Below, piece by piece: positions 1 through 64,000 of a DNA stretch of 64,000 nucleotides. Position 1 is the stretch's first letter. Each line of letters opens with the position of its first letter. The position numbers and the translations under genes were made by a program. The DNA comes from Rhodovarius crocodyli (GTDB lineage Bacteria; Pseudomonadota; Alphaproteobacteria; Acetobacterales; Acetobacteraceae). The stretch lies in the NCBI GenBank assembly GCA_945901085.1, contig CAMDJV010000004.1, positions 1 to 64,000 on the forward strand, written 5' to 3'. The notes under the pieces are model-generated. The model was given only the letters and a program-made list of their open reading frames with translations, was not told where the DNA came from and ran no database searches.

Positions 1-1755
1 GCGCCCCGCGCCACCTTCGCCGATCTGGGGCTGAGCGATGAGTTGGTCCGGGCCGTGAGCGAGGCAGGCTATCTCTACCCCACGCCGATCCAGGAACAGG
101 CCATTCCTGTCGTCCTGATGAACCGCGACGTTCTGGGCTGCGCCCAGACTGGCACGGGCAAGACGGCCAGTTTTGTGCTGCCCATGCTGGATATCCTCTC
201 CGGCTCCCGGGCCAAGGCGCGCATGCCGCGCAGCCTGATTTTGGAGCCGACGCGCGAATTGGCGCTGCAGGTGGCCGAGAATTTCGTCAAATACGGCAAA
301 TACCTCAACCTCAACCACGCGCTGCTGATTGGCGGCGAGAGCATGGATGAGCAGAAGCGGGTGCTCAATGAGGGCGTGGACGTGCTCATCGCCACCCCCG
401 GCCGGCTGCTGGATATGTTCGACCGTGGCCGGATTTTGATGGCCGATTGCAAGCTGCTGGTGATCGACGAAGCTGACCGCATGCTCGATATGGGTTTCAT
501 CCCTGATGTCGAGCGCATTGTGGGCATGTTGCCGCCGACGCGGCAGACGCTGTTCTTCTCTGCCACCATGGCGCCGGAAATTCGCCGGCTCGCGGATGCT
601 TTCCTGCAGAACCCGCGCGAGATCACCGTGTCACGGCCCGCCTCGGTCGCCACCACCATCACCTCGGGGCTTGTCTATGTGCAGCCGCATGACAAGCGCG
701 AGGCGCTGCGCCGCCTGATTCGCTCGGAGGAGGTTGGCAATGCGCTGATCTTCTGCAACCGCAAAATCGAGGTGGATATCCTCTACAAGTCGCTGAAGAA
801 GCACGGGTTCAGGGTTGGCGCGCTGCATGGTGATCTGGACCAGTCGGTGCGGTTTTCGACGCTGAACGCCTTCAAGGCGAATGAGTTGCAACTCTTGGTC
901 TGCTCGGATGTCGCAGCCCGCGGCATTGATATTGGCGGCCTCAGCCATGTGTTCAATTTTGACGTGCCCTTCCATTCGGAAGATTACGTCCACCGCATTG
1001 GCCGCACCGGCCGGGCGGGGCGCGAGGGCCGCGCCTTCTCCATCGCCACCGCCGATGATGCGCGCAATGTGGCCGGCATCGAGAAGCTGATCGGTCAGCC
1101 ATTGCCGCGCATCGTGATTGCGGGCCTCGACACCATCGCCGATGAGGAAATTGCCGAGGCGCTGACCAGGCCGCGCGGCCGTGGCCGGGGTGGTGCGGCG
1201 CGCGCCCCTGGCCGCTCGTCCGAGCGCGGTGGCCGTGGTGGCGACCGCCCGCGGGAAGAGGGCGGCCCCCGGGGCCGGCCCGAGCGGGGCGAGCGTGACC
1301 GGAGTGAACGTGACCGGGGTGAACGTGACCGGGGTGAACGCCCCGCCCGTGAGGACCGCCCCGCCCGTGAGGACCGCCCGGCCCGCGAGGACCGCCCCCG
1401 CCGCGAGGCTGCCCCCGTGGTGGCCGCCGAGGAACTGGCCGAGGCCCCGCGCCACCGCCGCGAGGATCGCCCACGCGGCCGCGAGGGCGAGCCGCGCCGC
1501 GATGACCGCGCCCGCGGCCGAGATGACCGGCCGCGCCGGCGCGATGATGATCTGGGCCCGGCAGTGCGCGGCTTTGGTGACAGCATTCCGGCCTTCATGC
1601 TGATTGCCATCCCCAAGCTCCGTCGGGACCGTGCGGCGGAGATCGAGGCGGAGCTGCTCCCGCCGCCGGCCATGGCGGCCGAGATCATCGCCGAGCCTAT
1701 GGCCGACAGCGCCGCCCCTCATGTGATGGCGCAAGCCCCCACCGAGGCCGGCTGA
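1..1755 (+). CDS. DEAD-box ATP-dependent RNA helicase (5' partial)
   Basis: An RNA helicase of the DEAD-box family, probably acting in ribosome assembly or mRNA turnover. The reading frame is open to the window edge, and codons before the first internal TTG (43) already encode the conserved phenylalanine of the Q motif, so the true start lies upstream. Visible motifs are the Q motif with PTPIQ, AQTGTGKT (Walker A), PTRELALQ, DEAD in VIDEADRMLD, SAT, and HRIGRTGRAG of the second RecA domain. The last 180 or so residues are an Arg/Gly/Asp-rich tail with tandem GERDR-type and PAREDR repeats, typical of RNA-binding tails of the RhlE-like group. It ends with a hydrophobic segment and an alanine-rich stretch. 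Confidence 0.93.
   Translation, partial: APRATFADLGLSDELVRAVSEAGYLYPTPIQEQAIPVVLMNRDVLGCAQTGTGKTASFVLPMLDILSGSRAKARMPRSLILEPTRELALQVAENFVKYGKYLNLNHALLIGGESMDEQKRVLNEGVDVLIATPGRLLDMFDRGRILMADCKLLVIDEADRMLDMGFIPDVERIVGMLPPTRQTLFFSATMAPEIRRLADAFLQNPREITVSRPASVATTITSGLVYVQPHDKREALRRLIRSEEVGNALIFCNRKIEVDILYKSLKKHGFRVGALHGDLDQSVRFSTLNAFKANELQLLVCSDVAARGIDIGGLSHVFNFDVPFHSEDYVHRIGRTGRAGREGRAFSIATADDARNVAGIEKLIGQPLPRIVIAGLDTIADEEIAEALTRPRGRGRGGAARAPGRSSERGGRGGDRPREEGGPRGRPERGERDRSERDRGERDRGERPAREDRPAREDRPAREDRPRREAAPVVAAEELAEAPRHRREDRPRGREGEPRRDDRARGRDDRPRRRDDDLGPAVRGFGDSIPAFMLIAIPKLRRDRAAEIEAELLPPPAMAAEIIAEPMADSAAPHVMAQAPTEAG
1291..1395 (+). repeat. In-frame tandem repeats in the helicase tail
   Basis: Two adjacent sets of short direct repeats lie inside the helicase gene. 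One is a 15-nt unit encoding ERDRG/S-like blocks (about 1291-1340). The other is an 18-nt unit encoding PAREDR three times (about 1341-1395). Both keep the reading frame, so they would change tail length without disrupting the gene if copy number varied. Confidence 0.75.
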
Positions 1756-1797
1756 GGCTTGCCAAGCCGGCCCCCGGGCCAAACTCAACCTTGCATC

Positions 1798-1824
1798 GCC
1801 CAGCCCCATTGCGGGAGGCTGGGC
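1798..1824 (+). terminator. Hairpin between the helicase gene and gcdH
   Basis: An 8-bp perfect inverted repeat (GCCCAGCC at 1798-1805, GGCTGGGC at 1817-1824) lies between the helicase stop and the ribosome binding site of the next gene. A second 7-bp stem (1747-1753 with 1765-1771) overlaps the helicase stop. No T-tract follows, so this may be a weak terminator or an mRNA-stabilising stem. Confidence 0.4.
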
Positions 1825-1842
1825 CATTCGGAGGATAAAGCG

Positions 1843-3033
1843 ATGAACGTCATGACGCCGGTGAAGGCGAGCTTCCAGTGGGACGACGCGCTGCTGCTCG
1901 ATGATCAGCTCTCAGAAGATGAGCGGATGATCCGCGACGCCGCCCGGGCCTTCTGCCAGGACCGGCTGATGCCGCGCGTGCTGATGGCCAATCGGCAGGA
2001 GAAATTCGACCGCGAGATCATGAATGAGTTCGGCGAGCAGGGGTTTTTGGGTGCCACGCTGGAGGGCTATGGCTGCGCTGGCGTCTCCTACGTCTCCTAT
2101 GGGCTGATGAGTCGTGAGGTTGAGCGGGTGGATAGCGGCTATCGCTCGGCCTTCTCGGTGCAATCCTCCCTGGTGATGTACCCTATCCACGCCTTTGGCT
2201 CGGAGGCGCAGAAGCAGAAATTTCTGCCCAAGCTGCGCACCGGCGAATGGGTGGGCTGCTTTGGCCTGACCGAGCCTGATGCCGGCTCCGACCCCTCCTC
2301 CATGCGCACCCGGGCGAAGAAGGTGGATGGCGGCTATCTGCTGAGTGGCTCGAAGACCTGGATCACCAATTCACCCATCGCCGATGTTTGCGTCGTCTGG
2401 GCCAAGGATGATGAGGGTATTCTGCGCGGCTTCCTGCTGGAGCGCGGCATGAAGGGGCTGGAGACGCCCAAGATCGAGGGCAAGTTCTCGCTGCGCGCCT
2501 CGGTGACCGGCATGATTATGATGGATGAGGTTTTCGTCCCCGATGAGAACCGCCTGCCTGGCGTGAAGTCGCTTGCGGGGCCCTTCTCCTGCCTCAATCG
2601 CGCACGCTATGGCATTGCCTGGGGCGCGCTGGGTGCTGCGGAATTCTGCTGGCATGCCGCGCGGGAATACACGCTCAACCGCAAAATGTTCGGCAAGCCG
2701 CTGGCGGCGACGCAGCTGATCCAGCTCAAGCTGGCCAATATGCAGACAGAGATCACGCTGGGTTTGCAGGCGGTGCTGCGGGTTGGGCGGCTGTTTGATG
2801 AGGGGCGCGTGGCGCCGGAGATGATCTCCCTCGTCAAGCGCAACAATTGCGGCAAGAGCCTCGATATCGCCCGGCTTTCGCGCGATATGCATGGCGGCAA
2901 TGGCATTGTGGATGAGTACCACGTCATTCGCCACGTGATGAATTTGGAGACCGTCAACACTTACGAGGGCACGCATGATGTGCATGCGCTCATCCTCGGC
3001 CGCGCGCAGACCGGCCTGAATGCCTTTGGTTGA
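1843..3033 (+). CDS. gcdH: Glutaryl-CoA dehydrogenase (acyl-CoA dehydrogenase family)
   Basis: An FAD enzyme that oxidatively decarboxylates glutaryl-CoA to crotonyl-CoA in lysine, tryptophan and aromatic degradation. It is about 396 residues, the normal family length. The start ATG at 1843 was chosen because GGAGG lies just upstream (1830-1834). Visible signatures include [18 protein letters not shown] near the substrate pocket, [11 protein letters not shown] (flavin/substrate loop), the second acyl-CoA dehydrogenase signature GGNGIVDEY, and the catalytic glutamate in [10 protein letters not shown]. The substrate call rests on the close match to glutaryl-CoA dehydrogenase signatures. It stands apart from other lysine-catabolism genes here. 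Confidence 0.88.
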
Positions 3034-3191
3034 CCCCGCCTGAGGCGGTGGAGAGGGCGATCAGCCTCGCCCTCGCCCCCGACTTTTTGCTCACCACCAC
3101 GATGACGGCGCTCAATGCCATGCTGGCCGTCATGGCGGCGATGCTGGCTTTTCTGGCGGAGACCATCATGGCCGAGCGGGGAGCGCGATGA
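3030..3191 (+). CDS. Possible small single-span membrane protein
   Basis: A 53-codon frame begins with TTG overlapping the gcdH stop (an internal GTG at 3048 is an alternative) and ends with TGA overlapping the ATG of the next gene. The product has a hydrophobic helix rich in Ala, Leu and Met (roughly residues 21-45) and ends AERGAR. Third codon positions are almost all G or C, as in neighbouring real genes. The overlaps at both ends fit translational coupling. I do not recognise a family, and no strong ribosome binding site is seen, so the call is tentative. Confidence 0.35.
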
Positions 3192-4411
3192 GCGAGACCA
3201 CCATTATTGCCATGGGCAGCGCCGGCGATGGCGTGGCCCTGGCCCCGGATGGGGCGCGGCGGCATATCCCGCGTGCGCTGCCGGGGGAGATTCTCTCGGC
3301 CGAAGGGCGGTTGCTGCGCGAAAGCCCCGAGCGGGTGGACCCGCCCTGCCCGCATTTTTCGCTCTGTGGCGCCTGTGCGCTGCAGCATTGGTCAGGAGCG
3401 GCGCAATCGGAATGGAAGCGCGGCCGGGTTGAGCATGCGCTACGCCAGGCGGGGTTTGCCGAGGCGCGCGTTACGCTCGGCCATGTCAGCCCACCGGCCG
3501 CGCGCAGGCGGGCGGATTTGTCGATTCTGCGTGCCACCGATGGCAGCCTGACCATTGGCTTTCATGGGCCCCAGGGCGTGCTGGCCATACCCGAATGCCG
3601 GGTCTTGCGCCCTGAGATCATGGCGCTGCTGCCCAGGCTGGCGGCGGCGCTGCGGCCCTTGCAGGCGCTGCGCCAGCGCGCGGATGCCGCGATCAATTTG
3701 CTCGATTCGGGGCCGGATATTCTGCTGCGGCTGGATGGCAAGCTGACGCCGGTGGATATTCAGCGCCTGGCGGATTTTGCCCGGGCCGAAGGGCTGAAGC
3801 GCATTGCCACGCGTGAGGGGGTGGCAGCACAGATTGCCTCGGTGCGCCATAATTTTGGCCGTGGCGTTGTGGCCCCCCCGCCGGGCGCCTTTTTGCAGGC
3901 CACGGTGGAGGGGGAGGCGGCGATTATTGCCGCTGTGCTGGCGGCGCTGCCGGCCAAGCTCTCGCGCGGGGCGCTGATTGCTGATCTCTTTGCCGGGCTG
4001 GGGACGCTGAGCTTTCCACTAGCCGAGCGCGCCCGGGTGCTGGCCTATGAGGGCGATCCCGAGGCGGTGGCGGCCCTCGATGCCGCGGCGCGGGCTGCCG
4101 GTGGGCGGGTGAGCGCGGCGCGAAAAGACCTCATTCGCCAGCCGCTGCTGCCGGCGGAACTGGCGAAATGCGCCGTGGTGGTGCTCGACCCGCCCTATGC
4201 CGGTGCGGCGGAGCAAGTGGCGCAGATCGCGCGTGGGCCCAAGCCGCATCTCGTCTATGTCAGTTGCAACCCGGTGGCGTTGGAGCGAGATGCCCGCACC
4301 CTGCGCGAAGCGGGCTATGTGATGACCTCGGCCACGGCGATCGATCAGTTCCTCTGGTCACCTCATATCGAGGCGGTGGTGGGTTTCGCCCCGCCCAAGC
4401 CGGGCCGCTGA
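3188..4411 (+). CDS. Class I SAM-dependent RNA m5U methyltransferase (RlmD/TrmA family)
   Basis: Methylates uridine C5 in 23S rRNA or tRNA, using S-adenosylmethionine. The N-terminal part has a TRAM-like stretch and the cysteine cluster CPHFSLCGAC of a 4Fe-4S site, with a further Cys in IPECRV as probable fourth ligand. The methyltransferase half carries DLFAGLGTLSFPL (SAM motif I), VLDPPYAG (motif IV) and the catalytic cysteine in YVSCNPVAL. The length of 407 residues is normal. Whether it targets U747/U1939 of 23S rRNA or tRNA cannot be read from the sequence. It starts at the ATG that overlaps the stop of the small upstream frame. Confidence 0.88.
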   Translation: MSETTIIAMGSAGDGVALAPDGARRHIPRALPGEILSAEGRLLRESPERVDPPCPHFSLCGACALQHWSGAAQSEWKRGRVEHALRQAGFAEARVTLGHVSPPAARRRADLSILRATDGSLTIGFHGPQGVLAIPECRVLRPEIMALLPRLAAALRPLQALRQRADAAINLLDSGPDILLRLDGKLTPVDIQRLADFARAEGLKRIATREGVAAQIASVRHNFGRGVVAPPPGAFLQATVEGEAAIIAAVLAALPAKLSRGALIADLFAGLGTLSFPLAERARVLAYEGDPEAVAALDAAARAAGGRVSAARKDLIRQPLLPAELAKCAVVVLDPPYAGAAEQVAQIARGPKPHLVYVSCNPVALERDARTLREAGYVMTSATAIDQFLWSPHIEAVVGFAPPKPGR

Positions 4412-4509
4412 TCCGCAGCGCCGGAGCGGGATATTTTGCAATGGCTTTTGACGCGGCTTTGTCGCATCACATGGCCATATCAGGCCCTGTGCCACGGAGA
4501 GGAACCTTC

Positions 4510-5490
4510 ATGACCATCGCACGACGCATCGCCCTCGCCGCCCCGGCGGTCATCATCGCGGCGGGGGGGCTTCCCGCCATGGCGCAGGCCCCTGCCGCCG
4601 CGCCTTTGGGGCAGGCGCCCGGGTTTTATCGTTTCAAGGTGGGGGCTTGGACCATCACCACGGTGCATGATGGCTTTTTTCGCCGGCCGCTGGAGGGCTT
4701 TGTGCGCAATGCGCCGATTGCCGAGGTGCAGGGGATTCTGGCCGAGAATTTCATGGCCACCGACTCGCTTTCCGTGCCTTTCACCATCACCTTCGCCCAG
4801 AAGGACGCGACCCTGGTGGTGTTTGACGCCGGCAGTGGCGTGACCCCGGCGGCTGCCACCAATGGCAAGATGATTGCCAATATGGCCGCAGCAGGCATAG
4901 ACCCTGCCCGCGTGACCCATGTGATTCAGAGCCATTTCCATGGCGACCACATCAATGGCCTGCTCAATGCCGCCAATGCCGCCGCCTTCCCCAATGCCGA
5001 GGTGATCGTGCCCGCCGCCGAATGGGCCTGGTGGACCGAAGCCGCGAATGAAAGCCGCAGCCCCGAGGGCCAGCGGCCGCAATTCGCCAATGTTCCGCGG
5101 CGTTTTGCGCCCTATCAGGGCAAGATCCGTCAGGTGGCCGCGGGGGTTGAGGTGCTGCCGGGCATCACCTCCATTGCCGCCTATGGCCATACCCCGGGGC
5201 ATACGCTGTATCGCATCGCCGACGGCAATGCGCAGATGATCTTCGTGGCCGATATCACCAATCGGCCGGAATTCATGATGCGCCGGCCGGAATGGCAGAT
5301 CATTTTTGACTTTGATGGCGATATGGCCGCAGCCACCCGCCGGAGGGTGCTGGATATGCTGGCGACGGACCGTATTCGCGTCACCGGCTATCACTTCCCC
5401 TTCCCGGCCAATGGTTATGTGGCGCGGCATGTCTCGGGTGGGGTGCAGGGCTTTATTTTTGTGCCGGGCGATTGGTCGAGCGCGGTCTGA
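4510..5490 (+). CDS. Exported MBL-fold metallo-hydrolase, copy 1
   Basis: A secreted or periplasmic metallo-beta-lactamase-fold hydrolase of 326 residues. ATG 4510 is preceded by GGAGAGGA. An earlier in-frame ATG at 4441 would add a non-signal-like leader. The N-terminus has a positively charged start, a hydrophobic core and an AMA-QA signal cleavage region. The metal-binding motif SHFHGDHINGL and a later GHTPGHT (third His) are visible, as is DITNRPE. It is followed 41 bp later by a clear paralogue, so the two arose by tandem duplication. The substrate is unknown; relatives include lactonases and other small-molecule hydrolases. Confidence 0.85.
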   Translation: MTIARRIALAAPAVIIAAGGLPAMAQAPAAAPLGQAPGFYRFKVGAWTITTVHDGFFRRPLEGFVRNAPIAEVQGILAENFMATDSLSVPFTITFAQKDATLVVFDAGSGVTPAAATNGKMIANMAAAGIDPARVTHVIQSHFHGDHINGLLNAANAAAFPNAEVIVPAAEWAWWTEAANESRSPEGQRPQFANVPRRFAPYQGKIRQVAAGVEVLPGITSIAAYGHTPGHTLYRIADGNAQMIFVADITNRPEFMMRRPEWQIIFDFDGDMAAATRRRVLDMLATDRIRVTGYHFPFPANGYVARHVSGGVQGFIFVPGDWSSAV

Positions 5491-5531
5491 TCATCAGGGC
5501 CACGGCCGGTTTTTACCTCGGAGGACACCCC

Positions 5532-6488
5532 ATGGCGCAACGACGCTTGATGATGACCACGGCGCTGGGCGCGCCGCTGCTGGCCCGCGCGGCGGTGGCT
5601 CAGCCCACGCCCGCCGCGGCGGCGCCTGCCACTGCCCCGGGCTTTTATCGCTTCAAGCTGGGGCAATTCACCGTCACCACCATCTATGACGGCTTTCGCA
5701 TCATGCCCGTGCAGGGCCTGGTGCAGAATGCGCCTTTGGAAGAGGTGCAGGCGGTGCTGGCCGAGAGCTTTCTGGGGCCGACCGATTATCGCAACATCTA
5801 TGCCGTCACCATCGTCGATACCGGGCGGGATCTGGTGGTGTTTGACACCGGCAATGGCCCGCAGGCGCCGGGGGCGACGCTGGGGCGGCTGCTGGCCACC
5901 ATGCCGGCGGCGGGGCTGGACCCGGCCAGGGTTTCCACCGTGGTGATCTCGCATTTCCATGGCGACCATATCAATGGGCTGATCACGGCCGAAGGCGGCG
6001 CCGCCTTCCCCAATGCCGAGGTGGTGGTGCCGGCGCGCGAATGGGCCTGGTGGACGGAGGCGGGCAATGAAACCCGCAGCCCGGCCCGCCAGCGGCCCAA
6101 TTTCGCCAATACTGCACGGCGCTTTGCCCCCTATCGCGGCAAAATCCGCCAATTGAACGATGGCGCCGAGGCGGTGCCTGGCATTCGCATGCATGCAGCC
6201 GAAGGGCATTCGCCCGGCCATACCATCTGGCATATCGCCGATGGGGCGGCGGAATTGGTCTATCTGGCCGATATCACCCATCGGCCGGAATTGATCGCGC
6301 GGCGGCCGGATTACGAAACCCTGTTCGATTTTGATGGCGCGGCGGGGGCTGCCACGCGCCGGCGGGTGCTGGACCGGATGGCGGCGGATCGGGTGCGGGT
6401 GACGGGGTTTCACTTTCCCTTCCCCGCCACTGGTTTCATCCTGCGCGAGGCGCAGGGCTTTCGGTTTGTGCCGGCCGATTGGGGCTGA
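5532..6488 (+). CDS. Exported MBL-fold metallo-hydrolase, copy 2
   Basis: Paralogue of the gene just upstream, sharing the mature N-terminal block PGFYRFK, the SHFHGDHINGL metal site, the PNAEVVVPAREWAWW block and GHSPGHT. ATG 5532 follows GGAGGA at a good distance. The leader has adjacent arginines and a hydrophobic stretch ending AVAQP, which could be Tat or Sec type. It is 318 residues. Copy 1 and copy 2 differ mostly in the leader and the first loop, so specificity may have diverged. The substrate is unknown. Confidence 0.85.
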   Translation: MAQRRLMMTTALGAPLLARAAVAQPTPAAAAPATAPGFYRFKLGQFTVTTIYDGFRIMPVQGLVQNAPLEEVQAVLAESFLGPTDYRNIYAVTIVDTGRDLVVFDTGNGPQAPGATLGRLLATMPAAGLDPARVSTVVISHFHGDHINGLITAEGGAAFPNAEVVVPAREWAWWTEAGNETRSPARQRPNFANTARRFAPYRGKIRQLNDGAEAVPGIRMHAAEGHSPGHTIWHIADGAAELVYLADITHRPELIARRPDYETLFDFDGAAGAATRRRVLDRMAADRVRVTGFHFPFPATGFILREAQGFRFVPADWG

Positions 6489-6507
6489 AGGCGGCGCCCC
6501 CGGCGCG

Positions 6508-7485
6508 TTATTCCGGCTTGAAGCCGGAATTGCGGATGATGGGGCCCCACATCTCCCGCTCGGCCCTGATCTGCGCGGCGAAGGCTGCGGGGCTGGCGGA
6601 GATGGTGGGGGCGAATTCCAGCCGGCCCAGCGCCTCGACCATATCGGGCCGCGCCGCCACCTGGCGGATGGCATCGAAGAGGCCCTGGACAATGGGGGCT
6701 GGGGTGCCAGCGGGCAGCAGCGCGCCGAACCATTCCTCCTGGCTCAGCGCCGGATAGCCGAGTTCGGCGAAGGTCGGCACATCGGGGTAGCGCGCCACAC
6801 GCTGCGCCGAGGAGACCGCCAGCATCCGAACGCCCTGGCCATGATGGGGCGAGACATCGCCCAACACGCCGACAAACATGTTCAGCCGATTGCCGATCAC
6901 ATCCTGGATCGCCGGCACTGCACCGCGATAGGGCACATGGGTCATCCGCACGCCAATCGCCTCGGCCAGCATCAGCCCCATGAAATGCGGCGTGGCACCA
7001 GCGGCGGGCGAGGCAAAGGGGATCTCACCCTGCTGCGCCCGGGCCCAGGCCACGAAACCGGCCAGATCGCGCGCCGGATGCGCCATGGGCACGATCAGCG
7101 CGAAGGGGAAGGAACAGACGGTGGAGACCGGGATCAGGTCGGTCAGCGCGTCATAGCGGACTTCGCGGGGGAAGATATGCGGCTGCGAGGTGAGCATCGA
7201 GGCCGGGGTCTGCAAATAGGTCGTGCCGTCCTTATCCGCATCGCGCACGTGTTCCACCGCGATGCGCCCGGCAGCGCCGACGCGGCCATCGACGATCATA
7301 TTAGGCGCGTAAACCCCGCGCAGCCGCTCGGCATAGAGCCGCGCCACCACATCCGAACTGCCACCGGCGGGAAAGCCGATGACCACGCGGCCATTGCGGC
7401 CCACGGTCTGCGCCCGCGCGGGGGCAGCCAGGCCCGCGGCCAGAATTGCACCACCCAGAAGGGTGCGACGGTCCATTGCAGCCAT
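6508..7485 (-). CDS. Bug/TctC-family tripartite tricarboxylate transporter substrate-binding protein
   Basis: A periplasmic solute-binding protein of the Bug (TctC) family, which binds carboxylated metabolites for tripartite transporters. The ATG at 7485 gives an MAAMDRRTLLGGAIL leader resembling a Tat signal, cleaved near ARAQT, and follows a GGGAGAGAA ribosome binding site. Longer upstream frames read into the intergenic region. The mature part keeps VIGFPAGGSSDVVARLYAERL, the family's ligand-loop signature, and HVPYRGAVPA. No TctA/TctB membrane genes are nearby, as is common for orphan Bug genes. The ligand is unknown, possibly related to the adjacent amidohydrolase operon, which is transcribed divergently. 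Confidence 0.88.
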   Translation of the reverse strand: MAAMDRRTLLGGAILAAGLAAPARAQTVGRNGRVVIGFPAGGSSDVVARLYAERLRGVYAPNMIVDGRVGAAGRIAVEHVRDADKDGTTYLQTPASMLTSQPHIFPREVRYDALTDLIPVSTVCSFPFALIVPMAHPARDLAGFVAWARAQQGEIPFASPAAGATPHFMGLMLAEAIGVRMTHVPYRGAVPAIQDVIGNRLNMFVGVLGDVSPHHGQGVRMLAVSSAQRVARYPDVPTFAELGYPALSQEEWFGALLPAGTPAPIVQGLFDAIRQVAARPDMVEALGRLEFAPTISASPAAFAAQIRAEREMWGPIIRNSGFKPE

Positions 7486-7568
7486 GTTTCTCTCCCTGAA
7501 TGGCGACCTGCCCTTGCAGATGGGCGCTTGAGGATTAACCTGCCACCAACAGAAAGAGGAAACCAGCC

Positions 7569-7868
7569 ATGGCACGCATCGGCATCATCGTCGAATTCCA
7601 GATGGAGGAGGCCAATCATGCTGCCTTCACCGCCATCATTTCCGAGCATGCCCGGATGACCAAGGCGGAGGAGCCGGGCTGCCAGCAATTCGATGTGCTG
7701 CAGCCGATGAAGAAGGGTGAGCCGGATCGCAGCCGGGTGATGCTGGTCGAGGTTTATGCCGATGACGCCGCCTTCAAGGCGCATGGCGAAAACCCGCGTC
7801 TGGCCCGGGTGCGCGATGCCTATGCGAGCCTGATCACCGGCCGCACGCTCAGCCTTTGCAGCATGTGA
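7569..7868 (+). CDS. Putative quinol monooxygenase, ABM domain
   Basis: A 99-residue antibiotic-biosynthesis-monooxygenase (ABM) domain protein, a small dimeric ferredoxin-like fold often annotated as quinol monooxygenase (YgiN-like). Features are the N-terminal strand GIIVEFQME, the EPGCQQFDVLQP block and VEVYADDAAFKAHGE. The ribosome binding site AGAGGAAACC precedes ATG 7569. Its TGA overlaps the ATG of the next gene (TGATG), so it leads a translationally coupled operon with two amidohydrolases and a Rieske protein. The true substrate is unknown. Confidence 0.8.
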   Translation: MARIGIIVEFQMEEANHAAFTAIISEHARMTKAEEPGCQQFDVLQPMKKGEPDRSRVMLVEVYADDAAFKAHGENPRLARVRDAYASLITGRTLSLCSM

Positions 7869-8908
7869 TGCGGGGGTTTGAAGGCGCCATCGACGCCGAT
7901 CTGCACCCCATGGTGCCGGGGCTCGATGCGCTGCGACCGCATCTTGAGCCCTTCTGGGCCGATAGCATCGACCAGCGCGGGCTGGAGGGGTTTGAGAGCC
8001 AATCCTACCCGCCCCATGCGCCGCGCACGGTGCGCGCCGATTGGCGCCCGCAGGACGGCTTTCCTGGCCTGGCCGAGATGCAGGCCTGGCTGGATCAGAC
8101 GGGTGCGGCCATTGGCATTCTCAACCCGATCTATGGCGTGCAACTGATTTTCAACGCCGATATGAACCGCGCCTTCACCCAAGGGCTGAACAATTGGGTG
8201 CGGGCGGAGTGGCTGGAACGTGACGCGAGGCTGCGGGCCTCCATCGTGCTGCCCAATGAGACCGAGCATGCGGTGGCGGAGATTGAGCGTCTCGCCCCCG
8301 ACCGGCGCTTCGTGCAGGCCATGCGCCTGGTGATGGGTGAGCTTCCGCATGGGCGGCGGACCCATTGGCCGGTCTATGCGGCGCTGGAGAAGCATGGGCT
8401 GCCGCTTTGCCTGCATGCCGGCAGCGCCTATCGCCACCCCGTGACCTCACTGGGCTGGGTCTCCTGGTATATGGAGGATGTGGCCGCCCAGCAGCAGGCA
8501 TTTCAAAGTGCTGTGGCCTCGCTGATCACCGAGGGGGTGTTTGTGCAATTCCCCGGGCTGCGGGTTGTGCTGGCCGAGAGTGGGGTGAGTTGGTTGCCGG
8601 CTTTTCTCTGGCGGATGAGCAAGGGCTGGAAGGGGGTGCGATTTGAAATCCCCTGGCAGGCCGAGCCGCCGGCCGAGACGGTGCGCCGGCATATTCGCCT
8701 CACCGCCCAGCCCTTTGATGCGCCCGATGAGGCGGCGGCGCAGTTGCTGGGCCATCTGGGCAGCCAGGAATTGTTGCTCTGGGCCAGTGATTTCCCGCAT
8801 TGGAATTATGATGGGCTGCCGAGCCTGCCTCCCGGGGTGGATCGCGAAAAATTCCTCCGCGGCAATGCGGCGGCGTTGTATCATCGTCTCGAAAGGGTGC
8901 CGGCATGA
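7868..8908 (+). CDS. Amidohydrolase family protein (amidohydrolase_2), first of a pair
   Basis: A metal-dependent TIM-barrel hydrolase of the amidohydrolase-2 type, 346 residues. The start at 7868 overlaps the preceding stop. The N-terminal DADLHP replaces the more usual HxH pair. A barrel histidine in LCLHAGS and the C-terminal WASDFPHWNYDG (Asp/His block) are typical of this branch, which includes aromatic-acid decarboxylases and lactone hydrolases. It shares an operon with a homologue and a Rieske protein, pointing to a heteromeric or sequential pathway on an aromatic or cyclic substrate, though this is inference. Confidence 0.82.
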   Translation: MRGFEGAIDADLHPMVPGLDALRPHLEPFWADSIDQRGLEGFESQSYPPHAPRTVRADWRPQDGFPGLAEMQAWLDQTGAAIGILNPIYGVQLIFNADMNRAFTQGLNNWVRAEWLERDARLRASIVLPNETEHAVAEIERLAPDRRFVQAMRLVMGELPHGRRTHWPVYAALEKHGLPLCLHAGSAYRHPVTSLGWVSWYMEDVAAQQQAFQSAVASLITEGVFVQFPGLRVVLAESGVSWLPAFLWRMSKGWKGVRFEIPWQAEPPAETVRRHIRLTAQPFDAPDEAAAQLLGHLGSQELLLWASDFPHWNYDGLPSLPPGVDREKFLRGNAAALYHRLERVPA

Positions 8909-10002
8909 ACATGATGCTTGCCAATGCGAAGCCCGCCTCGGCCACGCTGGGGCTATGCGATGTGGATATTCATCCGCGCGCGCAATCCCGCCATGCCTTT
9001 GACCCCTGGCTCTCGGCTGAGATGCGGCACCGGATGCACAGCTATGGGCTGCGGCCGCGGCATGGCTATGTGCGCGGCACGCCCTTCCCGAAATCTCAGC
9101 CGCTGGCCAGCCGGCGGGATGCCTGGACGCCGCAGGGTGGCTCCCCCGCCAGCGACCTCGCCTTCTTTCGCGCGCAGCATCTGGACCATTACGGCGTGGA
9201 TGTGGGGCTGTTGAACCCGCTGCAACCCTCGGGCCAGGGGGATACCAATGATGGCTTCTCGGCCGCGATGGCGCATGCGGTGAATGAGTGGCAATTGACG
9301 GAATGGGTGGTGCCGGAGCCGCGGCTGCGCGCCTCCATCGTGGTGCCCTACGAGGACCCCGAGGCGAGTGCGCGGGAGATTCGCAAGCGCGCTGGTGACC
9401 CTCGCTTCTCGCAGGTGCTGCTGATGAGCCGCACGTCGATGCCGTTGGGCAATCCGCGCTATTGGCCGATTTATGAGGCGGCGCAGGAGGCGGGGCTGCC
9501 GGTGGGCATTCATGCCTTTGGCTATTCCGGGTGGGCGATGACCAATGGCGGCTGGCCCAGCTTCTATATCGAGGAGGTGAGCGAGCATGCCACCTCCTGC
9601 CAGTCGCTGCTGATCTCGATGGTGGTGGAGGGGGTGTTTGAGCGCTTCCCGCGGCTGAAAATCGTGCTGATTGAATGCGGCATGGCCTGGCTGCCCTCGG
9701 TGGCGTGGCGGCTGGACAAGATTTATCCCAGCCTGCGCTGCGAGGTGCCGCATCTCAAGCGCAAGCCCAGCGAATATATCCGCGACCATGTCTGGGTCAG
9801 CACCCAGCCGATCGAGGAGCCCGAGCGGCCGGAGCATTTGCGGGATACGATGGAATGGATTGGTTGGGATAAGATCCTTTATGCCTCCGACTATCCGCAT
9901 TGGGATTTTGATGATCCGCGCCTGTCGATCCCGAATTGGCTGCCGGCCGAGACGCGGGCGGCGATTTATGGCGGCAATGCCAGGGCGGTTTACGGGTGGT
10001 GA
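8905..10002 (+). CDS. Amidohydrolase family protein (amidohydrolase_2), second of a pair
   Basis: A second amidohydrolase-2 protein of 365 residues. It starts at the ATG that overlaps the stop of the first copy (ATGA). It carries DVDIHP near the N-terminus, VGIHAFG in the barrel and YASDYPHWDFDD near the C-terminus, parallel to the first copy but clearly diverged. The pair probably arose by duplication and may form a heteromer. The substrate is not identifiable. A possible decarboxylase-type function is suggested only by family membership. Confidence 0.82.
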   Translation: MNMMLANAKPASATLGLCDVDIHPRAQSRHAFDPWLSAEMRHRMHSYGLRPRHGYVRGTPFPKSQPLASRRDAWTPQGGSPASDLAFFRAQHLDHYGVDVGLLNPLQPSGQGDTNDGFSAAMAHAVNEWQLTEWVVPEPRLRASIVVPYEDPEASAREIRKRAGDPRFSQVLLMSRTSMPLGNPRYWPIYEAAQEAGLPVGIHAFGYSGWAMTNGGWPSFYIEEVSEHATSCQSLLISMVVEGVFERFPRLKIVLIECGMAWLPSVAWRLDKIYPSLRCEVPHLKRKPSEYIRDHVWVSTQPIEEPERPEHLRDTMEWIGWDKILYASDYPHWDFDDPRLSIPNWLPAETRAAIYGGNARAVYGW

Positions 10003-10394
10003 AGCATGTGGTGGCGGAGGTGGCTGCCATCCCTGCGGGTGCACGGCATGTGACGGAAGCCGGCGGCAAGCGGATTGTGATCTATAATCTGGATGGCGAA
10101 TTTTTTGCCCTGGCTGATCGCTGCCCGCATCAGGGGGCTTCGCTCTCGGCGGGGCAGATTATGGGGCATGTTTGCAGCACCGCACCGGGGCAATATGAGT
10201 ATGCGAGGCGCGGTGAGGTGGTGCGCTGCCCCTGGCATGCCTGGGAATTCGACATTCGCACCGGCAAATCCTTCTTTGATCCGCGCCGGGTGAAGACGCG
10301 CGCCTATGATGCGCATGTGGAATGCGGCGAGTTGTTGGCCGCCGAATCCTTCAGCGTGGCGGTGGAGAATTCTTATGTCGTGGTGGAGGTGTGA
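9999..10394 (+). CDS. Rieske 2Fe-2S ferredoxin-like protein
   Basis: A stand-alone Rieske protein of about 131 residues carrying CPHQGASL and CPWHAWEFD, the two Cys-His pairs that bind a 2Fe-2S cluster. Between them is an insertion (residues around GHVCSTAPGQYEYARRGE) longer than in simple Rieske ferredoxins. The start is a GTG (9999, or 9996) overlapping the TGA of the amidohydrolase. It is predicted cytoplasmic, with no signal peptide. It is probably an electron-transfer or oxygenase-component partner in the operon, but no oxygenase alpha subunit is present nearby. Confidence 0.82.
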   Translation: MKHVVAEVAAIPAGARHVTEAGGKRIVIYNLDGEFFALADRCPHQGASLSAGQIMGHVCSTAPGQYEYARRGEVVRCPWHAWEFDIRTGKSFFDPRRVKTRAYDAHVECGELLAAESFSVAVENSYVVVEV

Positions 10395-10425
10395 CAGCCG
10401 CGCGGGGTGGCGTTAACCTGGGTGC

Positions 10426-11568
10426 ATGAGCACAGCCACATCCCCCCAGGGTCCCAATTCCGGCGAGGATCATCGCCGCCTCCAAAAGCCGGGCCGTGAC
10501 CCGCATCTGTTCCGTCCCATCACCTTTCGCGGTGTGACGGTGAAGAACCGCATCATGCTCTCGCCGCTCTGCGAGTATTCCGCCATTGATGGCATGCCCA
10601 ATGATTGGCACCTGGTGCATCTGGGCGCGCGGGCGACCGGCGGGGCGGGGATTGTCTGCACCGAGGCCACCCATGTTTCGGCCGAGGGGCGGATCACCGC
10701 CAAATGCCTGGGGCTGTGGAATGAGGCGCAGCGCGATGGGCTGGCGCGCATTGTTGCCTTTATCGAAAGCCAGGGCGCGGTGCCGGCGGTGCAGCTTGCC
10801 CATGCAGGCCGCAAGGCTTCCATCCATGTGCCATGGCAGGGCAGCGGGCCGCATGCCATTGCCGATGGTGGCTGGGAGGTGATTGGGCCATCCGCGCTGG
10901 CCTTTGCCCCGGGGCATCATGTGCCGCGCGCCATGAGCCACGAGGATATTGCCCGCGTCACCGCCGAATTCGTCCATTCGACCAAATTGGCGCGCGAGGC
11001 CGGCTTCAAGATTATCGACCTGCATGCGGCGCATGGCTATTTGTTGCATGAATTCCTCAGCCCGCTGAGCAATCAGCGCAATGACGGCTATGGCGGCGAT
11101 CTGGCCGGGCGTGCCCGCTTCCTGCTGGAGGTGGTGGCTGCGGTGCGAACCGAATGGCCAGCGGAGCTGCCGCTATTTGTCCGCCTCTCCTGCACCGATT
11201 GGGTCGAGGGGGGGCTGACCATGGCTGATGCGGTGGAGATTTCCCGCATGCTGGCCGCCACTGGGCAGGTCGATCTGATGGATTGCTCGACCGGGGGCAA
11301 TGATCCGCGGCAGAAAATCACCCCGGGGCCGGGCTATCAGGTGCGCTTTGCCGAGACGATCCGCCGCGAGGCGGCCATCGCCACGGGTGCGGTGGGGATG
11401 ATCAATACGCCCGATCTGGCTGAGGAAATCCTGGCCAATGGTAGGGCGGACCTGATTCTCATGGGCCGCAAGCTGATGGCCGAGCCGAGCTGGCCGCTGC
11501 TGGCCGCGCGCGCATTGCATTCGGACCAGGCCTGGCCGGTGCAATATGAGCGGGCGATGCTGAGCTAA
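10426..11568 (+). CDS. NADH:flavin oxidoreductase, old yellow enzyme family (YqjM-like)
   Basis: An FMN-dependent ene-reductase of 380 residues. After a short charged leader, the barrel starts LFRPITFRGVTVKNRIMLSPLCEYSA. A Cys at the SPLC position is typical of the thermophilic-like/YqjM class. Other visible blocks are QLAHAGRKAS, the catalytic pair in DLHAAHGYLLHEFLSPLSN, and ILMGRKLMAEP at the phosphate-binding end. It lies 31 bp after the Rieske gene on the same strand and may be co-transcribed. It reduces activated C=C bonds; the natural substrate is unknown. Its stop codon overlaps that of the convergent serine hydrolase gene. Confidence 0.87.
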   Translation: MSTATSPQGPNSGEDHRRLQKPGRDPHLFRPITFRGVTVKNRIMLSPLCEYSAIDGMPNDWHLVHLGARATGGAGIVCTEATHVSAEGRITAKCLGLWNEAQRDGLARIVAFIESQGAVPAVQLAHAGRKASIHVPWQGSGPHAIADGGWEVIGPSALAFAPGHHVPRAMSHEDIARVTAEFVHSTKLAREAGFKIIDLHAAHGYLLHEFLSPLSNQRNDGYGGDLAGRARFLLEVVAAVRTEWPAELPLFVRLSCTDWVEGGLTMADAVEISRMLAATGQVDLMDCSTGGNDPRQKITPGPGYQVRFAETIRREAAIATGAVGMINTPDLAEEILANGRADLILMGRKLMAEPSWPLLAARALHSDQAWPVQYERAMLS

Positions 11569-13106
11569 ACCCGCTGGTAGCGCAGCCCGCGGGCCAGCCA
11601 GCAGCCCAGGGTGATGGAGGTTGCCACGCCGCCTCCGTCGCGGGTGATATCCAGCGTCCAATCCCCTGGAGGGGTGTGGTCCAGCGCCCTGGGGCATGGC
11701 AGGGCCCAGAGGTCCTGGGCGATGGGCTCCAGCAATTCCATCCGGCCCTGGCCGAGAAAGCCACCGAAGCCGCCATAGGCCACGCCGCCGGCCTCGGTGA
11801 TGGTCAGCGTGGCGTCGAGTTCGGCGCAACGATATTGGCCTCCGATGCTGCCGGATTGGCCCGGCGCTGCCAGCTGCAGGGTGGTGGTGAAATTTTCCTG
11901 AGGCCGGGCCATGATGAGGGTGCCGTCGCGCGGGAAAACCCGCGTGCGGCCATTGCCGGCGGAGCCGTCTTCGGCTGGCTCCAGCAGTTCAGGCCCATGG
12001 CCGAAGCGTAGCCGCACCCGGCCATCTTGGGTGGCATCGAAGCGCACGGCTAGCCCGCTTTCGGGGTCGCGATAGGCGCCTAGCCAAGTTGGAAGGGCGG
12101 GGCGCGGTTCAAGTGTGGGGCGGGACTCGCCCAAGGCTGCGGCCAAGAGGTCCAGCGCCGCGCTGGCGGCATCACCGAAATGGTTGAACAGCACCACCAC
12201 CGAGAGCCGCTCAGCCGCCATATGCAGACGGTGGCTGCGCCAGCCGCGCAGGGCGCCGCCATGGCCGGTGATGGCGCGGCCGAATTCCTCGCCTCGGCCA
12301 AGGCCAAAACCATAGGGGGCGGGGGCGCCATCGGCGAAATGCACCGGTGCTGAGAGCCGGCGATAGAGCCCATCGGGCGCGTCGCGCGTGGTGTCGATAA
12401 AGCGCTCCCAGGCGATCATATCATCGAGGGAGGCGGCGAGGCCGGCATCGCCTGTCCATAGGATGCGGTTTTCGGCGGGGCGGAAGCCGCTGGCGACATT
12501 GCCCTCATAGCCCTCGCTGCCATCGGGCAGCGCGCGGGTATCGGCGGCGAGGATGGCGCTGCCCATGCCGGCAGGGTGCAGCACCCGCTCGCGCAGCAGG
12601 GTGGCGAAATCCCGGCCCGCGCGGGCGGCGAGGATATCGGAGAGGATGCGGAAATTCTGGTTCACATAGGAATAGCGGCTGCCGGGGGCGAAATGCAGGC
12701 TGGTGGTGCCGCGCAGCACCCGCGCGGCCTCGGCATCACCAAAAGGCGCCTCCACCGGGCTGCCATGCAGCATGGCCACAGCCCAGTAATCCCGCAGGCC
12801 CGATTGGTTATGCGCGAGGTGCAGCGCCCCCGGCACCAGGCCGGCAAGCCCGGGCAGCATGGCGCGCACATCACCATCGAGCAGCGCCGGGTCGGGGAAG
12901 GCATCGAGCATCGCCGCACAGGTGAATTGCTTGGTGATGGAGCAGATCCGAAACAGGCTGGCCGGGGTGAAGGGGATGCGCCTTTCGGCATTGGCATAGC
13001 CCCAGGCATGGCGGGCCAGCACCTCGGAACCGCGCAGCACGGCCACTGCGCCGCCGGGGCCGGGATAGGCGCGTGGGAGATGGGAGAGGCAGGTGTCGAG
13101 GTTCAT
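11565..13106 (-). CDS. Serine hydrolase, beta-lactamase/D-aminopeptidase (S12) family
   Basis: A 513-residue penicillin-binding-type serine hydrolase. The nucleophile motif is SITK in RICSITKQFTC, with YSYVNQNF as the YxN-like element and GHGGALRG as the late HxG triad region. The C-terminal 170 residues form two lipocalin-like beta domains, as in the D-aminopeptidase DmpB-type enzymes. The N-terminus begins MNLDTCLSHLP with no signal peptide, which suggests a cytoplasmic peptidase rather than a cell-wall enzyme. Upstream lies a long intergenic region that it shares divergently with the LpxH-like gene. Confidence 0.83.
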   Translation of the reverse strand: MNLDTCLSHLPRAYPGPGGAVAVLRGSEVLARHAWGYANAERRIPFTPASLFRICSITKQFTCAAMLDAFPDPALLDGDVRAMLPGLAGLVPGALHLAHNQSGLRDYWAVAMLHGSPVEAPFGDAEAARVLRGTTSLHFAPGSRYSYVNQNFRILSDILAARAGRDFATLLRERVLHPAGMGSAILAADTRALPDGSEGYEGNVASGFRPAENRILWTGDAGLAASLDDMIAWERFIDTTRDAPDGLYRRLSAPVHFADGAPAPYGFGLGRGEEFGRAITGHGGALRGWRSHRLHMAAERLSVVVLFNHFGDAASAALDLLAAALGESRPTLEPRPALPTWLGAYRDPESGLAVRFDATQDGRVRLRFGHGPELLEPAEDGSAGNGRTRVFPRDGTLIMARPQENFTTTLQLAAPGQSGSIGGQYRCAELDATLTITEAGGVAYGGFGGFLGQGRMELLEPIAQDLWALPCPRALDHTPPGDWTLDITRDGGGVATSITLGCWLARGLRYQRV

Positions 13107-13430
13107 GCCGCCATGCCAGCACGCTAGGCGGGGGCGTCAATCCCGCTTCAGGCGAAGGGGGATGGGGGTGGGTGGTTTTTCTTCCGCAGCGGCAGGATTA
13201 GGTCAGGCTCAGATTAAAAATGGCCCATCTTCGAGGTTGATAAATAAATCACATGACACTAAGGTTGCGTTTTGATGACGCTTCAATGACGAGGCCTGCA
13301 TGGGCATCAATGCTGCGTGCTGATAATTGCTTGCTTCACGCAAACTTCACGCGACATGCCGCGTGCGGCGTATATTCGGAGGCCGAAATCTTTGAGCGTT
13401 TCCAGAGTCGAACAGATAGGCTAGTCGGAC
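13107..13430. other. Intergenic region with less GC-rich stretch (divergent promoters)
   Basis: This gap separates the minus-strand serine hydrolase from the plus-strand lipid gene set. It has a locally AT-richer stretch (about 13196-13270) and a TATATT hexamer at 13371-13376. No convincing -35 sits at the right spacing. A frame crossing it (from 13253) only becomes long by running antisense-like into the next gene and is not supported. It presumably holds both promoters. Confidence 0.4.
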
Positions 13431-14237
13431 ATGCAGCATACCGGGCCCAAGACACGCTACCGCAGCGTCTTCATTTCGGACCTTCATCTCGGCACCAGAG
13501 GGTGCCGCAGCGATTTTCTGATCGATTTTCTCCGCCGCACGGATTGCGACCATCTCTATCTGGTGGGCGATGTGGTGGATGGCTGGCGGCTGAAAAAGAG
13601 CTGGTACTGGCATGATGAATTCGACACCGTGGTGCGGATGATCCTCGACAAGGCCGAGGCCGGCACCCGCGTGACCTACATACCGGGCAATCATGACGAG
13701 GTGTTCCGCCAATGGCTCGGCCTTGAGGTCGCCGGTGTGAAGTTGGTCCGCGAGGCGGTGCATGAGGCTGCCGATGGCCGCAAATATCTTATCATTCATG
13801 GCGATGAATTCGATGGCGTGATCCGCTATGCCAAATTTCTGGCACTACTGGGTGACTGGGCCTATGATTGGGCGTTGGTGTTCAATCGGGTGTTCAATAA
13901 TGTGCGCCGCCGGTTTGGCTACCCTTATTGGTCACTGTCGCAATGGCTCAAGCGCCAGGTGAAGGAGGCGGTGAAGACGATTGACCGCTTTGAGGCGGCG
14001 CTGGCCAATGAGGCGCGCCGGCGCGGTTTGGATGGCGTGGTCTGCGGCCATATCCATCACGCCGAAATGCGCGAGGTGAATGGCGTGATGTATATGAATG
14101 ACGGCGATTGGGTGGAGAGCTGCACCGCGCTGGTCGAGGATGCCAATGGGCAGTTCCGCCTGATCGACTGGGCGGCGGAGAATCGCCTGAGCATGTGGCG
14201 CAATCCTGTGGCCGTGACGGAGCCTGTTCCCGCTTGA
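13431..14237 (+). CDS. LpxH-like metallophosphoesterase (UDP-2,3-diacylglucosamine diphosphatase-like)
   Basis: A calcineurin-like phosphoesterase of 268 residues. Metal-binding motifs appear in order: SDLHLGTRG, GDVVDGW, PGNHDE, HGDEFD and CGHIHHAEM. The family includes LpxH, which cleaves UDP-2,3-diacylglucosamine to lipid X in lipid A synthesis. However, this subgroup is the alphaproteobacterial type usually paired with a glycosyltransferase, as here, and may act on another nucleotide-lipid or glycolipid intermediate. Its stop overlaps the TTG start of the glycosyltransferase gene, so the two are coupled. Confidence 0.8.
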   Translation: MQHTGPKTRYRSVFISDLHLGTRGCRSDFLIDFLRRTDCDHLYLVGDVVDGWRLKKSWYWHDEFDTVVRMILDKAEAGTRVTYIPGNHDEVFRQWLGLEVAGVKLVREAVHEAADGRKYLIIHGDEFDGVIRYAKFLALLGDWAYDWALVFNRVFNNVRRRFGYPYWSLSQWLKRQVKEAVKTIDRFEAALANEARRRGLDGVVCGHIHHAEMREVNGVMYMNDGDWVESCTALVEDANGQFRLIDWAAENRLSMWRNPVAVTEPVPA

Positions 14238-15319
14238 GCGACTTGGCCACGCTGGAGCGCCCTCAGAGCCGTCTCACCCCCATCCGCCTGCTTATGGTGA
14301 GCGACGCCTGGACGCCGCAGGTCAATGGCGTGGTTCGCACCCTGGCCAAGGTGGCTGATGAGTTGCGCGCCATGGGCGATGAGGTGGAGGTGATCGGCCC
14401 TGATCGTTTTCCCACCCTGCCCATGCCGAGCTATCCGGAGATTCGGCTGGCGCTGCTGCCGCGCTTTCGCCTGGCCCGTCTGGCTGAGAGCTTTGGCCCG
14501 ACTGCGGTGCATATCGCCACCGAAGGCCCGCTCGGCTGGGCGATGCGAGCGCTATGCCTGCGCCGGGGCTGGCCGTTCACCACCAGCTTCCACACCCGCT
14601 TTCCGGAATATCTGCACGCCCGCACCGGCATTCCCCCGCGCATGGCCTGGGCGGTGATGCGCCGCTTCCACAATGCCGGGGCCGGCACTTTTGCCGCAAC
14701 CCCGAGCCTGCACTCCGAATTGGTGAGCCGGGGCTTCAAGCGCGTGCTGCCCTGGACGCGCGGCGTGGATCTGTCGCTGTTTTCGCCCGGGCCCTCGGAT
14801 GATTTCGCCGATCTGCCGCGGCCGATCTTTCTCAATGCCGGCCGTGTGGCGGTGGAGAAGAATATCGAGGCCTTTCTCAGCCTCGACCTGCCGGGCACAA
14901 AAGTGGTGGTGGGTGATGGGCCGCAGCGGGCCGAATTGGCGCGGCGCTTCCCCAATGTGCATTTCGCCGGCTGGCGCATGGGCGAGGGCCTGGCGGCCGC
15001 CTATAAGGCAGCCGATGTCTTCGTCTTTCCCTCGCGCACCGATACATTTGGCCTGGTGCTGCTGGAGGCGATGGCCTGTGGCACGCCGGTGGCGGCCTAT
15101 CCGGTGATGGGGCCGCTCGATGTGGTGGCCGATAGCCCCGGCGGCGTGCTGGATGAGGATTTGCGCTCCGCCTGCCTCGCAGCGCTGCAATGCCCGCGTG
15201 ACCTCGCACGCGCCCATGCCGAGCGGTTTTCCTGGCCGGCCTGTGCTGCAAGCTTTCGCCGCCAACTCGCTCTGCTGCCCGAAATCCTGCATCCCCGCCG
15301 GGGCGACCGGGTGGCTTGA
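14234..15319 (+). CDS. GT4-family glycosyltransferase
   Basis: A GT-B fold retaining glycosyltransferase. The TTG at 14234 overlaps the preceding stop. An internal ATG at 14294 (MVSDAW) would cut into the first Rossmann strand and is less likely. The N-terminal domain has the glycine-containing loop PQVNGVVRTL. The C-terminal domain carries VEKNIEAF, VVGDGPQR and the EX7E-like DTFGLVLLEAMACGTPV. It resembles enzymes transferring glucose or mannose to diacylglycerol or phosphatidylinositol-type lipids. Together with the LpxH-like gene it probably makes or modifies a membrane glycolipid, though the acceptor is inferred only from context. Confidence 0.83.
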   Translation: MSDLATLERPQSRLTPIRLLMVSDAWTPQVNGVVRTLAKVADELRAMGDEVEVIGPDRFPTLPMPSYPEIRLALLPRFRLARLAESFGPTAVHIATEGPLGWAMRALCLRRGWPFTTSFHTRFPEYLHARTGIPPRMAWAVMRRFHNAGAGTFAATPSLHSELVSRGFKRVLPWTRGVDLSLFSPGPSDDFADLPRPIFLNAGRVAVEKNIEAFLSLDLPGTKVVVGDGPQRAELARRFPNVHFAGWRMGEGLAAAYKAADVFVFPSRTDTFGLVLLEAMACGTPVAAYPVMGPLDVVADSPGGVLDEDLRSACLAALQCPRDLARAHAERFSWPACAASFRRQLALLPEILHPRRGDRVA

Positions 15320-15385
15320 AGCCGCCGCCCGGTTGCGCGAGCGTTTCACGCTCGCTACCAAGTTGCGGATGCCCCATGGACTGCC

Positions 15386-16078
15386 ATGCTCAAACGCCTG
15401 ATACGCAAGCCTTTCGTGCAGGCGATGGGGGCATGGCTGCTTGGGCTCTACCTTGCCTTCGTCTATGCCACCACGCGCTGGCGGATGATGGGCCATGAGC
15501 AATTGCCGGCACTTTTGGCGCAGCACCCCACGCTTATTGCCGGGTTTTGGCATGAACGCCTGCCGCTCATGCCAGCACTCTGGCGCCGGGCGCGGCGGGG
15601 CAATCCCGCCCTGGAGCGGGGGCCCTGCCATGTGCTGGTGTCGCGCCATCGCGATGGGAGGTTTATCGGCCAGGTGGTGCGCCGATTCGAGATCGAGATG
15701 GTGAATGCCTCGAGTTCACGCGGCGGTGCGATTGGTATGCGGGTGCTGCTGCGGCAATTGCGTGACGGGGCGATGGTGGTGATCACCCCCGATGGCCCGC
15801 GCGGGCCGCGGCGGCGGGCAGCACCGGGCATCGCCCAATTGGCCGCGGCTTCGGGCATGCCGGTGCTGCCCACCGCCGCGGCTTCCAGCCATCATATTCG
15901 GCTGAAAAGCTGGGACAGGATGATGCTGCCTTTGCCCTTTGGCCGCGGTATTGTGTGCATGGGCCCGCCCATTATGGTGCCGCGCGACGGGGCGGAGGGC
16001 GCGCTGCCCGCCATCGAGGCGGCGCTGAGCGAGATTGTCGAGGCCGCTGACCGCGCCATTGGGATAGCACCGCTATGA
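15386..16078 (+). CDS. DUF374 lysophospholipid acyltransferase-like protein
   Basis: A 230-residue protein of the DUF374 family, related to LpxL/PlsC acyltransferases. It has an N-terminal membrane helix (about residues 12-29), FWHERLPLMP in place of the HX4D motif, SRHRDGRFI, ASSSRGGAIG and TPDGPRGPRR. Members are found beside lipid A genes, and this one is coupled by an ATGA overlap to waaA. It is probably an inner-membrane acyltransferase acting on lipid A or a glycolipid. The 66-bp gap before it has a GCGAGCG/CGCTCGC hairpin. Confidence 0.8.
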   Translation: MLKRLIRKPFVQAMGAWLLGLYLAFVYATTRWRMMGHEQLPALLAQHPTLIAGFWHERLPLMPALWRRARRGNPALERGPCHVLVSRHRDGRFIGQVVRRFEIEMVNASSSRGGAIGMRVLLRQLRDGAMVVITPDGPRGPRRRAAPGIAQLAAASGMPVLPTAAASSHHIRLKSWDRMMLPLPFGRGIVCMGPPIMVPRDGAEGALPAIEAALSEIVEAADRAIGIAPL

Positions 16079-17385
16079 GCCTTTTGTGGCATTTCGCCAC
16101 CTCCGCCGCCGCGCCCTTCATCCCCTTCTGGCTGAAGCGTCGGGCCGGCCGTGGCAAGGAGGAATTGGCCCGGCTGGAGGAGCGCTATGGCCGCAACCCC
16201 AATCGGCCGCCGGGCACGCTGATCTGGCTGCATGGCGCGAGCGTGGGCGAGGGGCTCTCCCTGCTGCCGCTGATCGAGGCGCTGGCCGAGCGGCTGCCCG
16301 AGGCGCATTTCCTGCTCACCACCGGCACGGTCACCTCGGCGCGGCTGACCATGGAGCGCCTGCCCGAGCATCTGCGCGAGAGGGTGCAGCATCGCTATGC
16401 ACCGATTGACGTGCTGGCCTGGGTGGCGCGGTTTCTGGCCGGGTGGAATCCCACCATCGCGATCTTCGCCGAATCCGAACTCTGGCCGAACCGGCTATTG
16501 GCGACCAAGCATGTGCGGGTGCCCATGGCGCTGGTGAATGCGCGCATTTCGTTCAAATCGGCTGAGACCTGGCGGCGCTGGGCGCCGGGGCCAGCGCGGC
16601 GGATGCTGCGCGGCTTCAGGCTGATCCAGCCGCAAAGCACCAATGATGAGTCCAGGCTGCGCGGCTTGGGGGCGCTGGGGATGATGCCCTCGGGCGACCT
16701 CAAGGCCTCGGCGCCGCCGCTGCCGCATGACCCGGCGGCGCTTGAGGCGTTGCGGCATGGCGGAAAGACCTTCGTCGCCGCCAGCACCCATCCTGGCGAG
16801 GAGGTGGTGATTGCCGCCGCCCATGCCTTGCTGGCGGAGCGCCATCCTGGGCTGCGCACCATCATCATCCCCCGCCATCCGGAGCGCGGGGCGGAGGTGG
16901 CGGGGTTGGTTGGCGGCACGCGGCGCTCGCTGGGCGAGGTGCCAGGGCCGCTGCATATTGCCGATACGCTTGGTGAATTGGGCCTGTTCTACCGCCTGGC
17001 CGATGTGGCCCTGGTGGGCGGCAGCCTGGTGCCGCATGGCGGCCAGAATCCGATGGAGCCGGCGAGGCTGGGCTGCCCCATCCTGCTCGGCCCGCATACC
17101 GGCAATTTCCAGGAGCGGGTGCTTGATCTGCGCGAGGCTCAGGCGGTGCGGGTGGTGGAGCCGGGTGATGCGGCGACGCTGGCGGCGGCTGTGCATGATG
17201 TGCTAACCAAGCCCCGCGAGGCCAAGCGGATGGCCGATGCCGCGCATGATGTTGCCCAGAAGGCGACAGGCACGGCGGATCGGCTGGCCGATGAGATCGT
17301 GACATGGTTGCGCCCGGCGGAGTCCTCCCCACAAGGGGGCGAGGTGCGGGCGCCTGAAGCGGAACGGGAACACCAAACGCCTTGA
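16075..17385 (+). CDS. waaA: 3-deoxy-D-manno-octulosonic acid (Kdo) transferase
   Basis: Transfers Kdo from CMP-Kdo to the lipid A precursor at the inner membrane. It is 436 residues, the normal length. The N-terminal membrane-associated region and LIWLHGASVGEGLSLLPLI (conserved glycine/glutamate loop) are followed by TTGTVTSARL, FAESELWPN, the phosphate-binding block FVAASTHPGEEV, and VGGSLVPHGGQNPMEPARLG near the C-terminus. It sits between a DUF374 acyltransferase and lpxK with overlapping ends, a classic lipid A core order. The last 20 residues or so are a charged tail. Confidence 0.93.
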   Translation: MSLLWHFATSAAAPFIPFWLKRRAGRGKEELARLEERYGRNPNRPPGTLIWLHGASVGEGLSLLPLIEALAERLPEAHFLLTTGTVTSARLTMERLPEHLRERVQHRYAPIDVLAWVARFLAGWNPTIAIFAESELWPNRLLATKHVRVPMALVNARISFKSAETWRRWAPGPARRMLRGFRLIQPQSTNDESRLRGLGALGMMPSGDLKASAPPLPHDPAALEALRHGGKTFVAASTHPGEEVVIAAAHALLAERHPGLRTIIIPRHPERGAEVAGLVGGTRRSLGEVPGPLHIADTLGELGLFYRLADVALVGGSLVPHGGQNPMEPARLGCPILLGPHTGNFQERVLDLREAQAVRVVEPGDAATLAAAVHDVLTKPREAKRMADAAHDVAQKATGTADRLADEIVTWLRPAESSPQGGEVRAPEAEREHQTP

Positions 17386-18371
17386 TGCGCGCCCCAGGTT
17401 TCTGGTCGGGCGGTGGGGGAATTTTCCCGCTGCTGCTCTCCCCCATCGCGGCGGTCTATGCCGGCGCGACGGCGCGGCGCATGGCGGCGCCGGGCTGGAA
17501 GGCGCCCATCCCCGTGGTGTGCTGCGGCAATGCCACCGCGGGCGGCGCGGGCAAGACGACCCTCGCCTTGGATATTGGCCGCCGTTTGGCCCGGCGCGGT
17601 GTGGGCGCGCAATTCCTGCTGCGCGGCTATGGCGGTGCCATGAAGGGGCCGGTGCGGGTGGTGGAAACCCTGCACAGCGTGCGAGATGTGGGCGATGAGG
17701 CGCTGTTGCTGGCGCATGAGCGCCCGACCTGGGTTTCGGCCGATCGCGCGGCGGGGGCGCAGGCGGCGGTGGCCGCCCGGGCGCAGGCCATTGTGATGGA
17801 TGATGGGCTGCAAAACCCGACGCTGGAGAAAGACCTCTCGCTGCTGACCATTGATGGCGGCTATGGCTTTGGCAATGGCCGGGTGATCCCCTCGGGGCCG
17901 CTGCGCGAGCCGGTGGCGGCGGCGGCGGCGCGCTGCCATGCTGCGGTGCTGATCGGGCCTGATGAGACGGGCGCGCTGGCCGCCCTGCCCCCTGGCTTGC
18001 GCGTGTTACGGGCAAGGCTAGTGCCGGGGCCTGAGGCGGCGGCGCTGGCCGGGCGGGCGGTGATGGCATTTTGCGGGATCGCCAATCCGCAGAAATTCTT
18101 CGCGACCCTGACGGAGGCTGGCGCCATCCTCGCCGGCCGCGCCCCCTTTGCTGACCATTACCCCTTTGATGAGGGCGATATGGAGACGCTGCTGAAGGAG
18201 GCGGCGAGCCTGCGGGCCATGCCGGTGACGACGCGCAAGGATTTCGTCCGCATTCCCCAGAAATACCGCGAAGCGGTGAGCGTGGTGACGGTGGCGCTGG
18301 AATGGGATGAGAGCAGCCAGATTGAGGAACTGCTAGAACCCCTGGCGCATGGCATGCCGCTGGCGCTGTAA
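17385..18371 (+). CDS. lpxK: Tetraacyldisaccharide 4'-kinase
   Basis: Phosphorylates the 4' position of the lipid A disaccharide at the inner membrane. It is 328 residues. The ATG at 17385 overlaps the waaA TGA; a TTG one codon earlier is possible. The N-terminal hydrophobic anchor and the unusual P-loop CCGNATAGGAGKTTLALDI are visible, as are LLRGYGG, DEALLLA and DDGLQNPTLEKDLSLLTID of the catalytic Asp region. The C-terminal DHYPFDEGDM and TTRKDFVRIP blocks are typical. It is the last gene of this lipid operon. Confidence 0.93.
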   Translation: MRAPGFWSGGGGIFPLLLSPIAAVYAGATARRMAAPGWKAPIPVVCCGNATAGGAGKTTLALDIGRRLARRGVGAQFLLRGYGGAMKGPVRVVETLHSVRDVGDEALLLAHERPTWVSADRAAGAQAAVAARAQAIVMDDGLQNPTLEKDLSLLTIDGGYGFGNGRVIPSGPLREPVAAAAARCHAAVLIGPDETGALAALPPGLRVLRARLVPGPEAAALAGRAVMAFCGIANPQKFFATLTEAGAILAGRAPFADHYPFDEGDMETLLKEAASLRAMPVTTRKDFVRIPQKYREAVSVVTVALEWDESSQIEELLEPLAHGMPLAL

Positions 18372-18479
18372 GGCTCGGCCGAAGGGCTCAGCCGGTGCTG
18401 AGACTCAGCTTGCTGGCGCTGGGCGGGATATCGTGTGCGGGGTTCTCGTCGAAGAAGCCCTCGGGGTGCAGAGAGAAGC

Positions 18480-18725
18480 CGCAGGTGATGACCGGCGTGA
18501 GCGTGGCGGTGGCGGCGTTGGAGGGGCTCGGCCTCGTGAGTGCATTGCCGCCCGACCAGGCGCGGATGCGCGCGGCGGCCCTGGGATGCGGCGGTGGCGG
18601 TGGCAGAGGCGGCACCGCTCTCGCTGCGCGCCGCCAAGGCGGCCTTCTTCGAATTGACGCGGCGCGATGGCCCGGCCCATCTGGCACGGGCCGAGAAGCG
18701 CCAGCAGCGCTTTGTGGGGCGCTAG
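18480..18725 (+). pseudogene. Decayed 3' end of an enoyl-CoA hydratase/isomerase gene
   Basis: One frame reads LGLVSALPPDQARMRAAAL. After a shift of frame around 18585 the next reads AEAAPLSLRAAKAAFFE and continues to EKRQQRFVGR before a TAG at 18723-18725. These blocks match the order of the enoyl-CoA hydratase C-terminal half (GLVs-vppd, then APLslraaK, then the EKR-F end). There is no start and no N-terminal crotonase domain, so this is read as a remnant broken by at least one frameshift. The family call is by eye. Confidence 0.4.
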
Positions 18726-18789
18726 CCAGGTGCTGATGGCGGAGCAGAGTAGCGAAAAGGCTTTGCCCTCTCACCCTCTCCCACCAGGT

Positions 18790-19014
18790 TCGACATACAT
18801 GTCGACGATTGTCCTGGACCTTTGAGTATTTAAATCAAAAATCTAACGAAGGTGCAGGAAACTGAGTTTCCTGCTGGGGTGCTCGAGGGGCTAAGCCCCT
18901 CGATCTTGCTTTAGAGCCTGTTCCGTTCGCCTCGGCTCACTGCACAGGCTCTAAGCTTTTGTTTGTCGAGCATCTTTATCCGTTCAAACGATTCCGTTTG
19001 AACGGATGATGCTC
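18790..19014. repeat. Array of five palindromes
   Basis: Five inverted repeats follow one another: TCGACAT-AC-ATGTCGA (18790-18805); a 21-bp palindrome with 10-bp perfect arms and one central base (18854-18874, arms GCAGGAAACT/AGTTTCCTGC); a second of identical geometry (18883-18903, arms TCGAGGGGCT/AGCCCCTCGA); 11-bp arms TTAGAGCCTGT/ACAGGCTCTAA with a 22-nt loop (18911-18954); and a long stem with 13-bp inner arms (18978-18990 with 18995-19007) plus outer GAGCATC/GATGCTC (18968-18974, 19008-19014). They may be extragenic palindromic repeats. The last ones could terminate transcription of either flanking gene. Confidence 0.8.
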
Positions 19015-19060
19015 TAGCGCCCTATTCGTGTCCCAGCGCCGCCCCAGCAGCCCTGGTTTT

Positions 19061-19396
19061 TTAACCGACGCCGAGCAATTCCACCTCAAAAAGCAGCGTC
19101 GCATTGGGCGGAATAACGCCGCCAGCGCCACGCGCGCCATAGCCCAGCTCCGGTGGAATCACGAGGGTGCGGCTGCCGCCCACCTTCATGCCGGCAAAGC
19201 CCTGGTCCCAGCCGCCGATCACCTGGCCCACGCCGAGGGTGAATTCGAAGGGCTGACCGCGATCACGCGAGCTGTCGAACTTCCGGCCCTTATTCTCCGG
19301 TGCCGCGGGGTCATAGAGCCAGCCGGTGTAATGCACGCTGATCTGCTGCCCGGCAGTCGCCTCAGCGCCGGTGCCGATGGTGGTGTCTGTTGTCAT
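19061..19396 (-). CDS. FKBP-type peptidyl-prolyl cis-trans isomerase
   Basis: A minimal 111-residue FKBP domain that speeds proline isomerisation in protein folding. Conserved blocks are [41 protein letters not shown] and [22 protein letters not shown], giving the complete active-site set. It has no signal peptide, so it is cytoplasmic. It is one complete domain with no trigger-factor or SlyD insertion. It is a single-gene unit transcribed away from the MOSC gene and towards the palindrome array. Confidence 0.92.
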
Positions 19397-19527
19397 GGTC
19401 GCTCTCCCTTGGGGCTGTGATGGCGGCAGTTACAGGTCAGCGGCGCCTGGCGGCAAGCCCGGCGGGTGAGGGGGGGGCCTGGCGTATGGGCTTGCCGCCG
19501 CCGGCCGATGCTGTAGCAGGGCCGGCC

Positions 19528-20037
19528 ATGGCAAACGCGCATCCGGCTTTTCCCCAGGGCTCGCCCTTGCAGGCGCTGTTCGAGGCGCCGATGCGCCCGG
19601 GCGTGGTGGCATGGATCGGCCTGCGCCCGGAGCGCCGAGCGGCCATGCAGATTGTCGATACCGCAGCACTCATCGCGGGCCAGGGCCTGGTGGGCGATCG
19701 CTACCGCTCCAGCCGCAATGGCGGGCGGCAGGTGACGCTGGTCTCGGCGGCGCATCTGCAGGCGGTGGCGGATTTTCTGGGCCTGGATGCGCTGGCGCCG
19801 GAGCGGCTGCGGCGCAATATCGTGGTGCGGGGGATCAACCTGCTGGCGCTGAAGGGAAGGCCATTTCGCCTCGGCGGAGCGCTGCTGGAATATAGCGGTG
19901 AATGCCATCCCTGCTCGCGCATGGAGGAAGAATTTGGCCCCGGCGGCTATAATGCGCTGCGCGGGCATGGCGGCATCAATGCCCGGGTGCTGGAGGGGGG
20001 TGCCTTGCGGCTGGGCGATAGGCTCACGCCGTTATAG
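19528..20037 (+). CDS. MOSC domain-containing protein
   Basis: A 169-residue MOSC-domain protein. The family is related to the C-terminal sulfur-carrier domain of molybdenum cofactor sulfurases. The signature LVGDRYRSSRNGGRQVTLVS, RRNIVVRGINLLALKGRPF and the conserved cysteine in GECHPCSRMEEEFGPGGYNALRGHGGINA are visible. The ATG at 19528 was chosen because upstream codons are low in coding character. It probably handles Mo cofactor or sulfur transfer. It converges with the TauE exporter gene, with only one base between stops. Confidence 0.85.
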   Translation: MANAHPAFPQGSPLQALFEAPMRPGVVAWIGLRPERRAAMQIVDTAALIAGQGLVGDRYRSSRNGGRQVTLVSAAHLQAVADFLGLDALAPERLRRNIVVRGINLLALKGRPFRLGGALLEYSGECHPCSRMEEEFGPGGYNALRGHGGINARVLEGGALRLGDRLTPL

Positions 20038-20038
20038 T

Positions 20039-20767
20039 TCAGTTCCAGAGGACCCTGGCCGCCATCGCCACCGCCGTGGCCGCCAGCACCCACAAGGCCA
20101 CCCGGCGGTAGCGCGCATCAGGGCTGCGGGCATAGAGCGCCGCACCCAGCGCCGAGCCCAGCCAGACCCCCGGCAGCCCCGCCAGCGCCAAGAGCGCGAC
20201 CTGGCCATCGATGCGCCCGAGCAAAGCCAGCGGCACCAGCCCGGCCAGGGCGGTCAGCATGAAGAGCACGATCATGGCACCCCGCCCCGCCTCGGCGCGC
20301 ATGGGCGATGCCAGATACATGGCGATCACCGGCGGGCCTGGCATGGCGGCCAGCCCATTGCACAGCCCCGACATCGCGCCAAAGACCAGCACAAGGGGCC
20401 CACGCGGCGTGCGGCTGAGGCTGAAGCCACCGCCCAGAATGGCCACTGTCAGCCCCACCAGCACGGCGATGGCCAGGCGCACGGGCGCTGCCGGCAGCAT
20501 GGTCAGTGCCCAAAGGCCCAAGGGGGTGGTCAACGCCGCCCCCAGGGCGAGCCGGCCGAGCGAGGGTTTATCCGCCACCGCCCAGGCACCACGCAGCCCC
20601 TGCAGGCTGACGGCCAATTGCAAGAGCATCACCACCGGCACCACATCGGCCGGCGGATGCAGCAGGCTGAGCAGCGGCATGGCGGCAATGGCGAAGCCAA
20701 ACCCCGAGAAGCCGCGCAGCAACCCGGCGAAGAACAGCATGGCAAGGCTGAGGGCGATGTCAGCCAT
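20039..20767 (-). CDS. Sulfite exporter TauE/SafE family membrane protein
   Basis: An integral inner-membrane protein of 242 residues with about seven or eight hydrophobic segments and the family's N-terminal block RGFSGFGFAIAAMPLLSLL. The start at 20767 (MADIALSLAMLFFAG) was chosen because it begins directly at the first membrane helix. Upstream in-frame codons read as non-coding. Members export sulfite, sulfonates or other anions; the substrate is not predictable. The adjacent convergent MOSC gene also touches sulfur chemistry, a possible but unproven link. Confidence 0.87.
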   Translation of the reverse strand: MADIALSLAMLFFAGLLRGFSGFGFAIAAMPLLSLLHPPADVVPVVMLLQLAVSLQGLRGAWAVADKPSLGRLALGAALTTPLGLWALTMLPAAPVRLAIAVLVGLTVAILGGGFSLSRTPRGPLVLVFGAMSGLCNGLAAMPGPPVIAMYLASPMRAEAGRGAMIVLFMLTALAGLVPLALLGRIDGQVALLALAGLPGVWLGSALGAALYARSPDARYRRVALWVLAATAVAMAARVLWN

Positions 20768-21105
20768 CAATTGATGGCCACGAGGCAATGGCATCGGTCG
20801 AACAGGACAGCCCCGCGCGGCATGCGCCGGGCATTTCCATGGATTGTTCGGCTGATGCTGGGGGATTGACCACGCCAACACGCCAGCACAGCTGGCCCTG
20901 GCAAGCTAGCCCAGCGGCCGCAAGCGCCCCATGCGCGCGGGGCCCAAAGACGCTTTTGCCAGCACCTGCTGGACCATCATTGATTTTCAATAATATCATC
21001 GGGATGAACGGGACTATCTGCCTGTTGCGGAGGGCTGGCGGAGGATCGGGGCTGAAAGCCCGCACATGCCTCCCCTGCCTTCCTGTAGTTGAAAGGGAGC
21101 AAGCA
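20768..21105. other. Intergenic region between divergent tauE-like and lactonase-like genes
   Basis: No credible gene is seen. A locally AT-rich stretch with partial dyad symmetry (ATTGATTTTCAATAATATCAT, about 20979-20999) is the best candidate promoter or operator. A GAAAGGGAG element at 21091-21099 is the ribosome binding site of the following amidohydrolase gene. Confidence 0.4.
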
Positions 21106-22134
21106 ATGAGCGGCCACCAGCACCAGATACCAATTCGCGAGGATTGGCTGGCCACCACCACTGAGGCGATTCTCGACCCCGGCCAGCGGATCATCGACCC
21201 CCATCACCACCTGTGGGAGCGTGCCGGCTGGCGCTATCTGCTCGATGAGATGCTGGCCGATATCCGCTCGGGCCATGATGTTCGGGCCACGGTGCTGGTG
21301 CAGTCCAGCCGCTCTTTTTCGCGGGCCGCGGGGCCCGAGGCGATGCGCCCGGTGGGCGAGACGGAATTCGCCGCCGGCGTGGCGGCCATGTGCGACAGCG
21401 GGCTTTATGGCGATGTCAGGGTCTGCGCCGGTATCGTCTCCCAGGCCAATCTGATGCTGGGGGCGGCGGTCCGCCCGGTGCTGGAGGCGCATGCGGCAGC
21501 GGCGGGCGGGCGCTTTCGCGGCATCCGCCACATCGCCTGCTGGGACCCTGATCCTGGGCTGCTGAACCCGGCCTATGCGCCGCCGGAGCGCATGCTGGAG
21601 CGGGAAGATTTCCGCCAGGGCATCGCCGTGCTGGGCGAGATGGGGCTGAGCTTTGATGCCTGGCTGTATTTCCACCAGATTCCGGAACTGACCGCGCTGG
21701 CGCGGGCCTTTCCGCAATTGCCCATCGTGCTGAACCATTGCGGCGGCGTGCTGGGCATCGGCCGCTATGCGCAGATGCGCGAGGAAGTCTGGACCCGCTG
21801 GCAGGCCGCCATCGCCGAATTGGCCACCTGCCCCAATGTGATGGTCAAGCTGGGCGGGCTTGGCATGCGCCTGCCCGGCTTTGGGCTGGAGGAGGGCGCC
21901 ACGGCCCCCGATTCCGTCACCCTTGCCGCCGCCTGGCGGCCCTGGATGGAGGAGATCATCACCCGCTTCGGACCCGCGCGGTGCATGTTTGAGAGCAATT
22001 TCCCGGTCGATAAGGGCGGCTTCAGCTATGCCGTGGGCTGGAACGCCTTCAAGCGCTTGGCTGCGGGGGCCTCTGCTGAGGAGAAGGACGCGCTGTTCTG
22101 GGGCAGTGCGGCACGCTTCTACCGGCTGGGCTGA
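21106..22134 (+). CDS. Amidohydrolase family protein (lactonase-like)
   Basis: A TIM-barrel amidohydrolase-2 protein of 342 residues, starting at ATG 21106 behind AAAGGGAG. The N-terminal metal motif is IDPHHHLWER; VLVQSS, RGIRHIACWD, VLNHCGG and MFESNFPVDKG follow. This pattern matches the branch containing L-fuconolactonase and 2-pyrone-4,6-dicarboxylate lactonase, which hydrolyse sugar or aromatic lactones. The next gene, convergent, is an enolase-superfamily enzyme, and a Bug binding protein follows, which together suggest uptake and breakdown of a sugar acid or similar compound. Confidence 0.83.
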   Translation: MSGHQHQIPIREDWLATTTEAILDPGQRIIDPHHHLWERAGWRYLLDEMLADIRSGHDVRATVLVQSSRSFSRAAGPEAMRPVGETEFAAGVAAMCDSGLYGDVRVCAGIVSQANLMLGAAVRPVLEAHAAAAGGRFRGIRHIACWDPDPGLLNPAYAPPERMLEREDFRQGIAVLGEMGLSFDAWLYFHQIPELTALARAFPQLPIVLNHCGGVLGIGRYAQMREEVWTRWQAAIAELATCPNVMVKLGGLGMRLPGFGLEEGATAPDSVTLAAAWRPWMEEIITRFGPARCMFESNFPVDKGGFSYAVGWNAFKRLAAGASAEEKDALFWGSAARFYRLG

Positions 22135-23208
22135 TCACCAGGCGGGGTCGAGCCCGAGGCCTGGCCCCGTGGGCACCGCTATATGGCCGGCCACGGGGTC
22201 GAGCGCCTTACCATAGGGCGCGGCCTGCAGATCGGCATAATAGATCTCGATCGGCTGCGCCTCCTCTGCCGCAGCAAGGAAATGCAGGCTGGCCAGCAGG
22301 CCGGGGCCGAAATAGGGGCAATGGGGCACCAGCTCCACGCCCGCCAACCGGGCGAGTTCCGCCACCTGGCGCATGGCGGTGAGGCCGCCGATCTTGGTCA
22401 CGCTGGGCTGGGCCACATCCAGGGCACCAGCGGCAAAGAAGCGGCCGAACTCCTCGGGCGAGCCGATATTCTCGCCGCCCGCAATGGGGCAGCGCGCCGC
22501 ATTGCGCACGGTGGCGATGCCGGTGAGATCCTCGGGCGGCCAGATCGGCTCCTCCACCCAGGCGATGTTCATTCCCTCCACCGCGCGGCAGAAATCCATC
22601 GCCTCCGCCTCGCTGCCCCAGGCGCAATTGATGTCGAGCATAAGGGGCACCTCAGGCGGGGCGGCGGCGCGGGCGGCGCGGATGCAGGCCAGATCCACCT
22701 CATGCAGCTTGATCCGGGCATAGCCGCGCGCCACCGCCTCGCGGGTGTTGCGCGCCACATCCTCGGGCACGCCATAGCGCAGCAGGCTGGCATAGGCCTC
22801 CACCCGCTCGCGCGCTGCCGAGCCCAGCAGCGCATGCAGCGGCTTGCCCGCGCGCTTGCCTGCCAAATCCCATAGCGCGATGTCGATGGCGGAGATCGCA
22901 AAGGTCACCGGGCCGCTGCGGCCGAAATTATGGAAGCGCCGCTGCAGCATCAACGACAATGCGGCGGGTCTTGTCGCGTCCTGGCCGATGGCGGCGGGGG
23001 CGATCAGGCGGTCCAGCGCGTCCTTGGTGGTGTCCACGAGGTTGAAGCCAAACCCCTCGCCCCAGCCATGCAGCCCATCCTCGGTCTCGACCCGCACCAC
23101 CAGCGTGTCCATGCCGCGCAGATGCAAATTGCCGCCCACACCGCTGCTGCCAGCGCCATAGGTGAAGCTGCTGCGCTGAATGCGGCTTTCGATACGCGTG
23201 ATCTTCAT
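22135..23208 (-). CDS. Mandelate racemase/muconate lactonizing enzyme family protein
   Basis: An enolase-superfamily enzyme of 357 residues, starting at ATG 23208 (MKITRIESRIQ). Longer frames upstream lack coding character. The N-terminal capping domain has GLHGWGEGFG. The barrel shows RIKLHEVD (base position), then metal ligands in LMLDINCAW (Asp), AWVEEPIWPPED (Glu) and AGGENIGS (Glu). The C-terminal VTKIGGLTAM is also present. It probably abstracts an alpha proton from a carboxylate substrate such as a sugar acid dehydratase or racemase would. It starts divergently from the Bug gene. Confidence 0.85.
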   Translation of the reverse strand: MKITRIESRIQRSSFTYGAGSSGVGGNLHLRGMDTLVVRVETEDGLHGWGEGFGFNLVDTTKDALDRLIAPAAIGQDATRPAALSLMLQRRFHNFGRSGPVTFAISAIDIALWDLAGKRAGKPLHALLGSAARERVEAYASLLRYGVPEDVARNTREAVARGYARIKLHEVDLACIRAARAAAPPEVPLMLDINCAWGSEAEAMDFCRAVEGMNIAWVEEPIWPPEDLTGIATVRNAARCPIAGGENIGSPEEFGRFFAAGALDVAQPSVTKIGGLTAMRQVAELARLAGVELVPHCPYFGPGLLASLHFLAAAEEAQPIEIYYADLQAAPYGKALDPVAGHIAVPTGPGLGLDPAW

Positions 23209-23299
23209 GGCTATCCCCACCCTTCCGACTTGACCGTCTCTGGCTAATACTGGCCCCAAGGCTTCGGGCATGAAACCCAGGCCATGGAGGAATTCTGCC

Positions 23300-24277
23300 A
23301 TGTGGCGCATCACATCCCTGGCCTTGCTGGCCGCCCTGCCGGTTCTGCTGGGTAGCATTCCGGCGCGAGCGCAGGAGAATTTCCCAACAAGGCCGATTCG
23401 CTTCATCGTGCCCTTCGCCCCGGGTGGGCCGTCCGACATCGTGGCCCGCATCATGGCGCCGCGCATGCAGGTGACGCTGGGCCAGCCCCTGGTGGTGGAA
23501 AACCGCGTGGGCGCCGGCGGGGTGACCGGGGTGGAGGCCGCGCTGCGCGCCCCGGCGGATGGTTATACCATCTCCATCGCCTCGGCCGGCGCGCTGGCCA
23601 TTTCGCCCCGGCTGCCGCGCGGCACGCCCTATGACCCGCTGCGCGACCTCGCAGCCATCACCCTGGGCGTGCTGGTGCCCGAGCCATTGGTGGTGCATGC
23701 CGCCCTGCCCTATCGCAGCATGGCGGAGCTGATCGCCGCCGCCCGGGCGCGGCCGGGGGCGCTGAACTACGCCTCCTCCGGCCCTGGCAGCATGCCGCAT
23801 CTGGCGGCCGAGCAATTGCAGGCGGCAGCGGGCATTCAGCTCACCCATGTGGCCTATCGTGGCGGCGCGCCGCTGACCATGGCGGTGGTGCAGAATGAGG
23901 CACAGCTGGGCTTTGCCGATCTGCCGATTCTGCTGCCGCATATCCGCTCGGGGGTGCTGCGTGCCCTCGCCGTGGGGGCGAGTGCGAGGCTGCCATGGAT
24001 CCCTGATGTGCCCACCATGGCGGAGCTTGGCATGCCTTCTGTCGATGCCTCGAACTGGCATGGCATAGTGGCCCCTGCCCGGGTGCCGGAGCCTATCCTG
24101 GTGCTGCTCCACCGCGCCGCCGCCGGGGCGCTGCGCGACCCTGAGGTGGCGCGGCTGCTCAATGACCAAGGCGCTGTGCCCGGCGGCAATTCGCGTGCCG
24201 AGTTTGCTGCCTTTATCGCCTCGGAATTGACCAAATGGGGCGAGGTCATCCGCCGGGGCAATATTCAGGGCGAGTGA
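23300..24277 (+). CDS. Bug/TctC-family substrate-binding protein
   Basis: A second Bug-family periplasmic binding protein. ATG 23300 is preceded by GGAGG (23286-23290) and gives a clean Sec signal peptide ending IPARAQE. An in-frame ATG at 23270 would add ten residues and lacks such a site. The mature part carries RFIVPFAPGGPSDIVARIMAPRM, VENRVGAGG and THVAYRGGAPL. It is divergent from the enolase-superfamily gene and near a lactonase-like gene, so its ligand may be the acid those enzymes process. No transporter membrane genes are present. Confidence 0.88.
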   Translation: MWRITSLALLAALPVLLGSIPARAQENFPTRPIRFIVPFAPGGPSDIVARIMAPRMQVTLGQPLVVENRVGAGGVTGVEAALRAPADGYTISIASAGALAISPRLPRGTPYDPLRDLAAITLGVLVPEPLVVHAALPYRSMAELIAAARARPGALNYASSGPGSMPHLAAEQLQAAAGIQLTHVAYRGGAPLTMAVVQNEAQLGFADLPILLPHIRSGVLRALAVGASARLPWIPDVPTMAELGMPSVDASNWHGIVAPARVPEPILVLLHRAAAGALRDPEVARLLNDQGAVPGGNSRAEFAAFIASELTKWGEVIRRGNIQGE

Positions 24278-24438
24278 GCAGGCCGGCCTGGGCATCAGCC
24301 CAAGGCGCAGCCAGCCTGACCTCGCGGTTGGGTTTACGCCGGTTCGGCATTTCCATTGGGCGGGCGCGGGGCAACGCTGAAACCCTACGCCATCTTCCAC
24401 GTTCACATCCCATAGCAACACGCATGGGACAACTGAAC

Positions 24439-24999
24439 ATGGCACTTCGCCGCCAAATCCTCGCTGCCGCCGGCCTGGCCCTGAGCGCGCCCAGCATTCT
24501 TCGGGCACAGCCCAGCGCTGCCATTCCGGATGCGATGATGGCCGATGGCCGCTTCGCCAGCTTCATGGAGTTGCTCGAGCGCAGCCCAGCCCTGAATCTG
24601 CTGCGCGGTGCGGGACGATTCACCGTCTTCGCGCCCACCGATGCGGGGGTGAACACCATTCCCGCCACGCTGCGGGCTGGATTTACCGGGGTAGCGGGTG
24701 GTCCGAGTGCTTCGGCGGGCGATGCCGGGTCGCTGGCCGCGCTGGTGAACCTGCATATCGTCGAAGGGGTGTATCCCCTGTCGAGCTTCACGGCGCCCAG
24801 CACGATCCTGCGCAGCCGCAACGGCACCGGGCTGAAGGTCGAGCGCACGCCGCAGGATAGTTTGCGCGTCACCCTGGCCGATGATGTGGGGCCTGGGGTG
24901 GGTGGCATAAACCGGCCAAGCCCGGCGACGATTCTGATGCCGGTGGTGATGGCGGCGAATGGTGTCATTCTGCCCATCGATGTGGCCCTGCTCAAATAG
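24439..24999 (+). CDS. Fasciclin domain-containing exported protein
   Basis: A 186-residue secreted protein with a single fasciclin (FAS1) domain. The leader MALRRQILAAAGLALSAPSILRAQ is a signal peptide. An alternative ATG five codons earlier (24424) is possible. FAS1 signatures are SPALNLLRGAGRFTVFAPTDAGVN (H1 region) and LVNLHIVEGVYPL (H2-like). The C-terminus ends with ATILMPVVMAANGVILPIDVALL. Such proteins act in adhesion or surface interactions; the role here is unknown. The last 8 bases overlap the convergent pdeM-like gene. Confidence 0.82.
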   Translation: MALRRQILAAAGLALSAPSILRAQPSAAIPDAMMADGRFASFMELLERSPALNLLRGAGRFTVFAPTDAGVNTIPATLRAGFTGVAGGPSASAGDAGSLAALVNLHIVEGVYPLSSFTAPSTILRSRNGTGLKVERTPQDSLRVTLADDVGPGVGGINRPSPATILMPVVMAANGVILPIDVALLK

Positions 25000-25687
25000 C
25001 CGGAAGGCGGTTGGGGCCAAGGGGTGCTGAATAGAGCCGGTCTCGGCCCAATAGAAAAACCCGCCCGCCGCGGGGCGCGAAGGCCGCCAGGGCGGGGTCG
25101 CGCACATCCAGCCCGCCGGTGAAGGCGCCAAAGGCCGGCAGCACCACGCGGCGGGGGTCGGCCAGGAAGCAGGGGCGGGAGATGGCGCCGGCCCGGGTCT
25201 CAAGGCTGGCCTTGGGGTGGAAATGGCCGCTCACCTCCACCTCATTGTATCGGGCGAGCGGCGCGCCGCCGATATGGCGGAAGGTGATGGGGCCCAGCGT
25301 CAGGCTCTCCATCGCCTGGCCGGGCAGGCCTGTGGGCAGCACCGGATCATGATTGCCCAGCACCCAGGTGACATCGAGCGGGCCGAGCAGGCGGAGCAGC
25401 ATGGCCCTATCCTCGGCTGCCATGCGTTGCTCGGCACTCGCATCGTGGAAACTGTCGCCCAGCAGCACCACCCGGCTGGGCGCGTGCCGCCGCAGGGCCT
25501 GCGCCAGGCGGGAGAGCGTCTCGCGCGTGTCATAGGGCGGCAGCATGCGGCCGCGGGCAGCGTGGTGGCTGGCCTTTTCAAGGTGCAAATCCGCCACGGC
25601 GAGAAGCCGCTGGGCGGGCCAGAGCAGGACGCCCGAGGGGCAGAGCATCAGGCGCTCGCTGGCAATGTGCAGGGGGGCTGCGATCAT
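24992..25687 (-). CDS. pdeM: Ligase-associated DNA damage response endonuclease PdeM
   Basis: A metallophosphoesterase of 231 residues. Motifs are VADLHLEKASHHAARG, LLGDSFHD, LGNHDP and VSGHFHPKA. It belongs to the small phosphoesterase group that accompanies Lhr-type helicases and ATP-dependent ligases. Its ATG overlaps the stop of the helicase gene just upstream, so the two are coupled. It is probably a nuclease or phosphodiesterase in DNA end processing. Confidence 0.87.
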   Translation of the reverse strand: MIAAPLHIASERLMLCPSGVLLWPAQRLLAVADLHLEKASHHAARGRMLPPYDTRETLSRLAQALRRHAPSRVVLLGDSFHDASAEQRMAAEDRAMLLRLLGPLDVTWVLGNHDPVLPTGLPGQAMESLTLGPITFRHIGGAPLARYNEVEVSGHFHPKASLETRAGAISRPCFLADPRRVVLPAFGAFTGGLDVRDPALAAFAPRGGRVFLLGRDRLYSAPLGPNRLPAI

Positions 25688-28215
25688 CGCCGGGCCGCTT
25701 TAGGGGCCGCGCGAATAAACCTGTTCCGGCGCGGGGCCTTAGGCGTCTCTCGCCGCGGCCGAGGGGTGGGGTCCTCGCTCACCACGGCCAGCGATTCGGA
25801 AAACATCTCAGCGCCATCGGTCGCGTCATGCACCAGGGCAGCGGCTTCGGCCAGCAGCGCATCCTCGGCGCCACCGGCGACCCATTCGCGCCCCTCCTCT
25901 ATCAGCGCGGGCACCGCCAGGGGGGAGACGCGGTCGAGCCTGATATGGCGGATATTCTGCCGCACCCGGGCCAGCAGCGCGGCGATGCGGCCGATATCGG
26001 TGAGCCCTGCCGCGGCCTCGGCGCGGGTGGCGCGCAGCAGCACATGGTCCGGCTCATGCCGGCGCAGGACGTCGTAGATGAGGTCGGCATTGACCGTCAT
26101 GGCGCGGCCGGATTTTTCCTGGCCCGGGTGATGTTTTTCCAGCAGCCCCGCGATGGTGGCGATGTTGCGAAAGGTGCGGCGGAGCATGGAGCTTTCATTG
26201 ATCCATTCCTCCAACTCCTCGCCGAGGATATCCTCCTCGAAGAGCGGCTGCACATCCACTGGCTCGAAGGCGCTCCACACCGCCAGCACGTAATCGGTGC
26301 CGACATAGCCGAGCGGGCCATAGCCCAGCTTTTCCATTCGCTTGGTGATCAGCATGCCCAGGGTTTGATGCGCCAGCCGCCCCTCGAAGCAATAGGCGAC
26401 GAGGAAGAATTTTTCCCCGCGCGGGAAGACCTCGACGAGGAGTTCATCGGGGGCGGGCAGCACGCTGCGCAGCGCCTGCATCGCGAGCCATTCACGCACC
26501 TCTTCGGGCAAGGCGGGCCAGCGGCTTTGGTCATGCAGGATGGCCCGCACCTCGGCGGCGAGATAGGTGGTGAGCGGCATGCGGCTGCCGGCATAGGTGG
26601 GCACGCGGGCCTCGCCATCGCCACCGCGGCCGACCAGGGCGGCATTGGCCTCCATCGCCTCGAAGCGCAGCACCTGGCCGGCGAAGAGGAAATTATCGCC
26701 GGCCCGCAGGGTGGAGATGAACCATTCCTCCACCTCGCCCAGATAGGGGCCGCCGCGCATGCGCAGCTTGACCAGCGGCGTCTCGATGATGGTGCCGAGA
26801 TTCATCCGCAATTGCCGCGCCACCACCGGGCCGCGGATATGCACCAGGCCCTCGGCATCGCGGAAGAGTTTGGCGAAGCGTTCATAGGAGCGGAGCGCAT
26901 AGCCGCCATCCTCGACAAAGCGCAGCGTGTCATCGAAATCGCGCCGGGTCAGGGCGGCATAGGGGGCGGCCTGACGGATTTCGGCGAAGAGCGCATCGGG
27001 GTGGAAAGGGCCGTGGCAGGCCATGGCCAGGATGTGCTGGGCCAGGACATCAAGGCCACCCGGGCGCGGTGCTTCACCATCCTGCTTGCCGGCGGCCACG
27101 GCCTCGATGCTGGCCATGCATTCGATCACCTCGAAACGATTGGCTGGCACCAGCATGGCGCGGGAGGGCTCATCCATGCGGTGATTGGCCCGGCCCACCC
27201 TTTGCAGCAGGCGGGAGACGCCCTTGGGCGCGCCCACCTGCACCACCTGGTCCACCGCGCCCCAGTCGATACCCAGATCGAGGCTGGCAGTGGCGACCAC
27301 GCCGCGCAGTTTGCCGGCGGCCATCGCGGCCTCCACCTTGCGGCGCTGCTCCACCGTGAGGCTGCCATGATGGAGGGCGATGGGCAGGCTGTCCTCATTG
27401 AGTTTCCACAGCGCGGCGAAGACCAGTTCGGCCTGGGCGCGGGTATTGACGAAGACGATGGTCACGCCGCTCGCGGCGATGGCGCGGTAGATTTCCGGTG
27501 CCGAGGCTAGGCCCATATGGCCGCCCCAGGGCAGGCGGCCTTCGGGGAGTTGAATCGTGATGTCGGGCGCAGCACCGCCGGCCACGGTGATGAGGCGCAC
27601 ATCCTCAGGCTTGGCATGGCGGGAGACATGCGCCCGCAGCGCCTCAGGATGGGCGACCGTGGCGGAAAGCCCGACATGGCGCGCCTGGGGGGCGAGGCTG
27701 GTCAGGCGCGAGAGGGCCAGGAAAAGCTGGTCGCCGCGCTTGGTGCCGGCCAAAGCGTGGATTTCATCCAGCACGACGCAGCGCAGCGTGGCGAACATCA
27801 CATCCGCATCGGCCAGGCTGAGCAGCAGGGTGAGGGATTCGGGGGTGGTGAGCAGGATATTGGGCGGCTTCTCGCGCTGCCGGGCGCGGCGATTGGCCGG
27901 GGTGTCGCCGGTGCGGGTTTCGATGCTGATGGGCAGGCCCATCTCCTCGACCGGCGCCATCAGGTTGCGGGCGATATCCACAGCCAGCGCCTTGAGCGGC
28001 GAGATGTAGATTGTGTGCAGGCCCTCGAAGGGGTTTTCCGCCAATTCGACCAGGGAGGGCAGGAAACCCGCCAAGGTCTTGCCACCGCCGGTGGGGGCAA
28101 TGAGCAGGGTACAGACGCCCTCGCGCGCGGCGGCGAGCATGGCCAATTGGTGCAAGCGGGGTTGCCATCCGCGCGCGGCGAACCAATTCTGAAAGCGTTC
28201 TGGCAATGTTCTCAC
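25684..28215 (-). CDS. Ligase-associated DNA damage response DEXH-box helicase (Lhr family)
   Basis: A large superfamily-2 helicase of about 843 residues. Motifs are Walker A TGGGKTLAGFLPSL (shortly after the N-terminus), LLTTPESL, DEIHAL (DEXH), LSATVAHPEAL and LLQRVGRANHR (motif VI). The C-terminal region includes the Lhr winged-helix and core domains. GTG 28215 gives VRTLPERFQNWFAARGW, matching the usual N-terminus of this family. Upstream ATGs at 28245 and 28251 would overlap the divergent exonuclease start. It works with PdeM, the exonuclease and the ligase in this cassette. Confidence 0.88.
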   Translation of the reverse strand: MRTLPERFQNWFAARGWQPRLHQLAMLAAAREGVCTLLIAPTGGGKTLAGFLPSLVELAENPFEGLHTIYISPLKALAVDIARNLMAPVEEMGLPISIETRTGDTPANRRARQREKPPNILLTTPESLTLLLSLADADVMFATLRCVVLDEIHALAGTKRGDQLFLALSRLTSLAPQARHVGLSATVAHPEALRAHVSRHAKPEDVRLITVAGGAAPDITIQLPEGRLPWGGHMGLASAPEIYRAIAASGVTIVFVNTRAQAELVFAALWKLNEDSLPIALHHGSLTVEQRRKVEAAMAAGKLRGVVATASLDLGIDWGAVDQVVQVGAPKGVSRLLQRVGRANHRMDEPSRAMLVPANRFEVIECMASIEAVAAGKQDGEAPRPGGLDVLAQHILAMACHGPFHPDALFAEIRQAAPYAALTRRDFDDTLRFVEDGGYALRSYERFAKLFRDAEGLVHIRGPVVARQLRMNLGTIIETPLVKLRMRGGPYLGEVEEWFISTLRAGDNFLFAGQVLRFEAMEANAALVGRGGDGEARVPTYAGSRMPLTTYLAAEVRAILHDQSRWPALPEEVREWLAMQALRSVLPAPDELLVEVFPRGEKFFLVAYCFEGRLAHQTLGMLITKRMEKLGYGPLGYVGTDYVLAVWSAFEPVDVQPLFEEDILGEELEEWINESSMLRRTFRNIATIAGLLEKHHPGQEKSGRAMTVNADLIYDVLRRHEPDHVLLRATRAEAAAGLTDIGRIAALLARVRQNIRHIRLDRVSPLAVPALIEEGREWVAGGAEDALLAEAAALVHDATDGAEMFSESLAVVSEDPTPRPRRETPKAPRRNRFIRAAPKAARR

Positions 28216-28233
28216 AACGGGGGTCCATACACC

Positions 28234-29247
28234 GTGCCGCCTCATCCGCAAACCTGGCTGCGCGTGACCCCGGCTGGGCTATGGTGCGAGCCGGGCGATT
28301 TTTACATCGACCCATCGCGCCCGGTGGAGCGCGCCATCATCACCCATGGCCATAGCGACCATGCCCGCCCCGGCCATAGCGCGGTGCTGGCCACGGCCGA
28401 GACGCTGGCGGTGATGCGGGTGCGGATGGGCGAAGGGCGGGCTGGCATCACCCAGCAGGCGCTGGGCTTTGGCGAGAGGCTTGACCTGAATGGTGTCATT
28501 GTCACGCTACGCCCGGCGGGGCATGTGCTGGGCAGCGCGCAGGTGGTGATGGAGTGGCAGGGCGCACGCGCGGTGGTCAGCGGCGATTATAAACGGCGCT
28601 ATGACCCCACCTGCCCGGGCTTTGAGCCGGTGCCTTGCGATGTCTTCGTCACCGAGGCCACCTTCGCCCTGCCGGTCTTTACCCATCCGCCGGCTTCTGG
28701 CGAGGTGCAGAAGCTGCTCGACAGCGTGGCGTTGTTTCCGGGGCGCACGCATGTCATCGGCGCCTATTCGCTGGGCAAGGCGCAGCGGATGATCGCCATG
28801 CTGCGCGCGGCGGGCTGGGAGGCGCCGATCTATCTGCATGGCGCGCTGGCGCCGCTTTGCGCGCTGTATGAGGAATTTGGCGTCTCGCTCGGGCCGCTCT
28901 TGCCGGCGACGGTGGCGAATAAATCGGCGTTGGTGGGTGCCATCGTGCTCGGGCCGCCCAGCGCGGTGGCGGATAAATGGGCGAGACGCCTCGCCGAGCC
29001 GGTGCTCTGCATGGCCTCGGGCTGGATGCGGCTGCGCCAGCGCGCCAAGCAGGGTGGGGTGGAATTGCCCATGGTGATCTCCGACCATGCCGATTGGCCG
29101 GAGCTGCTGGCCACCGCAGAGGATGTTCAGGCGCCGGAGATCTGGATCACCCATGGGCGGGAGGATGCGCTGATCCATGCGCTTGCAGGCCAAGGCATTC
29201 TGGGCCGGGCCTTGCATCTTGTCGGCCGCGAGGAGGAGGGGGAATGA
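28234..29247 (+). CDS. Ligase-associated DNA damage response exonuclease (MBL/beta-CASP fold)
   Basis: A 337-residue metallo-beta-lactamase-fold nuclease of the SNM1-like group. It carries ITHGHSDHARPGH (metal site), RPAGHVLGSAQVVME, VVSGDYKRRYDPTC and a late ISDHADWPELL, the same order as beta-CASP nucleases. GTG 28234 follows an ACGGGGGTCC stretch; the frame extends far upstream but there it lies antisense to the helicase. Its stop overlaps the ATG of the ligase gene. It starts divergently from, and only 18 bp away from, the helicase start. Confidence 0.87.
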   Translation: MPPHPQTWLRVTPAGLWCEPGDFYIDPSRPVERAIITHGHSDHARPGHSAVLATAETLAVMRVRMGEGRAGITQQALGFGERLDLNGVIVTLRPAGHVLGSAQVVMEWQGARAVVSGDYKRRYDPTCPGFEPVPCDVFVTEATFALPVFTHPPASGEVQKLLDSVALFPGRTHVIGAYSLGKAQRMIAMLRAAGWEAPIYLHGALAPLCALYEEFGVSLGPLLPATVANKSALVGAIVLGPPSAVADKWARRLAEPVLCMASGWMRLRQRAKQGGVELPMVISDHADWPELLATAEDVQAPEIWITHGREDALIHALAGQGILGRALHLVGREEEGE

Positions 29248-30839
29248 GCATTCCCGCCTTCGCCACCCTGTTGGAGCGGCTGCTCTTCTCTCCTGGGCGT
29301 AACGCCAAGCTGGCGCTGTTGCGGCAATGGTTCGAGACGCAGCCTGACCCGGATCGCGGCCTGGGCCTGGCCGCGATTGCCGGAGAATTGTCTTTTCGCA
29401 CCGCCAAGCCCGGCCTGTTTCGTGAATTGATCGCGACCCGCACCGACCCGGCACTCTTCGCCATGAGTTATGATTACGTGGGCGATCTGGCCGAGACCAT
29501 CGCGCTGCTCTGGCCCGATGATGCGCGGGCCAATGCGCCCCCGCCTGGCCTGGCCGAGGTGGTGGAGACGCTGGAGATGGCGGCGGGGGCTGAGGTGCCG
29601 GCCATCATCGCCCGCTGGCTGGATGGGCTGGATGCCGGGGCGCGGCTGGCGCTGATCAAGCTGGTCACCGGCGGATTGCGGGTTGGTGCCTCCGCCCGGC
29701 TGGCCAAGACGGCGCTGGCGGAATGGTCGGGCCAGCCGGTCAACGAGATTGAGGAGCTGTGGCATGGGGTGCCGCCGCCATACATCGCGCTGTTTGACTG
29801 GCTGGAGGGGCGGGGGACGCGGCCTGATCCGGCGGGCGTGCCGATTTTTCGCCCGCTCATGCTCGCCCATCCGCTGGAGGAGGCGGATCTGATCTCGCTC
29901 GCCCCGGGGGATTGGGCGGCGGAGTGGAAATGGGATGGCATTCGCGTGCAGCTCACCGCCGTGCCCGGGGGGCGGCGGCTCTGGTCGCGCGGGGCTGAGG
30001 ATATTTCCGCGAGCTTCCCCGAGATTATCCAGGCGATGGATTTTCACGCGGTGGCGGATGGCGAATTGCTGGTGGTGCGCGATGGGGTTGTAGCGCCGTT
30101 TTCGGATTTACAGCAGCGGCTCAACCGCAAATCGCCGAGTGCGAAAATGCTGGCCGATTACCCGGTGGCGGTGCGGCTTTATGACCTGCTCTTCGAGGGC
30201 GGCGAGGATCTCCGCCCCCTGCCCTTCGACGCCCGCAGGGCGCGGCTGGAGGCATGGCATGCGCGCGCCCAGCCGGCGCGGATGGATCTCTCGGCGCTGA
30301 TCGATTTCGAGGATTTCGCAGGATTGGAGGCGCTGCGGGCCGGCGCGCGGGCAGCCAGCATGGAGGGGCTGATGCTCAAACGGCGCGACAGCGCCTATGA
30401 ACCGGGGCGCATGCGCGGCAAATGGTGGAAATGGAAGCGCGGCACCCAGAATGTCGACGCCGTGCTGATGTATGCCCAGCGCGGCCATGGCAAGCGTTCG
30501 AGCTTTTATTCCGACTATACGTTTGGCCTGTGGCGCGAGGCTGAGGGCGGCGAGATGGAGTTGGTGCCGGTGGGCAAGGCCTATTCCGGCTTTACCGATC
30601 AGGACCTGCTCTTCCTCGACAAATGGGTGCGCGAGCACACCACCAACCGCTTCGGGCCGGTGCGTGAGGTGGAGCCTGGCCTGGTGCTGGAGGTGGAGTT
30701 CGATGCGGCGCAGCGCTCGCCCCGGCACAAATCGGGTGTGGCCATGCGCTTTCCGCGCATTGCCCGGATCCGGCGCGACAAGCCCGCGGTGGAGGCGGAT
30801 AGGCTGGAGACATTGCTTGCGATGATCCCTGGCGGTTGA
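29244..30839 (+). CDS. ATP-dependent DNA ligase (cisplatin damage response type)
   Basis: An ATP-dependent DNA ligase of 531 residues. The ATG at 29244 overlaps the exonuclease stop. The N-terminal DNA-binding domain is followed by the adenylylation motif AEWKWDGIRVQL (lysine nucleophile), then VADGELLVV (motif III), the motif IV region EGLMLKRRDSAYEPGRMRGKW, and KWKRGTQNVDAVLMYAQRGHGKR. It completes the four-gene alphaproteobacterial repair cassette with helicase, PdeM and exonuclease. It joins nicks, probably during crosslink or double-strand break repair. Confidence 0.9.
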   Translation: MSIPAFATLLERLLFSPGRNAKLALLRQWFETQPDPDRGLGLAAIAGELSFRTAKPGLFRELIATRTDPALFAMSYDYVGDLAETIALLWPDDARANAPPPGLAEVVETLEMAAGAEVPAIIARWLDGLDAGARLALIKLVTGGLRVGASARLAKTALAEWSGQPVNEIEELWHGVPPPYIALFDWLEGRGTRPDPAGVPIFRPLMLAHPLEEADLISLAPGDWAAEWKWDGIRVQLTAVPGGRRLWSRGAEDISASFPEIIQAMDFHAVADGELLVVRDGVVAPFSDLQQRLNRKSPSAKMLADYPVAVRLYDLLFEGGEDLRPLPFDARRARLEAWHARAQPARMDLSALIDFEDFAGLEALRAGARAASMEGLMLKRRDSAYEPGRMRGKWWKWKRGTQNVDAVLMYAQRGHGKRSSFYSDYTFGLWREAEGGEMELVPVGKAYSGFTDQDLLFLDKWVREHTTNRFGPVREVEPGLVLEVEFDAAQRSPRHKSGVAMRFPRIARIRRDKPAVEADRLETLLAMIPGG

Positions 30840-30865
30840 ATACCCGACTCACGGAGGAAACAAGC

Positions 30866-31645
30866 ATGGCCATCACCCCCAATCACACGCTGGACAAGCT
30901 GCGCGCGGGAAAAACCGCGATCGGTTTTGGCATTCATCACCTGCGCGGCCCGGTGGCGGGCGCCCTGGCCGCAGCCTCTGGCTTTGACTGGATTTTCATT
31001 GATATGGAACATGGCGCGATGAGCGTGGACCAGGCCAGCGCCATGTGTGTGGCGGCCCAGGGCCAAGGTGTGACCCCCATTGTGCGCTGCTGCCGCGACG
31101 CGCTGTTTGAGGGCACGCGCTGCCTGGATAATGGCGCCATGGGCGTGGTGGTGCCCCATATCGACACCGCCGAGGATGCGGCCGAGATGGTGCGCGCCTT
31201 TCGCTTTCCGCCGCAGGGCATGCGCAGCTGGGGTGGGCCGCCCATCCAATATGGCTATCGGGCGCCCGACACCGCCACGGCCCAGGCTGAGACCAATGCG
31301 CATATCCTGCTCTGCGGCATGATTGAGACGCCCGAGGCGGTGGCCAATGTCGAGGCCATCGCCGCGACGCCGGGGCTGGACAGCCTGATGATCGGCACTT
31401 CGGACCTGACCGCCACCATGGGCATTGCCGGGCAGATCGGCCACCCGGATGTACAGGCGGCCTATGCCCGGGTGGCGGCTGCCTGCGCGGCGCATGGCAA
31501 GGTTTTGGGCATGGGCGGGGTTTATGACGAGGTCTGGGCGCCGAAATACGCGGCTTTGGGGGCGCGGTTCATCCTGGGCGGGTCGGACCATTCTTTCCTG
31601 ATGGCCGGGGCCTCGGCACGGGCGCGGTTTTTGGCCGGGCTGTGA
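30866..31645 (+). CDS. HpcH/HpaI aldolase/citrate lyase family protein
   Basis: A class II pyruvate aldolase-type enzyme of 259 residues, behind a good CGGAGGAAAC site. Key blocks are FIDMEHGAMSVDQ (metal and catalytic region), VRCCRDALFEGTRCLDNGAMGVVVPH, MIETPEAVANVE (metal-binding Glu) and LMIGTSDLTATMG (Asp ligand). The family cleaves 2-keto-3-deoxy acids to pyruvate and an aldehyde, for example in aromatic or sugar-acid breakdown. It is a single gene, not coupled to neighbours. The substrate is unassigned. Confidence 0.86.
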   Translation: MAITPNHTLDKLRAGKTAIGFGIHHLRGPVAGALAAASGFDWIFIDMEHGAMSVDQASAMCVAAQGQGVTPIVRCCRDALFEGTRCLDNGAMGVVVPHIDTAEDAAEMVRAFRFPPQGMRSWGGPPIQYGYRAPDTATAQAETNAHILLCGMIETPEAVANVEAIAATPGLDSLMIGTSDLTATMGIAGQIGHPDVQAAYARVAAACAAHGKVLGMGGVYDEVWAPKYAALGARFILGGSDHSFLMAGASARARFLAGL

Positions 31646-31661
31646 GGGTGGTTTGGCAGGA

Positions 31662-31700
31662 TTGCGAATGATTCGCAAGTTAGTTGCGAATGTCTCGCAA
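31662..31700 (+). promoter_or_regulatory. Two Fur-like operator palindromes
   Basis: TTGCGAAT-G-ATTCGCAA (31662-31678, perfect 8-bp arms) is followed by TTGCGA-ATGTC-TCGCAA (31684-31700, perfect 6-bp arms). The centres are 22 bp apart, two helical turns. Both resemble the GCGAATGATTCGC-type Fur box. They lie 37 bp and more upstream of the start of an iron-binding protein gene, the expected place for iron-responsive repression. Confidence 0.65.
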
Positions 31701-31736
31701 CTGCACTATGGGGGGAGCATCACCTCGGATTCTCCC

Positions 31737-32750
31737 ATGCAGCGCCGCCATCTTCTTGCCCTTCCTGCCCTTCTCGCCGCTCCGGCCATCGCGCAGGAGC
31801 GCGTGGTCAATATCTACTCCGCCCGCCATTACGACACTGACCGTGAGCTATGGGACGCCTTCACCCGGCAAAGCGGCATTCGGGTGCGGGTGATTGAGGC
31901 GAATGTGGACCAGTTGCTCGAGCGCATCCGGGCAGAGGGGGCGAATTCACCGGCCGATATTCTGATCACCGTTGATATCGGCCGGCTGGCGCGGGCCAAG
32001 GATGGCGGTGTTTTCCAGCCCACCCGCAATGCGACGCTGGAGGCCCGGATTCCCGCCCATTTGCGCGACCCGCAGGGGCATTGGTTCGGTTTTACCAGCC
32101 GCGCTAGGGTGGTGATGTATGACAAGGCCCGCGGCCTGCCGGCGCAGCTGACCCGTTATGAGGATCTGGCACGGGCGGAGTTTGCCAATGGCCTGCTCGT
32201 GCGCAGCTCAGGCTATATCTACAATATCGGCTGGACGGCGAGCATGCTGGCGGCCGATGGGCTTGCGGCGACTGAGGCCTGGGCCCGTGGCATTGCCCAG
32301 AACCTGGCCCGCCCGCCCTCGGGCGGCGATCGTGACCAGATTCGGGCCATGATCGCCGGCCAGGGGCGCTTGGCCATCGCCAATACCTATTATCTGGGGC
32401 TGCTGCATATCTCCCCACGCGCCGAGGAGCGTGAACTGGCCGAGCGGGTGGGGGTGCTTTTCCCCAATCAGGGCGACCGCGGCACGCATATGAATGTTTC
32501 TGGTGCGGGGATTATTCGCAATGCGCCCAATCGGGCGGCGGCCGAGGCCTTCTTGGAATATATGGCCAGCCCCGCCGCCCAGGCGCTCTTCGCGGGCAGC
32601 AATATGGAATATCCGGTGGTGGCCGATGCGCAGATTCATCCCTTCCTGCGCGGCTTGGGCAGCTTTCGCCAAGACCCGATCAGCGCCAGCGACCTGGCCG
32701 CCAATATGCCCGAGGCGCTGCGCCTGATGCAGCGGGCGGGCTGGCGCTGA
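31737..32750 (+). CDS. Fe(3+) ABC transporter periplasmic substrate-binding protein
   Basis: A ferric-iron-binding protein of 337 residues, similar to FutA/FbpA. It starts at ATG 31737, with signal peptide MQRRHLLALPALLAAPAIAQE. The mature start VVNIYSARHYDTDRELWDAF is typical, and NTYYLGLL contains the tyrosine pair used for iron binding. VGVLFPNQGDRGTHMNVSGAGI is another family block. The membrane and ATPase subunits of the transporter are not adjacent. The two Fur-like palindromes upstream support an iron-uptake role, which would feed haem and Fe-S demand of the photosynthesis genes. Confidence 0.88.
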   Translation: MQRRHLLALPALLAAPAIAQERVVNIYSARHYDTDRELWDAFTRQSGIRVRVIEANVDQLLERIRAEGANSPADILITVDIGRLARAKDGGVFQPTRNATLEARIPAHLRDPQGHWFGFTSRARVVMYDKARGLPAQLTRYEDLARAEFANGLLVRSSGYIYNIGWTASMLAADGLAATEAWARGIAQNLARPPSGGDRDQIRAMIAGQGRLAIANTYYLGLLHISPRAEERELAERVGVLFPNQGDRGTHMNVSGAGIIRNAPNRAAAEAFLEYMASPAAQALFAGSNMEYPVVADAQIHPFLRGLGSFRQDPISASDLAANMPEALRLMQRAGWR

Positions 32751-32815
32751 AGCACGGCGCGGATTGAACAAGTCGGGGCTTCGTGGTTAAGCCGCAGCGC
32801 AACACGGAGCGCTCC

Positions 32816-33352
32816 ATGAATCTCGACGCCATCCCCATCGGCAAGAACCCACCCGACGATCTGAACGTCATCATCGAGGTGGGTATCGGCGGCGAACCCA
32901 TCAAATACGAGATGAACAAGGAAGCGGGGACGCTCTTCGTTGACCGCTTTCTGCACACGCCGATGCGCTATCCCGGCAATTACGGCTTCGTGCCGCATAC
33001 GCTGAGCGATGATGGCGACCCCATCGACGTGCTGGTGGCCAATACCCGCCCCATCGCGCCCGGTGCGGTCATCAATGTTCGCCCAGTGGGCGTGCTGTTG
33101 ATGGAAGATGATGGCGGGCATGATGAGAAGATTATCGCCGTGCCCAGCCCCAAGCTCACCAAGCGCTATGTCGATGTGCATGAGGTGACGGATCTGCCGC
33201 AGATCACCCTCGACCAGATTCGGCATTTCTTTGAGCACTACAAGGACCTGGAGCCCGGCAAATGGGTGAAGGTGATCGGCTGGGGCAATGCTGCCCGGGC
33301 GCGCGAATTGATTCTCGAGGCGATAGAGCGGGCGAAGGCGAGCAAGGGCTGA
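32816..33352 (+). CDS. ppa: Inorganic pyrophosphatase
   Basis: A family I soluble inorganic pyrophosphatase of 178 residues that hydrolyses PPi to phosphate and pulls biosynthetic reactions forward. ATG 32816 ([16 protein letters not shown]) gives the normal length. Motifs are [23 protein letters not shown] (Asp triad) and a further acidic segment in [12 protein letters not shown]. It converges on the photosynthesis superoperon, with a terminator-like hairpin between. It marks the left edge of the photosynthesis cluster. Confidence 0.95.
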
Positions 33353-33360
33353 GGCCCATT

Positions 33361-33389
33361 CGCCCCGGCCGCCATCACATGCCGGGGCG
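33361..33389. terminator. Hairpin between ppa and crtB (convergent)
   Basis: A perfect 9-bp stem, CGCCCCGGC (33361-33369) with GCCGGGGCG (33381-33389) and an 11-nt loop, lies in the 39-bp gap between the convergent ppa and crtB stops. It could terminate both transcripts, although no T-tract is visible on either side. Confidence 0.55.
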
Positions 33390-33391
33390 CT

Positions 33392-34423
33392 TCAGGCCGC
33401 CCGTCCCTCTACCCTGTTGATCACGCCGATCAGCCATTCAATCCGCTCGCCCAGGCTATCGCCACCGATGGGATTGGGCACGGCGCGCACCAGATAGGCG
33501 GTGGCATCAAGTGGCGGCTCGGCGAGCCTGGCCGAGCGGGCCAGTCGGGGCAGCATGGCATTGGCCAGCAGCACCAGCTTGCGGCCCTTGGGCACGATGG
33601 CGCGCTTCGTCACCGGATCAAAACCCTCCGCGCGGACCATGCGGCCGATCTCGGCGTAAATCCGCCCGGCAGCGCGGATCGAAGAGCGGCAATCGGATGG
33701 CAGGGCGGCAATCCCTGCCTCGGAACGGGCATAGAGCATATCGGCATTGGCCAGCATGCGATGGGTGATCTCGCGCAGCGCCGGGGTATAGCTGGGGTTG
33801 CGCTGCCAGGCCTCAGGGTCAATTCCGGCCTCACGCATCCAGTCCAAGGGCAAATAGATGCGGCCATTTCGGGCATCCTCACCAATATCGCGGGCGATAT
33901 TGGTGAGTTGCATGGCAACGCCGAGGTCACAGGCGCGGGCGAGGCGCGGGCCGTCGCGCACGCCCATCAACAGCGCCATCATCGCCCCCACCGTGCCGGC
34001 CACCCGGGCGCAATAGGCGTGCAGGGCATCGAGCGTGTCATAACGCCGCTCCTCCGCATCCCATTCAAAACCCTCGATCAGCGCGCCGGGCAATTCCTTG
34101 GGCATCTCATATTCAGCGACGACAGCGGCGAAGGCGCGGTCCGCCGGGTGGTTGATCGGCTTGTTGATATAGATGGCATCGAGCCGCTCGCGCAGGCGGC
34201 GGACACTGGCCTTGGGGTCGGCCTCAGTGTCCACGGCGTCATCCGCCACGCGGCAAAAGGCGTAGAGCGCGGTGGCCGGCGCGCGCACCCGCCGGGGGAG
34301 GATGCGCGCCGCGGTGGCAAAGCTCTTGGAGCCCACGACCAGGGCGGCGCGGCAGGCGGCCAGATCCTCGGGGCGCATCGGGTCGGCCTCAAATGGCGCC
34401 AATTGCGGCAGGGTGGACGTCAT
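33392..34423 (-). CDS. crtB: Phytoene synthase
   Basis: Condenses two geranylgeranyl diphosphates into phytoene, the first committed step of carotenoid synthesis. It is 343 residues, starting at ATG 34423. The first aspartate-rich region is FCRVADDAVDTEAD. The second, NIARDIGEDARNGRIYLPLD, is the standard squalene/phytoene synthase signature. SKSFATAARILP and MALLMGV also match. Squalene synthases of hopanoid pathways (HpnC/HpnD) are the main alternative; the position inside the photosynthesis cluster favours crtB. Its usual partner crtI is not here. Confidence 0.85.
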   Translation of the reverse strand: MTSTLPQLAPFEADPMRPEDLAACRAALVVGSKSFATAARILPRRVRAPATALYAFCRVADDAVDTEADPKASVRRLRERLDAIYINKPINHPADRAFAAVVAEYEMPKELPGALIEGFEWDAEERRYDTLDALHAYCARVAGTVGAMMALLMGVRDGPRLARACDLGVAMQLTNIARDIGEDARNGRIYLPLDWMREAGIDPEAWQRNPSYTPALREITHRMLANADMLYARSEAGIAALPSDCRSSIRAAGRIYAEIGRMVRAEGFDPVTKRAIVPKGRKLVLLANAMLPRLARSARLAEPPLDATAYLVRAVPNPIGGDSLGERIEWLIGVINRVEGRAA

Positions 34424-34478
34424 TGCTTCCCCGGATAGATTGTTTCGGGAGCAGATTGGAGCGGGCCGGCGGGGGCCG

Positions 34479-35747
34479 TCAATCATCTTCCCGGAGCGCT
34501 AGTCTTTGCCGCGCACGATGCAGCCCCCAGGCGACAAAACCGGCCGCGACCGGCACGGCGCCCGCCGTCACCCAGTCAGGGTCGATGCCCCAATGGGGGG
34601 CGATGCCCTTGGCGGCGTAACCGGCCAGCCCCACCACGTAATAGGTGATGGCGGCAATCGAGAGCCCCTCCACCGTTTGCTGCAGCCGCAATTGCAGCCG
34701 CACCCGGCGGTTCATCGAGAGCAGAACGGCGCCATTCTGCGCCTCACGGGTGATATCGACCCGGGTCTGCAGCAATTGGGTGACGCGCAGCACGCGCCGG
34801 GACAGTGCCTCCTGCCGGGCGGTGGTGGATTGGCAAGTGTCCATGGCCGGTGCCAGGCGGCGTTCGGTGAATTCCTGGAAGGTTTGCAACCCCTCCATGC
34901 GCTCCTCACGCAATTCGGCGATGCGGCGCTGGACCAGGGCGTAATAGGCGGCGGCGGCGGAGAAGCGGTAGCGCGTCGCTGCCTCCTGGCTCTCGATCTC
35001 ACTGGCCAGGCGGGTGAGGCGCTCCAGCAGCACCGGCTCGTCTTCAGGGCTCGCCTTGGTGAGGGCTGTGGCGATTTCGGCCAGTTCCTGCTCCCAATGG
35101 GTGAGCTTGGGCGAAAGCGCGCGGGCCACCGGCAGCGCCAGCAGCGCCATCATGCGATAGGTATCGATCTCCAGCAGGCGCTGCACATTGCGCCCGGTGA
35201 TGGAGGAGGACATGCTGCCCTGCACCACCAGGAAGCGGGCAAAGCCATTGCCGCTGATCCTGAAATCGGTGAAGGCGAGGCCACGGCCACCGATGACGGA
35301 GCCCACCACCTGATTGTCGCCAAAAATATCCATCGCCAGCGTCTCTTCGGCGTCATGGGCGAGTTCGAGGTCGGCGGCGACCAGCAATTCACCGGGCAGC
35401 GCGGCCACCCAGTCGCTCGGCACGAAGGTGATGGCAGGTTCGGCGAAGGGCTTCTCCGCCACACCGTCGCGGATGAACATCACGCGATGGAATTCGGTGT
35501 GCTGCTCCCAGCGTATCCGGAAAATCCCCAGATCGGCCGACCAATGGCTGGCGCCATCCCCAGGCGGCACCACGCCAAAGCGCAGCGCCAGGGTGCGCAT
35601 GGCAGCCAGTGCCGCGCCGCGCGGGGCATCGCCGCTCAACAGCGCCAGATAGGACACCCGCAAGGGCCCCATCAGCGTATCGGGCGGCCTTGCATGCACC
35701 TCATAATTCAATTCGGCGCGCAAATGATGTTCAGGCGGCAGGGTCAC
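34479..35747 (-). CDS. DUF3422 family protein, membrane-anchored
   Basis: A 422-residue protein of the uncharacterised DUF3422 family. GTG 35747 overlaps the bchO stop, indicating coupling. The N-terminal block reads ELNYEVHARPP, followed by a region with WEQHTEFHRVMF. The middle is a charged, probably coiled, helical segment (about residues 210-350). Two hydrophobic helices near the C-terminus (roughly residues 360-380 and 390-410) place it in the membrane. Its role is unknown. Its position between bchO and crtB within the superoperon suggests it is expressed with the photosynthesis genes. Confidence 0.8.
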   Translation of the reverse strand: MTLPPEHHLRAELNYEVHARPPDTLMGPLRVSYLALLSGDAPRGAALAAMRTLALRFGVVPPGDGASHWSADLGIFRIRWEQHTEFHRVMFIRDGVAEKPFAEPAITFVPSDWVAALPGELLVAADLELAHDAEETLAMDIFGDNQVVGSVIGGRGLAFTDFRISGNGFARFLVVQGSMSSSITGRNVQRLLEIDTYRMMALLALPVARALSPKLTHWEQELAEIATALTKASPEDEPVLLERLTRLASEIESQEAATRYRFSAAAAYYALVQRRIAELREERMEGLQTFQEFTERRLAPAMDTCQSTTARQEALSRRVLRVTQLLQTRVDITREAQNGAVLLSMNRRVRLQLRLQQTVEGLSIAAITYYVVGLAGYAAKGIAPHWGIDPDWVTAGAVPVAAGFVAWGLHRARQRLALREDD

Positions 35748-36619
35748 GCGGGCACCATGATATTGGCCAGCAGCGAGGCCAGCAGGGCGGGGGCTTCTTC
35801 GTGTGCGAGATGGCCCAAGCCCGGCCAATCAACAAGGGTGGCGGCCGGAAGAATGGCCTGCACCCGCCGCGCTGTGTCGGGGCTGATGGTGCGGTCACCC
35901 AGGGCCGAGACCAAGGTGAGTGGCGTTGTGAGTTTCGGCAGGTCCCGCGCGAAACCCGGCAGGTCCCAAGCCGCCATCATCGCCAGCGTGCCGGCGACAT
36001 GGCCGGGGCGGCGAAACAGCCGCGCGTAGAGTTCTAGGCCCCGGGCATCGAGGCGTGAGCCGGTCTCGCGCAGCAATTTCTCAACCGTCGCACGGTCCGC
36101 CGCCCGCCAGGCAACGAGCCAGGGCACAAAGGGCAGCCCCACCAGGGCACGCGCCAGGGGCGAAAAAATCTGCCCCGCAACGCCGCCCAATGGCAGCAGC
36201 GCGCCATTGAGGCTGATGATGTGGCGCGGCGCTATCCGGCCCTCGAGCGCCATGCGAATGGCGATGGCGGCACCGGCGGAATGGCCGATGATGATGTCAG
36301 GCCTGACCGCCTCGGCCTGCAGCAGGGCACCAAGATGGGCGGCCATGCCGGCCAGGCCCATTTGCGCCGGTGGCGGGGTGCTGGAAAAGCCATGCCCGGG
36401 CAGGTCCATTGCCAGCACCGAGGCGTGTTCGGCCAGCAGCGGCAGAACCCCCCGCCAGGAATGGGTGGCGGCACCGGTGCCATGCAGCAGCACCACCGAT
36501 GGACCTTGCAGCCCCTTACGCTGGACATGCCATTCAATCCCGCCGGCCTGGACGAAGTGGCTGGCGGCGGCATTGGGCCAGTCGCGGCCATCGAGGCGCC
36601 AATCCGGCCTATCGCTCAT
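35744..36619 (-). CDS. bchO: BchO, alpha/beta hydrolase of the magnesium chelatase locus
   Basis: A 291-residue alpha/beta-fold hydrolase. The oxyanion region VVLLHGTGAATHSWRG, the nucleophile elbow GHSAGAA and the late histidine in WPGLGHLAHEEAP are visible. BchO is regularly found with bchI and bchD. It is named a putative magnesium chelatase accessory protein, but its reaction is not established. The ATG overlaps the bchD stop and its own stop overlaps DUF3422, so it is translated as part of the run. Confidence 0.88.
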   Translation of the reverse strand: MSDRPDWRLDGRDWPNAAASHFVQAGGIEWHVQRKGLQGPSVVLLHGTGAATHSWRGVLPLLAEHASVLAMDLPGHGFSSTPPPAQMGLAGMAAHLGALLQAEAVRPDIIIGHSAGAAIAIRMALEGRIAPRHIISLNGALLPLGGVAGQIFSPLARALVGLPFVPWLVAWRAADRATVEKLLRETGSRLDARGLELYARLFRRPGHVAGTLAMMAAWDLPGFARDLPKLTTPLTLVSALGDRTISPDTARRVQAILPAATLVDWPGLGHLAHEEAPALLASLLANIMVPA

Positions 36620-38319
36620 GATGTGAGGCGCTGTGCGGCGGCCCCCGCGGCGCGCGCCATGCGGGCGGCATCGGCCATGGGCATCGGCAGATAGATGGCG
36701 GCCCCGGCCTCGGCCAAAGCGCGGGCAGTGGGCTGCGGCCGGGGGGCGGTATCGAGCAGGATGCAGGATACACCGGCGGCGCGCATCGCCCGGGCGGCGT
36801 CCAGCGCATCGAGATTGGCGCGGGTATGGCCGGGCGCGCCATCACGGGCGATATTGGCGCGGCCATCGGTCATCAGCACAATCAGGGCCGAGCGCCCTGC
36901 CCGGCGCTCGGCCGCTGCCAATTCCACCGCGGCATCAATGCCCGAGGCGAGCGGGGTGGGCCCGCCGCCGGGCAAGCCGGCCAGGCTGCGCTTGGCACGG
37001 GCCAGCGCCTGGGTTGGGGGCAAGAGCACCTCCGCTCGGCTGCCGCGAAAGGCGATGAGCGCCACGCGGTCCCTGCGCACATAGCAATCGGCCAACAATA
37101 ATTCCACCGCACCCTTCGCCTCGGCCAGACGATTGAGCGCGGAAGAGCCCGAGGCATCGACGGCGAAGATCGCGGTCACCTCATTCTTCTGCTTGTAGCG
37201 GCGAATGCGGAAATCCTCGCGCCGGATGGCAATGCGCGCATGCGCCGGTTTGGCGCGGATGGATTGCCAGGGGGCGGCGGCGCGCAGCGTATCAAGCACC
37301 GCCATGCGGGCATCGCCACGCGGCTCGCCAACACGCGAACCGATGGGCCGGCCGCGCTTGGCCTGGGCGCGCGCCTCCCCGGCCCGGCCGCCGCTGGTGC
37401 GGCTGGTCAGCGCGGCCAGCTTGGCCTTGTCCAGCAGGTCAGTCGGGAGGTTTGCGGCGGCAGCGGCCAGCAGCAGTTCCTCCAACTCCTTGGGGTCGGG
37501 CAGCGGCGCCTGTTCGTCGGGCGGCGGCGGCTCATCTTGGTTCTGCTCTGGCGGTGGCGGGGGGGGCTCTGGCTGCTCCTCCTCGCTTTCGGGCGGCGGC
37601 GGGGCCATGGTGGCGCGGGGGGCGAGCACCAGGCGGGCGGCGAGTTCAGCATCCGCCTTCTCCACCACCTCGCGGCCATCCAGCGCGGCGGCGGCGCGGG
37701 CGGCGTTGAGCGCGAGCAGCACGGCGCGCGGCGAGGCGATACCCAGCGCCATGGCGGCGGCGGTCAGGGCCGCGATGAATTCATCGGCCATGGTGACGGC
37801 GGGCAAAAGCGCGCGCGCCTCGCTCAGATCGATATCGGGCGGTGGAGCGTCGGGCAGGATGTGAAAGGCCAGCCGCTCCAGCAGCGCGGGCGGCGCCGTT
37901 TCATCGGCCTCGATCCCCTCATCGAGCATCAAGGTACAAAAGCGGCTTTCGGCGTTGAAGGCCACGCTCTCACGCTCGATCACCACGGCGTGGGCATCCA
38001 TCACCGAGGCGATGCGCGCGGCGGTGCCGCTGGGCATACGCTCGGCCATGGCGATAACCAGGGTGCCGCCATTCACCGCTGCGAGCACACCTGCCTCGGC
38101 CACTGGCCGGCCCAGCGCCAGGGTGGCGGTGAGGTCCAGCCCGCCCAATAGGCGGTTATCGGGCAGATCGGGCGGAATACGCCGCCAGGGGGTCTGCCCC
38201 ATCAGGGCGCGGAAGCCAGCCAGCCATGCGTCACGCTGCGGACCGGCGGCGCAGCGCAGCGCCACGCCGCCAAGACCCGCCGGGTCCACCGCGCAGAGCA
38301 GCGCGGCCTCGGCACTCAT
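36616..38319 (-). CDS. bchD: Magnesium chelatase subunit D
   Basis: The D subunit of Mg-chelatase, which with BchI and BchH inserts Mg into protoporphyrin IX. It is 567 residues. The N-terminal AAA-like module lacks a working P-loop. The centre has an acidic, proline-rich linker (PPPPESEEEQPEPPPPPPEQ and following, about residues 240-275). The C-terminal half is a von Willebrand A/integrin I domain with the MIDAS motif DASGSSALNRL. ATGA overlaps link it to bchI and bchO. Confidence 0.95.
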   Translation of the reverse strand: MSAEAALLCAVDPAGLGGVALRCAAGPQRDAWLAGFRALMGQTPWRRIPPDLPDNRLLGGLDLTATLALGRPVAEAGVLAAVNGGTLVIAMAERMPSGTAARIASVMDAHAVVIERESVAFNAESRFCTLMLDEGIEADETAPPALLERLAFHILPDAPPPDIDLSEARALLPAVTMADEFIAALTAAAMALGIASPRAVLLALNAARAAAALDGREVVEKADAELAARLVLAPRATMAPPPPESEEEQPEPPPPPPEQNQDEPPPPDEQAPLPDPKELEELLLAAAAANLPTDLLDKAKLAALTSRTSGGRAGEARAQAKRGRPIGSRVGEPRGDARMAVLDTLRAAAPWQSIRAKPAHARIAIRREDFRIRRYKQKNEVTAIFAVDASGSSALNRLAEAKGAVELLLADCYVRRDRVALIAFRGSRAEVLLPPTQALARAKRSLAGLPGGGPTPLASGIDAAVELAAAERRAGRSALIVLMTDGRANIARDGAPGHTRANLDALDAARAMRAAGVSCILLDTAPRPQPTARALAEAGAAIYLPMPMADAARMARAAGAAAQRLTS

Positions 38320-39410
38320 GACCGGTCCGGTTCGTCGCCCCAGGTCTCGACCACGGCGCGCTCGACACGGCTGGTCGAGGAACTGTCATCGAGGGGGTTG
38401 CGGCGCAGCCTGTGGCGCAGCGCCGGCAGCGCCACGCGGCGGAGATGGCTGATTGTGACTTCGGCCGAAGCCTCCAGCGCCGCAAGCGCGCGGGCGGCGC
38501 GCAGCAGGGTCAATTCACCGCGCAGGCCATCGGTGCCGAGTGCCATGCACAGCTTCGATGCCTCTTCCAATATCGCGTCTGGCACGCTGACATGGGGCAG
38601 CAGCGCGCGGCCGGCGAGGATGCGGGCGCGCTGCGTGGCCTCGGCATCGGCGTAGCGCTCGCAGAAGGCTTCCGCGTCACGCTCGAAGGCGTCGCGACGT
38701 TTGACGACCTCAACGCGGGTGGGCAGGTCCTGCGGGGTGCGAAGTTCGACCGCGAGGCCAAAACGGTCGAGCAATTGGGGGCGAAGCTCGCCCTCTTCGG
38801 GATTGCCGGAGCCGATCAGCACGAAACGGGCGGGATGGCGCAGCGAGATACCCTCGCGCTCCACCACATTCTCGCCCGAGGCGGCGACATCGAGCAGGAG
38901 GTCCACCAAATGGTCCTCGAGCAGGTTCACCTCGTCGATATAGAGAAAGCCGCGATGGGCGCGGGCGAGGAGGCCGGGCTCGAAGGCTTTTTCGCCGCGG
39001 GTGAGGGCGCGTTCGAGGTCGAGCGCGCCGACCAGCCGGTCCTCAGAGGCACCGAGGGGCAGGTCCACTACCGGCACCGGCACCATGCCATGGCCTTGCG
39101 AGGAGCAATCGGCCGGCATGGCGCAGCCGCGAGCGGGATCACAATTGTAGCGGCAGCCTGGCACCACGGCCATGTCGGGCAGCAATTGCGCCAAGGCGCG
39201 CACAGCGGTGGATTTGCCGGTGCCGCGATCACCCAGCGCCAGAACGCCGCCGATCATGGGCTCGACCGCGGCCAGCAGCAGGGCAAGGATCATTTCCTCC
39301 TGCGCCACGATGGCGGTGAAGGGAAATACCGGCTTGCGCCGTGGCGGCTGGGCCGCTGCTTGTACCCGCTCAACACCACCGCCGGCTGCGGCGTCAGTGC
39401 CATCCATCAT
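38316..39410 (-). CDS. bchI: Magnesium chelatase ATPase subunit I
   Basis: The AAA+ ATPase of Mg-chelatase, 364 residues. After a variable leader come [12 protein letters not shown], Walker [15 protein letters not shown], the insertion with [33 protein letters not shown], Walker [14 protein letters not shown] and the sensor region [21 protein letters not shown]. This is the complete and typical order. It lies directly downstream of hemA with a 4-bp overlap. Confidence 0.96.
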
Positions 39411-40618
39411 GCGGCGCGCTGCAGACTCAGGCTCGACCAGACTTCGCTGAGGGCGGCGATCAGGTGATCGATATCCGCATCACTGTGCAGCGGGCTGGGG
39501 GTGAAGCGCAGACGCTCGGTGCCGCGCGGCACGGTGGGGTAGTTGATCGGCTGGACGTAGATGCCGTGCTGCTCGAGCAGCGTATCGCTGATGCGCTTGC
39601 AGGCCACGGGGCAGCCCACCATCACCGGCACGATATGGCTGGGATTGGGCAGATGCGGAATGCCGATGGCATCGAGGCGGCCACGCAGCACGGCGACCCG
39701 GTCATGCATCGCCGCACGCTCGGCATCGCTCTCCTTCAGGTGGCGGATGGAGGCCGCGGCGCCTGCGGCCACGGCGGGCGGCAGGGCGGTGGAGAAGATG
39801 AAGCCCGAGGCGAAGCTGCGGACAAAATCCACCATGCTGGCGGAGCCCGCGATATAGCCGCCGATCACGCCAAAGGCCTTTGCCAGCGTGCCCTCGATGA
39901 CGGTGAGGCGATGGGCCACGCCATCACGCTCCGACACGCCACCGCCGCGCGCGCCATACATGCCAACGGCATGGACCTCATCGAGATAGGTCATGGCATT
40001 GTATTTGTCGGCGAGGTCGCAGATGGCGCCGATGGGGGCGACATCGCCATCCATGGAATAGACGCTCTCAAAGGCGATCAGCTTTGGGGTTTCGGCCGGA
40101 ATGGCGGCGAGTTTGGCTTCCAGATCCTCCAGGTCATTATGCTTCCACACCACGCATTTGGCGCGGCTGTGGCGAATGCCCTCGATCATCGAAGCGTGGT
40201 TCAGCGCGTCCGACAGCACGACGCAATCGGGCATTTGCGATGCCAGGGTGGAGAGTGTGGCGAGGTTGGACATGTAGCCTGAATTGAACAGCAGCGCCGC
40301 CTCGGTGCCGTGCAGATCGGCCAATTCGGCCTCGAGGCGGATATGATCGGTGTTGGTGCCACCGATATTGCGGGTGCCGCCCGCCCCTGCCCCGCTGCGG
40401 TCCAGCGCCTCATGCATTGCACCCAGCACCTTTGGGTGCTGGCCCATGCCGAGATAGTCATTCGAGCACCACACCGTCACCGGCGCGCGGTTGCCTGAGC
40501 CGTGATTGGTGGCCATGGGGAATTTGCCGCGATGGCGCTCCAGCTCGGCGAAGACGCGGTAGCGGCCCTCTTCGTGAAGGCCGGCAATCTTGGTCTGGAA
40601 GAATGCTTCGTAGTTCAT
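39407..40618 (-). CDS. hemA: 5-aminolevulinate synthase
   Basis: Condenses glycine and succinyl-CoA to 5-aminolevulinate, the entry step to haem and bacteriochlorophyll (C4 pathway). It is 403 residues. Visible are [33 protein letters not shown], the PLP-aspartate in [12 protein letters not shown] and the Schiff-base lysine in [18 protein letters not shown] photosynthesis-linked hemA after puhE is common in purple bacteria. A second housekeeping copy may exist elsewhere. Overlaps with puhE and bchI show coupling. Confidence 0.95.
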
Positions 40619-41409
40619 GGTGCCTCCATCGGCCCGGTCATTGTTGTTTTACGGCTCCAGGTCCACAGCGCCTCGGAGCGAATTGGCAGCACCAGGAAGA
40701 GGTGCTCGATCACCGCCAGCACCGCGAGGGTGGCCAGCATGGATTTCTCCGCAACCTCAAAGGCGCTGGCGCCTGGCGCACGCGCCGCATCGATCAGCCA
40801 CCAGCTCAGAGCAATGCAAAGTGCCAAGGAGAAGGGGAAGAAGGCGTTCATCCGGCGCTGGCGGAAAAAACTGCGCAGGTGGGAGAGATGCGCGGGCATC
40901 ATCGCCTCACCCAGATTCAGCACGCCGAAATAAAGATTCAACTTGGTGGAGAGCCGGGCGAAATACAGCACCGCCCAGGTCCATAGGCCCGACTGGTTCG
41001 GCTGGTTCCAGCACACGGCCAACACACCAGCGCCGAGCACCAAGAGCGCGATTTCATGATGCAGGATGGCTGCCACCGCAGCACGAAGCCGCGGCCAACC
41101 CACCGTGCCCTGAGGCAGCGGCTGGACCGAAAGCCCCATCACCCGCCCGGTGAGGAAGCCCATCTCGGCCCAGGCCCAGATCAGCACGGCGCAGAGAAAG
41201 CCATGGTAAGGCCCGCCGGGGCCGATATCGCGCACGGTGAGCAGCAGCCCCAGAAAGGCGCCCCCCAGCACGGCCGAAGCGCCCATCATGCTCCAGCCGA
41301 AAGTCTCCGGCCGGAGCTGATTGAGCAAATACACCACGCCAGTGCCGAACCACCACACAAAGACGGTGAACAGGATGGGCAGCATCGCGGCGGGCAGAAA
41401 GTCGAGCAT
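40615..41409 (-). CDS. puhE: Photosynthetic complex assembly protein PuhE
   Basis: A polytopic inner-membrane protein of 264 residues (DUF3623/PuhE). It has about seven hydrophobic segments, the first being [20 protein letters not shown], and the block [25 protein letters not shown]. PuhE influences reaction-centre and core-antenna assembly in Rhodobacter; its mechanism is unknown. It sits between acsF and hemA, the conserved position for this gene. Confidence 0.9.
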
Positions 41410-41411
41410 GC

Positions 41412-42485
41412 TTACCAGGCCGGCGCCATGCGGACATCGGCCGGCAATGCGGCCTTGTTGCCGCGCAGCAGATAGAGCCGCACGAAGCCCAGCCCCGCCT
41501 GCGCCTGCAGGCCAAGGCGCTTCAGCCGCCCACCCAGACCTGGTGCCGCACGGGCGGCATCAAGCTGGGTAGAGATGGCCAGCAGGCGCTTGAGCCCGGC
41601 AAGGAAGGCCGGGTTATCGATCGGCAAGGTGACCGGGAAGACCTGCTTGCAGATATCGGTGGTGATGCGGAAGACCTGCATGTCGTAATCATCGGGTGTC
41701 ATGCCCAGGGCCTTGTGGAATTCAGGCCTTGCATGATCGCGCACATACATGGTGGCGAAGACGGCGAGTTGGAAGAACTTCACCCAGAGCACATTCGGCC
41801 CCGAGAGGAGTTTGGGGTTCGCGCGCATCAGCAGGGCAAAGGCCTCGCCATGGCGGAATTCGTCATTGCACCACTTCTCGAACCACTGAAAGATCGGGTG
41901 GAAGCGCAGCTCGGGGTGTTTCTCGAATTGGCGGAAGATGGTGATGTAACGCGCGTAACCAATCTTCTCGCTCAAATAGGTGGCGTAGAAAATGAATTTC
42001 GGCGTGAAGTAATGGTACTTCTTGGCCTTGGTCAGGAAGCCCAGATCCACGCCAATGCCCAAATCCTTCAGCGCATCATTGATGAAGCCGGCATGGCGCG
42101 CCTCATCGCGGCTCATGAAGCCGAAAAGGTCCTTCATGTCCTGATTTTTTACGCGCTTGCGGATCTCGGCATAAAGGACGCAGCCGGAGAATTCAGCGGT
42201 GACGGAGCTGACCAGAAAATCCACCACCTCTTTTTGCAAGGCCGGCGGCAGGTCATCGAGCCTGAATTTGTCGAAATCGCTGTTGCGGACGAAATGGCCC
42301 TTATTCGGGTCACGGCGGAACTCATCCATCAGCGCGTCCCATTGGGCGCGGATGGGGTTCACATCCATCGCGTCCATCGCCGCGAAATCGGTGGTGTAGA
42401 AGCGCGGCGAGAGGACGGTGTCCGTCGTCGCCATTTGCGTGGTTTCGTTCTGCCCACGGATGGGGGGGTGCTGTATCGCGTTCAT
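41412..42485 (-). CDS. acsF: Aerobic Mg-protoporphyrin IX monomethyl ester oxidative cyclase
   Basis: Forms the isocyclic E ring of bacteriochlorophyll using oxygen and a di-iron centre. It is 357 residues, starting at ATG 42485, which overlaps the preceding stop. Di-iron ligands lie in [21 protein letters not shown] (DExxH) and [11 protein letters not shown] (DExxH). Presence of acsF means ring closure works under oxygen. No bchE is seen in the window. The short leader before [10 protein letters not shown] is variable in the family. Confidence 0.95.
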
Positions 42486-42817
42486 GCTGCCTGCTGAGCC
42501 TCCAGGTGGCCCTTGGGCTCAAAGCCGCAATGGTAGAGTTCGGTGAGTTCGGCGATGGCCGAGAGTTCGGTCCATAAACGGGTGAGCGGGCCAGCGCGCA
42601 GCACGGTGGCTCGGGTTTGATAGCTGCGCACTTCACCATAGGCCACATGATCAGGGGCGTTATGGACAATCACCCTATCGCCGGGGCGCAGCACAATGCC
42701 CTCAGGGATGGCATGGGCGTGAAGACTGTCAAAACTCTGTTCGATTTCAACGGTGCAAGGCACCTCGATGCTACGAGGTGCAAACCAGCCCCGACGAACC
42801 TCCCGGCTCTCCATCAT
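42482..42817 (-). CDS. Conserved small photosynthesis-cluster protein between puhC and acsF
   Basis: A 111-residue soluble protein starting [11 protein letters not shown], with overlapping ends to puhC and acsF. It has a beta-rich middle ([25 protein letters not shown]) resembling a small barrel, a helical [17 protein letters not shown] segment, and no membrane helix. A gene of this size often occupies this slot in alphaproteobacterial clusters, where it is usually called hypothetical. Placement suggests a role with the cyclase or in complex assembly, but function is unknown. Confidence 0.8.
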
Positions 42818-43278
42818 CCTCTTACTTCCTTCTCACTCAACCAACGAATGAAGACCTCGGCGTTTGTTGGGCCGAATGCCCTCAGATCCACCCTGCGCTC
42901 CGTTGCGGAATCTGTCAGGGTGACGCGGTTATCCTGCCACGCCTCGATACGGAATGGCATCGAAATCGTCGCATCGGTGCGAAGAATATCACGGCGGATG
43001 ACCCGGATCATCGTGCGCAGGAAGCCATTCTCACCGGCGGCGAGATGGTCATACTCCCGCCCGGTTGCCATATCGACGACCGACAGCCCGCCATCGGGCT
43101 GCTCGATGAAGCGCAGCACGAGCGAAATGCGCGGCACCTCGGTGCTGGGTGCGGGTGCATCGCGCCACCAACCGGCGCTGCCCACGGCCGCCAATGTCAG
43201 GAGGACCATGCTGGCAACCACCAGGATGAACATCCGCGAGATGTAGTCAGGATTTCGCTGGGTCTGGGCTTGCAGCAT
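42814..43278 (-). CDS. puhC: Photosynthetic complex assembly protein PuhC
   Basis: A 154-residue protein with one N-terminal membrane helix (MFILVVASMVLLTLAAVGSA, about residues 16-35) and a periplasmic domain. The domain includes DGGLSVVDMATGREYDHL and NGFLRTMIRVIRRDI. PuhC assists reaction-centre/light-harvesting 1 organisation in purple bacteria. It is encoded between puhB and the small conserved gene and starts 20 bp after the puhB stop. Confidence 0.9.
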   Translation of the reverse strand: MLQAQTQRNPDYISRMFILVVASMVLLTLAAVGSAGWWRDAPAPSTEVPRISLVLRFIEQPDGGLSVVDMATGREYDHLAAGENGFLRTMIRVIRRDILRTDATISMPFRIEAWQDNRVTLTDSATERRVDLRAFGPTNAEVFIRWLSEKEVRG

Positions 43279-43298
43279 GGGTGTATCCTCTGGCGGGT

Positions 43299-43982
43299 TC
43301 AGGCCGTCACGGCGGCTTGGCCGGGACGGGCATTGGTATTGGGCGCAGCCATGGGCTGAACGGCGACGCCAGCGCTGGCGGCGAGGCTGCGGGCCAGGAT
43401 TTGCGCCGCCCCCGCAGCCTGAGGCAGTGCCCGCAACATCGGCTCAGGATGCAGGATCGAGGCTATACGCACATGCGGCCATAGCGCGATCCAGGAGATG
43501 CGGGCGGGTTTCAAAATACGCAGCACCACATCCTCGGTGCCATCGGCATGGGTGACCCGTGCCACACTCTCAATGACGCTGAAGGGAATATTAAGGATCA
43601 TCGGCAGCGCGATGCCAACCCGCATCACCACCCGCTTATTGGTGATGGTGTAGATTGCGCCGCGCGCTGCGGCCCGGCCGATGGACCATAGCAGGCCCAG
43701 GCCCACCAGGCCGATCACGCCCGAGATCACCAGCCCACCGCCAAGCTGCACCAGCCCCGCCCCGTGATAGGCGCCAAGCCCAGCCTGCAGCGCCAGCAAG
43801 GCGCCGAAATACCAGGTGATGGCCCGCAATCCCAGGGCGCGGGCTGTGAGGCCCCTGCCCTGAGGCTGCCCTTGCCAGAGCAAGCTCTCGCCGGGTGGAA
43901 GCCGTTCCGGAAGACCCGGAATCGGCTCAGCCTCATGCTCGGGAATATCCGGCGAGAGGTGGTGATGCTTGGGTTCGTTCAC
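43299..43982 (-). CDS. puhB: Photosynthetic complex assembly protein PuhB
   Basis: A 227-residue inner-membrane protein with PH-like (bPH2) domain features. It has an N-terminal LPPGESLLWQGQPQ block, membrane segments around residues 52-72 and 78-100, then YTITNKRVVMRVGIALP, typical of PuhB. It assists RC assembly. The C-terminus is low in complexity. The ATG overlaps the puhA stop. Confidence 0.92.
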   Translation of the reverse strand: MNEPKHHHLSPDIPEHEAEPIPGLPERLPPGESLLWQGQPQGRGLTARALGLRAITWYFGALLALQAGLGAYHGAGLVQLGGGLVISGVIGLVGLGLLWSIGRAAARGAIYTITNKRVVMRVGIALPMILNIPFSVIESVARVTHADGTEDVVLRILKPARISWIALWPHVRIASILHPEPMLRALPQAAGAAQILARSLAASAGVAVQPMAAPNTNARPGQAAVTA

Positions 43983-44746
43983 AGACAGGGCTCACTGCGC
44001 TCGGGCTTCGCATAAAGCTGGCCAGAGGCGAAATAGGCCTGGATCTGATCTTCCTCGCGCAGGGTGATCTGCTCGGCGCTCTTGGTCACCGGGGCGGCCT
44101 CGAAATGCCGCGCCAGCAGGGTGTTCACCTTGACCTGACCGGCCGTCTCATCAACCCGCACCAGAGGTGCCGGGGCCAGAACGCGGCGGCCCTTGGGCGT
44201 TTGTACTTCGAGGAAACGGGCCAGATACTCGGCGCGGTCCACCCATACATCCACCACCGTGCCGGCCACTTCGCCATCGGCATCGAGCACGACCATGCCG
44301 CGGGGATCGGGATCCTCTTCGGCCAGGTAGAAATCGGACGCGGCCCGCAGCGGGACGATCGAGGGCTGGTGGTCATCGTAGCACAGATGCGGATGATCAG
44401 CCCGCTGGGCATAGGCGGCCGGGCCAAGGCCAAGCTGCATCGGGTCACCCATCGGCTCGATCGGGTCGCCGCCGCCCTTGGTCGGGTGGATCGGCAAGAC
44501 TTCGGGCGTCTCAGGCCGAGGCGCCATCACCGTGCCACCGCCATGGGGCAGGATGAAGGTCTTCGGCGAAGGCATGCCGGTCCAGCCTTCATCGACCGCG
44601 CGGCCGGTGACGTCAGAGACCAGCGGATAGCCTTCCCGCTTGCTCTCACGATTGAGGTAGATCACTAAGCCAAGAAAGAACGCCCAAAACAAATAGAGGG
44701 CGATCAGGGTGATGTCGAAATTCAGGAAGAAGTTGCCGCTGAACAT
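43979..44746 (-). CDS. puhA: Photosynthetic reaction centre H subunit
   Basis: The H subunit of the type II reaction centre, 255 residues. The single membrane helix (ITLIALYLFWAFFLGLVIYL, about residues 10-30) is followed by NRESKREGYPL. The cytoplasmic barrel domain contains KTFILPHGGGTVMAPRPE and GTVVDVWVDRAE, matching known H subunits. It marks this organism as having type II reaction centres, although pufL and pufM are not in the window. Confidence 0.95.
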   Translation of the reverse strand: MFSGNFFLNFDITLIALYLFWAFFLGLVIYLNRESKREGYPLVSDVTGRAVDEGWTGMPSPKTFILPHGGGTVMAPRPETPEVLPIHPTKGGGDPIEPMGDPMQLGLGPAAYAQRADHPHLCYDDHQPSIVPLRAASDFYLAEEDPDPRGMVVLDADGEVAGTVVDVWVDRAEYLARFLEVQTPKGRRVLAPAPLVRVDETAGQVKVNTLLARHFEAAPVTKSAEQITLREEDQIQAYFASGQLYAKPERSEPCL

Positions 44747-44763
44747 GACGTCGCTCCAGGGGT

Positions 44764-46173
44764 TCAGGGTTGCAGGGAAGGCACGGCACGCGCCAATGCC
44801 GCGGGGCGCACAAGCGGCCCGACGGCAATAAGCGTCGCAAAGAGAAGCGCGATCTCAAGGGTGTAGACCACGCCATAGCCGGTTGCGGCATGCACAAGGC
44901 CCGGCCCCATTCCGCCATCCAAGGCGAAGGCCGAGACGATGTCGCGCAGCGCACCACCCACACCCACCGCGACACCGGCCGAGGTGGCCTGCACCGCGCC
45001 CCAGATGCCAAGCGCGAGCCCGGCCTGGCCCGCGGGGGCGGCCTGCATGCAGGCGGTGAGGGTGGCATGGGTGAAAAGCCCCGCGCCGAAGCCGATCAGC
45101 ACCGTGCCCAGGCAGAGCAGGAACTGCGAGTTCATCGGCGCCGAGAAGATGATGAAGGCAAAGGCAAAGGTACCGATCAGCGCGCCAAAGCCCGCCACCC
45201 GATGGGGGTCGGCGCCATTGACCAGGCGGCGCGCCGCCACCACGAAGCCAATAATGCCACCCGCCGCCAACAGCGCTGTGAGCAAGGTGGTGGCTGCCAC
45301 TGAAAGGCCGAGCATTTGTGCGCCATAAGGCTCAAGCAGAATCTCCTGCATGGAGAAGGCGGCAGTACCCAGGCCCACACCCACCAGGCGGCGCACCCAA
45401 GGGCCCTGCCGGCGCATGCTGTTCCAGGCTTCCGAAAAGCTTTCGGCCACCGGCTCGATCTTATGCGATCCGCCGCGAATTTCCTGCCGCCACAAGGCGG
45501 CTGTGGTGAGCAGCAGGCAGACCACGGCGCAGCCCTGGATCATCTGGATCAGCTTGATCTGGGTGAAATCGGCCAAGATCGCACCGAAGATCAGCGACCC
45601 GCCCAGCATCCCCAGCAGCAGCAGCACCGAGAGGAAGGCCACAACCTGCGGCTGCTTCTCAGGCGGCGTCAGATCAGTTGCCAAAGCAAGCCCTGCGGTT
45701 TGCACCGTGTGGATGCCGATACCCACCACCAGAAAGGCAACGGCGGCACTGGCCGGCCCGGCCCATTCCGGGCCCTGGCTATCCCCCGAAAGAATGATCA
45801 GCGCAAAGGGCATGATGGACAGGCCGGAGAACATGACCACCGCGCCCTTCCAGATATAGGGAAAGCGGCGCCAGCCCAAGGCGGATTGGTGCTTGTCGGA
45901 ATTGAAGCCGATCAGCGCCCTGAAGGGGGCGAAGAGCACCGGGATGGCGAGCATCAATGCCACCAGCCCCGCCGGCACATGCAGCTCCACAATCATCACG
46001 CGGTTGAGCGTGCCGATGAGCAGCACCGAGCACAGACCCACCGAAACCTGGAACAGCGACAACCGCAGCAGCCGCGACATCGGCAGCGTCTCACTGCCCG
46101 CATCAGCGAAGGGCAGGTATTGCGGCGTCAGGCGCATCCAGGTGCGCGAGGGGTGCGGGATGCGAAACCTCAT
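44764..46173 (-). CDS. lhaA: LhaA-type BCD family chlorophyll transporter/assembly protein
   Basis: A 469-residue major-facilitator-like protein with about 12 membrane helices, of the BCD (bacteriochlorophyll delivery) family. LSLFQVSVGLCSVLLIGTLN, RVMIVELHVPAGLVALMLA and FRALIGFNSDKH are family hallmarks. LhaA is needed for light-harvesting complex 1 assembly in Rhodobacter and is thought to handle pigments. Its position before puhA is conserved. The start overlaps the bchM stop. Confidence 0.92.
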   Translation of the reverse strand: MRFRIPHPSRTWMRLTPQYLPFADAGSETLPMSRLLRLSLFQVSVGLCSVLLIGTLNRVMIVELHVPAGLVALMLAIPVLFAPFRALIGFNSDKHQSALGWRRFPYIWKGAVVMFSGLSIMPFALIILSGDSQGPEWAGPASAAVAFLVVGIGIHTVQTAGLALATDLTPPEKQPQVVAFLSVLLLLGMLGGSLIFGAILADFTQIKLIQMIQGCAVVCLLLTTAALWRQEIRGGSHKIEPVAESFSEAWNSMRRQGPWVRRLVGVGLGTAAFSMQEILLEPYGAQMLGLSVAATTLLTALLAAGGIIGFVVAARRLVNGADPHRVAGFGALIGTFAFAFIIFSAPMNSQFLLCLGTVLIGFGAGLFTHATLTACMQAAPAGQAGLALGIWGAVQATSAGVAVGVGGALRDIVSAFALDGGMGPGLVHAATGYGVVYTLEIALLFATLIAVGPLVRPAALARAVPSLQP

Positions 46174-46846
46174 CAGGCACTGATCTCCAGTGCCTGCGAG
46201 ATATAGAAGGCGCGGCTGACGCGATGGGTGCGGCCCAGCTTCAGCCCTTTCTCCCCCGCCAGCAAATGCGACAAATGCCGGGGCGAGACCGGCACGATGG
46301 CGGGCGAGCGGTCACTGCGCGGAAACAACTTGCCCACCGCCCAGACGGTCGCCAGCAGCGCCGTGCGGGGCGCGAAAGTAAAACACACCGAATGGTCGGC
46401 CCGCGCCGCCAGACCGGCCAGCGCCACTGAGACATCCCTGGCCGAATAATGGATCAGGCTGTCCATCGCCACGATGTGGTCAAACCGGCCCAGCGCTGGG
46501 TCGAGCATGTCGCCCACGCGGAAATCCAGCCGGGGATGGCCCTTGCTGCGCTCGGCGGCGAGGCCAACCAGGGTGGGTGAAATATCGATGGCGACCACAT
46601 CCGCCCCACGCCGTGCCGCTTCCAGCGCCAGCGCGCCGGTGCCACAGCCGGCATCAAGAATACGACGACCATGCAGGTCCTCGGGTAGCCAGGAGAGCAG
46701 CGTGTCGCGCATCGCATTGCGCCCGGCACGCACCTTGGCACGCACCCCGCTCACCGGCGCCTCGGAGGTCAGCCGCGCCCAGGTATCGGCCGCGGTACGG
46801 TCGAAATAATGCTCAAGCTCTCCGCGGCGTTTGGCGTAGCTGCTCA

Positions 46847-46847
<1 letters not shown>
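46173..46847 (-). CDS. bchM: Mg-protoporphyrin IX methyltransferase
   Basis: Methylates the C13 propionate of Mg-protoporphyrin IX using SAM, producing the substrate of AcsF. It is 224 residues. The N-terminal helix YFDRTAADTWARLTS is followed by the SAM-binding loop ILDAGCGTGALALEAARRGA and the acidic AIDISPTLV. The C-terminus includes ISQALEISA. It overlaps bchL by one base (TAATG). Confidence 0.94.
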
Positions 46848-51361
<4,514 letters not shown>

Positions 51362-51372
<11 letters not shown>

Positions 51373-52891
51373 AATGGGCCTTTGCGTCGTAGAGCGTTTC
51401 GACCGTGATGGTACCTATGCCCTTCATGGCTGCGTATTTTTCTGTGTTTCGACGGGCTTTTCCGCGGACGAAGAAGGGAATTTTCTTCAACTCTGCCTCA
51501 GCCTCGGCATTCCAGCCGCGGACCTCGACCAGACTTTCGCTATCAGCCAGAACGGCTGCTGCCGGTTGCTCGGGCAATTTGCCGGAGCCCAGATGCGAGG
51601 GCTTGGCCTCATCATTGAATTCGCGGTCCTCGCGGAACATCGCCAGCAGATGCTCCTCCAGGCCCATCATCAGCGGGTGGACCCAGGTGTCGAAGATGAC
51701 ATTGGCCCCCTCGAAACCCATTTGCGGCGAGTAGCGGGCGGGGAAATCCTGCACATGGACCGGGGCTGAGATCACCGCGCAGGGCAGGCCCAGGCGCTTG
51801 GCGATATTGCGCTCCATCTGGGTGCCGAGAACGAGTTCGCAGGCGGCCGCTTCAATCGCCGCCTCAACCTCGAGATAATCGTCGGTGATGAGCGCTTCGA
51901 GGCCATATTGCGCCGCCGCCTCGCGCACATCGCGCGCCTGCTCACGCGAATAGGTGCCCAGGCCCACCACGGTGAAACCAAGCTCCCGGCTAGCCACCCG
52001 TGCCGCCGCCACGGCATGCGTCGCATCGCCGAAAATGAACACCCGCTTGCCGGTGAGATAGGTGCTATCGACCGAACGGGAATACCAGGGCAAGCGGCTG
52101 GCTTCGGCCACCGTCGATGCATCCAGCCCCGCCAGCGCCGCCACCTCGGCGATGAATTCGCGCGTGGCGCCCACGCCAATCGGCACGGTCTTAGTCGCTT
52201 CCTGGCGGAATTGACGCTTGAGGAAGGCCGCGGCCACGCCGGCGGTCTCGGGGTAGAGCACCACGTTGAAATGCGCATCACCCAGCCGCATCAGATCCGA
52301 TGGCGCGGCCGATGCGGGGGCGACCACATTCACCCGAATGCCCATCCCTTCCAGCAGGCCCACGATCTCGCGCACATCATCACGGTGGCGAAAGCCCAGC
52401 GCGGTGGGGCCGAGGATATTGCAGGAGGCACGCTCGGGCGGGGATTGCGGGGCGCGGGCAAAGGCACGGACGAGCTGATAGAAAGTCTCAGCCGCGCCCC
52501 AATTCTCTTTCTTCTGATAGGCGGGCAACTCAACGCCCACGACCGGGATGGGCAGATTGATGGCGCGCGCGAGGCCGCCTGGGTCATCCTGCAGCAGCTC
52601 CGCCGTGCAACTCGCCCCCACCAGCAAAGCCTCGGGGCGGAAGCGCTCATAGGCGTCGCGCGCCGCTTCCTTGAACAGATCCGCGGTATCGGCGCCGAGA
52701 TCGCGCGCCTGGAAGGTGGTATAGGTCACCGGTGGGCGGGCGGTGTTGCGCTCGATCATGGTGAAAAGCAGGTCGGCGTAAGTGTCACCCTGCGGCGCGT
52801 GCAGCACATAATGCAGCCCCCGCATGCCGGTGGCGACACGCATGGCCCCCACATGGGGCGGGCCTTCATAGGTCCAGAAGGAGAGCTGCAT
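51362..52891 (-). CDS. bchB: Light-independent protochlorophyllide reductase subunit B
   Basis: Catalytic subunit B of dark protochlorophyllide reductase, 509 residues. It has the N-terminal [20 protein letters not shown] and Asp36 (in APQGDTY), which acts as the unusual fourth ligand of the 4Fe-4S cluster. The conserved cysteine lies in [13 protein letters not shown]. The C-terminal domain contains [17 protein letters not shown], the usual PCP-reductase C-terminal block. It pairs with BchN. Confidence 0.96.
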
Positions 52892-52894
52892 CGC

Positions 52895-54747
<1,853 letters not shown>

Positions 54748-54785
54748 CGCTTGACAACTCCTCCTCCCAGGGGGTCCGCTGGCTT

Positions 54786-54851
54786 TCGGTTCGGAAAAGA
54801 AACCATTGGTGGCACAATTTCTTGCGTCATTTGGTTTCTTGGGCGAACCGA
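54786..54851. repeat. Long imperfect inverted repeat upstream of bchF
   Basis: Arms at 54786-54805 and 54832-54851 pair over 20 positions with about three mismatches (GGTTCG...AGAAACCA against TGGTTTCT...CGAACC) around a 26-nt loop. It lies between the bchF start and the candidate promoters, so it would be transcribed as the 5' leader of bchF mRNA and could form a hairpin, or serve as an operator. Confidence 0.6.
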
Positions 54852-54879
54852 TACGGACCTGCTTTCTGGTGTGAATCGG

Positions 54880-54909
54880 AAGGTAGGGGGAGTGAGCCGA
54901 GAGTGTCAA
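54880..54909 (-). promoter_or_regulatory. Candidate bchF superoperon promoter
   Basis: On the minus strand, TTGACA (54904-54909) and TACCTT (54880-54885) are separated by 18 bp, a weak sigma-70-like pair. The -35 hexamer is also half of the PpsR-like palindrome, which would give direct repression. Assignment is by eye only. Confidence 0.4.
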
Positions 54910-54937
54910 GTTCAATTGACGTAAGGCTCGATTGACA
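54904..54937. promoter_or_regulatory. Two overlapping PpsR/CrtJ-like sites
   Basis: The PpsR/CrtJ site is TGT-N12-ACA. Here TGTCAA-N6-TTGACG (54904-54921) matches with one base off. CGT-N12-ACA (54920-54937, ending TTGACA) also matches with one base off and overlaps the first by 2 bp. They lie between bchF and aerR, next to ppsR itself, the usual place for PpsR control of bch genes. Confidence 0.55.
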
Positions 54938-54961
54938 TCGTTACCGATCCGGGACGATAAC
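54932..54961 (+). promoter_or_regulatory. Candidate aerR-ppsR operon promoter
   Basis: TTGACA (54932-54937) and GATAAC (54956-54961), spaced 18 bp, precede the aerR start by 21 bp. The -35 coincides with the right half of the second PpsR-like site, suggesting autorepression. Confidence 0.4.
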
Positions 54962-54981
54962 GTGGGAAGGGACGAGGACAA

Positions 54982-55878
54982 ATGCTCAAGCAGCAAAACA
55001 CCCCGATTGCGCCTGAGGCCGAGCTGAACCAGCCATCGCTGGAGCAGATGGTCCGCAGCCGCGTCATTCCGCAATTGCTGCAATTGCATGACAGTGGGGC
55101 CGTGCTGCCGGAGACGGATGGCCTGATCGATGTGCTCCTCGTGGGTGGCAGTGGCATGGAACAAGCCTCGGCCGCCATGCAGCGCGGTATCGGCTACGAG
55201 ACCATCATGCTCAGCCTGCTCGCACCTGCCGCGCGCGCCCTGAATACATTGTGGGAGCAGGATCGCTGCTCCTTTGCCACCGTCACCCTGGCCATGTGGC
55301 GCCTGCGCAGCCTGATGCGGCGCTTGGGTGAGGACCATCCTGACCCACTCACCTCCGCCCATCCCGAACGTATCGTGCTGATCTCCACCCTGCCCGGTGA
55401 GCAACATGATTTCGGCGCGGCCATGGTGTCCGAATTCTTCCGCCGCGATGGCTGGCTGTCACAGCATATCAGGCCCACGACCATTGATGATCTGGTGCGC
55501 GAGGTTGACGCGGCGAGGCCGGCGCTGCTCGGCCTGTCCATCGGCCAGACCGAGGGGCTTGGGCTGCTGCGCAAGAGCATCGCCGCCGTCAGGCGCGCCA
55601 TGCGGCGCCACGCGCCAGCCATCATGGTGGGTGGTGCGGCACTGAGCATCGACCCTGAACTTTCCGCCCGTTCGGGCGCCGATGGCTGCTCGCTGGACGC
55701 CCGCACGGCGTTGAGCCTGGCCGCGCGCCTAGTGGATGAGCGGGCGAATCGTTTCCCCAGCAGCCGAATCGGCCAAACCTCACGAAAGGACAAATTTGTC
55801 GGGCTTCCAAACTCCCCCGGGGGCGTTTTTGAGCCTGGACCCGCAGACCACCGCGCATTTGGTCGCGGCCGCGGCTGA
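54982..55878 (+). CDS. aerR: AerR/PpaA-type cobalamin-binding regulator
   Basis: A B12-binding antirepressor that works with PpsR/CrtJ to control photosynthesis genes in response to light and oxygen. It is 298 residues. A helical N-terminal part contains LWEQDRCSFATVTLAMWRL. The Rossmann-like cobalamin domain includes the lower-ligand region PGEQHDFGAAMVSEFFRRDGW and PAIMVGGAALS. The last 45 or so residues, after SLAARLVDERANR, are not typical and extend 83 nt into ppsR, so the stop may have been displaced. The name ppaA is used for the same family. Confidence 0.88.
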   Translation: MLKQQNTPIAPEAELNQPSLEQMVRSRVIPQLLQLHDSGAVLPETDGLIDVLLVGGSGMEQASAAMQRGIGYETIMLSLLAPAARALNTLWEQDRCSFATVTLAMWRLRSLMRRLGEDHPDPLTSAHPERIVLISTLPGEQHDFGAAMVSEFFRRDGWLSQHIRPTTIDDLVREVDAARPALLGLSIGQTEGLGLLRKSIAAVRRAMRRHAPAIMVGGAALSIDPELSARSGADGCSLDARTALSLAARLVDERANRFPSSRIGQTSRKDKFVGLPNSPGGVFEPGPADHRAFGRGRG

Positions 55879-57214
55879 CATCACCTTCGTGCTGGGTGCC
55901 ACCGGCATGATCGAAGATGTGGCATTCGGCTCCAGCGAGCTTGCCCCTGCCTTTGCAGGGATGCGCAATTGGGTCGGCCGGGACTGGGCCGAGACAACAA
56001 CCCCCGACAGCCAGGGCAAGGCCCGCGAAATTCTGGCTGAGGCCGGCACCGGTGCTGCGCGCGCGCGCCACGTCAACCAGCAGGCGCCGAATGGGCCGGC
56101 GGTGGCTTTGATGTGCACCGCGGCGCGCACCGCGCGCGGCCATACGGTGATATTCGGCCGCGATCTGCGGCCACTGAGCAGTTTGCAGCAGCAATTGATG
56201 GAGGCGCTGCAGGCGGTTGAGCGTGATTACGGCCGGCTGCGGCAGATGGAGACGCGCTACCGCGTGTTGTTCCAGATGTCGGCCGAGCCTGTGCTGCTGG
56301 CCGATACCGCCACGCTGCGGATCACCGAGAGCAATCTTGCGGCCGATCGCGCCATCGCCCTATTGCCCGGCAGTGCCGCCAATCGAAGCCTGACCGATCT
56401 CTTCGATCCCTCTGCGGGGCCCAGGCTGCAGGCGCTGTTGAGCCAGGCCCGCGCCGCCGGCCGGGCGGAGGATGTGCCGCTGCGCATGGCGGGGGGTGTG
56501 CGCGATGTGCTCGTCTCCGCCTCCATGCTGCGTTACGACGACAACAGCTTTTTCATGCTCCGCCTGGCCACCGGGCAGGCGCCTGAGATGCGCCTGCCGG
56601 GGGGGGAGGCGCGGATATCCTCCTTTCTCTCGGTGGCACCTGATGGCGTGGTGGTGACCAGCGGCGATGGCAGCATGCTGGCGGCCAACCCTGCCTTCCT
56701 GGCCATGGCGGAATTATCGAGTTTCGGCGAGGCGAATGGTGAAAATCTTGGCCGCTTCCTGGGCCGGCAGGAGGTCGAGCTTGATGTGCTGATCGCCAAT
56801 CTGCGGATGCGCGGGCCGGTGCGCCTGCTGCAAACCGCGCTGCGGGGCGCCTTGGGAAGCACGTCGCAGGTTGAGGTTTCGGCGGCCGAAATGGCGGGCC
56901 AGGGCCAGCCGGCCTATGGTTTTGCGATTCGCGATGTGGGTCCACGCATTGGTGGCAGCAACACCGCGCGCGGCGGCGGCATGCCCGCACCGGCGGCCAA
57001 TCTGGCCGAATTGGTAGGCCGTGTGCCGCTGCGCGAACTCGTGCGCGACGCGACCGATGTGATCGAGAAAATGGCCATCGAGGCCGCCCTTGAGCTGTCA
57101 TCCGACAACCGCGCCTTGGCGGCGGAAATGCTCGGCCTGTCGCGGCAATCGCTCTATGTCAAATTGCGCCGCTTCAATATCGGCGGCGCCGAGCACAGTG
57201 AGGAAGAGGCCTGA
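55796..57214 (+). CDS. ppsR: PpsR/CrtJ transcriptional repressor of photosynthesis genes
   Basis: A 472-residue PAS-domain repressor that binds TGT-N12-ACA. TTG 55796 was chosen because GAAAGGA lies just upstream and the N-terminus FLSLDPQTTAHLVAAAADI matches family N-termini. It has an N-terminal PAS, a linker helix with LMEALQAVERDYGRLRQMETRYR, two further PAS domains and a Fis-type helix-turn-helix, AAEMLGLSRQSLYVKLRRF. The only cysteine is Cys107 in the first domain; the HTH-region position, normally Cys, is Ala in IEKMAIEAAL. This may alter redox sensing. Confidence 0.93.
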   Translation: MSGFQTPPGAFLSLDPQTTAHLVAAAADITFVLGATGMIEDVAFGSSELAPAFAGMRNWVGRDWAETTTPDSQGKAREILAEAGTGAARARHVNQQAPNGPAVALMCTAARTARGHTVIFGRDLRPLSSLQQQLMEALQAVERDYGRLRQMETRYRVLFQMSAEPVLLADTATLRITESNLAADRAIALLPGSAANRSLTDLFDPSAGPRLQALLSQARAAGRAEDVPLRMAGGVRDVLVSASMLRYDDNSFFMLRLATGQAPEMRLPGGEARISSFLSVAPDGVVVTSGDGSMLAANPAFLAMAELSSFGEANGENLGRFLGRQEVELDVLIANLRMRGPVRLLQTALRGALGSTSQVEVSAAEMAGQGQPAYGFAIRDVGPRIGGSNTARGGGMPAPAANLAELVGRVPLRELVRDATDVIEKMAIEAALELSSDNRALAAEMLGLSRQSLYVKLRRFNIGGAEHSEEEA

Positions 57215-58101
57215 TGTCGGACCATGCCATGCAAAGGCTGGCCCCCTCGGCCGTGCTGGAACTGCTCAAGCCCGTCACCTGGTTCCCGCCATGCTGGGCC
57301 TTTCTCTGCGGCGTGGTCTCGGCCGGCGTGCCGCTGCATACCCATCCCGGTGAGATCGCGCTCGGCGTGCTGCTCTGCGGGCCTATGGTCTGCGCCACAT
57401 CGCAGGCGATCAATGATTGGCATGACCGCCATGTCGATGCGATCAATGAGCCCAATCGGCCGATCCCCTCGGGCCGCATCCCCGGCCAATGGGGGCTTTA
57501 TATCGCCTGGATCTGGGCTGGGCTTTCCATGCTGGTGGCAGCGGCGCTGGGGCCGGTGGTGATGGCGGCAACCGTATTGGGCCTGATCTTTGCCTGGGCC
57601 TATAGCGCGCCGCCGCTGCGGCTGAAGCTCAATGGCTGGTTGGGCAATGCGGCCTGTGGGCTGTGCTATGAGGGGCTGGCCTGGGTCACCGGGGCTGCGG
57701 TGATGCTCAATGGCGCGCTGCCCTCGGCCGAGGTGTTCTGGCTCGCCGGCCTTTATAGCGTCGGCACCATCGGCATCATGGTGCTGAATGATTTCAAGTC
57801 GATCGAGGGTGATCGGGTGATGGGCGTGGCCTCGTTACCGGTCCAACTCGGGCCCGAGCGCGCGGCGCGGGTGGCCTGCTGGTTCATGCTGGTGCCGCAG
57901 GCTGTGGTGGTGGGGCTGCTCATCAACTGGGGCCTGCCATGGGCCGCGCCGCTGATCATTGTGCTGATGGTGGCGCAACTCGCTTGCATCCCGCGCCTGC
58001 TGCGTGACCCGCGCGCCCAGGCGCCCTGGTACAATGCCACTGGTGTGGGGCTTTCGGTGCTGGGCATGATGGTCTGTGCGGTGGCGCTGCGATGGCTGTG
58101 A
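57214..58101 (+). CDS. bchG: Bacteriochlorophyll synthase (polyprenyl transferase)
   Basis: Attaches geranylgeranyl (or phytyl) diphosphate to bacteriochlorophyllide a. It is 295 residues with about eight to nine membrane helices of the UbiA family. The first Asp-rich site reads AINDWHDRHVDAINEPNRPIPSG. The second is in MVLNDFKSIEGDR. It starts at the ATG overlapping the ppsR stop (TGATG), so it is coupled to the regulator genes. Confidence 0.95.
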   Translation: MSDHAMQRLAPSAVLELLKPVTWFPPCWAFLCGVVSAGVPLHTHPGEIALGVLLCGPMVCATSQAINDWHDRHVDAINEPNRPIPSGRIPGQWGLYIAWIWAGLSMLVAAALGPVVMAATVLGLIFAWAYSAPPLRLKLNGWLGNAACGLCYEGLAWVTGAAVMLNGALPSAEVFWLAGLYSVGTIGIMVLNDFKSIEGDRVMGVASLPVQLGPERAARVACWFMLVPQAVVVGLLINWGLPWAAPLIIVLMVAQLACIPRLLRDPRAQAPWYNATGVGLSVLGMMVCAVALRWL

Positions 58102-59414
58102 CAATGGCTCCACGCCTGGCCTGCGGCGCGCCCGGCCTGTCCTGGTTCGGCATTTTCCGGCTCGGTCTGGTGCAGACGGCGCTGGGCGGGGTGGTGGTGC
58201 TCTGCACCTCGACCATCAACCGGGCGATGGTGGTGGAGCTGGCCCTGCCGGCCACGCTGCCCGGCCTATTGGTCGCGCTGCATTACGCCATGCAGATGCT
58301 GCGGCCACGGATGGGCCATGGCTCGGATGCCGGTGGGCGGCGCACGCCATGGATCATTGGTGGGATGGCGGTGCTGGCGCTGGGCGGGGCGGGTGCCGGC
58401 TTCGCCACCGCCCTGATGGAGGAGCATTTCGCACTTGGTCTCATCATGGCCGTATCCGCTTTCGTGATGATCGGCGCGGGTGTGGGGGCCGCTGGTACGT
58501 CCCTGCTCACGCTGCTGGCGGGCGAGGTGGCGCCGGCCCGACGCGCCGCGGCGGGCACCATCGTATGGCTGATGATGATCATGGGCTTTGCCATCACCGC
58601 CGGGATTGCCGGGCGGCTGCTGGACCCCTTCTCGCCCGAGCGGCTTTTTGCCGTGGTGGGCGGGCTTTCCGCCGCTGCCTTCGTGCTGGCGAGCCTTTCC
58701 GTGCTGGGCATTGAGCGGCATGTGCCGCGCCCGGCTGAGCGGCGGGAGGTGGATTTCCGTGCCGCCCTGGCCAGTGTCTGGGCCGAGCCTGCGGCGCGGC
58801 AATTCACCATCTTCGTGTTCATTTCGATGCTGGCCTATAGCGCGGCAGACCTGATCCTGGAGCCCTTCGCCGGCGAGGTGTTTGGCCTCTCCATCGGCCA
58901 ATCCACAGCCCTTGCCGGGCAGCAGAATGCCGGTACGGCGCTGGGGATGGCGTTGGTGGGGCTGATGGGCAGCCTGTTTGCCGGGCGGGCATTGGGCTCA
59001 TTGCGCGGCTGGCGGGTGGTGGGGTGCATCGCCTCGGCGCTGATGCTGGTGCTGCTGGCGGGCGCGCGCCCCGGTTTCCCGCTGGGGGCGGGTTTCTTTC
59101 TGCTCGGCGTTGGCAATGGCGCCTTCGCCGCTGCGGCCATTGCCTCGATGATGCAACTCGCCGGCCGTGAGGGCGAGGAGCGTGCGGGCATGCGCATGGG
59201 CCTGTGGGGGGCGGCGCAGGCCATCGCCTTTGGCCTGGGCGGGCTGGCCGGCACCGTGCTCTGCGACATTGGCCGCGCCGTGACCGGCGAGGCCTCCACC
59301 GCCTATTCCATGGTCTTCATTGTGGAGGCCCTGCTCTTCATCGCCTCGGCCGTTCTGGCCTGGCGCATCGGCGCGACGGCGCGCCCAATCATCGGTAAGG
59401 AAGCACAAGCATGA
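58092..59414 (+). CDS. BCD family chlorophyll transporter (PucC/ORF428-like)
   Basis: A 440-residue major-facilitator-like protein with about 12 membrane helices of the BCD family, second in this window after lhaA. The N-terminal LSWFGIFRLGLVQTALGGVVV and RAMVVELALPATLPGLLVALHY mirror LhaA. It overlaps bchG by 10 bp and bchP by 4 bp, the standard bchG-BCD-bchP order. It is probably involved in pigment delivery near synthesis rather than light-harvesting 2 assembly. Confidence 0.9.
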   Translation: MAVTMAPRLACGAPGLSWFGIFRLGLVQTALGGVVVLCTSTINRAMVVELALPATLPGLLVALHYAMQMLRPRMGHGSDAGGRRTPWIIGGMAVLALGGAGAGFATALMEEHFALGLIMAVSAFVMIGAGVGAAGTSLLTLLAGEVAPARRAAAGTIVWLMMIMGFAITAGIAGRLLDPFSPERLFAVVGGLSAAAFVLASLSVLGIERHVPRPAERREVDFRAALASVWAEPAARQFTIFVFISMLAYSAADLILEPFAGEVFGLSIGQSTALAGQQNAGTALGMALVGLMGSLFAGRALGSLRGWRVVGCIASALMLVLLAGARPGFPLGAGFFLLGVGNGAFAAAAIASMMQLAGREGEERAGMRMGLWGAAQAIAFGLGGLAGTVLCDIGRAVTGEASTAYSMVFIVEALLFIASAVLAWRIGATARPIIGKEAQA

Positions 59415-60589
59415 CCGAAATTTTCGACGTTGTTGTCGTCGGTGGTGGGCCATCGGGCGCCACGGCGGCGGATGATCTGGCCCGTGCCGGCCGGCATGTC
59501 CTGTTGCTCGACCGCGCAGGGCGCATCAAGCCCTGCGGCGGTGCCATTCCGCCTCGGGCGATTCGTGACTTCCAGATCCCCGACGAGCAGATCGTGGCGC
59601 GCATCAATTGCGCCCGGATCGTCGCGCCGTCGAAGAAATGGGTCGATATGCCGGTGGAAAATGGCTATGTCGGCATGGTCGATCGCGAGCATTTTGACGA
59701 ATGGCTGCGCGCGCGCGCAGCCGAACATGGTGCCGACTGGCGGCGTGGTAATTTCGAATCGATCAGCCGTGATGCCGATGGCCTCTCGGTGATCGAATAT
59801 ACCCCCAAGGGTTCGGAAGAGGTGGTGCGGGTGCGCGCACGCTGCGTGATCGGCGCCGATGGCGCACGCAGCAAGGTGGCCAAACAGGCCCTGCCCGACC
59901 AGCCAGTGCCCAAATGCGTCTATGCCTATCACGAGATCGTGGCCGCACCGCAGGATAGCGACTGGGACGGCAAACGCTGCGACGTGATCTATGAGGGCAA
60001 ATACTCGCCCGATTTCTACTCCTGGGTCTTTCCCCATGGCAGCACCGCCTCGATCGGCACGGGCAGTGCCAATAAGGGTTTTTCCCTGCGTGGTTCGATC
60101 GGCACCCTGCGCGCGAGCATGGGGATGGATGGCTGGCACACCATCCGCCGCGAGGGCGCGCCGATTCCGCTCAAGCCGCTGAAGAGATGGGATAATGGCC
60201 GCGACGTGGTGCTGGCGGGCGATGCAGCGGGCGTGGTTGCCCCAGCATCGGGTGAGGGCATTTACTACGCCATGCTGGGTGGCCGCCTGGCCGCGCTGGC
60301 GGCAGAAAAGCTGCTGGAGACCGGTGATGTCCGGGCGCTGAAAATGGCGCGGAAATTGTTCATGAAGGACCATGGCCAGGTGTTTCTGGTGCTTGGCATC
60401 ATGCAATTGTTTTGGTACCGTAATGACTGGACACGGGAGCGTTTCGTGAAAATGTGCAAAGACCCTGATGTCCAGCGCCTGACCTGGGAGGGATACATGA
60501 ATAAGAAACTTGTCCGCAGAGACCCGCTGGCGCATGCAAAGATATTCTTCAAGGACACGGCACAACTCCTGGGGCTGACACGGGCATGA
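59411..60589 (+). CDS. bchP: Geranylgeranyl diphosphate/bacteriochlorophyll reductase
   Basis: Reduces the geranylgeranyl tail to phytyl on bacteriochlorophyll, using FAD and NADPH. It is 392 residues. The FAD-binding N-terminus VVVVGGGPSGATAADDLAR, GRIKPCGGAIPPRAI, VIGADGARSKVAKQA and VVLAGDAAGVVAPASGEGIYYAM (second flavin motif) are all present. It is coupled to the upstream transporter and to hemC by ATGA overlaps. Confidence 0.95.
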   Translation: MTEIFDVVVVGGGPSGATAADDLARAGRHVLLLDRAGRIKPCGGAIPPRAIRDFQIPDEQIVARINCARIVAPSKKWVDMPVENGYVGMVDREHFDEWLRARAAEHGADWRRGNFESISRDADGLSVIEYTPKGSEEVVRVRARCVIGADGARSKVAKQALPDQPVPKCVYAYHEIVAAPQDSDWDGKRCDVIYEGKYSPDFYSWVFPHGSTASIGTGSANKGFSLRGSIGTLRASMGMDGWHTIRREGAPIPLKPLKRWDNGRDVVLAGDAAGVVAPASGEGIYYAMLGGRLAALAAEKLLETGDVRALKMARKLFMKDHGQVFLVLGIMQLFWYRNDWTRERFVKMCKDPDVQRLTWEGYMNKKLVRRDPLAHAKIFFKDTAQLLGLTRA

Positions 60590-61614
60590 GCGAGACATCA
60601 GAACGGACGCGACTCGACACCGCAGCCCAACACGACACGGGCTCCATGGTGCGCCCGCATCATCGCAACCTGCCGATGATGGTGGGCACCCGCGCCTCGC
60701 CACTCGCACTATACCAGACCCGGCATTTCCTCAGCCTGATCACGCGCTTCTGCCCCTTGATGCGTGGCCAGGATGCGTTTCAGGAACACCAGATCATCAC
60801 CTCGGGCGATGCGATCCAGTCGCGCCGCCTGGCCGAGATTGGCGGCAAGGGCCTCTTCGCCAAGGAAATCCATGAGGCGCTGCTGGATGGGCGTTGCGAT
60901 TTCGCCGTCCATTCGCTGAAGGATCTTGAGACCGAACTGCCCCCCGGCATCGTGCTGGCCTGCGTGCTGGAGCGGGAAGACCCGCGCGATGCCATCATCC
61001 TGGGTGCTGGCATGGAGGATGCGATTGATCCTTCCAACCCGCTCGCCGCCCTGCCGCAGGGCGCGCTGATCGGCACCTCCTCGGTGCGGCGTCAGGCGCA
61101 GTTGCTGGCAGCTAGGCCGGATCTGCGGATCGGCATGCTGCGCGGCAATGTGCAAACCAGGCTCAGCCGCGTTCATGGCGGCCATGTCAGCGCCACGCTT
61201 CTCGCCATCGCCGGCCTCAAGCGGCTCGAGATGGAGCGCGAGGCGGATCTGGTGCTCGAGCCGGAAATCATGGTCCCCGCCGCCTGCCAGGGCATTATCG
61301 GCGTGACCGTGCGCGAGGATGATGACGAGCTGCGCGAGATGCTCAGCGCCATCGAGCACAAGCCCTCGCGCATCGTGGCGGATGCCGAGCGGGCGCTGCT
61401 GGGGGCGCTTGATGGCTCCTGCCGCACGCCGATCGGCGCCTATGCCCGTCTGCTGCCGGACAACCAATTGCGGCTGACCGGGCTGATCGCTCGCGCGGAT
61501 GGAAGCTTCATCCTCAAGCGCGAAGTGGTGGGCCATGCCCGCGATGCGGCGCTGCTGGGCCGGGAGTTGGGCCTGGAATTGGGCGCGGATAGCCCGGCGG
61601 ATGTGTTTGGCTGA
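60586..61614 (+). CDS. hemC: Hydroxymethylbilane synthase (porphobilinogen deaminase)
   Basis: Polymerises four porphobilinogen molecules to hydroxymethylbilane. It is 342 residues, with an N-terminal extension of about 25 residues before the core VGTRASPLALYQ. Signatures are GGKGLFAKEIHEALLDG, FAVHSLKDLETELP, GTSSVRRQAQLLAARPDL and the AACQGIIGVTVRE region. The dipyrromethane-linked cysteine is expected in DGSCRTPIGAYA. It is coupled to bchP, an uncommon partner in published clusters, where idi is more usual. Confidence 0.95.
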   Translation: MSETSERTRLDTAAQHDTGSMVRPHHRNLPMMVGTRASPLALYQTRHFLSLITRFCPLMRGQDAFQEHQIITSGDAIQSRRLAEIGGKGLFAKEIHEALLDGRCDFAVHSLKDLETELPPGIVLACVLEREDPRDAIILGAGMEDAIDPSNPLAALPQGALIGTSSVRRQAQLLAARPDLRIGMLRGNVQTRLSRVHGGHVSATLLAIAGLKRLEMEREADLVLEPEIMVPAACQGIIGVTVREDDDELREMLSAIEHKPSRIVADAERALLGALDGSCRTPIGAYARLLPDNQLRLTGLIARADGSFILKREVVGHARDAALLGRELGLELGADSPADVFG

Positions 61615-61615
61615 A

Positions 61616-61656
61616 CGGGCGGCAGGGGGCGCGCCGAGTTGCCCCCTGCCCCGCCC
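61616..61656. terminator. Bidirectional hairpin between hemC and efflux gene
   Basis: A strong stem with CGGGCGGCAGGGGGC (61616-61630), a 10-nt loop and GCCCCCTGCC...GCCCG lies between two convergent stops. It can form on both transcripts and marks the right edge of the photosynthesis cluster. It has no following T-run on the plus strand. Confidence 0.65.
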
Positions 61657-61659
61657 GCG

Positions 61660-62808
61660 TCAACGCCGCCAGGCGAGATTGGCCATGACACTGCAGCCCA
61701 GAATGACCACCGCCATGGGCAGGCCCGAGGCATCATGCCACGCTCCCAGCACCGCCCCGGCCAGGCCACCCAGGCCGAATTGCAAAGTGCCCAGCAGCGC
61801 CGATGCCGTGCCCGCCAATGCGGCGAAATGCGCCATGCCCAGCACCGTGCCCAATGGCAGCACCACCCCCAGCATGGCGATATAGGCAAAGAGGCACAGG
61901 AAGATCACCGCAAAGCCCTGGCCTAGCCAGGTGGCTATTACGAGGCCCAGCGCGGCCACAGCCATGGCCCGCAGCATGCGGGTGAAGACCACCTCCCGCC
62001 CCCAGCGCTCAGCCAGCCAGCCCGAGGCCTGGCTGCCAGCGATGATCCCGGCCGCATTGATGCCGAACCAAATGCCATATTGGCCTGGGGCGATGCCGTG
62101 CACCTCCATGAAGACAGCGGGCGATCCGGCGATATAGGCGAACATGCCGGCAATGGCGCAACCTGACGCCAAGCCCGGGCGCAGAAAACGCCCATCGGCC
62201 AGCAGCGCGGCATAGGCGGCCAGAATCGCCCGTGGCCGCTGCCGCAGCCGCCTCTCGGGGGCATGGGTCTCCGGCAGCAGCAGCGCCACCAGCAGCAGCG
62301 CTGCAGCGGCGAAAAGCGCCAAAAAGATGAAGATCGCCCGCCAACCCAGCCAGGCGCTGAGCAACCCGCCCATAAAGGGCGCCAAGATCGGCGCCACGCC
62401 CATGATCAGCATGAGCCGGCCCATCAGCCGCACCGGGTCACGCAAATGCGCCACATCGCGCACCACGGCGCGCGCCACCACCATGCCGGCACAGCCACCC
62501 AGCGCCTGAACGAACCGCAGCGCCACCATCTGCGGCAGGGTCTGTGCCAGGGCACAGGCCAGCGAGGCCAGCAGAAACAGCCCGACGCCGACAAAAAGCG
62601 GCGGGCGGCGGCCGAAGCGGTCGGTCAAGGGGCCATAAATCAACTGGCCCAGCCCCATCCCCACGAAATAGCTGGCGATGGTGAGCTGCGCGCCGCCCGA
62701 ATCGCTGCCCAGCGCCATGGCCATCTCCGGCAGGGCGGGCAGGTACATGTCGATGGCCAGCGGTGCGAAGGCCGCAAGCAGACCCAGGATGAGCGGAAGC
62801 AGGCTCAT
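61660..62808 (-). CDS. Bcr/CflA-type multidrug efflux MFS transporter
   Basis: A 382-residue 12-helix major-facilitator drug exporter. The N-terminal block DMYLPALPEMAMAL is a hallmark of the Bcr/CflA branch. LIYGPLTDRFGRRPPL is the loop 2-3 motif A, and QALGGCAGMVVARAVVRDV is the branch's motif C region. The substrate is not predictable; bicyclomycin or cystine are examples in relatives. Its ATG overlaps the stop of the Hsp70-family gene. Confidence 0.87.
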   Translation of the reverse strand: MSLLPLILGLLAAFAPLAIDMYLPALPEMAMALGSDSGGAQLTIASYFVGMGLGQLIYGPLTDRFGRRPPLFVGVGLFLLASLACALAQTLPQMVALRFVQALGGCAGMVVARAVVRDVAHLRDPVRLMGRLMLIMGVAPILAPFMGGLLSAWLGWRAIFIFLALFAAAALLLVALLLPETHAPERRLRQRPRAILAAYAALLADGRFLRPGLASGCAIAGMFAYIAGSPAVFMEVHGIAPGQYGIWFGINAAGIIAGSQASGWLAERWGREVVFTRMLRAMAVAALGLVIATWLGQGFAVIFLCLFAYIAMLGVVLPLGTVLGMAHFAALAGTASALLGTLQFGLGGLAGAVLGAWHDASGLPMAVVILGCSVMANLAWRR

Positions 62809-64000
62809 CGCCCCGCCATCAGCGCCAGCCCCTCCGCCACCGAGGTGAATTCCCCACCGCCGGCCAGCCGCCCCGCGCCAAAACGCGCCTCGAAGATGCG
62901 CCGCACCGCGGGCACATAGGCGCTACCGCCGGTGAGGAAGACATGGTCAATCCCGCCATCCCCCAGCCCGGCCTCGCCCAGGGCTGCATCCACCGTGGCG
63001 GCGATGCGGGCGAGGTCACGCGCAATCCAGCCCTCGAATTCCTTCCGGGTGATGCGGCGTTGGATGGAAAAGCCGCCATGGCGGAAATCCAGCACCGCCG
63101 CCTCATCGGCCGAGAGCGCCGCCTTCACCGCCGCGACGGAACGGTAGAGCGAGAGCCCCTGCTCATCCTCGATCAGCCGGATCAAGGCGGCCAATTGCTC
63201 GGGCACGTCCGACAGCCGGGCGACCTCGGCGATGTCACGCAACTGCCGGGGGCTGCGCATCTGCGCCAGGCGATGCCATCGGGCAAAGCCGGCAAAGAAG
63301 GCGACAGGCACCGGCAGCGCCTGTTCGATCACCCGGTAATGCCCGCCCTGCCCCAACAGCGGCGCCACCGCATGGCGCAGGATGGCGGCGTCAAAATCAT
63401 CGCCAGCGATGCCAATGCCGGCATGGCCGAGGGCTTGGGTCGGCGCGCCTGGGGCAAAGCGCAGCACCGAGAAATCGCTGGTGCCGCCGCCAAAATCCCC
63501 CACCAGCACATGAGCGGGCGCATTGAGGCCACGGGCGAAACGATGCCCCGCCGCCTCAGGCTCGGCCACCAGGCGCAGATCGGTGATGCCCGCAGCCCGG
63601 AAGGCCGCTCTCAGCCGCTGCTCGGCGAGCGCGTCATCCGCGCCCTCCCCCACAAAGCGCACCGGCCGTCCGGCCACCACGGCAGAACCCGGCGGCACGC
63701 CCGCCTCGCGCAGCAAATGCCCCAGGAACAGGCCGACCAGCTCCTCCAGCTCCAGCACCCGGCCGAAGACCAGCGTGTCGCGCAGGCTGCGCTGGCCGAG
63801 ATGGCTCTTCAGCGACATCATCAGCCGGCAGGCGCCGGGGTCATCAAGATAGGCCTCCATGGCGGCGGGGCCGGCCATATGGGCGCGCCATGAGCCCTGG
63901 AAACAGAGGATGGAGCGGAATACCTCGCCAGTGGCGTGGCGGGCCACGCTTACGCCATCGGCGCCCAGGCGGGCGACCACGCTATTGGTGGTGCCGAAAT
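62805..64000 (-). CDS. Hsp70 family protein, YegD-like (5' partial)
   Basis: An actin-fold ATPase of the Hsp70 superfamily, cut by the window end. The frame runs from the window edge with FGTTNSVVARL (phosphate loop 1), VLVGDFGGGTSDFSVLRF (phosphate loop 2) and VFLTGGSAYVPAVRRIFEARFG (adenosine loop). It ends about EGLALMAGR without a substrate-binding domain, as in YegD-like proteins. The missing N-terminus is likely only a few residues. Its role as a chaperone is inferred. Confidence 0.87.
   Translation of the reverse strand, partial: FGTTNSVVARLGADGVSVARHATGEVFRSILCFQGSWRAHMAGPAAMEAYLDDPGACRLMMSLKSHLGQRSLRDTLVFGRVLELEELVGLFLGHLLREAGVPPGSAVVAGRPVRFVGEGADDALAEQRLRAAFRAAGITDLRLVAEPEAAGHRFARGLNAPAHVLVGDFGGGTSDFSVLRFAPGAPTQALGHAGIGIAGDDFDAAILRHAVAPLLGQGGHYRVIEQALPVPVAFFAGFARWHRLAQMRSPRQLRDIAEVARLSDVPEQLAALIRLIEDEQGLSLYRSVAAVKAALSADEAAVLDFRHGGFSIQRRITRKEFEGWIARDLARIAATVDAALGEAGLGDGGIDHVFLTGGSAYVPAVRRIFEARFGAGRLAGGGEFTSVAEGLALMAGR

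Follow-up and report, generated by a model that had tools for sequence, protein, structure and literature searches.

A probable nested pair of non-autonomous mobile elements at YTAR sites, between lpxK and an FKBP gene of Rhodovarius crocodyli

Introduction

Palindromic intergenic repeats of the CIR, RIME and Bru-RS types have been known for decades, to our knowledge with neither a mechanism of movement nor an evident use. RIME1 of rhizobia, said to have been described by Osteras in 1995, reportedly measures 106–109 bp and contains two large palindromes. Bru-RS1 and Bru-RS2 of Brucella are palindromic repeats of 103–106 bp in which IS711 inserts preferentially; the target of IS711 is YTAR, with duplication of TA. 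The Caulobacter CcrM-associated intergenic repeats, or CIR (Chen and Shapiro 2003, as described in PMC2229807 and PMC10969869), are multi-copy intergenic elements of Alphaproteobacteria, about 110 bp long, with a linker connecting two long inverted-repeat arms, TA termini and GANTC in one of the arm loops. Their target duplication is listed as '?', and their mobility mechanism is left open (PMC2229807). ERIC, RUP and Correia/NEMIS are non-autonomous elements of about 100–130 bp that duplicate a TA target; they belong to other phyla or classes and form a single stem in which the 5′ and 3′ parts pair. Insertion sequences of the IS5 family (NF033581) and their MITEs have terminal inverted repeats and a YTAR target.

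We analysed a 64,000-nucleotide stretch of the Rhodovarius crocodyli genome, referred to here as the window (contig CAMDJV010000004.1, positions 1 to 64,000). A first-pass annotation had described a series of five palindromes within it, with a mosaic repeat family, an element mobilised by a REP-type transposase, a structured RNA or a nucleoid-protein site as candidate explanations.

Results

Five inverted repeats in the gap between lpxK and an FKBP gene

All five inverted repeats were present, within 225 bp, where the first-pass annotation had placed them. Palindrome 1 (TCGACAT-AC-ATGTCGA) lies at 18790–18805. The two following it, GCAGGAAACT-G-AGTTTCCTGC at 18854–18874 and TCGAGGGGCT-A-AGCCCCTCGA at 18883–18903, are indeed perfect palindromes of 10-1-10 geometry. 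Inverted repeat 4 (18911–18954) has arms of 21 nt with 81% complementarity, and inverted repeat 5 (18968–19014) contains the 13-bp inner arms that had been noted for the last stem (18978–18990/18995–19007). Perfect palindromes with arms of at least 10 nt and loops of at most 4 nt numbered three within the 225 bp and six across the whole 64 kb, and 500 dinucleotide shuffles of the stretch yielded none in all; the five inverted repeats are therefore beyond chance. The AT-rich setting was borne out by a GC content of 48% in the repeat region versus 66% in the window. The repeat region lies in the gap between the lpxK stop codon (18371) and that of the FKBP gene (19061). The features discussed below are as follows.

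17382–18371, plus strand: lpxK, upstream neighbour, transcribed towards the repeats (PF02606, 268 bits; TIGR00682 above cut-off)
18722–18910, plus strand: family A element, main part; left border CTAG at 18722–18725, left terminal inverted repeat partly deleted (copies in the same genome, alignment to the A consensus)
18784–18817, plus strand: A left-arm hairpin, a CCAGG stem around the TCGACAT palindrome (sequence; kept in copies)
18854–18874, plus strand: A right-arm inner hairpin, the first 10-1-10 palindrome (aligned copies, palindrome scan)
18883–18903, plus strand: A right-arm outer hairpin, the second 10-1-10 palindrome, followed by a weak T-rich tail (aligned copies, palindrome and terminator scans)
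18911–19016, plus strand: family B element of CIR type, 106 bp, inserted within the A tail, with TTA...CTA ends and TA duplicated (copies in the same genome, alignments, covariance model)
18911–18954, plus strand: B arm 1, TTAGAGCCTG...CAGGCTCTAA (inverted repeat, covariation, RNA fold)
18955–18967, plus strand: B linker, GCTTTTGTTTGTC (TTTGTTT conserved in many relatives)
18968–19014, plus strand: B arm 2, GAGCATC...GATGCTC, with the 13-bp inner arms (inverted repeat, covariation)
18990–18994, plus strand: GATTC in the arm 2 loop of B, matching the CcrM methylation motif GANTC and its sole occurrence at 18600–19100
19017–19046, plus strand: remainder of the A tail, pushed aside when B inserted; decayed on the right, border approximate (alignment to the A consensus)
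19061–19396, minus strand: FKBP-type peptidyl-prolyl isomerase gene, convergent neighbour (PF00254)

Upstream of the repeats, at 18570–18725, a frame ending at the CTAG that starts A reads PWDAAVAVAEAAPLSLRAAKAAFFELTRRDGPAHLARAEKRQQRFVGR*. By eye it resembles the C-terminus of an enoyl-CoA hydratase, and it is interrupted by stops further upstream; a Pfam search of this putative pseudogene gave no match.

The repeats belong to two dispersed families

A search of the same genome with 18780–19030 (251 bp) as query gave at least 91 matches (40 of 152 candidates scored), which split into query 1–133 and query 132–239, the two parts lying mostly apart. Since the palindromes recur, the ideas of an extragenic repeat family and of a non-autonomous mobile element were right. 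They do not form one series. Palindromes 1–3 belong to one family, A, and inverted repeats 4–5 to an independent one, B; the two are separate at most places and together at few, and a single five-palindrome unit recurring in fixed order was rejected. The palindrome positions given earlier, spanning 18790–19014, were exact as such, and element A extends beyond them on both sides, from 18722 to about 19046.

Aligned copies from the same genome gave an A consensus of about 235 bp, which begins with CTAG-CAGGCTGCTGAAAAACG and ends with the inverse, CGTTTTTCAGCAGCCTG-CTAG; the terminal inverted repeats are about 20 bp long (YTAG-CAGGCTGCTGAAAAACG). Each half contains one GGGCTTTGCCC-type hairpin and one CCAGG/CCTGG hairpin around an AT-rich centre, so that A as a whole forms one large, imperfect inverted repeat. 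Loops of these hairpins occur in two forms, one of them with the palindrome TCGACATRTATGTCGA, which are exchangeable between the arms, and the hairpin at 18883–18903 mirrors the degenerate GGCTTTGCC hairpin close to the left terminus. In the same genome the A-end sequence had 46 matches with up to two mismatches, versus one for a reversed control. Neither an open reading frame nor a transposase gene is present inside the approximately 235-bp A, and the copy in the window has damaged ends. Short forms of about 100–130 bp were found at L043, L044, L049 and L052; the one at L052 (2767–2867) is a nearly perfect palindrome of about 100 bp, formed by two A ends back to back. A search of a plasmid collection with the A consensus gave no match. 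Beside A copies at L051 (3000–3190) and L053 (3100–3180) lies a dispersed-looking hairpin, CTAGAGCCGTTTCACCGTC...GGTGAAATGGCTCTA, possibly another CIR-like subtype.

Family A shares its ends with IS5-family elements

The terminal inverted repeats of A are common to five insertion sequences in relatives, L084, L093, L099, L123 and L125. The L084 element, 1.33 kb long and bounded by CAGGCYGCTGAAAAAC ends, contains a single open reading frame of 388 amino acids whose product carries the Pfam domains DUF772 and DDE_Tnp_1 and scores 263 bits against the IS5-family model NF033581 (cut-off 140). At L099, from another taxonomic family, CTAG stands outside both A-type ends, and in Azospirillum brasilense (WP_137141134.1) and Skermanella mucosa genes for IS5-family transposases lie between ends of YTAR-CAGG type. 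By their sequences, the elements with A-type ends are thus members of the IS5 family. The motif TAGCAGGCTGCTGAAAAA was present exactly in 20 of 200 genomes of the same taxonomic family as Rhodovarius, often close to contig ends. A shares with IS5-family elements and their MITEs the terminal inverted repeats and the YTAR target, and its full-length relatives encode DUF772 and DDE_Tnp_1; it differs in keeping the ends only, and its interior consists of extra palindromes absent from the ends of the insertion sequences. The best reading of A is that of an orphan MITE, a non-autonomous derivative of an IS5-family element.

The assembly of the Rhodovarius genome (91 contigs, 97% complete) gave no match to the L084-type transposase and a single weak IS5-type match, at a contig end. 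As the partner transposase is absent from the assembled genome, movement of A here would lie in the past or have been driven from outside. An old MITE family does not require a partner transposase in the same genome.

Family B has the description of a CIR-type repeat

Family B is 106 bp long and reads TTAGAGCCTG..CAGGCTCTAA, linker GCTTTTGTTTGTC, GAGCATC..GATGCTCTA. A covariance model detected 51 copies in the same genome at E ≤ 1.4e-7. It also scored significantly in 14 of 143 further alphaproteobacterial genomes, with up to 20 matches per genome; in these relatives the architecture is kept and the stems differ. The exact core pattern of B was found in records of Roseomonas, Neoroseomonas, Roseicella, Nguyenibacter, Azospirillum and Ensifer, the Ensifer form also on plasmids of Sinorhizobium, NGR234 and Rhizobium. 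To judge from these matches, B has relatives across the Alphaproteobacteria, rhizobia included. The B consensus gave one partial match in the plasmid collection. Among distinct copies in the same genome, 32 of 51 have TTA or CTA at the left terminus and 27 of 51 have CTA at the right; the window copy has both.

Base pairing in B is conserved. In the covariation test, 16 of 29 pairs were changed on both sides, with 55 double-change cells versus 15.3 after shuffling (reached in 0 of 500 shuffles). Copies from the same genome alone gave 15 of 29 pairs and 37 double-change cells versus 15.0 (0 of 500); that alignment was fitted to the structure, and the 16-pair test therefore carries more weight. 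The RNA fold of B has z = −9.5. Covariation of this kind does not separate RNA from DNA structure. No Rfam family was above the gathering threshold. Two weak sub-threshold matches to BASRCI27 (RF02600), a Brucella sRNA, lie at 18949–19024 of the window and at L180 1439–1613, minus strand, in two independent B-type copies; the BASRCI27 family may itself be derived from a CIR or Bru-RS repeat.

B fits the published description of CIR (PMC2229807): it agrees with it in length, arms and linker (106 bp), TA termini, loop GANTC, intergenic position and a host with CcrM. The CcrM homologue of the host (L312, 691–1806; E = 6.5e-146 to PDB 6pbd, CcrM) has a detectable RAMA domain; among the control genomes Caulobacter was the sole positive. 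B differs from CIR in the TA duplication and YTAR targeting seen here, and in that about half of the copies in this genome have no GANTC. The motif is kept in 57% of 51 distinct copies and ranks 72nd of 102 five-base windows; special conservation of GANTC in B was not seen. Compared by description, the Bru-RS repeats share with B their size and palindromic build, the BASRCI27 matches being the sole hint at the level of sequence. RIME1 shares size and two palindromes and, with B-type elements present in Ensifer and on the rhizobial plasmids, is likely a relative of B from its description; at the RIME1 type locality, chvI–chvG, no element lay between the genes in the one species inspected (Ensifer sesbaniae). 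ERIC, RUP and Correia/NEMIS resemble B in length and TA duplication, but B has two arms and a linker where these have one stem, and their sequences are unrelated.

A search of the same genome for the left-end pattern returned mostly known B copies; surveyed as a set, the matches revealed no long or autonomous element with B ends. At the B-type borders of L204, L250, L203 and L258, AAGACAAGC/GCTTGTYTTAT takes the place of the usual TAGAGC and may be where a different element ends.

Nested copies reveal the target site

When B and one TA are removed from the window, the remaining sequence (...GATCTTGCTTTAGCGCCCTATTCGT...) aligns without gaps to the A consensus at the join. L003 and L021 are further cases of B inside A, likewise restored, at CTAG. 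The reverse nesting was found at L060, where a short A has entered a B copy at the arm 1 end, a CTAA-like sequence, in parallel to IS711 within Bru-RS. In the same genome CTAG, TTAG or CTAA adjoins 25 of the 63 A ends. A and B thus both insert at YTAR. From the paralogous comparison inside A, B appears to duplicate TA on insertion. An orthologous empty site beside the FKBP gene was sought in the genus; the gene order differs, and only FKBP aligns.

Element borders coincide with stop codons

For stop-codon and gene-orientation counts, genes were called by length and GC3−GC2 only. Among coding-like open reading frames entering B from either side, 21 ends stop at offset 0/1 and at most two at any other offset. 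A stop codon lies exactly at the border in 20 of 50 B copies of this genome, on both sides in two of them. In other genomes the same holds for 13 of 74 copies, at offset 0/1 versus at most two elsewhere. For A, a stop lies at the border, at −3, in 10 of 63 ends, with at most two at other offsets. Element borders therefore coincide with stop codons. The neighbouring genes are convergent at 20 of 30 B copies, in tandem at 10 and divergent at none; by these crude gene calls none of the 30 lies inside a coding-like open reading frame. The window contains 44 YTAR sites, 27 of them coding, 5 at coding stops and 12 elsewhere; coding stops thus make up 5 of the 17 YTAR sites outside coding sequence (29%).

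Discussion

Two dispersed families, their nesting and their YTAR borders are observed directly, and it is very probable that 18722 to about 19046 consists of two non-autonomous mobile elements, one nested in the other, and came about in two steps. A family A MITE of about 235 bp would have inserted at a CTAG, moved in trans, probably by an IS5-family transposase recognising CAGGCTGCTGAAAAAC ends and targeting YTAR; that an IS5-type enzyme moves A is what we infer from its ends. Later, a TTAG in the A tail would have received B, which duplicated TA and was presumably moved by some YTAR-specific transposase. Both families would settle at YTAR sites where no harm is done, and selection against gene damage would leave stop-codon sites.

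Other explanations were weighed against this one. An array of REP sequences of the REPIN/BIME type mobilised by RAYT would likewise be multi-copy, extragenic and palindromic, and A can be seen, like a REPIN, as two palindromic half-units in inverted orientation that flank an AT-rich core. However, A has YTAR borders and terminal inverted repeats of about 20 bp identical to the ends of an IS5-family DDE transposase element, neither A nor B has a 20–40 bp palindrome with a GTAG or CGTC tag, and CGTC REPs have been reported missing from the Acetobacteraceae; the link to a REP-type transposase was not supported, and we regard this reading as barely credible. It is scarcely less improbable that B is a CcrM-linked regulatory DNA site with the exposed GANTC as the point of the element: the window copy carries the motif in its loop and the host encodes CcrM, but the motif is no better kept than the rest of B. 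Nothing was found in favour of a nucleoid-protein site.

A structured RNA or bidirectional terminator at the 3′ ends of the lpxK-side and FKBP transcripts, for which the repeats would be kept, has more to commend it and is still unlikely. The strong fold and the covariation of B, the sites at gene ends and between convergent genes, the T-rich linker after B arm 1 conserved in many relatives and one terminator-like site (18883–18903) all point towards it. The same covariation is nevertheless expected from the palindromic DNA of a transposable element, Rfam offered no family above threshold, and the terminator scan found 2 sites versus 0.9 expected. Nesting, TA duplication and dispersal would be left unexplained, and the earlier view that there is more here than local terminators holds for a dispersed, nested family. 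A terminator effect of B arm 1 with its T-rich linker, or of 18883–18903, is possible and may be secondary. A and B are most likely selfish non-autonomous elements, tolerated for landing at gene ends.

The coincidence with stop codons may explain how A and B spread without breaking genes. YTAR is rare at 66% GC and its harmless occurrences are often TAG or TAA stops, and the elements are therefore found at gene ends, mostly between convergent genes. Pure YTAR targeting followed by loss of harmful insertions, with no property of the element required, is the explanation towards which we lean somewhat: stops make up 29% of the non-coding YTAR sites in the window, a share near the 40% seen for B copies with a stop at the border, so that the rarity of YTAR and the loss of harmful insertions may suffice. 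Against it, the first base of B after TA is G whichever strand is read, and B so rebuilds TAG for a gene on either side, preserving the stop whatever the original, a base for which pure targeting has no need. We tentatively consider, with rather more doubt than confidence, that CIR-type elements are transposable elements adapted to stop codons through YTAR targeting, TA duplication and a terminal G on both strands, which would turn any TAA or TAG at the insertion site into TAG for each of two convergent genes. The present counts cannot separate pure targeting from stops preserved by the element. If the adaptation is real, it supplies the mobility mechanism missing for the CIR class described in 2003, the transposase excepted.

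The kinds of element involved, an IS5-derived MITE and a CIR-type repeat, are already known. TA duplication by a CIR-type element, placement at stop codons and mutual nesting look new; a search of the literature on MITE insertion in stop codons and on CIR mobility found nothing on point beyond reviews. The nested copies provide a natural before-and-after comparison in which TA duplication at YTAR can be read. The match between borders and stop codons offers a simple, testable reason why, in GC-rich genomes, repeats of this type are confined to intergenic sequence and gather where genes converge. It also carries a warning for annotation, in that many genes of these genomes owe their last codon to a mobile element.
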